Source: Acidobacteriota bacterium
Lineage (GTDB): Bacteria > Acidobacteriota > Terriglobia > Acidiferrales > UBA7541
Assembly (NCBI GenBank): GCA_003225295.1
Contig: QHYZ01000031.1
Span: forward strand, 1 to 37,131
Length of the DNA stretch: 37,131 bases
Direction of reading: 5' to 3'
Part shown: positions 1 through 37,131 of the stretch, piece after piece
Position numbering within the stretch: the stretch's first letter is position 1
Layout: each line of letters begins with the position of its first letter
Position numbers and translations under genes: made by a program
The notes under the pieces: model-generated
What the model saw: only the letters and a program-made list of their open reading frames with translations
What the model was told of the DNA's origin: nothing
Databases searched by the model: none

Positions 1-1
1 A

Positions 2-88
2 ATCGCTTGTCCCATGGAAAACGAGCTGTACGTCGCTGAACTCCTCAACTGGCGGGTTCAGAAATTAATTCTGGAGGCGCCACACTAG
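2..88 (+). CDS. Possible 3' end of a CDS running in from the left edge (unidentified)
   Basis: One forward frame is open from the window edge to a TAG at 86-88 and reads MENELYVAELLNWRVQKL near its end, a protein-like composition. A small stem-loop (93-115) follows the stop at once, as expected behind a gene. The fragment is far too short to assign a family, and it could be chance. Extending the sequence leftwards would settle it. Confidence 0.25.
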   Translation: MACPMENELYVAELLNWRVQKLILEAPH

Positions 89-92
89 TTTC

Positions 93-115
93 CCGCCTGT
101 CGGGAGCGACAGCGG
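93..115 (+). terminator. Stem-loop, possible weak terminator of the upstream gene
   Basis: CCGC-c-TGTCG pairs with CGACA-GCGG around a GGAG loop, leaving one bulged C. It sits 4 nt after the stop of the partial frame at the left edge and about 85 nt before fhs. There is no strong T-run behind it, so it may be a processing or weak termination structure. Confidence 0.3.
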
Positions 116-200
116 CAAGCTGGGTTTTATGCCAAGCGCCGCAAGTGTGTTACTCTCTCCGTCCGCGCCGAAATCTTTGCGCTCGTGACTCAAGACTTTT

Positions 201-1817
201 ATGCAAGAGACTCTTCTTCCGATTCAAGCTGTCGCGCGCAAACTTGAAATTCCAGAGAAATATCTTGAACAATTGGGGTCAAAAAGCGGAAAAGTCAAGC
301 TCGAGCTGCTCTCTGATCCCACCTTCAAGCGCCGCGGAAAATTAATCATTGTCACCGCCACCACGCCTACAGCTGCGGGAGAAGGCAAGACCGTCACCTC
401 CATCAGCCTCACCCAGGGTCTCGCCCACATCGGGAAGAGCGTGGTCATCACCTCGCGCGAGCCGTCTCTCGGCCCGGTGTTCGGCATGAAGGGCGGCGCC
501 GCCGGGGGCGGCCTTTCGCAAATCGAGCCGAGTGCGAAAATCAATCTCCATTTCCACGGCGATTTTCACGCCATCGCCTCGGCGCACAATTTGCTCGCCG
601 CTCTTATCGATGCGCATCTCTTCCACGGCAACGATCTGCATCTTGATCCCGAGCGCATCACCTGGCCCCGTACCATCGACATGAACGACCGCGCCTTGCG
701 CCGCATCGCCGTTTCGCTCGACAGCAAGAAAGAGGGCAGCGGCCGCCAAACCGGCTTCATCATCACCGCCGCTTCGGAAATCATGGCCATCGTCGCCCTT
801 GCGAAAGATCTCCAGGATCTTCGCCGGCGGCTCGATTGCATCGTCGTCGCTGTCACCCGTGACGGAAAACCGGTCAGCGCTTGCGACCTCGGCGCGACCG
901 GAGGAATGATGGCGCTGCTCGCAGAAGCCATTCTCCCCAATCTGGTCCAAACCACCGACGGCACGCCCGCCTTGGTTCACGCCGGACCCTTCGGCAATAT
1001 CGCCCACGGCACGAGCAGTGTCATTTCCCAGGAAATGAGTTTGCGCCTGGCCGACTACGTCGTGAACGAATGCGGCTTTGCCTCCGATCTCGGTGCGGAA
1101 AAATATTTCGACATCGTCATGCCACAATCGGGCATCACCCCGGCAGCGGCCGTTCTCGTCACCACCGTGCGGAGCATACGCAACCAGGGCGAAGGAGCAG
1201 ATTTCGAACGTGGCCTGCCCAACCTCGGCAAGCACATCGAAATCCTGCAGAAATTCGGGGTGCCAACGATCGCCGCCATCAATAGGTTCCCGACGGATAC
1301 GGACGACGAACTGAATCGCGTAGCCGCTTACTGCGCGGAACGCGGAGTCGACAGCGCCCTCTCCGAAGGATTCGCAAAAGGCGGCCCCGGCGCGAAAGAT
1401 CTCGCCGAAAAAGTTGTCCAAGCCATTGCGAAGAATCCCGCGCCCGCCGCGCATCCACTTTATTCTCCGGGCGAACCGTTCACAGAGAAAATTCAGAGAG
1501 TCGCAAAGAGCATTTATGGCGCGAGCGGCGTGAATTTCAGCGAGCAAGCCAAAGCCAAGCTGCAACAATTCACGGAATGGGGCTACGGAAAATTGCCCGT
1601 TTGCATGGCCAAGACGCAGTATTCCTTATCCGATGATCCGAAGCGCCTTGGCGCACCGGCTGGCTGGACGCTCAACGTCAACAACGCCTCGCTTTCCGCG
1701 GGTGCCGGCTTCGTGGTGGTGATCTCCGGCAACATGATGCTTATGCCCGGCCTTCCAAAAGTCTGGCGAGGCTCCTCCATCGACGTGGACGATAGCGGCG
1801 CCATAATCGGCGTCTGA
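201..1817 (+). CDS. fhs: Formate--tetrahydrofolate ligase (10-formyl-THF synthetase)
   Basis: ATP-dependent ligation of formate to tetrahydrofolate, giving 10-formyl-THF; a soluble cytoplasmic enzyme of one-carbon metabolism. The 538-residue product is close to the usual ~555. It shows the family P-loop TPTAAGEGKT at about residues 55-64 (normally TPTPAGEGKTT), then EPSLGPVFGMKGGAAGGG, a conserved DMNDRALR segment, and the VTTVRSIR strand followed by a GLPNLGKHIE helix. The ATG at 201 gives a full-length N-terminus; a short frame opening at 145 is only an overlap in another frame. The gene stands alone, and the next gene begins 200 nt on. In acetogens Fhs serves the Wood-Ljungdahl pathway, but no other gene of that pathway is in view, so ordinary folate one-carbon supply is the safer reading. 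A small G-U containing hairpin lies at about 1849-1866. Confidence 0.95.
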   Translation: MQETLLPIQAVARKLEIPEKYLEQLGSKSGKVKLELLSDPTFKRRGKLIIVTATTPTAAGEGKTVTSISLTQGLAHIGKSVVITSREPSLGPVFGMKGGAAGGGLSQIEPSAKINLHFHGDFHAIASAHNLLAALIDAHLFHGNDLHLDPERITWPRTIDMNDRALRRIAVSLDSKKEGSGRQTGFIITAASEIMAIVALAKDLQDLRRRLDCIVVAVTRDGKPVSACDLGATGGMMALLAEAILPNLVQTTDGTPALVHAGPFGNIAHGTSSVISQEMSLRLADYVVNECGFASDLGAEKYFDIVMPQSGITPAAAVLVTTVRSIRNQGEGADFERGLPNLGKHIEILQKFGVPTIAAINRFPTDTDDELNRVAAYCAERGVDSALSEGFAKGGPGAKDLAEKVVQAIAKNPAPAAHPLYSPGEPFTEKIQRVAKSIYGASGVNFSEQAKAKLQQFTEWGYGKLPVCMAKTQYSLSDDPKRLGAPAGWTLNVNNASLSAGAGFVVVISGNMMLMPGLPKVWRGSSIDVDDSGAIIGV

Positions 1818-2017
1818 AGTGCCGTCCTGATGACGTTGTTCGGAACGTGCTGTCCTTTTGGGCAGCCTGCAGCTCGCTGTACGTCTGTACTATGGCCAGC
1901 AGGACCGCTGGCTGCAAAAATAGAGAGCTGGCTGGGCCGTTGCGTGGACGGCTCTCCAAAGCTTGAGCTTTTTTCTGGGGATGCCTAGACTCGCGGCACA
2001 CGAGGGACAATCCTATT

Positions 2018-3523
2018 GTGGCTTCTGCAATGAACACCCGTCATTCGACCACCTCGCCGCCGGCGAGTCCTTCGACAGCGGTTCGGGCAACGGCCCAGAC
2101 CTATCCAATGAAGATTCCGATAGCTCACGAAGTGCCGGTGACCGCGACCGGCGCACGCCCGGGAGACAGTGGCGGCCAGCGGAAGCTGCTCACGGAAGAG
2201 GCGAGCACGGTTCTGGCCTTTGAGAATGGCGGAGTGATGCGGCTCTCCGCAGCGGTGGCCGTCGGGCAGTTGCTGCTTCTTACCAACAAGGAAACCGGGC
2301 GCGAAGTTGTGGCGCAAGTGATACGCAAGCGCGACTTCCGGCCGACGAGTTGTTACGTCGAAGTGGAATTCAGCGAACCCTCGCACGGATTCTGGGGCAT
2401 CGAGTTTCCCGAAATGCCGGAACTCGCACCAGCAAACGCGCAGCAAAGAGACGCGGCCGAGTTCGTGCATGAAGTGGAAGCCATCGCTGACCGACCGAGA
2501 GCGCCGGTGCGCGCTCCCAGCGCGCTCGAAGTCACAGCATTGAAGCACGAAGTCGAGGCGCTGCGCATGCAACTGAAATTGTTGCAAACCGAGACTGGGG
2601 CAGGGAATTCATCTGCGCCCGCGGTGAGTCTCGATGCTCCCACAAACGTCGCCGTTATTGCTCCTCATGGGTCTGCCGCACTGCCGATAGACCGTGAAGA
2701 GACCTCATTTTCCGAAGAGAATCTTTTGCCGAAGCCGGCACTGGACTTTGAAGAGGCATTGGCACCAGTCAAGCGTAGTTCGAAACGCAAGCAGAAACTC
2801 GCCACAAGCCGGCGATCAGGAACGCTGCGCCTCGGGCTACTTTTTGTGACGCTATTGCTCGTCGCTGCGAGCACGGCATGGTACCAGCATCGGCTATCGT
2901 GGCGGCCGCAGCCGAAGAGAGTTTCTGCCGGCGCGGCCTCGAGCATCGCCGCTCGCCCAGGTCCTACGGTGAGCTCCGCGCCTCGGCAGGCAGCCGACCC
3001 ACAGTCGACAACAAGGGCCAGCGCCGCCGCTTCTCAGCCGAGCGCCGCTTCACACGACAGAGCGTCATCCGCGCCTGCGGGAGCGGCGGGGCATGCCAAA
3101 CTCGCCGTGCCCGCGCCGCCCGCGCCCGGCAACGCAGCTGCGGCGGCGGTTCAGGAAAAATCAGCGGCAGGTCGCTCCGCCGCAAAGCGCGGGGTGCGGC
3201 GTCCATCGAGCGAAGCCCCTCCGGATTCGGCAACACCTTCTTCGGAGGAAGCACCTATCGTGCCGCCGAAATTGATCAAGTCGGTCCGAGCGATTGCTCC
3301 GCCCGATGCCTTACGGGATTTTGTTACCGGCAATGTGACGCTGAACGCCGTCGTAGACGCCTCGGGACAAGTGAAATCGATGAAGGTACTTTCAGGACCG
3401 GCTTCTTTTCACACCGCCGCCATGGATGCCCTCAAGCAGTACCGCTACGAACCAGCCACACAGCGTGGCAAGCCCGTCGCCGATCACATTATCGTTACGA
3501 TCAAATTCTGGTTCGAGCCATAA
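2018..3523 (+). CDS. PilZ-like / TonB C-terminal domain hybrid membrane protein
   Basis: Function unknown; architecture clear. Residues ~55-135 look like an acidobacterial PilZ-type barrel (LSAAVAVGQLLLLTN, then VIRKRDFRPTSCYVEVEF and FWGIEFPE). Residues ~165-192 form a probable short coiled coil. A basic stretch (KRSSKRKQK, ~252-260) precedes one membrane helix at ~269-288, so the N-terminus should be cytoplasmic. An Ala/Pro/Ser-rich spacer of about 120 residues follows. A TonB C-terminal fold occupies ~420-501 (GNVTLNAVVDASGQVKSMKV, ALKQYRYEPA, IIVTIKFWF). This suggests a protein with a cytoplasmic sensor-like domain and a periplasmic TonB-like tip. The classic PilZ RxxxR and (D/N)xSxxG motifs are not visible, so c-di-GMP binding is doubtful. 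The GTG start at 2018 is used; an ATG at 2030 is the alternative. A decayed gene lies convergent to it downstream. Confidence 0.8.
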   Translation: MASAMNTRHSTTSPPASPSTAVRATAQTYPMKIPIAHEVPVTATGARPGDSGGQRKLLTEEASTVLAFENGGVMRLSAAVAVGQLLLLTNKETGREVVAQVIRKRDFRPTSCYVEVEFSEPSHGFWGIEFPEMPELAPANAQQRDAAEFVHEVEAIADRPRAPVRAPSALEVTALKHEVEALRMQLKLLQTETGAGNSSAPAVSLDAPTNVAVIAPHGSAALPIDREETSFSEENLLPKPALDFEEALAPVKRSSKRKQKLATSRRSGTLRLGLLFVTLLLVAASTAWYQHRLSWRPQPKRVSAGAASSIAARPGPTVSSAPRQAADPQSTTRASAAASQPSAASHDRASSAPAGAAGHAKLAVPAPPAPGNAAAAAVQEKSAAGRSAAKRGVRRPSSEAPPDSATPSSEEAPIVPPKLIKSVRAIAPPDALRDFVTGNVTLNAVVDASGQVKSMKVLSGPASFHTAAMDALKQYRYEPATQRGKPVADHIIVTIKFWFEP

Positions 3524-3639
3524 CCCGTCTGGTGGGAGGGCGCGAGCGTCCACCCACGCAGCGCCGGCTTCATGTCGCCATCTTCTCTGTGGGCATGGCA
3601 CAGCCGTGCCTCTTGCCATCGCCTCGTGGTAACTTGCCT

Positions 3640-4081
3640 ACAAATGCCCTGTCTCCGGCGAGAACTGTACGGCTTCTGGGTTACGCAAACGCCTGATGAC
3701 GACGCTGGCGGCTCGGACGACGTCGCTGCCATCGCCTTCAGAGCCGGCACCTGCGGGAGAATCTGCGCGATCAAGACGAAGAGATTCAGATAGATGGCAA
3801 TTGCGGTGGTGCCGCATAGACCCGGCGCCACGCGCCGCTGAGATCAAAAGATGTAGCGTGCCAGGATCGCCACCGCCGGCGCGGTCAACGAAACGATGCC
3901 GACTCCATGCGACGGTGGAAAAAGGCACCCCGTCGCGCTCGTGAGCAAGCTAGTGACTAGAAACAGCGCCGTCCAGCCGTTTCGCGGCGAGCAGCCCGCA
4001 CACCAACACATATCCAGCGAAGATCCCGATCAAACTCAACAGCACGCGCGCGAGAGTAAATGTCGTCATACCCAAGAACAT
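3640..4081 (-). pseudogene. Decayed small membrane protein gene (several frameshifts)
   Basis: The reverse strand has a good ribosome site (GGAGG, about 5 nt before the ATG at 4081) followed by a readable membrane protein broken across three frames. Frame one gives TFTLARVLLSLIGIFAGYVLV and stops at TAG after about 43 codons. Frame two continues as WTALFLVTSLLTSATGCLF, then GVGIVSLTAPAVAILARYIF, and hits TGA. The next pieces are DLSGAWRRVYA and, after another slip, TTAIAIYLNLFVLIAQILPQ with VPALKAMAATSSEPP. Joined together they make a roughly 140-residue protein with about four membrane helices, resembling small uncharacterised acidobacterial membrane proteins. The 3' end is approximate. At least two indels rule out one intact frame; sequencing error is the alternative explanation. 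Confidence 0.7.
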
Positions 4082-4324
4082 GATAACCTCCACCGCCGGA
4101 ACCTCCTTTCGATCATCTCATCGACCGAGAAGATACTGCTCTGACTCTAGGCGCGCTTTCTAAGGTGTTATCTGGCGCGTGGCACCGCCTGCAAGAGTTT
4201 CGCCTCCTCCCGCGGCCCGTTCCGCACGACAGAGAAAAATCGTGAGTGACGAGTCGTGCCGATGGCGCATCGAAGTTGGCAGCCCGCCCGCTCAGGGCGG
4301 AAGAATCCGAGAATGAGGTGACTT

Positions 4325-4861
4325 ATGACTTCTTACGGCGCCAAAGACTTAGCCAGTGCGTTTCGTACGGTACGCAAGAACACCATTCAGGTTGCGGAGG
4401 ACATCCCCGAGGCGAGGTACGGCTTCGTGGCCGCGCCCGACGTGCGAACCGTCGCGCGGATGTTGACGCACGTCGCCATCGCCACGCGGATATGGGAAGA
4501 AGTCCACAAAAAGCGTCTCACTACTCTGGTTGGCTTCGACTTTTTCGGCATGATGGACCGGTTCAACGCGGAGGAAGCCAAGACCAGATCCAAGCTGGAG
4601 ATTCTCGATCTGCTGCGAACCGAAGGGGAGCAGTTCGGGGCGTGGATGGAAACTCTCACGCCGGAAATCCTCGCAGAAACGATAACCGAGCCGGACGGGA
4701 AAACGCAGAAGACGCGGTTCGAGAGGCTGCTTGGCGTTAAGGAGCATGAGATGCACCATCGTGCCCAACTGATGCTGATCGAGCGCCAACTGGGCATCGT
4801 TCCGCATCTCACGCGGCAGTTCAACGACAGAGTCGCCCAGATGCGCGCCGCCCGCGTTTAG
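4325..4861 (+). CDS. DinB-family (YfiT/DinB-fold) protein
   Basis: A four-helix-bundle DinB-fold protein of 178 residues, normal for the family. The three histidines that usually hold a divalent metal are present: H49 (MLTHVA) and the H141/H145 pair in KEHEMHHRAQL. Members act as metal-dependent thiol transferases or unknown stress proteins; the specific reaction cannot be read from sequence. The start is the ATG at 4325, preceded by GAGGTG. A frame opening at 4246 is an out-of-frame overlap. The gene is single, between a decayed membrane protein gene on the other strand and a convergent dioxygenase-like gene. Confidence 0.8.
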   Translation: MTSYGAKDLASAFRTVRKNTIQVAEDIPEARYGFVAAPDVRTVARMLTHVAIATRIWEEVHKKRLTTLVGFDFFGMMDRFNAEEAKTRSKLEILDLLRTEGEQFGAWMETLTPEILAETITEPDGKTQKTRFERLLGVKEHEMHHRAQLMLIERQLGIVPHLTRQFNDRVAQMRAARV

Positions 4862-4909
4862 GCCGCCTCGGCGGACGAACCGTCACTAAACTGTGATATT
4901 CCATGATGG

Positions 4910-5812
4910 TCATAACTTGGATCCTGCCAACTGACGATCAAACAACAGGGGAAAGAACTGTCCCTCCATCCTGTCCCCGCTAGAAATTACGGGGACGCCT
5001 TGGAGCAGTGGTTCATTCGAATTCGACATGACGCCATCACGAAAAACGTTAATCACCGTGGCGCGGCGCGGTGCGGGCGTATCGTTCGCGCCCGAGCCGT
5101 GCATCGTTCGGGCATGATGAAACGAACCTTCGCCCTTTTTCAACTCGATGGCAACAGGCTCGAACTTGCCTTTCAGCTCTTCGGGCAGCGTGTCGCGGAT
5201 GGCGTTCATTTCCCCGGTCAGAACGGGCTTAGGCAAGTCGGGCCATTTGTGACTTCCTGGAACGTAATTCAAGCAGCCGTTTTCACGGGTTGAATCGTCC
5301 AAGCCAATCCAACAGGTGAGGTGCGCCAGAGGCCTCGTTCTTGTCCAGTACGAATAATCCTGGTGCCAGGCCACCACACCGCCATGCCGTGCCGGTTTGC
5401 AAAAAAGCTGGTCGTGCCAGAAGCGCACCGGACCTCCCAATAACTGGGATGCCGGCACCAGGAACACGGGGTTCCAAAGCAGATCGTGAAAGCCGGGCAG
5501 AGCGCGCCAAGCACCTAGGGCGTGAAAAACGACGCGGTTCGGATCCGTCGATTCGTTGGAGTGGTATTCGTGGAATAAATGCCGGCAGGAATGTCCCGGA
5601 TCCATCAGTTGTTGCAATTCTGCACGCAGAACTTCCACCTGCTCGTCGGTCAGAATGCGAATGCCTTTTAAGTATCCATTTTCGCGGAAAAATTCGAGCT
5701 GCTCCTCGCTCAGGCGGTAGCGATCCCAGTCGTCGGAGGTAGTTGAGCGGGCAAACAGCGTGCTGACCGGGTAATGGTAACGGGATAGGTCTTCCATCAT
5801 GGTAGAACTCAA
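4910..5812 (-). CDS. Phytanoyl-CoA dioxygenase (PhyH) family Fe(II)/2-oxoglutarate oxygenase
   Basis: A 300-residue member of the PhyH group of non-haem iron, 2-oxoglutarate dependent oxygenases. The iron-binding facial triad is visible: H150 and D152 in AWHQDYSYW, with the distal histidine most likely H238 in RTMHGSGAN, followed by arginines (APRRAT, ~249-250) that usually hold 2-oxoglutarate. The N-terminal [15 protein letters not shown] helix and the [11 protein letters not shown] strand are also typical. The substrate is unknown: bacterial PhyH enzymes hydroxylate lipids, amino acids, ectoine or small metabolites, and no pathway genes are adjacent. The coordinates use a TTG at 5812, which sits about 12 nt from an AAGGAGAG site. 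An ATG 12 nt further in (5800) is a good alternative. Confidence 0.85.
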
Positions 5813-6015
5813 AAGACGAAAAATCTCTCCTTCGAGAGCTCACCTCTGAACAAAAGAAACGTGCTGGCCGGTTTGAATCTTAGTTGAGTCGCGGCGGAAA
5901 CACAAAGTTCTCAGATCTTCCGGTAGATACGCGACACGCCGCCTACCTCTCTTGGAGGTGAGGCTCGCAGGTCAGGATATCGGAAGCGGGAGTTCTCGGG
6001 TCTGCCGGTGGGAGG

Positions 6016-6290
6016 ACCATCGAAGGTGACGAGCGTTAGTTGCGAGCCTGACGTTAATGCGCACACTTAGCAATCGGCTCGGTCCTTGGTAGCGGGGCGG
6101 CGGCCGTTCAAAATGCGTTCGATGCCGCTGGGGTCGTCCAGCCAGGCAACGCGGTCGTCTTGGAGCCAGCGATCATAGGTTTGCCAGGCCTGCGGCTGAT
6201 TCATGACTTCGTCACCCGTAACCGCCTCCGCGAGAGGAAGAAAAAGCAGAGCTGGGTGAAGCGGCAGAAACACAGGCGGGGAATCCTCAG
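6016..6290 (-). pseudogene. vapC (PIN-domain toxin) relic, frameshifted
   Basis: The reverse strand carries pieces of a VapC-type PIN-domain ribonuclease in different frames. CRFTQLCFF is followed after a slip by AEAVTGDEVMNQPQAWQTYD and RWLQDDRVAWLDDP. About 60 nt later SGSQLTLVTFDG matches the PIN C-terminal strand with its late acidic residue. The expected block between them is short and interrupted by a TAA. The N-terminal part with the first catalytic Asp is not found, and neither is a VapB partner. Boundaries are approximate. An uninterrupted frame of 144 codons spanning 6067-6501 contains part of this relic but runs into non-coding sequence at its start. Confidence 0.65.
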
Positions 6291-6507
6291 AAGGTTCGGA
6301 AGAACCCGCGGCGTGCGCATTTGGACCGTACGGATATGGTAACGCTCCGTTTGATGGTCGGCCGGATCTTATATCTCCTTTCTTGTCGGGCTCTTCCGCA
6401 CTCTTCAAGTTCCGTATCCCGGAACTCCTTTGTTTGCACTCATGCGAAAACAGCCGGCGCGTATGCGAACAATTCCCAATCTGGACCTCATCACCCGTCA
6501 CTTGTAT

Positions 6508-6577
6508 TCAAGTTTTTTCTTTTCAAACTCTTGTGCTTTTTTTTTGAACTAGCAAATCAAGTCTTTTCTTTTCAACC
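6508..6577 (+). repeat. Pair of 21-bp near-identical T-rich direct repeats upstream of pruA
   Basis: Two copies begin with TCAAGT, continue as a pyrimidine tract and end in TTTTCAA (6508-6528 and 6557-6577). They agree at 19 of 21 positions, with starts 49 nt apart. Between them lies a run of ten T. They stand about 120-190 nt before the likely pruA promoter. They could be regulator sites, an UP-like element or leftover repeat DNA; nothing else identifies them. Confidence 0.6.
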
Positions 6578-6698
6578 GATTCCGCGCTCTTCTGCCAAAC
6601 ACCAGCGGTGCGGTACTCCCTCGCCTCCGTTTGGAACTCCCCATTCGCACACCGCGAGGAACGTCCGGAGTAGCCATGATTTTCCGCCGGGCACCCGC

Positions 6699-6728
6699 TT
6701 GTCGCACCCTTTCAGGACGCAGTACAAT
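6699..6728 (+). promoter_or_regulatory. Likely sigma-70-type promoter of pruA
   Basis: TTGTCG at 6699-6704 and TACAAT at 6723-6728 are separated by 18 nt. The -10 matches the consensus at 5 of 6 positions and the -35 at 4 of 6. The predicted leader is about 27 nt and contains a strong GAGGAGG ribosome site just before the ATG at 6761. Confidence 0.45.
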
Positions 6729-6760
6729 GAGCTGTTTGCACCTCGAGGAGGGAACCCGCC

Positions 6761-8335
6761 ATGGCCACTGCGGAACAGACAGTCCACGTTTCCGAGTTCA
6801 CCAACGAGCCTTTTATTGATTTTACGAAGCCAGAAAACCGCTCGCGCATGGGCGAGGCGCTCAAAAAGGTGAAATCCGAGTTTGGCCGCGAATACCCGAT
6901 GTGGCTCAACGGGCAGAAGGTGACCACCACGGACAAGCGCACCTCCACCAACCCCTCGCGGCCGTCGGAGGTCATTGGCGTTTTTCAAAACGCCACGAAG
7001 GAGATGGCTAGGCAGGCGGTCGAAGACGCCCACAGATACTTTGACACGTGGAAGAGATTTTCCGCCCAGGAACGCGCGAAGTGTCTCTTTCGTGCGGCGA
7101 AGATGGTGCGGGAACGCAAGTTCGAGCTGAACGCACTGGTGTGCTACGAGGTAGGCAAGACGTGGGTCGAAGCGGATGCGGATATCGCCGAAACGATCGA
7201 CTTCCTTGAATTCTACGGCCGCGAAATGCTGCGATTGGGCGAGCCGCAGAAACTGACGCCGATGCGCGGCGAGCGCAACTACCTTGTGTATATTCCACTC
7301 GGCGTCGGCGTCGTCATTCCGCCCTGGAATTTTCCGTGCGCGATCATGGCGGGAATGACCGTGGCATCGCTGGTTACGGGGAATACCGTGATCCTGAAGC
7401 CGGCGGCGGATTCACCGACCATCGCGGCAAGATTCATCGACATTCTGTATGAGGCTGGCATTCCCAAGGAAGCGGTGAACTTCATTACCGGACCGGGCAG
7501 CGTCATTGGCGATGTGCTCGTACAGCATCCGAAGACGCGGTACATCGGATTTACAGGCTCGAAGGAAGTGGGGCTGCGGATCAGCGAACTTGCTGGAAAG
7601 ACCGTTCCCGGGCAGATGTGGATCAAGCGCACGGTGCTGGAAATGGGCGGCAAGGACGGGATCGTGGTGGACGAAGAGGCCGATATCGACGCGGCGGTGG
7701 AAGGCACGGTGCAGGCGGCGTTCGGGTATCAAGGGCAGAAATGTTCGGCGTGTTCGCGCGCGATCGTCTCCGAAAAGATCTACGACACGTTCGTACAGAA
7801 GCTGGTGGAGCGCACGAAAAAAATCACCGTCGGACCGAGCGAAGATCCAGACAATTACATGGGTCCGGTCATCAGCCCGTCGGCGATGAAAACGATTCTG
7901 GATTACATTGAGGTCGGAAGGAAGGAAGGGAAGTTGCTCATCGGCGGAAAACGCGCGGTGGGCGACGGCTACTTCATCGAGCCGACGATTATTGTGGATG
8001 TCGATCCCAAGTCGCGGCTGGCCCAGGAGGAAGTGTTCGGTCCCGTGCTGGCGGTGATCAAGGCGCAGAATTACGACCAGGCGCTGGAGATCGCGAATAA
8101 TACGGAGTTTGGCTTGACCGGCGCGGTGTATTCGAAGAATCCGGAAAAAATCAAAAAGGCCGAAGAGACGTTTCACGTGGGCAATCTTTATTTGAACCGC
8201 AAGTGCACCGGGGCGATGGTAGGCGCGCATCCGTTTGGCGGGTTCAACATGTCTGGAACGGATTCCAAAGCAGGCGGGAAAGATTACTTGCTGCTGTTCA
8301 TGCAGGGCAAGTCCATCGCGGAAAAAGTGAGCTAA
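6761..8335 (+). CDS. pruA: 1-pyrroline-5-carboxylate / L-glutamate gamma-semialdehyde dehydrogenase
   Basis: NAD-dependent oxidation of L-glutamate gamma-semialdehyde to glutamate, the last step of proline and arginine/ornithine breakdown; cytoplasmic. The 524-residue length fits the stand-alone (RocA/PruA-type) enzyme rather than the PutA fusion. It has the aldehyde dehydrogenase fold: PPWNFP at ~187-192, GFTGS at ~263-267, the general base E294 in LEMGGKD and the nucleophile C328 in GYQGQKCSACSR, which is the P5CDH version of the cysteine loop. EEVFGPV and the C-terminal NRKCTGAMVGAHPFGG segment are also present. A GAGGAGG ribosome site supports the ATG at 6761. No proline dehydrogenase is in view. 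It meets an amino acid permease tail to tail, with stop codons overlapping by 4 nt. Confidence 0.93.
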   Translation: MATAEQTVHVSEFTNEPFIDFTKPENRSRMGEALKKVKSEFGREYPMWLNGQKVTTTDKRTSTNPSRPSEVIGVFQNATKEMARQAVEDAHRYFDTWKRFSAQERAKCLFRAAKMVRERKFELNALVCYEVGKTWVEADADIAETIDFLEFYGREMLRLGEPQKLTPMRGERNYLVYIPLGVGVVIPPWNFPCAIMAGMTVASLVTGNTVILKPAADSPTIAARFIDILYEAGIPKEAVNFITGPGSVIGDVLVQHPKTRYIGFTGSKEVGLRISELAGKTVPGQMWIKRTVLEMGGKDGIVVDEEADIDAAVEGTVQAAFGYQGQKCSACSRAIVSEKIYDTFVQKLVERTKKITVGPSEDPDNYMGPVISPSAMKTILDYIEVGRKEGKLLIGGKRAVGDGYFIEPTIIVDVDPKSRLAQEEVFGPVLAVIKAQNYDQALEIANNTEFGLTGAVYSKNPEKIKKAEETFHVGNLYLNRKCTGAMVGAHPFGGFNMSGTDSKAGGKDYLLLFMQGKSIAEKVS

Positions 8336-9759
8336 GTGTTTGCTCCTGCGCTTGCCTGCGCGCGGTGAGTGACCCACTTCAAAACGCGAAACACGGGATA
8401 GCTCAATACCAGTGTGGCGAGCGCCCACGGCGCGTTCTTCTGATCCGTTAAGATCGACCCGGCCAAAAACAAAACTGAGGCCACCAGCGCAATTCCCGGC
8501 GTCCACGGATAACCCCATGCCCGGTACGGCCGCACCATTTCCGGCTCCCTCTTGCGCAACACAAACAACGAGGCATACGACAGGGCATAATTCGCAACGA
8601 AGAAAAACGAGAGCATGGCGCTGACGCGCTCGAAGGTTCCGGTCAGCAGGAAGAGCACGCCGACAACCGTACTGAGGAACAGCGCCATCACCGGCGTGCC
8701 GCCCGGATTGACTCGAGCGGCGCGGCGAAAAAATAATCCGTCACAGCTCATGGTGTACAGGGTTCGCGAGCAGAAAAGCTGGTTGGCATTGAGGCAGCTC
8801 AGCATGGAGATAACCATGATCGAGCGAATGATGGGGTCGCCAAGCTTCCCAAAGATGCGATCCGCGACGGTTCCCAGGACAAAATTGTTTCCGGAAATTT
8901 CGTTCATGGGCAGGATGTAAAGCGCCACGAGATTCAGCGACAAGTAAATCCCCATGATGGAGAAGACGCTACCGAAAATGGCGCGCGGGATGTCGCGGCC
9001 CGGATTGCGCACCTCTTCGCCGAAGTAGATAACGCCGTCCCATCCGTCGACAGTGTAGATAACTCCCTGAAGCCCGAGCATGATCGCAACGATAAGTGGC
9101 CATCCTGAGGGCAAGGCAAGAGAGGAAATGGTGGACTGCTGGGCGGCACGATGAGCCGGGCCGCCCAGCAAGAAGCAGGCCATCACGAGAATCAGGAAAG
9201 CGCCGGTCTTGAGAGCGGCGGTTGATAATTGCGCGCCGCTGCCCCAACGAATTCCCCGCCATTGCAGAACGAAGAATCCGAGAATCACGAAGACGGCGAC
9301 AATCAACTCGATTCGCATGTGGCCGAGGACGGTCAAGTTTCCACTGAGGACGGGGAAAAGCGCGCCGCTATATTCGGCTATGACGATGGCGACGGCCGCG
9401 GCAGTGCCGCAGGTGGAAAGCCAGTCGCTCCAGCCGACGATGAATCCGGCGTAGTCGCCGAGCGCACGCCGAGAGAAATTGTACTGGCCGCCGCTGCGGG
9501 GAATTGCTGCGCCCAACTCAGCCATGGAAGATGCGCCGGAAAACGCATAGAGTCCGCCGAGGACCCAAACTCCGAGAAACATCCAAGCGTTGGGGAGCAG
9601 CCTGGCGACGTCGCCGGGCGTTCGAACGATGCCGGCAGCGATGGTATTGCCGATGGCCGCGGCCATGCCAAACCACATGCCGAGAACCTGGAGCAGGCGG
9701 CCGCGGCCGACTACGGGCAGGGGGCTAGCTGTCGAAGAGGTTTCCGTTGTGCCAGACAA
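8332..9759 (-). CDS. APC-family amino acid permease
   Basis: A 475-residue polytopic inner-membrane transporter with about 12 hydrophobic helices. The first helix carries the unwound substrate/Na+ site region typical of APC transporters (MAAAIGNTIAAGIVRTPGDV), followed by AELGAAIPRSGGQYNF, the conserved loop of the amino acid/polyamine/organocation superfamily. It probably imports an amino acid in symport with protons or exchanges amino acids; the substrate cannot be read from sequence. Its gene ends 4 nt inside pruA on the other strand, so a role with proline, arginine or glutamate is a reasonable but unproven inference. The methyltransferase gene upstream lies on the same strand 102 nt away. 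Confidence 0.85.
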   Translation of the reverse strand: MSGTTETSSTASPLPVVGRGRLLQVLGMWFGMAAAIGNTIAAGIVRTPGDVARLLPNAWMFLGVWVLGGLYAFSGASSMAELGAAIPRSGGQYNFSRRALGDYAGFIVGWSDWLSTCGTAAAVAIVIAEYSGALFPVLSGNLTVLGHMRIELIVAVFVILGFFVLQWRGIRWGSGAQLSTAALKTGAFLILVMACFLLGGPAHRAAQQSTISSLALPSGWPLIVAIMLGLQGVIYTVDGWDGVIYFGEEVRNPGRDIPRAIFGSVFSIMGIYLSLNLVALYILPMNEISGNNFVLGTVADRIFGKLGDPIIRSIMVISMLSCLNANQLFCSRTLYTMSCDGLFFRRAARVNPGGTPVMALFLSTVVGVLFLLTGTFERVSAMLSFFFVANYALSYASLFVLRKREPEMVRPYRAWGYPWTPGIALVASVLFLAGSILTDQKNAPWALATLVLSYPVFRVLKWVTHRAQASAGANT

Positions 9760-9861
9760 TGTGAGGTCTCGAGGGTTCGCGAATCGCAGCCATCATATCG
9801 GGGGGATAAGAAAATGCAAGCTGGAAGTGGTGAATTCGAATGCTACTGGTTCGGAAATGTT

Positions 9862-10584
9862 TTATCGCGGAGTGCCCACGAAGTTCCATTTGCCCCAGCC
9901 GACATGCTCATGCACCGGGACGAAATGAGCGCGGGCAATTTTCTTAATGAGTTCGGGCTGGCCCAGCCATTGCTCGTAGGTGCGGATTTCATATTCGGTC
10001 ATGCTGGCAAAGGCATCCATCTTGCGGGAAATCCGGCGGACCGCAGGGATTTCGGAAATTAAATGCACAAAGGTCAAGAAGGGAGTGCGCCACGGCTCGA
10101 CAAACATGACGCGGCCGTCCTTTCGAAGCGCGCGCTGCATTTCAGAAAAGGTTTGATCGAGATCACCAGGCAACGCGGGGAGATGGTGCAGACCGCCCTG
10201 AACGATGAGGATATCCTTGCTGCGATCGGTGAAGGGAAGCCTACGGCAATCAGCGACCGTGCATTTCGCGGAGCCTTTGAACTGCGCCAGCAGCCGGGGC
10301 GAGAGGTCCACGCCTTCTATGCGAGTGAAACCGAGACGCTGCAATGCGATTAAGCCGTTACCACGCCCGCAAAAAAGCTCGACAATTTCGGCGTCGCGCG
10401 GCCATTGAGGAGCGCCCAAGCGATTGAGGCGCCCGATAAATTTTTGAATTTCCTCCTCCGGTGTTTCGAAACGCAAGTACGCAGCTTCCCAGGGATCCAG
10501 GGATAGGGCCTTTTGCGCATGCGAATTTGTTTCGTTTTCCGGCGTTTCTGCTTGTGATCTCGGCATCTTCGATGGTGGAAGCAA
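9862..10584 (-). CDS. Class I SAM-dependent methyltransferase
   Basis: A 240-residue Rossmann-fold methyltransferase of the Methyltransf_11 type. Motif I is VELFCGRGNG (residues ~68-77), followed by the acidic end of strand 2 in IEGVDLSP, a VADCRRLPF segment (motif II region) and ILIVQGGLHHLP. The C-terminal third contains a hydrophobic VHLISEIPAV segment and WGKWNFVG. The substrate is unknown. The coordinates use a TTG at 10584; an ATG at 10566 gives a protein six residues shorter, and neither has an obvious ribosome site. It may be read together with the permease downstream. Confidence 0.8.
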   Translation of the reverse strand: MLPPSKMPRSQAETPENETNSHAQKALSLDPWEAAYLRFETPEEEIQKFIGRLNRLGAPQWPRDAEIVELFCGRGNGLIALQRLGFTRIEGVDLSPRLLAQFKGSAKCTVADCRRLPFTDRSKDILIVQGGLHHLPALPGDLDQTFSEMQRALRKDGRVMFVEPWRTPFLTFVHLISEIPAVRRISRKMDAFASMTEYEIRTYEQWLGQPELIKKIARAHFVPVHEHVGWGKWNFVGTPR

Positions 10585-10809
10585 GAACTATCGCAGGTTC
10601 CCATAGATCGCCAAGCAATTCAAGGCATGGTCAAGGCACGAGCCCACGGGCAACTAGGTCAGTTTCCCGTTAGCCGTGTGTGCCCAAGCGCCGGCGAATT
10701 GAGAAACGTCGAGACGATTATGGAAGGTAGTTTATCAAGGACGAGATTTTTCTTGGTGATCTCGTGCCAGCCAAGGGTGCTTCTATAGCGCGACGCCGTT
10801 ACGGGTGAC

Positions 10810-10840
10810 AGAAAACCAACGAGCTAGTCGTTGGTTTTCT
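10810..10840 (-). terminator. Strong perfect hairpin behind the ADOP permease gene
   Basis: A perfect 13-bp inverted repeat (AGAAAACCAACGA and its complement) closes on a 5-nt loop. The distal arm reads GGTTTTCT on either strand, supplying a short U-run. It lies about 130 nt past the permease stop, in the otherwise empty 10585-10971 gap, so a rho-independent terminator for the padR-ADOP unit is the best reading. No gene was found in that gap. Confidence 0.6.
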
Positions 10841-10971
10841 GGGGAGTGCCGCTGTCAGAGACTTGGCGAGGGCCAACCCGCGATTGTGGTCGGATGGAAA
10901 CACTACACGACCTTCGGCGAGTTAGGATTTGTAGCTCCGTACCCGCATTTAGGAGGTTGTAATTAGTGTTT

Positions 10972-13632
10972 CTATTCTGTTCGGAGAGCCTCCATCGGAT
11001 CGAGCCGCGAAGCGCGCCATGCGGGAATAAGGCACGCGGTACCAGCGACCGACAGCAATATTGTAATGACCAACAAAAATACAGTCGGATCGAGCGGGCG
11101 TATGCCATACAACATGGAGCGAATCAGATGCGCCTCCCCAACGCTGGCAGCCAGGCCGAACCCGAGTCCGAAAAAAGCGGGGCGGAGGCCGTCCAGGAGC
11201 ACGAGCCTGAGCACTCTTTCTCGCTGTGCGCCAAGCGCGATGCGGATGCCAATTTCCGCAGTGCGCTGGGCAACCATGTAGGAAAGAACTCCGAACAAAC
11301 CGACGGCGGCTAGCGCCAGAGATAACACTGCGAATGCGAACAACAGCGTCGCCTCAAAACTGGTATCCAGAGTGGATTTTCCAATGATCTGGTCCATAGT
11401 CAGGATGTCGGAGACAGGCAACTCTGGGTCCAGCTGCTGGGCTGCTTGCTGGATGGGCAAGGCTAGCATGGTCACGTCCCGGGGCGAGCGGACAGCGAGC
11501 GTTGCCTCGTTTGGTACACTGCCGTAAAGGGATGTGTAAAGGGGAAAGTACATCATTGGCTGGGCGGGTTTGGCGATGTGGAAGCGCGTATCACCAACCA
11601 CGCCGACAATTTTGAAAGACCTGCGGCCTATCGCGAGCAGATGTTTCCCAATTGGATCCTCGCCAAAGAGGTATTGTCTTGCAAATGTTTCGCTGACAAT
11701 CACTTGCTTGTCGTTGTCCGGACGCCGGTCTCCATCGAATGTTTGCCCGCGCAGCAAGGGAATCCCAAGGGCAGCGAAATACCCGGGATCTGCCCAGCGC
11801 ACGATGGCATGCTGACTCTGCCCCAGCTGCAGCGGAGGGTGCTCCGCGATCCAGAAACCACTGTCTCCACCGTAGCCCTGTCCTGGAACCGCTCTGACAA
11901 GTCCAGCAGCCTGGACTCCGGGCAGAGCGCGCACGCGCTGGAGCAGCGCTTCAAAAAAAATTACGCGTTGCGCGGCCTGAGCATATTGCGCTTCGGGCAG
12001 ACCGAAACGCATGGTGAGGACATTCTCTGTGAGACAGCCGAGATCGGACGTGCGCAACCGCTGATAACTCTTCAGCAGCAAACCCGCGCCGATGAGCAGG
12101 ACCGCGGTAAACCCCACTTCCAGAGATAGCAGCCACTTGCGCAGGCCGACTCGGGCGGGCCCCGCGCCGTGCGAGCGCGACGATTCCTGGAGCGAGGAAA
12201 GAATCTTGTCACCCGTGGCGGCGGAGACCGAAGAAATCAGTCCTGCGAAAGCCGCACTGAAGAAAATAAGACCCATAGTAAAGGCCACGACGACCCCGTC
12301 GATGTGGATGGCTTCGACGCGGCTTATGTCCTGCCGTGTACGTACAAGCCATTGAATTACGGTCTGCGCCAAGAGGAGGCCAGCCGCCCCGCCAGCGACG
12401 GACAGAACCAAGCTTTCCGTCAGATGCTCACCAAGCAGACGCCGGCGACTGCCGCCCAGTGCCGCGCGAATGGCGAGCTCTCTTCGCCGAGCGGCGGCGC
12501 GCGCCACCAGAAGGTTGGCAACGTTCAAGCACGCAATCAAGAGAACGCAACCTGTTGCGGCCAGCAACACGTACAGCGGCGTCTCGATATCTCCAACCAT
12601 ATCCTCCAGTAGTGGGCGCGTGTTCGCGGCTTTGCTGACGAACGGATTATCGAGGTGCTGATCGTGAAGTCGCTTGACGATTAGCGAAAGCTCCGTCCGT
12701 CCCTGCGAAGCGCTGACTCCGGGTTTCAAACGTCCGATTGCCAGATAGTCGTGGCTATCCAGAGCTTGCATGTCTTGCGTGGACTCTTCGTGGTAAATCG
12801 GGGTCCACAGTTGCACGCTCTGTTCTGGATAGGCAAACCAGGTTGGCATGATACCGATGACCTTGTAGGTCTTCGCGTTAAGACGTATTGTCTGCCTCAG
12901 AATAGAGGGGTCGCCTCCGAAGCGTCTCTTCCATAATCCCCAGCTCAAAACAACGGTGGCATTCGCGGACGGCCTATCGTCTGCGGCGTTGAAAGCTCGT
13001 CCGAGCGCTGGTTCAACACCCAGGGTTGGGAACAAAACCCACGAGCACGCGGCCGCGCGCACTTTTTCTGGAAGTTGCCCGCTCGCTCCGGATAGGTTGT
13101 ACTCCTCCGAACTTGAAACGATCGCCAAATCAGAAAAGCCATGGCTTTGGTCTTTCCAGGCGGCAAATATCCCGCCTGCAACCATGTTGAACGGGAACGC
13201 GTCGTCGGAGCTGTGTTCATACAACCGTATTAGTCGCTCCGGTTCCCTGAACGGCAGCGGCTTCAACAGCACCGATCGCACCACCGTGAACAGCGCAACA
13301 TTTCCGCCGATACCGATGGCGATGACGAGGATCGAGATGCAGGCAAAGCCCGGCGTTCTAGCCAGCGTGCGAACGCCGATTCGCATATTTTGCAGAACCA
13401 TTTCAACCCCGTTCCAACTCCACGTTTCGCGCGTCTGCTCGCGCAGCAGCGTGGGATTACCAAAGGCCCGTCGAGCTGCATAGCGAGCTTCGTCGGGGCT
13501 CATTCCGGCAGCGATCTTTTCGGCAATCTGCTGCTCGAGGTGAAAGTTGAGCTCGGCATCGAGACGCTGCACTTCCCGTCTGCGGTGGAAAAGCATTTCC
13601 AGCCTCATGCGGATCTTTTCCAGCCAGCGCAT
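10972..13632 (-). CDS. ADOP-type ABC transporter permease (MacB/FtsX-like)
   Basis: An 886-residue orphan permease of the acidobacterial duplicated-permease type, in the inner membrane. Residues 1-~75 are the ADOP N-terminal helical region (FHRRREVQRLDAELNFHLEQ, then GMSPDEARYAARRAFGN). A first membrane helix at ~90-120 leads into a MacB-like periplasmic domain. Three helices of the first FtsX unit come next (LLIACLNVANLLVARAAARR, REL(A)IRAALG), then a second periplasmic domain and a second FtsX unit (GVLSYMVAQRTAEIGIRIAL). It ends with the family signature DPMEALRTE. There is no ATPase gene beside it, as usual for this group; the substrate is unknown. padR lies 18 nt upstream, and AAGGAGAGGG precedes the ATG, so the two form an operon probably repressed by PadR. 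Confidence 0.9.
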   Translation of the reverse strand: MRWLEKIRMRLEMLFHRRREVQRLDAELNFHLEQQIAEKIAAGMSPDEARYAARRAFGNPTLLREQTRETWSWNGVEMVLQNMRIGVRTLARTPGFACISILVIAIGIGGNVALFTVVRSVLLKPLPFREPERLIRLYEHSSDDAFPFNMVAGGIFAAWKDQSHGFSDLAIVSSSEEYNLSGASGQLPEKVRAAACSWVLFPTLGVEPALGRAFNAADDRPSANATVVLSWGLWKRRFGGDPSILRQTIRLNAKTYKVIGIMPTWFAYPEQSVQLWTPIYHEESTQDMQALDSHDYLAIGRLKPGVSASQGRTELSLIVKRLHDQHLDNPFVSKAANTRPLLEDMVGDIETPLYVLLAATGCVLLIACLNVANLLVARAAARRRELAIRAALGGSRRRLLGEHLTESLVLSVAGGAAGLLLAQTVIQWLVRTRQDISRVEAIHIDGVVVAFTMGLIFFSAAFAGLISSVSAATGDKILSSLQESSRSHGAGPARVGLRKWLLSLEVGFTAVLLIGAGLLLKSYQRLRTSDLGCLTENVLTMRFGLPEAQYAQAAQRVIFFEALLQRVRALPGVQAAGLVRAVPGQGYGGDSGFWIAEHPPLQLGQSQHAIVRWADPGYFAALGIPLLRGQTFDGDRRPDNDKQVIVSETFARQYLFGEDPIGKHLLAIGRRSFKIVGVVGDTRFHIAKPAQPMMYFPLYTSLYGSVPNEATLAVRSPRDVTMLALPIQQAAQQLDPELPVSDILTMDQIIGKSTLDTSFEATLLFAFAVLSLALAAVGLFGVLSYMVAQRTAEIGIRIALGAQRERVLRLVLLDGLRPAFFGLGFGLAASVGEAHLIRSMLYGIRPLDPTVFLLVITILLSVAGTACLIPAWRASRLDPMEALRTE

Positions 13633-13650
13633 GACCCTCTCCTTTTCCGT

Positions 13651-13980
13651 CTAGGCCTTCTGAATGACCAGATTGATCGCTCCGGAGAGCCGGTTCCAGT
13701 TTGTGGTTTCCTGTTCCAACTGCTCACGGCCGGCCGCCGTCAGCGAGTAGAACTTCGCCTGCCGTCCCGTATCACTCTCCTCCCATTTCCCGCGTATCCA
13801 TCCCTGCTGCTCTAATCGGTGTAGCGCCGGATACAATGATCCCTGCTGCACCTGAAGAACCTCGCCTGAGACTTGCTGGATGCGTTTAGCAATGGCCCAC
13901 CCGTGCTTTGCTTCGAGCGAGACGGTTTTGAGAATCAAAAGGTCCAGAGTTCCCTGGACGAGGTCGCTTGGTTTCCCCAT
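13651..13980 (-). CDS. PadR-family transcriptional regulator
   Basis: A 109-residue PadR winged-helix protein of the short, acidobacterial ADOP-associated type. QGTLDLLILKTVSLEAKHGW is the start of the helix-turn-helix; VQQGSLYPALHRLEQQGWI holds the recognition helix, and GRQAKFYSLTAAGREQLE forms the wing and dimer helix. It is the first gene of a two-gene operon with the permease. A perfect inverted repeat lies just upstream of its own start, so it very likely represses itself and the permease. The start codon lies only 8 nt from the -10 element, so the mRNA is probably leaderless. Confidence 0.93.
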   Translation of the reverse strand: MGKPSDLVQGTLDLLILKTVSLEAKHGWAIAKRIQQVSGEVLQVQQGSLYPALHRLEQQGWIRGKWEESDTGRQAKFYSLTAAGREQLEQETTNWNRLSGAINLVIQKA

Positions 13981-13985
13981 ACTAT

Positions 13986-14017
13986 GACTATCTACATCTA
14001 GTATTGTAGATAGTCAA
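13986..14017 (-). promoter_or_regulatory. padR promoter with embedded PadR operator
   Basis: On the reverse strand TTGACT (14012-14017) and TAGATA (13989-13994) are spaced by 17 nt, a near-ideal sigma-70 promoter. The same bases hold a perfect inverted repeat: GACTATCTAC (13986-13995) and GTAGATAGTC (14006-14015) around 10 nt. The operator thus covers the -10 and most of the -35, so a bound dimer would block RNA polymerase. Transcription should begin within a base or two of the ATG at 13980. Confidence 0.8.
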
Positions 14018-14133
14018 GGGGTCGCACTGTTTCCGCCGTTCTTTCTCATCTAGGGACACCAAAGGACCACGACCCACGATAAGCGCGTTCGTGTGGACCG
14101 AACCGAACAACTCCTGGATGGTTAGAAATAACC

Positions 14134-14152
14134 GGTCCAAACTGTTTGGACC
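14134..14152. repeat. 19-bp perfect palindrome, possible operator
   Basis: GGTCCAAAC, one central T, GTTTGGACC. It stands in the gap between padR and the glycosyltransferase gene, about 115 nt beyond the padR promoter. The one-base centre makes a hairpin unlikely, so a dimeric regulator site fits better. The rest of the 14018-14257 stretch shows nothing recognisable. Confidence 0.5.
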
Positions 14153-14320
14153 CCGATTCGCGCATAAGCGCCCCAAGATCAATCTGTGCATGCGCTCCCA
14201 AACAGCATGCCAAAAGCGAGTTAAGCGCGCGCGGGCATCATAATTGACGGCCGGTGATGTCGCGGATTCCGCGACTATCGTGGCCTGAAGGCGTTCCAGG
14301 CGGCCGGGCTATCCGGGGAA

Positions 14321-15379
14321 GTGGTTGTTGCGGACAACGGTTCGACAGACGGTTCAATTCAAATTGCGGAACAGCACGGGGCGCGTGTGATTCGCGTCGC
14401 GGAGCGCGGCTACGGGGCGGCACTGCGCGCTGGCATCGCCGGCGCGCGCGGGCTTTTCATCATCATGGGGGATGCGGACGACAGCTACGACTTCACCGAT
14501 GTCCCGCGATTCGTGGAAAAACTGCACGAAGGCAATGACATCGTAATGGGCAACCGCTTCCGGGGCGAAATCAAACCCGGCGCCATGCCGCCGCTGCACA
14601 AGTACTTCGGCAATCCCGGCCTCACCGCTTTGCTTAATACTTTATTTCATGCGCACATCGGAGACGGTTACTGCGGAATGCGAGGATTCACACGCAGTCT
14701 CTACGACCGCCTGGATCTGCGAAGTTCGGGGATGGAGTTTGCGCTCGAGATGGTCATCAAGTCCGCTCAAATTGGGGCGCGCATCGCAGAGATTCCCATC
14801 ACTTTGTGGCCCGACAAGCGCGGGCGCGCGCCACATCTGCGCAGCTTTCGCGACGGCTGGCGCAGCCTGCGGTTCATGCTGCTCTACGCGCCGAACTGGC
14901 TTTTCCTGCTGCCCGGCACCGCGCTCGTGCTGACTGGACTCTTTCTCGTGTTTTGGCTGCTGCCGGGGCCTCGCCAGATTTCTCCCCACGTGGGGCTGGA
15001 CATTCACACGATGATTTTCGGCGTTATCTTCACGCTTCTGGGGGCGCAGATTCTCTCGATCGGAGCATTCGCAAAGGTATTCAGCTATGCCGAGCGCTTT
15101 GACCGGCGCTCGGTATCTTTGCGACGTGTTCTGAAGCGCGTCACTCTGGAGACGGGTCTGCTCGTGGGTTGCAGTCTGTTCCTCATGGGATTTGCAGGGT
15201 GCGTGTGGGTCACCTGGCAATGGGCCGCGAGCGACTTCGGCGAGCTCCATGAGGTCCGCCAAGTTCTCTTCTGGTCGATGTGGCTTTTCCTCGGTTTGCA
15301 GGTGATTTTCGCCGCCTTCTTTCTCAGCATGCTGGGCATCAGTCGCGAGACGTTTATCGGCGACTACGACTTGAAATAG
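14321..15379 (+). CDS. Family 2 glycosyltransferase, apparently missing its N-terminus
   Basis: A membrane-anchored GT-A (GT2) transferase, probably moving a sugar from a nucleotide donor to a lipid or glycan acceptor. The frame starts straight at strand two, VVVADNGSTDGS, then has GYGAALRAGI, the DXD-type metal site GDADDSYDF and GNRFRG. Three to four C-terminal helices follow (NWLFLLPGTALVLTGLFLVF, IFGVIFTLLGAQILSIGAFA, and two more). The usual first 35-45 residues, including the donor-binding SVVIPALNEE-type strand, are absent. The frame is open back to 14258 with LKAFQAAGLSGE, which does look like family sequence, but a stop at 14255 ends it and no start is present. A neighbouring frame (DSATIVA) may hold a little more. 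Either a 5' truncation or a frameshift has damaged the gene; a GTG at 14321 is only the first possible start. Confidence 0.75.
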   Translation: MVVADNGSTDGSIQIAEQHGARVIRVAERGYGAALRAGIAGARGLFIIMGDADDSYDFTDVPRFVEKLHEGNDIVMGNRFRGEIKPGAMPPLHKYFGNPGLTALLNTLFHAHIGDGYCGMRGFTRSLYDRLDLRSSGMEFALEMVIKSAQIGARIAEIPITLWPDKRGRAPHLRSFRDGWRSLRFMLLYAPNWLFLLPGTALVLTGLFLVFWLLPGPRQISPHVGLDIHTMIFGVIFTLLGAQILSIGAFAKVFSYAERFDRRSVSLRRVLKRVTLETGLLVGCSLFLMGFAGCVWVTWQWAASDFGELHEVRQVLFWSMWLFLGLQVIFAAFFLSMLGISRETFIGDYDLK

Positions 15380-15481
15380 TTTCGAATGCCGGGGCTGAGG
15401 CTGTCGGTGAGCGGGGACTCGTGAAACGTGTAAATTCCCGATCCGCTAGGACTCGTTTGGAGCGTGTAGCAGCTAGCGTTC

Positions 15482-17188
15482 CTACTTCTGAGCAGGTGGC
15501 GCTTGTTGTTGATAGGGAATTAATTTTGTATTGTCGGTATCGGGCTCGACGAGCCAGATCTGGCGATCCCTGAAATATGCGAAGAGCCTGGCATTTTGGA
15601 CGGGGTCGAGTTCGCGGGCCCAGAGAACCTTGGCGGTATCGATTTCTGCTCCGTTGTAAACCCACTCGTCATGCAGATTGTGATTCTCCTGGTAGCGCAC
15701 CATGATCAGATGTTTGCCTGGAGTCTGAAAAAGTCTTTTCCCAATGGCCGCGCGACTGGGATCTCCCTGGCAGGCCCATTCCAATTGGTCGCAGACGTGG
15801 CGGGCGATAGAGAAACCAACATCGGTTGCGAGAAGGTAAAAGATGGCCCAGGAAAGCGCGAGGCCGAGTGGGCGTCCACCGAGACGAATCGTGCGCAGGT
15901 GGCGCATCGCCTGGACGAGCAGCAGAAAAATCACACCCGTCAGCGACGCGGCATAGTGAGGCATCGACCAGATCAATACTAGGAATCCGGCTGTCCCCAG
16001 CAGAAAGATCAGAATCGGCAAGCGCATCTTGCGGTCGAAAAAAGCGAATGGCAATCCTGGCAAAAGCAGCAGAGCACCCCACCAGAAGTAGGTGCTGCCG
16101 CTGCGAGTCAGTTTTTCAACGGAAACCCTTTGAACGTCCGGCCACGTGTTTTGATAGTCTTCGCGTTCCCAGCCGTTGTAGAAATCTTCGAACTGCTCAT
16201 TGTTATATTGAATCGGCTCTTTGGGATGGTCCCACAGAAATAGACCTGTCGTTCGATAGGTTCGTGTGTTCAAGACATGTGGGAAGAGAAGGGCACTTCC
16301 GGTTAAGCGCCAGTTGTAATAGCCGATGAATCCGGTAGTTAATGTCAGGACAACGGCCAAGGGAGTGAGAACTCTGACGATGCGCGTACGCAGCGCCACG
16401 GGAGATTTTGTTTTTCCTGCCAGCCAGCAGAGGAACCAGCCGGCCACGGGGATACAGAAGAGCAGTCCCTCATAGGGCCGGGTGTTCGCCAGGATGGCGA
16501 TTCCCAGGCCGAGCAGCAGAGCATCGGGCGTACCTGCGCGGCGCACAATTCGCGGCATCGCGCCCAGCACCAGCGCGCCACCGGTGGCTGCGACGGCTCC
16601 GCCCCAGTAGCTGTTGATCCAATAGCTGGCGATTCCGAATTTCAGCGCGACCAGCACCGCGCCGAGAAAGGCCCACCTCGCTGGAAGCCAGGCTTGCAAC
16701 ATCCGGAGAATCGCAGCGCACATTGCGGCAACGCTCAGAAGCACGCCTATCCATGGATGTGCCAGCAATTCGCCGAGCGCTAGGACCGCTCCCTGCCCCG
16801 GCGGATACTTGGAGGAATAGGTCGGGAACCAATTCACGTGAAATGTTTCGAAGCTCATCCACATGGGATGAGGCGGATTGGCCAGACGGCCGTGGGCCAG
16901 CGTGTCACCGAGTAACAGGTAGCTGTACTCGTCATGAATTCCGGGGACTGGCACCGGCAGCTGAGGCAGAACCGCAAGCCGGACGCCGATGACCATGAAG
17001 AAAAGGGCAATGACCGCCAGCGTCTTGCGTTCGGCCAGGCGGGAGAGAAGGGACTCAACGGCGTGGAACACTCTGGACGTCAGGCGCGGCAGGAATATGG
17101 CAAGCAGCGAGAAATAAAAGCCGATGCGCAGGATCACGCGCAGCGCGTGCGGCAGATGCATTAACAGCTTGCCAATGAATTCACTCAT
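15482..17188 (-). CDS. GT-C-fold (PMT/ArnT-like) membrane glycosyltransferase-like protein
   Basis: An integral membrane protein of about 568 residues from the ATG at 17188, with roughly ten helices and a soluble C-terminal tail. The first lumenal loop has PGIHDEYSYLLLGDTLAHGR, where the Asp-Glu pair matches the acidic catalytic site of GT-C enzymes such as ArnT and PMT. ANPPHPMWMSFETFH and TYSSKYPPGQG follow, as in a large group of uncharacterised acidobacterial proteins. It probably transfers a sugar from a polyprenyl-phosphate carrier. An upstream GTG at 17311 would add 41 residues that look non-coding (no hydrophobic signal, odd composition), so the ATG is preferred. It converges with the damaged GT2 gene. 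Confidence 0.75.
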   Translation of the reverse strand: MSEFIGKLLMHLPHALRVILRIGFYFSLLAIFLPRLTSRVFHAVESLLSRLAERKTLAVIALFFMVIGVRLAVLPQLPVPVPGIHDEYSYLLLGDTLAHGRLANPPHPMWMSFETFHVNWFPTYSSKYPPGQGAVLALGELLAHPWIGVLLSVAAMCAAILRMLQAWLPARWAFLGAVLVALKFGIASYWINSYWGGAVAATGGALVLGAMPRIVRRAGTPDALLLGLGIAILANTRPYEGLLFCIPVAGWFLCWLAGKTKSPVALRTRIVRVLTPLAVVLTLTTGFIGYYNWRLTGSALLFPHVLNTRTYRTTGLFLWDHPKEPIQYNNEQFEDFYNGWEREDYQNTWPDVQRVSVEKLTRSGSTYFWWGALLLLPGLPFAFFDRKMRLPILIFLLGTAGFLVLIWSMPHYAASLTGVIFLLLVQAMRHLRTIRLGGRPLGLALSWAIFYLLATDVGFSIARHVCDQLEWACQGDPSRAAIGKRLFQTPGKHLIMVRYQENHNLHDEWVYNGAEIDTAKVLWARELDPVQNARLFAYFRDRQIWLVEPDTDNTKLIPYQQQAPPAQK

Positions 17189-17335
17189 CGGAGGTGCGGG
17201 TTTATCTGCATGGGATTGTGGCACGTATGGGGCTGAGTAGAAAGATAGATACGTCGTGCCCCATTGAAGTTTAGTCCGTCCTCCACTACTGTGTGCGAAG
17301 AACGCAGGCACCGTTTCTCCAGCGAGGCGGAAAAA

Positions 17336-17968
17336 TGTTCCTGTATTGCCTGGCAGCGGCCCTTGTTTTCGGTTATCCGCAGCAAAAGAGTTCTAAGACC
17401 GAGGAGCAGGTTGCGGCGCAGCGGCAAGCCAGTCTCCTCTTGGAGCGCCATCGCCAAGTGGCTATTCGAATGAACGAGGTGGCCGCGCACATCGGCTCTG
17501 AGGCTGACGCACGTTCGTGGATGAAGTCGCGGATTATGTTCGCTGACAGCCTGCCTTCTTCGCGGCCACGCCGAATATGAGGCCGTTTCCGATCCGTTGC
17601 GACAAATTCCCGAACAAAGGATTGCCGATGTGTGGAACAAATACGTTCGAGAAATCGGTGCTTCGGAAGAGCCCATTGTCCGTCCACGCGCTCGGAATCG
17701 TTCCCTGCGACCACATCACCTGCCCGGACGCAATATTCGACAATCTACGAGGCGCACGCGCACGATTGCGGAAGTGCTTTGTCGTTTCCGATGCCATCAA
17801 GAGGAGTCTGGAAAATACGAAGGCCAACCAGAAAACCAGTGCCTGGCTGGAAGCGCGGACAGACGCCAATCCGCTTTGATCCGGTACGTGCGCGCGCACG
17901 CTGTGGAGCACTTCAAGCAACTCGTGGAGCCGCTCTTTGAGGAACTGTTTCCCGCGAGCCATCAGGCC
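17336..17968 (+). pseudogene. Decayed secreted-protein gene (multiple frameshifts and a stop)
   Basis: A readable protein is split across two or three frames. It starts MFLYCLAAALVFGYPQQ (signal-peptide-like), then AAQRQASLLLERHRQVAIRM and NEVAAHIGSEADARS. It slips to VADYVR, a TGA, then QPAFFAATPN. Another slip gives YEAVSDPLRQIPEQRIADVW and NKYVREIGASEEPIV. The other frame resumes with AIFDNLRGARARLRKCFVV, SDAIKRSLENTKANQ and LEARTDANPL. The last piece, IRYVRAHAVEHFKQLVEPLF and EELFPA, is back in the former frame. In sum about 200 residues, probably shorter than the intact form because the middle block is missing. The function of the intact relatives is unknown. Confidence 0.7.
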
Positions 17969-18134
17969 AGTTCAAAAAGTCCGTAGAAGCGCTCGCCGAT
18001 ACACGCCAAGGGTTTGCCTCGATCAGGCCGTAGGGTTCAGGGAATGGTCTGAGATATAGAGAATGCTTCCGACAGCCCAAACAGGTCAAAGGCTGTTGAG
18101 GACACGTTCGGCAAAGTAGATGTTCTGCTGGAAG

Positions 18135-19391
18135 TTATCTTTCGATTTCGATCTCTGTGGTGCGTTTGGGATCCTGTGCTGCCGGCTTGCTCGCAGCAGG
18201 CCGGTTAACACGCTCGTCGAGGAAATCCGCCATTTCCAGCCGCAAATTTCCAGCGTTGGTTGAATAGGTTATTCCGGTTTCGAAATCGACGATCCCTGCG
18301 CGAATGAGCTTGTCAATCTCGCCATCGAAGTACTGCATGCCCTCGGTGGTGCCGTCGCGCATGGCATCAAGAAGTGACTTGCCTTCGCTTTCACCTTTTT
18401 CAACGTACTCCCGCGTACGCATCGTTGACCTGAGAATTTCCACGGCGGCGATGCGTCCCTGGCCGTCCATCTTGGGAAGGAGGCGCTGGGAAAGGATGTA
18501 ACGGAAGGCTTTGGAGAGCCGGGTGCGAATGGCTTGCTGGTCGGCCATTGGGAAAACTCCAACGATGCGCTCCACGGTCTTCGATGCATCAACGGTATGC
18601 AACGTGGACATGACCAGGTGCCCCGTTTCCGAAGCTTCCAGGGCGATCTCAATCGTTTCCCGGTCACGCATTTCGCCTACGAGAATGACTTTCGGCGCTT
18701 GCCGGAGCGCCGCTCGCAAAGCCAACGCAAAGGTAGGTGTGTCTGAGTGCAGTTCGCGCTGATGGATCGTCGCTTTCTTGTGGCGATGAAGAAACTCGAT
18801 GGGGTCTTCAATGGTCAGGATGTGGTAGGCCTTCTCCTCGTTCATCTTGTCGAGGATGGCCGCGAGAGTTGAAGATTTCCCGGAACCGGTTGGACCCGTC
18901 ACAAGCACGATGCCGTTGCGCAGATCCACAATTTCCTTCAATGCCTCCGGCAGATTCAGCTCCTCGAATCCGGGGATTTTGTCGGGAACGACACGCATTA
19001 CAATGGCGCAACTTCCGCGCTGCTTGAAGATATTTACGCGGAAACGCGCCACGCCCGCGATTCCGTAGGAAAGATCTGCGGAGCCGTCCTCCTCGAGCTT
19101 GCGGATAGGCGTCTCGTTTTTTCCCATGATGTCGTTGGCAATCGAGCGCGTATCCTGCGAACTCAGACACTCCAGCCCTTTATACTTGAGCTGCGTGAGC
19201 TGGCCGCTGACCTCGATTTGAGGCGCGCGGCCCGGCGAGAAGATTAAGTCACTGACGTGCGAGCTGGCCTTCAACATGGCAGTGACGAGCTGGGCGGTGT
19301 GAATCGTCCTTTGCGCTGCAGGTGCCGATGTTGGCGCCGGCACTTGCGCGGGCGCTGTCTGCGACGGCATGGTTTGTGTAGGTATCCCCAT
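18135..19391 (-). CDS. pilT: PilT-family type IV pilus retraction ATPase
   Basis: A cytoplasmic hexameric motor ATPase of the secretion-ATPase superfamily that drives pilus retraction or a related twitching function. From the ATG at 19391 the protein has 418 residues. A Pro/Ala/Thr-rich N-terminal tail (about 30 residues, unusual for PilT) leads into HTAQLVTAMLKASSHVSDLI and the PilT N-domain. Walker A GPTGSGKS lies at ~166-173, an Asp box around TIEDPIEFLH, Walker B in VILVGEMRDRET and the His box in STLHTVDASKTVERI. A frame opening at a GTG (19448) would add 19 residues; the ATG is better placed behind AGG. No other pilus genes are in the window. The extended C-terminal tail suggests a PilT/PilU-like paralogue rather than the pilus-cluster copy. 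Confidence 0.88.
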   Translation of the reverse strand: MGIPTQTMPSQTAPAQVPAPTSAPAAQRTIHTAQLVTAMLKASSHVSDLIFSPGRAPQIEVSGQLTQLKYKGLECLSSQDTRSIANDIMGKNETPIRKLEEDGSADLSYGIAGVARFRVNIFKQRGSCAIVMRVVPDKIPGFEELNLPEALKEIVDLRNGIVLVTGPTGSGKSSTLAAILDKMNEEKAYHILTIEDPIEFLHRHKKATIHQRELHSDTPTFALALRAALRQAPKVILVGEMRDRETIEIALEASETGHLVMSTLHTVDASKTVERIVGVFPMADQQAIRTRLSKAFRYILSQRLLPKMDGQGRIAAVEILRSTMRTREYVEKGESEGKSLLDAMRDGTTEGMQYFDGEIDKLIRAGIVDFETGITYSTNAGNLRLEMADFLDERVNRPAASKPAAQDPKRTTEIEIER

Positions 19392-19471
19392 GAATTGACC
19401 TGTGCTTGAGAGGCCCGAGAAACGGAATGCCAGTCGCGAGAACCGCACCTATGAGGCCTTTCTTCTTGACT

Positions 19472-19514
19472 ATTGTATTGCAGGTGTACCGGCGGTCAGG
19501 GATGGGTTCACCTG
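19472..19514 (-). promoter_or_regulatory. Candidate pilT promoter with an overlapping inverted repeat
   Basis: Reverse-strand TACAAT (19472-19477) and CTGACC (19494-19499), 16 nt apart, form a moderate promoter about 80 nt before the pilT ATG. An imperfect 10-bp inverted repeat (CAGGTGTACC at 19481-19490 and GGTTCACCTG at 19505-19514, 9 of 10 paired) brackets the -35 box. It would suit a dimeric repressor or activator. Confidence 0.4.
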
Positions 19515-19619
19515 TAATTTCTTGAGGGTAACTGTCCGGATGGGCAGGCTGGGCCGGACAAGAAGCGCGGCGGCAACGAGGACTAAACTATCTTCGTGCC
19601 AGTCGGTTCATTCTCTGAC

Positions 19620-21182
19620 TCACGGCTTGGCAGCACCATCGATAAAGCTGGCGATGTTGGTCTTGAGCTTGGCGAGATCTTCGTCGCGGAGATACATCAT
19701 GTGTCCCGCGTCGTAATACTGCAGACGGATGTTTTTCTGGAGCTTGTCGGGGAGGCCGAGATGCTCCATGGTGTATTCGGTAGCATAGAAGGGAGTCGCC
19801 AAGTCGTAAATTCCGTTTTCCACTTCGACTTGCAGATGCGGATTAGTAAGCATGGCCTGAATCAAATCACCTTCCACATTCGGTGAACCGGGAAATCCGA
19901 AGTTGTCGCCGCCGCGATGCTTCCAGTCCCAATTCTGCCCGGCATCGTCCGAGCCGGTGTGATAGACCTTGTCTTGTCCGAACTTCAGTTCGTCGCGGAC
20001 ATAGTTGTTAAATGCTGCGGTGAACGGCCCGGTGATCGAGGTGTCTTGCGGATCGTATTCGGCAAATTCGCCGAGCAAATCGTAGCTCCAACCTGAAAAC
20101 CGCGCGTCGAGGCGTCCGGTGGTCAAGCCGCGACTGCGCTGCAGTTCCTTCATGAACTGCGGCAGGTTCACCCGCAGATTAGCTTTGACAAGGTAGTCCT
20201 CGCCGAGACCGGTAAAGCGGGAAAGCTTTCTTGCGACGGCGGCCTTTTCCGCTTCACCCAGCTTCGAACCTTTGATCAAAGCATCCGCGTAGTCCGTCTG
20301 CGCATACTTTCGCGTTTCTTCTAGAAAGGAATTCAGATTATCGGGCCGGTCCTTCAGCACTTTGTGGTACCAGGCGGTGGCCGCATAGCTGGGCAGATAA
20401 AAGATGTACGGCATATCCTCGCCAGGATTGAACGAAATGGTTCCCAAGTTCAGCACGGAAGAGATCAGCACGATGCCGTTGAAGTACAGGCCGTCATGCG
20501 ACTGCAAATAATTTGAAAGCGCCGCGGAGCGGAACGTGCCGTAGCTTTCACCGATGAGGAATTTCGGGGAATTCCAACGGCTGTTGCGGCTGACGTAGGT
20601 ATTGACGAATTGCGCCAGGGATTTCACGTCCTGATCGACGCCCCAGAAATCCTTGTCCTGCGCCTTACCCACGGCGTGGCTGAATCCCGTTCCCACAGGG
20701 TCGAGGAAGACCAAATCCGTTTTGTCCAAGAGACAGTAGGGATTTTCGGAGAGCTTGTAGGGAGCGGGAGGCGTCGCCTCGGCGTTTACGGTGATCACCC
20801 GGCGCGGCGAAAATGAGCCCATGTGCAGCCACACCGAGGAAGAACCCGGCCCGCCGTTGTAAACGAAGGCGATGGGGCGCTGGCTCAAATCCTTCTCGCC
20901 ACTTCGCGTATAGGCAGTGTAATAGACCAGCGCGGTTGGTTCGTCCTTTTCGTTCTTCAAGAGAATCGTCGCCGCCGTGGCCTTGTACGAAATCACCTGG
21001 CCACCGATCTTGATACTGTGATCCGTGACGGAAGATTCTTCCTTGGGCGGCGCAGCAGCGACTGCTTCACCGGGCTTATCAGCGGGTTTGGCATCTTTGT
21101 CTTGCGCGCGCACCCCGGTGGCAATCGCAGTCATGGCCAAGGCCAGCGCCAGCAACACGCTCAGGTTTCTCGCACGGATCAT
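19620..21182 (-). CDS. Secreted S10-family serine carboxypeptidase-like peptidase
   Basis: A 520-residue exported hydrolase of the serine carboxypeptidase family (alpha/beta-hydrolase fold). An N-terminal signal peptide is clear (MIRARNLSVLLALALAM, cleavage likely after VRAQ-region Ala). The oxyanion region is YNGGPGSSSVW (~108-118). The catalytic triad is S213 in GESYGTFR, D460 in NGIYDLATPF and H494 in DAGHMMY. It probably trims peptides from the C-terminal end in the periplasm or outside the cell, perhaps at low pH. The ATG at 21182 fits. The HAD phosphatase gene lies 57 nt upstream on the same strand, so the two may be cotranscribed, but no functional link is evident. Confidence 0.9.
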   Translation of the reverse strand: MIRARNLSVLLALALAMTAIATGVRAQDKDAKPADKPGEAVAAAPPKEESSVTDHSIKIGGQVISYKATAATILLKNEKDEPTALVYYTAYTRSGEKDLSQRPIAFVYNGGPGSSSVWLHMGSFSPRRVITVNAEATPPAPYKLSENPYCLLDKTDLVFLDPVGTGFSHAVGKAQDKDFWGVDQDVKSLAQFVNTYVSRNSRWNSPKFLIGESYGTFRSAALSNYLQSHDGLYFNGIVLISSVLNLGTISFNPGEDMPYIFYLPSYAATAWYHKVLKDRPDNLNSFLEETRKYAQTDYADALIKGSKLGEAEKAAVARKLSRFTGLGEDYLVKANLRVNLPQFMKELQRSRGLTTGRLDARFSGWSYDLLGEFAEYDPQDTSITGPFTAAFNNYVRDELKFGQDKVYHTGSDDAGQNWDWKHRGGDNFGFPGSPNVEGDLIQAMLTNPHLQVEVENGIYDLATPFYATEYTMEHLGLPDKLQKNIRLQYYDAGHMMYLRDEDLAKLKTNIASFIDGAAKP

Positions 21183-21239
21183 CGTTTCTCTCCCTAGAAC
21201 AAACGCGTATTTCGTGGTTCGACAAGGCTGAGATTCTAC

Positions 21240-21929
21240 CTATTTATAAGGACCGCCGGACTTTTTTGCTCGAAGACCGAAGAGTAAGAACTCTTCGCCC
21301 GCCGCCGAGGAATCCCGAAAAAGGTCGGCGCAGTCGTTGACGATCCAATCGGCGCCCGCTTGCTGGAGTTCGGCGTCGCTCGCGGTGGTGCGCAATGCCA
21401 AGACGCGTGCTCCCGCCGCTTTGCCGGAACGAGTTCCCGCGGGAGCATCCTCTATAACAATGCACTCGCTCGCAGGTACAGCGAGAATCCGTGCCCCTGC
21501 TAGGTACGGTTCAGGGTCCGGCTTACCATGCTTCACATCGGTCGCGGTGATCAGATGTTTCGGCTTTGGCAGTCCTGCTGCGCCGATGCGCACGCTAGCC
21601 AATGCCCGCGTGCAGGAGGTCACGATCGCCCAGCGTTCGAGAGGGAGGGCCTGCAGCAACTCCATCGCGCCGGGCAACGGAACGACTCCCTCAACGTCGG
21701 CGATTTCACGGCGCTCCATTTCACGATCCTCCGCAGCGTGATCCGCGTGGGGAAGAAGCTCGCGGATGGTGGAGATACTCGGACGCCCGTGCGCTTTTTT
21801 TACAACTTCGTCGGGCTCGAATCCGTGCTCGCGCGCCCACCCGGCCCACGCCCGCGCCACCGCTGGCGTGGAATCCACTAACACGCCGTCCAGATCGAAA
21901 AGTACAGCGCGACAACAGATGCTCATCAT
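21240..21929 (-). CDS. HAD-superfamily (subfamily IA) sugar-phosphatase-like phosphohydrolase
   Basis: A 229-residue cytoplasmic HAD hydrolase. Motif I is VLFDLDGVLVDS with the nucleophile D12 and acid D14, motif II is WAIVTSCT, motif III lysine is in KHGKPDPEPYL and motif IV is IVIEDAPAGTRSG. The helical cap between motifs I and II and the SGKAAGA segment place it with beta-phosphoglucomutase/2-deoxyglucose-6-phosphatase-like enzymes. The phosphate substrate is unknown, though a sugar phosphate is likely. Two ATG codons stand in tandem at the start; the first is used. Confidence 0.85.
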   Translation of the reverse strand: MMSICCRAVLFDLDGVLVDSTPAVARAWAGWAREHGFEPDEVVKKAHGRPSISTIRELLPHADHAAEDREMERREIADVEGVVPLPGAMELLQALPLERWAIVTSCTRALASVRIGAAGLPKPKHLITATDVKHGKPDPEPYLAGARILAVPASECIVIEDAPAGTRSGKAAGARVLALRTTASDAELQQAGADWIVNDCADLFRDSSAAGEEFLLFGLRAKKSGGPYK

Positions 21930-22016
21930 GATTCATGATAGGCAGAAACCCGCGAATTACGAAATGATAGTGTGGCTAACGTTTTTCCTTCTCATTTAAG
22001 AGAAAAGTAAACACTC

Positions 22017-22298
22017 ATGAAGCGAAAACGCAGCTTTCGCCGGCTGCTGCGGAGCGTGGCTGCCGGCGAGGAGATTACCGCAGAAGCTCATGCAAAAACT
22101 AGGGGCCTATGGCGATACGATCAAGATTGCCGATGACTTCGATGTGCCGTTGCCGGGCGCGATTTTGGATGCATGAGAGGGCCTGCGACGCCGGAGAAGA
22201 AAGAAGCGATGGACTAATTGCTCACGGCAGATCGTGTCTTTCAAAAATACAAAGTGCCAGGAATTGAATGCCAGGTGGGTCATCCAGCGAAGGTTTGA
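22017..22298 (+). pseudogene. Relic of a Phd/YefM-type antitoxin with the tail of its PIN toxin
   Basis: From the ATG at 22017 one frame reads SFRRLLRSVAAGEEIT, the core of Phd/YefM-type antitoxins (LLRxVxAGEEITV). After a frameshift a second frame reads KLGAYGDTIKIADDFDVPLP and GAILDA, then TGA at 22174-22176: the toxin-binding tail. Forty-odd nucleotides on, 22218-22298 encodes LLTADRVFQKYKVP, the last strand and helix of a VapC PIN domain, ending in TGA. Almost the whole toxin gene is therefore deleted. The boundaries follow readable codons. It is the second toxin-antitoxin relic in the window. Confidence 0.65.
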
Positions 22299-23206
22299 GG
22301 CGGCGGTGCAGGCGGTTCGTGCGCCGACGAAGAAGTGTGCTCGACCAAGTGATAGGCAAAGGAAAAAACTCTTGCAACGGGGGATCCACGCGCCAGCGCG
22401 AAAGCCGTTCTGCGTGCCTTGAAAAACTTCAGGGGTGACTCCACGATCGCGGTAGGGCGCTTGTTGATCTGAATGGTGGGGCAATGAAGAAGACCTTGTG
22501 CGCCATTCATTGAACGTGCGAGTTGGGACTGCCCTAAGACTCCAATTCAATCAGACAACTTACTAAAGGCTGCTCGCACAACGGTTGATCGGTATCGGTA
22601 ACTTCGTGTGAGGGCCTACTTGGGGAATAGGTGTTACTAAATGACGACTGGGTCCGGTTAGCGGGAATCAGAGGCATAGCGCTTGTGCGATGATTCGCTA
22701 TGAGTTTTAACGATTCCAGAGTAAGTGTTGTAGTCTGTGCGCCGCCCGCCGGCCGGAATCATATCCACACTCGGCACTGGAGAGCATCCGACGCTGCGGC
22801 ATTTCATGGAAATGCTTTCCAAGTGTGAACCGATTCCACAGACATTTTTGGGAACCTCGTTGATGGGTGTACTCCAAGCAGGTCAGTGAGTGGGGCGCCA
22901 TGGCTTCAGAAAGCTTTGCGACAAGTGCGGTTTTGACCGCACCGAAACTTGAGACAGGAGGCTCAAAGACAGACAGTTCAACGGGCTGGTCTATCGCACT
23001 GTCAACGGCTTTGGCATTTCGGCCAGCCTGTATGAAATCCTACAGATCCAAATTCAACCCATTTCCGATAATCAATTGATTTTGTTCGCATAACGTTGGG
23101 ACGCTACTGATATTCTGCGTCTCCTCGGTTCAGTAAAAAGGGAACTCGAAAGGAGGGCAAGAGACGCAACAAGGAATGAAACGTCGCCCAGCGGTTCAAA
23201 GCTAGT
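22299..23206. other. Gene-poor stretch between the toxin-antitoxin relic and tRNA-His
   Basis: No convincing intact gene was found on either strand. One forward stretch at about 22960-23080 reads NGLVYRTVNGFGISASLYEI before a TAA, with protein-like composition, and may be the tail of a lost gene; it has no start and no recognisable family. An 8-bp inverted repeat (TGCGTCTC at about 23117 and GAGACGCA near 23161) encloses a loop too long for a terminator. The stretch lies at the 3' side of the tRNA, where integrating elements often enter, but no duplicated tRNA end was seen. Confidence 0.4.
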
Positions 23207-23283
23207 TGGGGTGGGAGACGGGGATTGAACCCGCGACATTCGGTGCCACAGACCGACGCTCTACCAGCTGAGCTACTCCCACC
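23207..23283 (-). tRNA. tRNA-His (GTG anticodon)
   Basis: The reverse strand folds as a full cloverleaf. The acceptor GTGGGAG (23276-23282) pairs with CTCCCAC (23211-23217). The extra 5' G (23283) faces discriminator C (23210), the hallmark of histidine tRNA. The D arm is GCTC-AGCTGGTA-GAGC, the anticodon stem TCGGT/ACCGA closes loop CTGTGGC with anticodon GTG, and the T arm contains GGTTCAATC. The CCA end (23207-23209) is encoded. It is the only RNA gene in the window. Confidence 0.95.
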
Positions 23284-23299
23284 ACCGTGCGACCACCCT

Positions 23300-23327
23300 A
23301 GTTTACGCTAATTCCCACGCATGGAAA
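23300..23327 (-). promoter_or_regulatory. Candidate promoter of the tRNA-His gene
   Basis: Reverse-strand TTTCCA (23322-23327) and TAAACT (23300-23305) are spaced by 16 nt. The -10 box ends 16 nt before the tRNA 5' end, which leaves a short leader. The match is moderate only. The rest of the 23284-23767 gap showed no gene and no other clear signal. Confidence 0.3.
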
Positions 23328-23767
23328 AGTGGGCGGCGGACGTTCCGGACGTTCCATCCAGGACACGGCCAGAGGCTTCCGGGAGCAATTCAGAAAGAAA
23401 GCACCGTTATTCTCAAATTCACAAAAATAGTCACTCTGACTTTGCCTTTGCCAGAAATTTCGGATGAGACTCGCCTCTTCTGTTTCGAATAACCGCTTCC
23501 TAACGGCTTGTAGCAATACCTAAATAAAGGGAAGTCTTTCACTAGCGTGGATTCATAGCTCTTCACTCGCTTCCACGATGCGGTTCATATCAAGGTTCAT
23601 GCAGATCGAATAAGAATCGCCCGACCAAAGCCTAGCGCGAATCGATCAGGGTTTAACTTCTGGGGACATTGCTGGCATGAAATGGATTGCCGTATTCAGC
23701 AGCTTCGGGCAGACTTTCTATAGTGAAAGGAATATGTTACCCCGGAATTGAATACTCACAACTTTTT

Positions 23768-24790
23768 ATGCCCGTAGATTTTATTCCGCAGCCTTCAACC
23801 ACTAGTAGCGGCCGTGGAGAATCCCGCAAATTACTGACGATTCTGTGCCCGGTGCACAATGAGGGAAACGTGGTTCCTTTGTTTTTCGCACGGATACACC
23901 CGATCATGGAGGAACTTTCACTTCGGTATGCTGTCCATCTCGTTTTTCTTAACAACGCGTCCTTCGACAACACCTGCGAACAGATCCAGAAGATCAAGGA
24001 GAGGTGGCCAACGACATACGTGGTCACGATGAGCCGGAACGTTGGGTATCATGCCTCTCTGGAATGTGGACTACGGAATGTGACCGGAGATCTGCTTGTT
24101 TTTATTGACGTGGACTGTGAAGACCCCCCGGAAATGATCCTGCAGTTCGTCGAAAAGCATGAGCAAGGCTACGACATCGTCTACGGCGAGCGAGTTGATC
24201 GAGAAGAAATAGAGATTATAAAGGCCGTCCGGAAAATATTCTACAGATTCCTCCATTCCGTAGCGGACGAAGACATTATCCTGGACATGGCGGAGTTTTC
24301 GCTTTTTACACGCGAAGTGCGCAACGCAATCGTGAATGAAAATACATCGTTCCCCTTCATCAGAGCCTCCATCGGACGCGTAGGATTCAATCGGGCTGCG
24401 ATTCCATTCAAGCGCGACAAGAGGATTGCGGGAGACAGCCACTACAACCTGATAGGCATGTCCATATTTGCAATTGCCGGAATCCTCTCGGCCTCAACAT
24501 TGTTTCTTCGATTGCCCATTTTTCTTCTACCCCTCTGGCTCCTGACTCTGCTCGGCTTGGGAGTTGGCTACGTGAAAACTCATTCTCCCTGGTTTGTGCT
24601 CTCGGCCCTGATCCTTTTTGCCGCCTATGTGGGGGGGACGCTGGCTTTCACTGCTTTGTATGTTGCGCGCACCTATAAAAATGGGCTGCATCGCCCGAAT
24701 GCCTTTATCGACCACGGGCGCAGTATCTTGCCGCCAAACAAGTCCACTGAGGGGATAGCCGAGCCAAGCACTTATTCGGTTTCGGAGTGA
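23768..24790 (+). CDS. GT2 glycosyltransferase, DPM1/GtrB-like (polyprenyl-phosphate type)
   Basis: Transfers a sugar, probably from a nucleotide donor, to a polyprenyl-phosphate carrier at the inner membrane. A cytoplasmic GT-A domain comes first: LTILCPVHNEGNVVPLF (donor strand), VFLNNASFDNTCE, MSRNVGYHASLECGL and the metal-binding FIDVDCEDPPE. Two membrane helices follow (SIFAIAGILSASTLFLRLPI and LSALILFAAYVGGTLAFTAL). The closing YVARTYKNGLHRPNAF resembles the RxYxExxxRP end of GtrB/ArnC-like enzymes. From the ATG at 23768 it has 340 residues; a TTG at 23687 would add 27 residues, and neither has a strong ribosome site. It opens the surface-glycan region. Confidence 0.85.
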   Translation: MPVDFIPQPSTTSSGRGESRKLLTILCPVHNEGNVVPLFFARIHPIMEELSLRYAVHLVFLNNASFDNTCEQIQKIKERWPTTYVVTMSRNVGYHASLECGLRNVTGDLLVFIDVDCEDPPEMILQFVEKHEQGYDIVYGERVDREEIEIIKAVRKIFYRFLHSVADEDIILDMAEFSLFTREVRNAIVNENTSFPFIRASIGRVGFNRAAIPFKRDKRIAGDSHYNLIGMSIFAIAGILSASTLFLRLPIFLLPLWLLTLLGLGVGYVKTHSPWFVLSALILFAAYVGGTLAFTALYVARTYKNGLHRPNAFIDHGRSILPPNKSTEGIAEPSTYSVSE

Positions 24791-24868
24791 TGACGAGTCT
24801 GGAACAGGAAGTATCTCTATCCTGAAGGTGGCCGCTGCAACGAAGTTCTAACTTGATCGGTGAGAAAC

Positions 24869-26077
24869 ATGCTGAAAAGTGAAGATCCAAACCTCTTGCC
24901 GACTCGCAGAAATCTTCAGCTAGATTTCCTACGCGGTGTTGCCATTCTTTTGGTCATCCTTCGCCACACCGTCCTATTTCATGTACCTGGCTGGGAAGCC
25001 TCGCTGGTGCAATTTGGCTGGGCAGGAGTTGATCTGTTTTTTGTCCTCAGCGGATTTTTGATTTCCGGCTTACTGTTCTCTGAGTATCGGCAAAACGGGA
25101 TGATTCGATTCGCAAGGTTTGCTGTCCGGCGCGCATTAAAGATCTATCCCGCGTTTTACTTCCTCGTGCTCCTTACCGTGCTCGCTCGTATTGCTTTGCA
25201 CACGTCTGATGCGGTGCTTCGGCCTTTGTTGCACGACATTTTTTTCATCCAGAGTTACATGCCTGGAACGTACGGGCACTTTTGGTCGCTCTCCGTTGAG
25301 GAACACTTCTACATTCTTCTCCCGGTTTTACTGTACTTCATGATTCGCGTTAGCAAGCCCGGAGAGCCGAACCCGTTCCGGTTTTTCCCGTGGTTATTTT
25401 CTATAACTGCGATTGCTCTCTTGCTGGCGCGCCTGTGGACCGCGAAACACGTGGTTCCCTTTGCCTGGCAAACTCACCTATACCCGACACATCTCCGCTT
25501 CGATTCCCTGATGTTTGGCGTTCTTTTGTCTTATTGGGCCCAGTTTCACGCCGGGAGATTTTGGGGATTCGCGCGTCCGCGGTATTTCTTGTTCATTTTG
25601 GCGGGCGTCTTTCTAATCTCGCCGGGCTTCCTGCTAACCCAGGAAACACCTTGGATGTACACCTACGGCTTCACGGTGCTGTATCTCGGATTTGGCGCCA
25701 TCCTGATAGGAATGCTCAGCGCACCGATGGAATTGATGCCAAGGGTGCTGCAAGTCTTCCTTCGCACATTCGCTTTCATCGGTGGATTCTCATATTCAAT
25801 TTACCTGTGGCACGTTCCCTGGCTGATCTTGCTGGGAGCTGCCGGCGTTCTTCGCATCCCCTATTTGGGCGTCGCGGTTTTTATCCTGGGCTCCATGGCC
25901 GTCGGAATTATGACTTCGAGACTCGTTGAAATTCCGATGATTCGGGTGCGTGACCGTCTCTTTCCACGTGATACCGACTTAGCGCAGGTAAGCCACGGCG
26001 AGTTGAGAATCCAGACTACGGCCAACCTCGCAATTAGTAGCATTGAGCATCCGGTTGAGATTGATCCGCTGAACTGA
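24869..26077 (+). CDS. Acyltransferase-3 family membrane O-acyltransferase (OafA/YrhL-like)
   Basis: A polytopic inner-membrane acyltransferase of about 402 residues that usually adds acetyl or another acyl group to a glycan or lipid. QLDFLRGVAILLVILRHT contains the family arginine and the catalytic-type histidine in helix 1, then WAGVDLFFVLSGFLISGLLF and ...RFAVRRALKIYPAFYF, both signature segments. HFWSLSVEEHFYILLPVLL holds the second conserved histidine and glutamates. About ten helices are predicted, with no SGNH domain at the C-terminus. The ATG at 24869, 5 nt behind GGTGAG, is preferred to a GTG at 24860. The GT2 gene ends 78 nt upstream. Confidence 0.9.
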   Translation: MLKSEDPNLLPTRRNLQLDFLRGVAILLVILRHTVLFHVPGWEASLVQFGWAGVDLFFVLSGFLISGLLFSEYRQNGMIRFARFAVRRALKIYPAFYFLVLLTVLARIALHTSDAVLRPLLHDIFFIQSYMPGTYGHFWSLSVEEHFYILLPVLLYFMIRVSKPGEPNPFRFFPWLFSITAIALLLARLWTAKHVVPFAWQTHLYPTHLRFDSLMFGVLLSYWAQFHAGRFWGFARPRYFLFILAGVFLISPGFLLTQETPWMYTYGFTVLYLGFGAILIGMLSAPMELMPRVLQVFLRTFAFIGGFSYSIYLWHVPWLILLGAAGVLRIPYLGVAVFILGSMAVGIMTSRLVEIPMIRVRDRLFPRDTDLAQVSHGELRIQTTANLAISSIEHPVEIDPLN

Positions 26078-26247
26078 CAGTCCTGCGCGAACGGCTGCCC
26101 TGTTTCTCTCTGCTCTCCCCTCACCTGGCTAGCGCCGATCAGGTTTCGTGCTATTTAGAACATACTCCCCTCGCTTCCTTGAACGATTCGAAATCATCGG
26201 GACTAGACTGGTTCTTAGGTCATTGTCTTGTCTTCAGGAGGCGTGCT

Positions 26248-27015
26248 TTGAAGGCCGTGATTCTCGCAGGCGGCGTGGGTACCAGAATCAGTGAAGAGAG
26301 CCATCTCCGGCCGAAGCCGATGATTGAAATCGGTGGTATGCCGATTCTTTGGCACATCATGAAGATTTTTTCCACCGCAGGCGTGCAGGAGTTTGTAATC
26401 TGTTGCGGCTATTTGGGTTACGTCATAAAGAGCTACTTTGCGAACTATCTGCTTCATGTGAGTGACGTGACAATCGATATCGCTCAGAACAAACTTCACG
26501 TTCACCAGAACGGCGCAGAACCCTGGAAAGTGACGTTGGTTGATACTGGTGTTCTGACAATGACCGGGGGCCGTTTAAAGCGGGTTCGCCAGTACTTGGA
26601 CGACCAAGACTTCTTCCTCACATATGGTGACGGGGTCGCTGACATAGATGTGAACACGCTTCTCGCTTTTCATCGAAAGCAAGGCCTGCTCGCCACCGTG
26701 ACATCCGTTCGACCGCCCAGCCGCTTTGGCGCGCTGGTCACGGACGGGGCGCGCGCCGTAACTTTTCAGGAAAAACCTCAAGGCAATAGCTGGATCAATG
26801 GCGGCTTTTTCGTTCTCTCGCCGCGCGTGATTGATTACATCGAAGGCGACCAAACCGTATGGGAAGGCGCACCGCTCGAGCGGCTCGTCCGTGAAGGCCA
26901 GCTAGCCGCTTATCCCCACGAAGGCTTTTGGCATCCCATGGATACGCTTCGCGATAAGAATCAGCTCGAAACTCTATGGAGTTCGGGCAACGCCCCGTGG
27001 AAATTGTGGAAATGA
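26248..27015 (+). CDS. rfbF: Glucose-1-phosphate cytidylyltransferase
   Basis: Makes CDP-glucose from CTP and glucose-1-phosphate, the first step of CDP-deoxysugar pathways; cytoplasmic. LKAVILAGGVGTR opens the nucleotidyltransferase fold, followed by SEESHLRPKPMIEIGGMPI (signature lysine), DFFLTYGDGVADID with the metal aspartates, and NGGFFVLSPRVIDYI and EGFWHPMDTLRDK. The TTG at 26248 stands 6 nt behind a perfect AGGAGG and gives 255 residues, the normal length; a longer frame from 26179 adds an unrelated N-terminus. It is the first gene of a five-gene operon; its TGA overlaps the ATG of rfbG. A strong ribosome site combined with a TTG start may set its level. Confidence 0.93.
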   Translation: MKAVILAGGVGTRISEESHLRPKPMIEIGGMPILWHIMKIFSTAGVQEFVICCGYLGYVIKSYFANYLLHVSDVTIDIAQNKLHVHQNGAEPWKVTLVDTGVLTMTGGRLKRVRQYLDDQDFFLTYGDGVADIDVNTLLAFHRKQGLLATVTSVRPPSRFGALVTDGARAVTFQEKPQGNSWINGGFFVLSPRVIDYIEGDQTVWEGAPLERLVREGQLAAYPHEGFWHPMDTLRDKNQLETLWSSGNAPWKLWK

Positions 27016-28100
27016 ATTCTGGGTTTTGGCGCAAGAAGAAGATACTCCTCACTGGACACACCGGATTCAAGGGGAGCTGGTTTTCCCTTTGGCTACAAGA
27101 GTTAGGTGCTGAACTTGTTGGCTATGCACTGCCGCCGCCCACGGAGCCCAGCCTTTTTGCGCTGGCCAATGTCGCGGTGGGAATGCACTCCTGCCAAGGA
27201 GACGTCCTCGATTTGGAGCATTTGCGGAAGGTGCTGAATCAGCACCAACCGGAAATTGTCTTCCACCTGGCGGCACAATCTCTGGTGCGCGAGTCATATG
27301 CAGACCCGGTGGGAACTTTCTCAACGAATGTGATCGGAACCGCGCACGTACTCGAAGCGGTGCGGACCCTGCCTTCCATTCGAGGCGTGCTCATCGTTAC
27401 GTCAGACAAGTGTTACGAAAACCTGGGAGACGACTCGGCGCACTGCGAGACAGACCGTTTGGGCGGTGACGACCCTTACTCTGCCAGCAAAGCTTGCGCT
27501 GAGATGGTCACGTCCGCCTATCGGCACTCATTTTTTCAGGCGGATAAATTGCATTTCATAGCCGGGGTCGCATCCGCACGCGCTGGAAATGTGATTGGCG
27601 GCGGCGATTGGGCCAGCGATCGGTTGATTCCGGATGCAGTTCGGTCCGCCTCGCAGAGAACGGAGCTCCGAGTGCGAAATCCTGACGCGGTCCGTCCCTG
27701 GCAGCATGTGCTCGAACCTTTGCGCGGCTATTTAATGCTGGCCGAGCAGCTATGCAATGACCCAAAACGATTTTCGGGCAGCTGGAATTTTGGCCCGGAA
27801 AAAGCGGACATCATTCCTGTCAGGCAGATTCTGGATCGTCTTCAGAATCTTTCGGGGAAGGGTTTCACTTGGAGCAGCGATCCAGGAGCGCACCCGCCCG
27901 AAACTCGGTGCCTGAGACTTGACAGCGCCAAATCGCGTACCGAACTGGGCTGGCAACCGCATTGGCATCTGGATTCGGCGCTGCGCGCTACCGTGGATTG
28001 GCATAAATCCTACGAAGCCGGAAAAGATATGCGCGTGGTGACCGAACAACAAATCCGTTCTTACCAGTCTCACTTATCTCGGCCGGAGATCTTGGGGTGA
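27012..28100 (+). CDS. rfbG: CDP-glucose 4,6-dehydratase
   Basis: NAD-dependent conversion of CDP-glucose to CDP-4-keto-6-deoxyglucose, an extended short-chain dehydrogenase. The Rossmann motif is LLTGHTGFKGSW (~12-23), with FHLAAQSLVRESY, the TSDKCYEN strand and the catalytic YSASK tyrosine/lysine pair in GGDDPYSASKACAE. RAGNVIGGGDWASDRLIPD and RPWQHVLEPLRGYLML are diagnostic of RfbG rather than RmlB. The ATG at 27012 overlaps the rfbF stop as ATGA and gives 362 residues, the usual size; the frame is open further upstream but that part lies inside rfbF. The downstream gene overlaps by GTGA. Confidence 0.95.
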   Translation: MNSGFWRKKKILLTGHTGFKGSWFSLWLQELGAELVGYALPPPTEPSLFALANVAVGMHSCQGDVLDLEHLRKVLNQHQPEIVFHLAAQSLVRESYADPVGTFSTNVIGTAHVLEAVRTLPSIRGVLIVTSDKCYENLGDDSAHCETDRLGGDDPYSASKACAEMVTSAYRHSFFQADKLHFIAGVASARAGNVIGGGDWASDRLIPDAVRSASQRTELRVRNPDAVRPWQHVLEPLRGYLMLAEQLCNDPKRFSGSWNFGPEKADIIPVRQILDRLQNLSGKGFTWSSDPGAHPPETRCLRLDSAKSRTELGWQPHWHLDSALRATVDWHKSYEAGKDMRVVTEQQIRSYQSHLSRPEILG

Positions 28101-29335
28101 CAAGCCCGCCCAATTGCCGTTTTTGCGAAGAACCGCTCCGTCATACCTTTGTGGATTTGGGCATGTCGCCTCTTTCCAACGCCTACTTGCGCGGCGACCA
28201 ATTGAACCGCATGGAACCCTTCTATCCACTTCATGCCCGGGTATGCAGTAAGTGTTTTCTTGTGCAACTCGAAGAGTTCGAAAAGCCCGAGAATATTTTT
28301 AGCGGCTATGCTTATTTTTCCTCGTATTCGGAATCCTGGCTTCGTCATTCGCGGGAATACGCTGAACATGCCACTAAGCGTTTTCATCTGGATAGGCATA
28401 GCCTGGTCGTGGAGATTGGCAGCAACGACGGCTACTTGTTGCAATACTTTCTGACGAAGGGTGTTCCCGTCCTTGGCGTGGAGCCGGCGCAAAATGTTGC
28501 CGACGTTGCAAGGAGCAGAGGCGTTCCGACAGTCGCGCGATTCTTCGGTAGAGGTACAGCTACTGAATTGGCAGCGGAGGGACGTTGCGCTGACTTGATC
28601 GTTGCCAACAATGTCTTGGCCCATGTTCCCGACCTGAACGGCTTTGTACAAGGTCTTCAGCTGTTGCTCAAGCCTCAAGGAATCGTGACTGTCGAATTTC
28701 CCCATCTGCTTCGGCTGATCGAGGGCGGACAGTTTGACACGATTTACCATGAACATTTCTCTTACATTTCTTTCTGCACTGCCGAGGAGCTTTTCCACAA
28801 GCACGGTCTCCGCATCTTCGACGTTGACGAACTTCCGACTCATGGAGGATCACTGCGGCTGTACGTCGCCCATGCCGACAATGAGACCGTGCCGCAGAAC
28901 TCCTCTGTCGCGCAGCTGAGGAGGCAAGAAATTGCCGCCGGGATCCGCGACTTGTCCAAGTACGCTGGCTTTGCCGAAAAAGTACGCGTCACGAAAAGGT
29001 CGCTCCTGCAATTTTTGCTCGAGGCCAAGAACAGTGGGAAAAACCTAGCTGGCTATGGCGCCCCCGCGAAGGCGAATACCCTGCTCAACTATTGCGGAAT
29101 CGGCTCGGACTTTATGGATTACACCGTAGATTTAAATCCACACAAACAGAATCTCTTCCTGCCGGGGACACACATCCCCATCTATTCTCCGGAAATGCTC
29201 CGGAAAACCCGGCCCGATTACGTTTTGATTCTGCCGTGGAACTTGCGGGAGGAGATCGTTGAACAGCTCGCGGAAATCCGGCAATGGGGCGGCCGGTTCG
29301 TTATCCCTGTTCCGAAAGTGGAAATAATCGCATGA
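28097..29335 (+). CDS. NDP-hexose C-methyltransferase (TylCIII/NovU-like)
   Basis: A 412-residue three-part methyltransferase that attaches a methyl branch to a carbon next to the keto group of a 4-keto-6-deoxysugar nucleotide, using SAM. The N-terminal zinc site has C7 and C10 (CRFC) and C50 and C53 (CSKC). The SAM-binding core starts VVEIGSNDGYLLQYF (~104-118), with GVEPAQNVADVA and NNVLAHVPDLNGFV. FDTIYHEHFSYIS holds the catalytic-type Tyr/His/Glu cluster of the family. A C-terminal domain begins near YGAPAKANTLLN. The GTG start overlaps the rfbG stop as GTGA. Which carbon is methylated (C3 as in TylCIII, or C5 as in NovU) cannot be told from sequence. Confidence 0.9.
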   Translation: MTSPPNCRFCEEPLRHTFVDLGMSPLSNAYLRGDQLNRMEPFYPLHARVCSKCFLVQLEEFEKPENIFSGYAYFSSYSESWLRHSREYAEHATKRFHLDRHSLVVEIGSNDGYLLQYFLTKGVPVLGVEPAQNVADVARSRGVPTVARFFGRGTATELAAEGRCADLIVANNVLAHVPDLNGFVQGLQLLLKPQGIVTVEFPHLLRLIEGGQFDTIYHEHFSYISFCTAEELFHKHGLRIFDVDELPTHGGSLRLYVAHADNETVPQNSSVAQLRRQEIAAGIRDLSKYAGFAEKVRVTKRSLLQFLLEAKNSGKNLAGYGAPAKANTLLNYCGIGSDFMDYTVDLNPHKQNLFLPGTHIPIYSPEMLRKTRPDYVLILPWNLREEIVEQLAEIRQWGGRFVIPVPKVEIIA

Positions 29336-29862
29336 AGTGGATTGCTCTTCCCTTGCTTGGAGTGTACCTCGTGGAAATTGAACCCGCGATTGACGAACGC
29401 GGATTCTTCGCCCGTACCTGGTGCTCCGAGGAAATGAAAAGCAAAGGGCTGGTTTCCGAGCTCGCCCAATGCAGTCTGTCCTACAACGTGCGCCGCGGCA
29501 CGGTTCGCGGAATGCACTACCAAACCCCGCCATATGCTGAAACCAAGCTCGTGCGCTGTCAGGCAGGAGCAGTCTATGATGTAGTTCTCGATTTGCGCCC
29601 ATCTTCTGCCACCTATTGTAGGTGGTTTGCCGCCGAATTGAACGCCGTCAATCACCGGGCACTGTACATTCCCGAGGGCTGCGCCCATGGCTTTCAGTGC
29701 CTCGCAGACCATAGCCAGGTCTTCTATCAAATTTCCCAGAGTTATCGGCCAGAGTGCGCAAGAGGAGTTCGCTGGGATGATGCCTTGTTCGGCATCGACT
29801 GGCCGATGAAGGAAGCCATTCTTTCTGAGCGCGATCGGTCATTCCCTGATTTTCGGCCATGA
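29332..29862 (+). CDS. dTDP-4-dehydrorhamnose 3,5-epimerase-like (RmlC/NovW family)
   Basis: A 176-residue cupin epimerase acting on a 4-keto-6-deoxyhexose nucleotide, at C3 and/or C5. The family signature is intact: DERGFFAR (~21-28), QCSLSYNVRRGTVRGMHYQ with the catalytic H62, TKLVRCQAGAVYDVVLDLR with K72, and YIPEGCAHGFQCL. VFYQISQSYRPE (~130-141) carries the candidate catalytic tyrosine. It is slightly shorter than typical RmlC (~185). The ATG at 29332 overlaps the preceding stop as ATGA; a frame opening at 29284 is internal to that gene. Its place between a C-methyltransferase and a reductase parallels NovU/NovW/NovS order-of-function in noviose synthesis. Confidence 0.92.
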   Translation: MKWIALPLLGVYLVEIEPAIDERGFFARTWCSEEMKSKGLVSELAQCSLSYNVRRGTVRGMHYQTPPYAETKLVRCQAGAVYDVVLDLRPSSATYCRWFAAELNAVNHRALYIPEGCAHGFQCLADHSQVFYQISQSYRPECARGVRWDDALFGIDWPMKEAILSERDRSFPDFRP

Positions 29863-30797
29863 AAAGAGTTCTGATTACCGGTGCCCGAGGTTTTCTCGGC
29901 CGTCATTGTCTCCCGCTACTTCTGGAGAGAGGTTACGAAGTGCATGCTGTGTCCCGGCTTCCTCATCGTCACCCGCTCTTTGACAACGTTGCTTGGCACG
30001 AGCGCGACCTGCTGACTCCTGGTGCACCCGCCTCGCTGCTTAGGACTTTGCGCCCGGAATTCCTGCTTCACTTCGCTTGGTACGCCGTACCCGGCAAGTT
30101 TTGGAAAGCTCCAGAGAATCGGGCCTGGGTTCGCGCGAGCCGGGAATTGATGCAAGCTTTTGCAGAAAACGGCGGAGAGCGGTTTGTTGGAGCGGGTAGT
30201 TGCGCGGAATACGGCAGACATGCCGGGGAATGTGAGGAGACGACAACGCCACTTTTGCCCGACAGCCTCTACGGCAAGTGCAAGCTGGAATCACAACAAC
30301 ACCTCGAACTGCTGAGTCGGCAACGTGGCCTCAGCGCCGCCTGGGGTCGCATTTTCTTCATTTACGGTCCTTTCGAGGAGCCCAACCGCATTGTCGCTTA
30401 CGTCATTCGTTGTTTGCTCTCTGGTACGGCTGCGTTTTGTTCAAATGGCGCGCAGATCCTGGATTTCCTCCATGTCAGCGATGTGGCGTCGGCATTCGTC
30501 ACTCTGCTCGGCGCCAGCACAACCGGACCTGTAAACGTTGGATCGGGAAATCCCGTCTGTTTGAGCGAAGTCCTTCTTGAGATCGGACGTCAAACGGGAA
30601 GAAGCGTACTCATTCAGTTTGGTGTCCGCGAATCGCCTGCGATTCCCGATCGCATTTGGGCAAACGTCAACCGACTGAAAAATGAAGTCGGCTGGCATCC
30701 GCGCCTGAGTCTCGAAGAAGGAATCCGACAGACACTGAATTGGTGGAAGGGTTCTCTGGAAAAGGCTGCAACCGGCTCGCATGGCACCCCAACTTGA
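29859..30797 (+). CDS. NAD(P)-dependent sugar epimerase/4-ketoreductase
   Basis: A 312-residue extended short-chain dehydrogenase, most likely the enzyme reducing the 4-keto group to finish the sugar. The nucleotide motif is LITGARGFLGRHC, with the catalytic serine in GAGSCAEYG (S114) and Y138-x3-K142 in LYGKCK. YGPFEEPNRIVAYVI and DFLHVSDVASAFV are typical of RfbD/GDP-fucose-synthase-like reductases. The ATG overlaps the epimerase stop as ATGA. Epimerase instead of reductase activity is possible, but a reductase is otherwise missing from the pathway. It ends the operon and converges with the GT-C gene after 73 nt. Confidence 0.85.
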   Translation: MKRVLITGARGFLGRHCLPLLLERGYEVHAVSRLPHRHPLFDNVAWHERDLLTPGAPASLLRTLRPEFLLHFAWYAVPGKFWKAPENRAWVRASRELMQAFAENGGERFVGAGSCAEYGRHAGECEETTTPLLPDSLYGKCKLESQQHLELLSRQRGLSAAWGRIFFIYGPFEEPNRIVAYVIRCLLSGTAAFCSNGAQILDFLHVSDVASAFVTLLGASTTGPVNVGSGNPVCLSEVLLEIGRQTGRSVLIQFGVRESPAIPDRIWANVNRLKNEVGWHPRLSLEEGIRQTLNWWKGSLEKAATGSHGTPT

Positions 30798-30870
30798 CCT
30801 CCCTCCCCCAGGGATCATGCGTCGAGGATTTTACGGAGCAGGCGGAACGAAGAGGCACAAACTGGCGGCC

Positions 30871-32742
30871 CTAAGGCAAGGGCTCCGGAGGGTTCCTTTC
30901 CCACACTACCGCTGTCCATCGCAAGGAATCTATGTCAAGGGGCCTCACCGGGCCTACTCGCCGATAGTGAGTTTTTAGGTAGTTTGCAAGTTCTCGGTCG
31001 AAATCTTTGCCGAAGACCGGCACACCGTACTCGACAAATACGCGATTGGACCATAGCAGATAGTCCACGCGCTTTGTGTCAATCTCTTGGATGACTTCGT
31101 TCATCATTTTCCCCGGGGCGATCACTCCAGGCGTGAGAGAGTAAACACGGATCGGGCATTCGGTTTCTGCAAGAAAGTAGAGACTTGTGTCTTCTGGGAC
31201 AGAGAGAACCCTCTGACCGCGTGCGGTCTTTTCTTTCATGAATTGGATAGCTGCCTCATAGTTTTGTTTCATGACCTTGTCGAGACGCACAGTGCCTCGC
31301 GAAGTCACAAGCGGGACATAATCCTTGGCAAAATACTCTTGCTTCACCGTCGGAATCCCAACAAGTGCAAGGCAGCCCGCACACAGCGCAACTTCGCCGA
31401 GGAAGGCATAGCGGCGCGATAACTTGGCGTGGGGAACTATGCATCGCAATAGCAGGAGAAAGGAAAGAACCACGGGACCGTTGTAGTAGATGGCGTATTC
31501 GGATGGTATCATCCTCATCAAAATTCGAAATGCGAGGGTGCTGGAGTAGATCAACAGAATTGGCAAACCCGCGCTTATCGAGAATTCTCCGCCGGACCTC
31601 TTCTTCCACCACTGCCAGAAGACTAGGGGCGCGGCAAAGCCAATATAGATGACCATGTCTCGCGGAAAAAACACGAGAGAAAGGGTGTTCAACAAAGGGT
31701 CCGGATCACCGTAGCCGAGAAAGAATCGAACAAAGTAAAAGGCGGTAATGAAATAGAGCGCCGTTCGGACCACAAGCCAATGCCGGCTCTTGTCCTTCCG
31801 CCAAAAGCCGGCGTACACGACCAGCAACGCCAGGCCAAGTCCGAAGGCACGCCACAACGCTTCCTCGAAGGCGGCCGCTGTCAGCGAAAACCCCGTTCGT
31901 TCTAGTCTCATTTTGCCGAATGTCTTCATGAAGTACGAAGTCGGCCAAGTAATCAAATTTTCTTGCGTGAGGAACTCCGCACCGCCAAGGGAGATCATCC
32001 ACCGAATTACGACCGCGCACCCGACGATTCCGGGCAACGTCGCCCCAACGTCCGTAGCAAGAAGCTTCGAGGACTTCTGCTGCAGCCAGCGCACCAAAAG
32101 GAGGGACAAGAGGGTGACATAACACGCCAGACCGAATTCCGGCTTCATCAACACTTCGATACCCGCAAGCAAGCCGGCCCAGAATATCCACCACCATCCC
32201 CGGGAATCGAACGCTCTTATTGCCACATACAGGAAAATGCAGCCCAGCGCACATCCGTAAACCGCCGAAAAACTGTATGGCAAAGGGAAACAAAACAGGG
32301 ACGGCGCAAAGGCCTCCAGCAGGAGCACGGCACCAGCCGTCCAGCCCATCAGCCAGGAAGAAAGATACATTCCGGTTACGTAAAGCATTACGGAAGATAG
32401 CAAAGCAGAGAGCGCCCCCGCCCAATACAAGACGCTCAGGTGAATCCCGAAGAGCCGAAATAGGTACGCGTTGAAATACGGTCCGGCGGGCCCATACATG
32501 AACCAGGTGTCCCGATATAGCGTCTTCCCGCCGGCTAACAATGCTGGAACATACATTTCGTGTCCCGAATCGATTGTGAGGTTGCCCCACGCTCCCCAAG
32601 TCACAATCAATTCTGCCACCCAAAGAACGACTAGACCTCCTAAAGCGCCGTAAGTCGTCGGCGTCCATGGGGCCTGCGGGCCAAAGAGTCTTGACAATAT
32701 GGGATGTGATGCGGTGCTAAGGCTAGAAGGCGTGGATTCCAT
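30871..32742 (-). CDS. Large GT-C-like integral membrane protein
   Basis: A 623-residue protein with about ten to eleven membrane helices and a soluble C-terminal domain of about 140 residues. The first periplasmic loop has IDSGHEMYVPALLAGGKTLY and RDTWFMYGPAGPYFNAYL, the hallmark of an uncharacterised acidobacterial group related to GT39/PMT transferases; the acidic pair (D, E) there matches the catalytic site. The C-terminal part (KEKTARGQRVLSVPEDTSLY and YLLWSNRVFVEYG) looks like a soluble Rossmann-like or ligand-binding cap. It probably transfers a lipid-linked sugar in the periplasm. It faces the deoxysugar operon and may use its product, but that is inferred only from position. Confidence 0.75.
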   Translation of the reverse strand: MESTPSSLSTASHPILSRLFGPQAPWTPTTYGALGGLVVLWVAELIVTWGAWGNLTIDSGHEMYVPALLAGGKTLYRDTWFMYGPAGPYFNAYLFRLFGIHLSVLYWAGALSALLSSVMLYVTGMYLSSWLMGWTAGAVLLLEAFAPSLFCFPLPYSFSAVYGCALGCIFLYVAIRAFDSRGWWWIFWAGLLAGIEVLMKPEFGLACYVTLLSLLLVRWLQQKSSKLLATDVGATLPGIVGCAVVIRWMISLGGAEFLTQENLITWPTSYFMKTFGKMRLERTGFSLTAAAFEEALWRAFGLGLALLVVYAGFWRKDKSRHWLVVRTALYFITAFYFVRFFLGYGDPDPLLNTLSLVFFPRDMVIYIGFAAPLVFWQWWKKRSGGEFSISAGLPILLIYSSTLAFRILMRMIPSEYAIYYNGPVVLSFLLLLRCIVPHAKLSRRYAFLGEVALCAGCLALVGIPTVKQEYFAKDYVPLVTSRGTVRLDKVMKQNYEAAIQFMKEKTARGQRVLSVPEDTSLYFLAETECPIRVYSLTPGVIAPGKMMNEVIQEIDTKRVDYLLWSNRVFVEYGVPVFGKDFDRELANYLKTHYRRVGPVRPLDIDSLRWTAVVWERNPPEPLP

Positions 32743-33041
32743 TTAGCGGAAAGCAGGCGATTCCTGAATATGAAATCGAGTTTTATTTACAAAGATACTA
32801 GCTCGCCCGTGTGTAAAGATGCACGAAGAATTTGACAAACGGTTGCCATCCACTCTCCCGCACACGATTCCTGCTTTGCGAACTTGGCGAATGATGAGGT
32901 TCAGTGGGGCGAGCAATTGCGCGGCGGGCCTGTCTCTTGCCGTCGATCATCGCTCATCCTGCAGGTTGCAACCTGGAGCACGCCGCGGCACGAACTTCGC
33001 CCACCTGTTAGACTACATGCTTAGGACACGCGTCCCCGCGC

Positions 33042-34712
33042 ATGAGCCCCCATCAAACGGACCGGCACCATTTCGACCGCCAGATTGTTTACGCGCGGCC
33101 GGTTTTTATTTTGCTGGCGCTGCTGGCAGTTCTGGAGCAGCCGCCTTCGCACGAACTGCGGCGCTCCGTTTCGTTTCTCGTCGCTTATCTGGTCGTTGCG
33201 CTCCTCGTGACCCAGTTGGAGCGGCTGCTCCGCAGACGCTCCTGGCATTTGCCGCTCGTGTGCGATTTGTTGGCACTGGGATATTTCATCTATATCAGCC
33301 CTTCCACGGTGCCAGTGTGGTTTCCGTTCATGTTCATCTGCTATGCGGGAGGCATACGCTGGGGACTTGCCTTGACCGTCCCCCTTGCCGGCGCGCTGTC
33401 TCTAGTCCTGGTTTTGCGGACGGCGGGACGTGGCGAAATAGACTGGATGCGCGTGGTCGCCTGGCTAGGGCTGCTGGCCGGAACATTTGCCGGCGGTGTA
33501 GGCCTCGCCTATCTCGGCGACCTTAACCGGCGGTTTGCGGCGCAAATCGATTTCTTTTCGCGCATCAACGCAACGATGCAAGTGGATCAAGGGCTCGCGG
33601 AGTCGCTGCGGCTCTTTCTTGAGGAGCTGGCCACCACGTTTAGTACGGAAGAAGCTCTATTGCTCTATCGCGACACGGATCTGGAGCGTATTTTTCTGTG
33701 GCGGCTGAAAGCGGGCGAAAGTGAGCGGCTGGTGCCAGAGAGCATGCCGCTCTCGCGCACGGACGGTTTTCTGCTGGACGACATGGATGCAGCAATTTGC
33801 TGGAACTCCCTCAACGAACCGGGTTCCGGTTTCGGCTGGGACCGCCGAGATGGCAGGGTGATAAAGAATCTGCCGCGGCTGCCCGGGCCGGCGCAGCAGG
33901 AACTCAAAGTGCGGTCTCTGCTGACCGTGGCATTCGATCAGGAAGGACAAGCAAGTGGCAGGATTTTCTTGTTGAATGGCCGTAACTCATTTCAAAAACA
34001 GGACTTAGCCTGGCTTGAAAGCATCGCGGCGCATGTATCTCCTGCGCTAGAAAACATCTTTCTTTTGAGGCATTTACGCGCACGAGCCATCGAGGCCGAG
34101 CGCAGCCGGATTGCGCGCGACCTCCACGATGGAATTCTTCAGACCCTCCTGAGCATCGAAATCCAGTTGGACGTCTTGCGGCGCCGGGTTCCTGCCGCGC
34201 CTGACCAGGCCGTCAGCGGCCTTGCCAGCCTCCAACAGACCGTCAAGAACGAGGGCGCGGAGCTGCGTCAGACCGTCACAGACCTGCGTCCGCTCCGGGT
34301 GCAGAGCGCTGATTTGGTTGACCTGATGCGCGGATTTGCCGAGCGGTACCGCAACGAATCCACTGTCGCCCTTGATGTGCTGATCGATTCGGCACAGCTG
34401 CGCGCTCCGGACCGCGTTTGCCGCGAGATTTTCCAGATTTACCGGGAAGCACTCAACAATATAAAAAAACATGCCAAGGCTTCCCATGTCGTGGTAAAAC
34501 TGTCGCAGGATGACAGCCGTCTAGTACTCGTAGTGGACGACAACGGCGAGGGGTTTAGTTTCGCTGGTAGGTTCACCGGCGATGAATTGGATCGATTGCG
34601 GTTGGGTCCCATTTCCATTAAGGAGCGAGCGCGTACCGTGGGTGGGGTTTTGACTGTCGAGTCGAACCCGGGGCATGGAGCGCGTCTAACGATTGAAGTT
34701 CCGCTCGGTTGA
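33042..34712 (+). CDS. NarL-type sensor histidine kinase (membrane, GAF, HisKA_3)
   Basis: A 556-residue inner-membrane sensor kinase. Five or so helices fill residues ~18-160 (VFILLALLAVLEQ, SFLVAYLVVALLV, LLALGYFIYIS, LALTVPLAGALSLVLVL, and GLLAGTFAGGVGLAYL). A GAF-like domain spans ~175-340. The dimerisation/phosphoacceptor helix has ERSRIARDLHDGILQTLLSI with H362. The ATPase part has EALNNIKKHAKASHV (N-box), VVDDNGEGF (G1) and PGHGARLTIEVP. The kinase ends 1 nt before the regulator's ATG, so the two are a pair; the signal is unknown. A GAF without the usual heme or GMP residues gives no clue. The 32743-33041 gap upstream is empty apart from AT-rich DNA. Confidence 0.9.
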   Translation: MSPHQTDRHHFDRQIVYARPVFILLALLAVLEQPPSHELRRSVSFLVAYLVVALLVTQLERLLRRRSWHLPLVCDLLALGYFIYISPSTVPVWFPFMFICYAGGIRWGLALTVPLAGALSLVLVLRTAGRGEIDWMRVVAWLGLLAGTFAGGVGLAYLGDLNRRFAAQIDFFSRINATMQVDQGLAESLRLFLEELATTFSTEEALLLYRDTDLERIFLWRLKAGESERLVPESMPLSRTDGFLLDDMDAAICWNSLNEPGSGFGWDRRDGRVIKNLPRLPGPAQQELKVRSLLTVAFDQEGQASGRIFLLNGRNSFQKQDLAWLESIAAHVSPALENIFLLRHLRARAIEAERSRIARDLHDGILQTLLSIEIQLDVLRRRVPAAPDQAVSGLASLQQTVKNEGAELRQTVTDLRPLRVQSADLVDLMRGFAERYRNESTVALDVLIDSAQLRAPDRVCREIFQIYREALNNIKKHAKASHVVVKLSQDDSRLVLVVDDNGEGFSFAGRFTGDELDRLRLGPISIKERARTVGGVLTVESNPGHGARLTIEVPLG

Positions 34713-34713
34713 T

Positions 34714-35379
34714 ATGGCCAAGACAAAACAGCAGATACGGGTACTACTAGCCGACGACCACGCGATCTTTCGCGACGGCTTGAGGAAGCTTCTCGATTCC
34801 GACGAAGACATCACCATTGTCGGGGAAGCCCAGAACGGAGCGGAGTGCATCAAGCTCCTCGCCAAGCTCAAGCCCGATATTCTTCTCCTCGATCTGCGCA
34901 TGCCGGACAAAGACGGTCTGGCCGTTCTCGAGGAAGTCAATTTCGACACCTTGCCGACGCGAGTTGTCGTCTTGACCGCCGCGGAAGACGATCGCGACGT
35001 TGTTCGCGCCATGCGTCTCGGCGCACGCGGCGTGGTGCTAAAGCAGTCCGCCACCGATCTTCTAGTAAAGAGCATCCACCGCGTGCATGCCGGCGAAATC
35101 TGGCTCGACAACCGCATGACTGCCGAAGTCATGAAGGCGTTTTCGAAGTCGAGCGAATCCGGCCCGCGCCGCGAAAAGCCGTTGCTCAGCGACCGCGAGA
35201 AAGAAATCGTGCAACTCGTCGCGCAGGGTTTCCGCAACAAGGAGATCGGCGAAAAACTCTTTATCTCCGAGCAAACGGTCAAAAACCATTTGCACAACAT
35301 CTTCGACAAACTCGGCGTCTCCGACCGCCTCGAACTGGCCCTCTACGCCATCCACCACCGCTTGATCGACCAGACGTAG
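34714..35379 (+). CDS. NarL/FixJ-family response regulator
   Basis: A 221-residue DNA-binding response regulator, the partner of the kinase just upstream (1 nt apart). The receiver domain has LLADDHAIFRDGL with the acidic pocket, phosphoacceptor D60 in ILLLDLRMPDKDG, T in VVLTAAEDD and K in GVVLKQSA. The LuxR-type helix-turn-helix is complete: LSDREKEIVQLVAQGFRNKE, IGEKLFISEQTVKNHL and HNIFDKLGVSDRLELALYA. The ATG at 34714 is used; a frame opening at 34693 is inside the kinase gene. Target genes cannot be read from the window. Confidence 0.95.
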   Translation: MAKTKQQIRVLLADDHAIFRDGLRKLLDSDEDITIVGEAQNGAECIKLLAKLKPDILLLDLRMPDKDGLAVLEEVNFDTLPTRVVVLTAAEDDRDVVRAMRLGARGVVLKQSATDLLVKSIHRVHAGEIWLDNRMTAEVMKAFSKSSESGPRREKPLLSDREKEIVQLVAQGFRNKEIGEKLFISEQTVKNHLHNIFDKLGVSDRLELALYAIHHRLIDQT

Positions 35380-35511
35380 CCTATCTGTTCGTAGAGGCAC
35401 AATGAGATCGCCCTGCTGCCCTGAGGACAACGAAGGGCGGCAAGCCGGCGTGCCTGTCCTTCTTTGATCTTCCGCACAGCGTCGATGTTTATCATGGAAT
35501 CCTAACGCCAG

Positions 35512-35901
35512 GGGTGATCTCCAAAGTGAGTGAAACCAGCCTCAAATCTTAATCCCACACAGAAATACCCGGTCGTCAGAGCCTGCCAGTAAATCACTCT
35601 CGCTTGCAGGCGAAACTCGTTCGACAATGCCGCGGGCCACGGCCGCTCTTCGGCCCGCCAGGCGACGTCTGGTTATCGCGCGGGCACCGCGGGGGCTGAC
35701 GTTCACGGTGATGGCCCTTTCAGCAGCGAGCAACTGCTCGTAGGTCCCGAGGTACGCCTGGACGTCCAGCGGGACGCGCTTCTCCTTTCCAGAAGCATTA
35801 GGACCAGTACCTTTTGCAGAACTATCTTTTTCAGGGGCCCCGGCCGCGTACCGTTCAGGCGTCGCCTCTGTTGAGTTTCTGATGGCTTCGTTTTTTCTCA
35901 T
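35512..35901 (-). pseudogene. PilZ-domain gene, split by one frameshift
   Basis: Overlapping the end of the diguanylate cyclase gene, the reverse strand from ATG at 35901 encodes MRKNEAIRNSTEATPERYAA, then EKRVPLDVQAYLGTYEQ and AITVNVSPRGARAITRR, where NVSPRGA fits the PilZ (D/N)xSxxG motif. At about 35660 the readable frame slips by one to WRAEERPWPAALSNEFRLQA, then RVIYWQALTTGYFCVGLRF, the final PilZ strands, ending at TAG (35512). The two halves join into a normal-sized ~130-residue single-domain PilZ protein. It would be the natural c-di-GMP receptor partner of the cyclase. The single slip could be a sequencing error, in which case the gene is intact. Confidence 0.7.
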
Positions 35902-36664
35902 ACATGGCCTTGTCCGCCTGCGCCATAAGGTCGCCGAGCGAGATGGTACGCTTCGGATTAAACCGGGCCACGCCGACACTGAGCGAGAGTTCGTAGCGAG
36001 ATTCACCTGCGTTCGACTTCTTGACACGCTTTTCCAATCGGCGGAGCAAAACTTCCCGGGTTTGGCCGGAAGCTTCGAGCGCCAGTACGACGAATTCATC
36101 TCCACCGAGGCGAGCCACAATGTCAGAATCACGGAATGTACGTTCCAGGGCATCTGCAGCGCGGATCAGCGCGAGATCTCCCTCCTGGTGCCCATAGGAA
36201 TCATTGATCTTCTTCAGACCGTCAACGTCACAGTACAACAGCAAAAGGCTCTGCGCCTGTCGGCTCGCCAGCTTGAGTTGCTGCACCGCGGCGGCAAAAA
36301 ACCCGCGCCGGTTGTACAGGCAGGTTAGTTCGTCAGTGAGAGCCAAATGACGCAGCTCTCTGTCCAAGAGGGCCTGCCTAACGGCACACCAGACGGCCGG
36401 GGGGGCTGCAGCCCTGAGGGCCTGCAGGTCGGGAGCGTCTAACTTTAGCGTTTTGGTAATCTCGTCCACTTCCTGCAGAATCTGACCAAGTTCATTGTCT
36501 GCGGTTTGCAGAGCAGAGGACAGAACCTCCTCAAGGCCCTCCTTCCCTGGGCCGTTCCTTCGGCCCATGGCCAGAACTCTGCGGTTAGTCACTTGGTTCG
36601 GCAAACCCGTCCTGAAGCGAGCAGCCTGCAGTTGGTTAGCGGTCCGCAATTCGTGTATTGGCAT
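35855..36664 (-). CDS. GGDEF diguanylate cyclase
   Basis: Makes cyclic di-GMP from two GTP. The 269-residue protein has an N-terminal helical region without a recognisable sensor domain (~1-105), then the catalytic domain: TDELTCLYNRRGFF, LLYCDVDGLKKINDSYGHQEGD, and the intact active site GGDEF at 187-191. An inhibitory I-site R178-xx-D181 lies exactly five residues before it, so product feedback inhibition is likely. SVGVARFNPKRTISLGDLM and ADKAMYEKK finish the fold. No membrane helix is present, so it is cytoplasmic. The ATG at 36664 with AGGAGGGG close upstream is preferred to a TTG at 36682 that overlaps the ribosome site. A broken PilZ gene overlaps its 3' end. Confidence 0.92.
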   Translation of the reverse strand: MPIHELRTANQLQAARFRTGLPNQVTNRRVLAMGRRNGPGKEGLEEVLSSALQTADNELGQILQEVDEITKTLKLDAPDLQALRAAAPPAVWCAVRQALLDRELRHLALTDELTCLYNRRGFFAAAVQQLKLASRQAQSLLLLYCDVDGLKKINDSYGHQEGDLALIRAADALERTFRDSDIVARLGGDEFVVLALEASGQTREVLLRRLEKRVKKSNAGESRYELSLSVGVARFNPKRTISLGDLMAQADKAMYEKKRSHQKLNRGDA

Positions 36665-36862
36665 GACCCCTCCTGCCAGCAAGTGTAAAAGAGGTGCCTC
36701 ACTGGAAAGGACATCGTTTCATCGATCTGCATAATCGACAAGCCGGTAAGGACCGTAGGGTTAGTGCGGGTGAATCCACTAATGCTTTCGCTTGACGAGG
36801 CATCTATGAATCTGCAAGGGGAAAGACTGGCTCATCAACGCTGACAAGAGTTTAGCTCGGGA

Positions 36863-36880
36863 CTCAGGTGTTTACCTGAG
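36863..36880. repeat. Perfect 7-bp hairpin upstream of the RsbR-like gene
   Basis: CTCAGGT, loop GTTT, ACCTGAG. It sits 121 nt before the RsbR-like ATG and just before a possible -35 (TTGACT, 36896-36901). It may be an operator or an RNA structure. The rest of the 36683-37001 gap shows no gene. Confidence 0.4.
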
Positions 36881-37001
36881 ATAAAAAGCAGGGGTTGACT
36901 TGCTTGAGGGGGCAGGTAAGTCATGGTATTTGTTGGGAATTCGTGGGGGACCCCATTTGCCGGTACAGCTGGAGACCGTCCAGCGCAAGGAGAATCGATT
37001 T

Positions 37002-37131
37002 ATGTCCAGACAAGTGAGCAGTCCGGGAGGGGAATTGGTGCGGAGTGAAGCGCCCTCAGAGCTTCTGCGTGAGCTGGTGGCGCACCTCCGGCAGAACCGT
37101 ACGCTGTTGCGCGAGGAATGGGTGGTGCGCA
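37002..37131 (+). CDS. RsbR-like regulator, N-terminus only (cut by window edge)
   Basis: An AAGGAG site about 8 nt before the ATG starts a frame open to the window end, reading SELLRELVAHLRQNRTLLRE and EWVVR. This helix resembles the N-terminal (RsbRD_N) helical domain of stressosome-type RsbR proteins, which usually carry a C-terminal STAS domain. Only 43 residues are visible, so the family call is tentative and the C-terminal domain unseen. Some kinases and GGDEF proteins start with the same domain. Confidence 0.6.
   Translation, partial: MSRQVSSPGGELVRSEAPSELLRELVAHLRQNRTLLREEWVVR

Follow-up and report, generated by a model that had tools for sequence, protein, structure and literature searches.

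A predicted leaderless padR message and a promoter-overlapping inverted repeat ahead of an acidobacterial ADOP permease gene

Overview

In a soil bacterium of the Acidobacteriota, the message for a PadR-family repressor appears, from the sequence, to begin with the start codon itself, and the operator that the repressor presumably binds overlies the promoter. Within the 37,131-nucleotide stretch of DNA that we analysed (the window), padR and the ADOP permease gene behind it probably constitute an autoregulated operon that combines a predicted leaderless padR mRNA, a promoter-overlapping PadR operator, and a permease gene led by a Shine-Dalgarno (SD) site. RNA polymerase would use TTGACT and a -10 element within -14 to -7 of the padR start codon, and the mRNA would begin at the A of the ATG or 1–2 nt before it, so that padR would be translated leaderless. 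A PadR dimer would bind the palindrome that covers the promoter, exclude polymerase, and repress both padR and the permease gene; we infer that an inducer also takes part. The permease gene follows after 18 nt, presumably as part of one transcript with padR; it would be translated from a strong SD site, and each transcript would yield little repressor and more permease.

Genes, promoter and translation signals

The features of the operon and its upstream region are as follows.

10972 to 13632, minus strand: ADOP duplicated permease, TIGR03434, 886 aa (842.6 bits against a cut-off of 622.3)
13633 to 13650, minus strand: 18-nt gap between padR and the permease gene, containing the permease SD site (duplex energy -8.7)
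13651 to 13980, minus strand: padR, TIGR03433 padR_acidobact, 109 aa (151.4 bits against a cut-off of 101.8; PF03551, 79.7 bits against 27)
13978 to 13980, minus strand: padR start codon ATG, without SD; the RNA 5' end is predicted here or within about 2 nt
13987 to 13992, minus strand: -10 candidate B, GATAGT, at -12 to -7 (spacer 19; 6 nt to the ATG; 4/6 match to TATAAT)
13989 to 13994, minus strand: -10 candidate A, TAGATA (spacer 17; 8 nt to the ATG; only 3/6 match to TATAAT)
14012 to 14017, minus strand: -35 hexamer TTGACT, recognized from the sequence
13985 to 14016, unstranded: perfect 12-8-12 inverted repeat, the proposed PadR operator, with conserved mirror core G..ATCTACA / TGTAGAT..C

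Read on the minus strand, the order of elements before padR is CC-TTGACT-ATCTACAATACTAGATG-TAGATA-GTCATAGT-ATG. The promoter described in the first-pass annotation, TTGACT-N17-TAGATA followed 8 nt later by the padR ATG, was present in every part (14017-14012, 13994-13989, and 13980, minus strand). Its assignment of TAGATA as the -10 element is less secure: the hexamer exists, but GATAGT/GATAAT at -12 to -7, with a spacer of about 19, may be the true -10. Neither candidate is an ideal fit, since TAGATA matches the consensus at 3/6 positions and GATAGT requires a 19-nt spacer, and both predict that the padR RNA starts on the ATG or no more than about 2 nt from it. The TTGACT/TAGATA promoter was absent from the output of a generic sigma-70 scan of positions 12500-18500 because that scan demands a T at position 6 of the -10 element, which TAGATA lacks.

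The strong ribosome site claimed for the permease gene was real, with an anti-SD duplex energy of -8.7 compared with -0.5 for padR. The window PadR has many sequence relatives in the PDB, the best being 4esb (E 1.3e-11). Two further inverted repeats flank the operon. A perfect 14-5-14 repeat at 10809-10841, some 130 nt beyond the ADOP gene, is perhaps the operon terminator, and a 9-1-9 repeat at 14134-14152, upstream of the padR promoter, is terminator-like on the minus strand.

The inverted repeat and its distribution

The arms of the repeat, TGACTATCTACA and TGTAGATAGTCA, occupy 13985-13996 and 14005-14016. The perfect 10-10-10 repeat originally reported is nested within this 12-8-12 structure, which is the maximal perfect form, and its reach over both promoter boxes holds for all of TAGATA and for five of the six bases of TTGACT. 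The window had two perfect repeats with arms ≥12 and loops ≤12, where 15 dinucleotide-shuffled 37-kb sequences had a mean of 0.2 each. Stronger evidence for the padR promoter and repeat than these tests on the window sequence comes from conservation among PadR relatives, which ruled out a chance palindrome. The palindrome overlaps the promoter in the window and in its relatives and is predicted to be bound by PadR. By eye, the canonical PadR box ATGT-N8..10-ACAT is not at the site, where the half-sites are instead CTACA and TGTAG, that is, CTACA-N8-TGTAG.

The operator pattern, at ≤3 mismatches, matched a single site in the bacterium's own genome, before a padR, and the site of paralog L006 in the same genome, with 4 mismatches to the pattern, also lies before a padR. 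Sites that are few and each before a padR suit a local autoregulator; with one site at this threshold, the operator of a wide regulon found no support. Across genomes, the pattern at ≤3 mismatches matched 11/151, all of the window's own genus (1/52 genera), with 0 matches for the reversed control. A stricter pattern that includes the start codon matched 7/396 genomes of the phylum (3/211 genera; control 0), namely the own genome and six of one family (f11) in the same class. Both patterns track the window closely and miss many of the conserved copies described below, so these counts are lower bounds. Searched for by pattern, the exact site is nonetheless rare: the few genomes that have it belong either to the own genus or to a single other family, and this rarity counts against the reading that we prefer.

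Conservation among PadR relatives

A scan of genome contigs yielded 75 loci from records titled Acidobacteria or bearing names of acidobacterial taxa. We aligned 71 rows on the start codon, comprising the window, paralog L006, and 69 acidobacterial loci, and left out L138 and L145 (no N terminus) and L141-L144 (alignment starts only at residue 5 or 6). A TTGACN-N15..18-TAGA-type hexamer stood 8 nt before the start in 56/71 rows, and a looser pattern added L106 for a total of 57, of which 56 are distinct (class A); the 69 loci were selected by similarity to the window PadR and are not independent, class A includes paralogs and near relatives, and its pattern, of which TTGAC is a part, was written after seeing the sequences. 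These 57 copies retained TTGAC, both half-sites, and the 8 nt to the ATG, close relatives nearly letter for letter. Cultured bacteria that share the layout include Edaphobacter lichenicola (L114) and Acidicapsa dinghuensis (L104). The spacer from TTGACN to TAGA was 17 in 37 copies and 18 in 15. The fourteen rows outside class A were L090, L107, L121, L122, L125, L126, L128-L130, L134-L137, and L140.

Conservation extended slightly beyond the -35 hexamer, to positions -5 (A, 91%), -2 (C, 89%), and -1 (C, 91%) relative to TTGAC, ended about 5 nt upstream of it, and farther out amounted to ≤0.20 bit per column. While TTGAC was in 56/56 distinct class A copies, as the class definition dictates, the mirror of its C was T in 38/56 and the mirror of its first T was A in 35/56. 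In the right arm, the A at -9 was retained in 96% of class A, and its mirror base varied among T, G, and A. Selection on a palindrome only would let both arms drift alike; as TTGAC stays fixed opposite mirror bases that change, we conclude that the promoter as well as the operator is selected.

The hexamer at -12 to -7 was GATAAT in 26, GATAGT in 16, GATAAC in 11, and something else in 3 of the 56 distinct copies, and matched TATAAT at 4 or 5 positions in 54/56. The hexamer at -14 to -9, the TAGATA position, matched at 3 positions in 54/56. Every distinct copy (56/56) started with ATG. The operator constraint by itself could fix part of the spacing between promoter and ATG. An SD (energy ≤-4) was absent from 54/57 class A padR genes, and the three with SD-like energy all had GAGGTG in the operator spacer. 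The next ORF had an SD in 44/46 class A copies in which its start was found, a count that leaves aside the other 11 copies and rests on a choice of start that leaned towards SD. The fusion of promoter and operator proposed in the first-pass annotation is thus supported by a layout retained in many acidobacterial relatives of the window PadR.

Natural variants

Several rows outside class A depart from the layout in informative ways. In L130 the start lies 7 nt farther out, is GTG, and is preceded by a GAGAGGAAG stretch. In L090 and L107 the promoter and operator persist, GGTAT included. ATC stands in place of the old ATG, and the new ATG is preceded by 38-39 nt of GC-rich sequence, hairpin-like by eye and with no obvious SD, so that the implied leader is about 38 nt long. 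In L136 the right half-site is gone, and the sequence still reads TTGACT-N17-CAGAAT-N6-ATG. In six orthologs whose records belong to Bryobacteraceae, gp3, and gp6 (L121, L122, L125, L126, L128, and L129), the half-sites are about 5 bp farther apart, and TATTGT stands at a spacer of 17-18, 13-14 nt from the ATG, an arrangement that predicts a leader of about 5-7 nt. As L090, L107, and the six long-spacer orthologs imply leaders, strict leaderlessness is not universal.

Apparently leaderless and SD-led paralogs in one genome

The 8.1-Mb genome from which the window comes had 74 TIGR03433 matches, 51 of them over the cut-off, and at least 67 ADOP permeases. We left out seven weak or partial matches and merged two C259 pieces, which gave 66 entries covering 67 matches; 61 had a callable start, chosen by rule and in some cases (e.g., C77:11923) probably wrong. 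Among padR-type genes with a TTGACA-like box (5/6 or better) at -42 to -34, 0/11 had an SD, compared with 21/28 of those with such a box beyond -46 (Fisher p 1.9e-5). The remainder of the 61 comprised 3 genes with boxes elsewhere and 19 without such a box. Two other genomes, with 24 of 30 loci over the family cut-off, showed a weaker trend in the same direction, with an SD in 2/7 short-distance and 9/11 long-distance genes and 6 loci unclassified. Taken together, the fixed spacing, the lack of an SD, the exclusive use of ATG as start, and the difference from paralogs with leaders agree with the prediction of a leaderless or near-leaderless padR mRNA, which is in this sense supported.

Automatic palindrome scoring gave z >4 in 13/61 paralogs and missed some dyads that are visible by eye (e.g., C69:165474), so we base no conclusion on it. 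In 400 kb of the same genome, TANNNT occurred at -15 to -12 in 9/110 ATG genes compared with about one per offset elsewhere, a signal too weak to lean on given a simple gene finder with poor start calls (110 ATG genes of 232). The genome also contained divergent padR pairs that share an intergenic region at C58:5424-6217, C287:59094-60346, C367:3443-4259, and C259:92852-93666.

The start codon as a possible part of the operator

A second group of paralogs has the -35 hexamer in one arm of its palindrome (TTGACATTCTA) and the start ATG in the other (TAGAATGTCTA). The pattern TTGACATTCTA-N14..28-TAGAATGTCTA occurred at 25 sites in 20/89 genomes of the family (control 0), and the right-arm ATG opened a frame matching the window PadR at 19/25 sites, with the match for L247 covering only 22 residues. 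Of the six other frames, three break within 20 codons (L232, L236, and L249), two run for 280 aa (L233 and L250), and one for 502 aa (L245), the long ones without PadR similarity. The frame from the operator ATG is 502 aa in both L245 and L247, of which L247 begins like PadR and L245 does not. At 13/25 sites a TATAAT-like hexamer stood at a spacer of 17 and 8 nt from the ATG, the same geometry as TAGATA in the window. The distance from hexamer to ATG was 8 nt at 15/25, 6-10 nt at 21/25, and 11-13 nt at 4/25. PadR paralogs with 52-57% identity to the window's, including some in its own genome, carry a different palindrome.

In the class A consensus, the left flank ATACC mirrors GGTAT, which takes in the AT of the start codon, and the outer part of the repeat may consequently reach the start codon, farther than the operator as it was drawn initially. 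The flank is exactly ATACC in 26/56 class A copies. In the window it is ACCCC, and of the five outer pairs just two are matched by eye. This poor match weakens the claim for the outer arms, as does the CC that stands before TTGAC in the second group too and has no mirror partner there (by eye). We therefore offer only tentatively, as a reading of the sequences open to considerable doubt, that the start codon is part of the operator in this PadR lineage, within a palindrome (ATACC..GGTAT) that spans roughly -42 to +2 in the window group and within TTGACATTCTA..TAGAATGTCTA in the second. One DNA word would then serve repressor, RNA polymerase, and ribosome, and paralogs of one genome would switch between leaderless and SD-led forms.

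Alternative explanations

The fused promoter and operator could be real and transcription could still start 3-10 nt upstream of the ATG, leaving a very short leader without SD. With TAGATA as the -10 and a start 7 nt downstream, the leader would be about 2 nt; the TATTGT placed 13-14 nt before the ATG in the six long-spacer orthologs and the 11-13 nt that follow the -10 at 4/25 second-group sites point the same way. In 26/56 distinct class A copies, however, GATAAT exactly at -12 to -7 puts +1 on the A of the ATG, and L136 has its -10 hexamer 6 nt from the ATG despite the lost right half-site. We consider such a leader unlikely as the general explanation of the site.

It is still less probable, to a degree that makes it a distant contender, that the palindrome is the operator of a regulator other than the adjacent PadR. 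The site does differ from the canonical PadR motif, and PadR as its binder is a prediction, but the site stands directly before padR in 57/71 copies of the lineage, PadR paralogs at 52-57% identity carry a different palindrome, and the own genome has only one site with ≤3 mismatches. Alternatively, the repeat might act as an RNA hairpin, an attenuator or translation block in a longer 5' leader transcribed from a promoter farther upstream. The window copy could form a perfect 12-bp stem a few nucleotides before the ATG, and L090 and L107 have a leader, hairpin-like by eye, downstream of the operator. The outer pairs are nevertheless often broken among the 56 distinct copies, with C-A at pair 5 in 38/56 and pair 6 paired in 25/56. 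Compensatory changes of both bases are nearly absent (a single G-C, at pair 6), TTGAC is invariant, and the upstream sequence is unconserved. The 12500-18500 scan found no minus-strand promoter-like site, although it missed the padR promoter too. Many copies thus have pairs lost through a change in one arm that the other arm does not make good, which disfavours a hairpin or attenuator; we regard it as very improbable. An autoregulated operon with a leaderless padR message remains the reading that we prefer.

Significance and comparison with known systems

One genome with 51 padR_acidobact genes and at least 67 ADOP permeases, in which some padR genes are apparently leaderless and others SD-led, amounts to a large natural series in which the idea that leaderless translation determines the dose of repressor in an autoregulated operon could be tested. 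The repeat also supplies a candidate operator for the ADOP permease family. In the literature searched we found nothing on the function of this family, though the phrase 'duplicated orphan permease' does occur in one paper. Among the literature matches listed, from a collection with few subscription journals, no title or summary described a leaderless PadR gene or a padR-ADOP operator.

PadR proteins are known to act on their own promoters: Bacillus cereus PadR1 (bcPadR1) binds its own promoter region (PMC3506622). LmrR and bcPadR1 are small PadR proteins like that of the window, but their box is ATGT/ACAT with a spacer of about 8-10, unlike CTACA-N8-TGTAG, and the word 'leader' is absent from that text (PMC3506622). 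Predicted leaderless (TA-led) genes were reported in 3/3 Acidobacteria genomes at a mean of 13.3% of genes (9.7 to 19.4) (Zheng 2011, PMC3160421). In them TANNNT precedes the start codon by about 12 bp, as it does in padR; the excerpted part of that work presents genome statistics, without operator overlap (PMC3160421). Lambda cI and tetR of Tn1721 are named as leaderless (PMC3017554). Both therefore have the kind of repressor mRNA that is predicted for padR. Their protein families and operator layouts differ from those of padR.

The closest design is acuR-acuI-dddL of Rhodobacter sphaeroides, which likewise has a promoter-proximal repressor gene and whose AcuR mRNA, with its 5' end mapped to the AUG by 5' RACE, is leaderless, as the window padR is predicted to be (PMC3017554). 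There too a palindrome, TAATAGAC-n6-GTCTATTA, overlaps the promoter, the repressor gene lacks an SD, and the downstream genes have one; fused translationally, acuR yielded about 7.5% of what acuI did, and a similar layout is noted in other taxa (PMC3017554). The AcuR-type combination of a -10 element about 6-9 nt from the start and no SD was found in the window and in 57/71 copies and was lacking in the six long-spacer orthologs, L090, and L107; the window also has the SD of the downstream gene. AcuR differs in belonging to the TetR family and in controlling a catabolic operon (PMC3017554). Unlike AcuR's palindrome, that of the window spans -35 to -10 and may, judging by the consensus, take in the start codon. 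Because the AcuR design is proven and leaderless genes were already predicted to be common in Acidobacteria, the padR case is a new example and not a new mechanism. What makes it interesting is that it involves a PadR protein, that relatives conserve it, and that the start codon may lie in the putative operator, and the last of these is the most novel.
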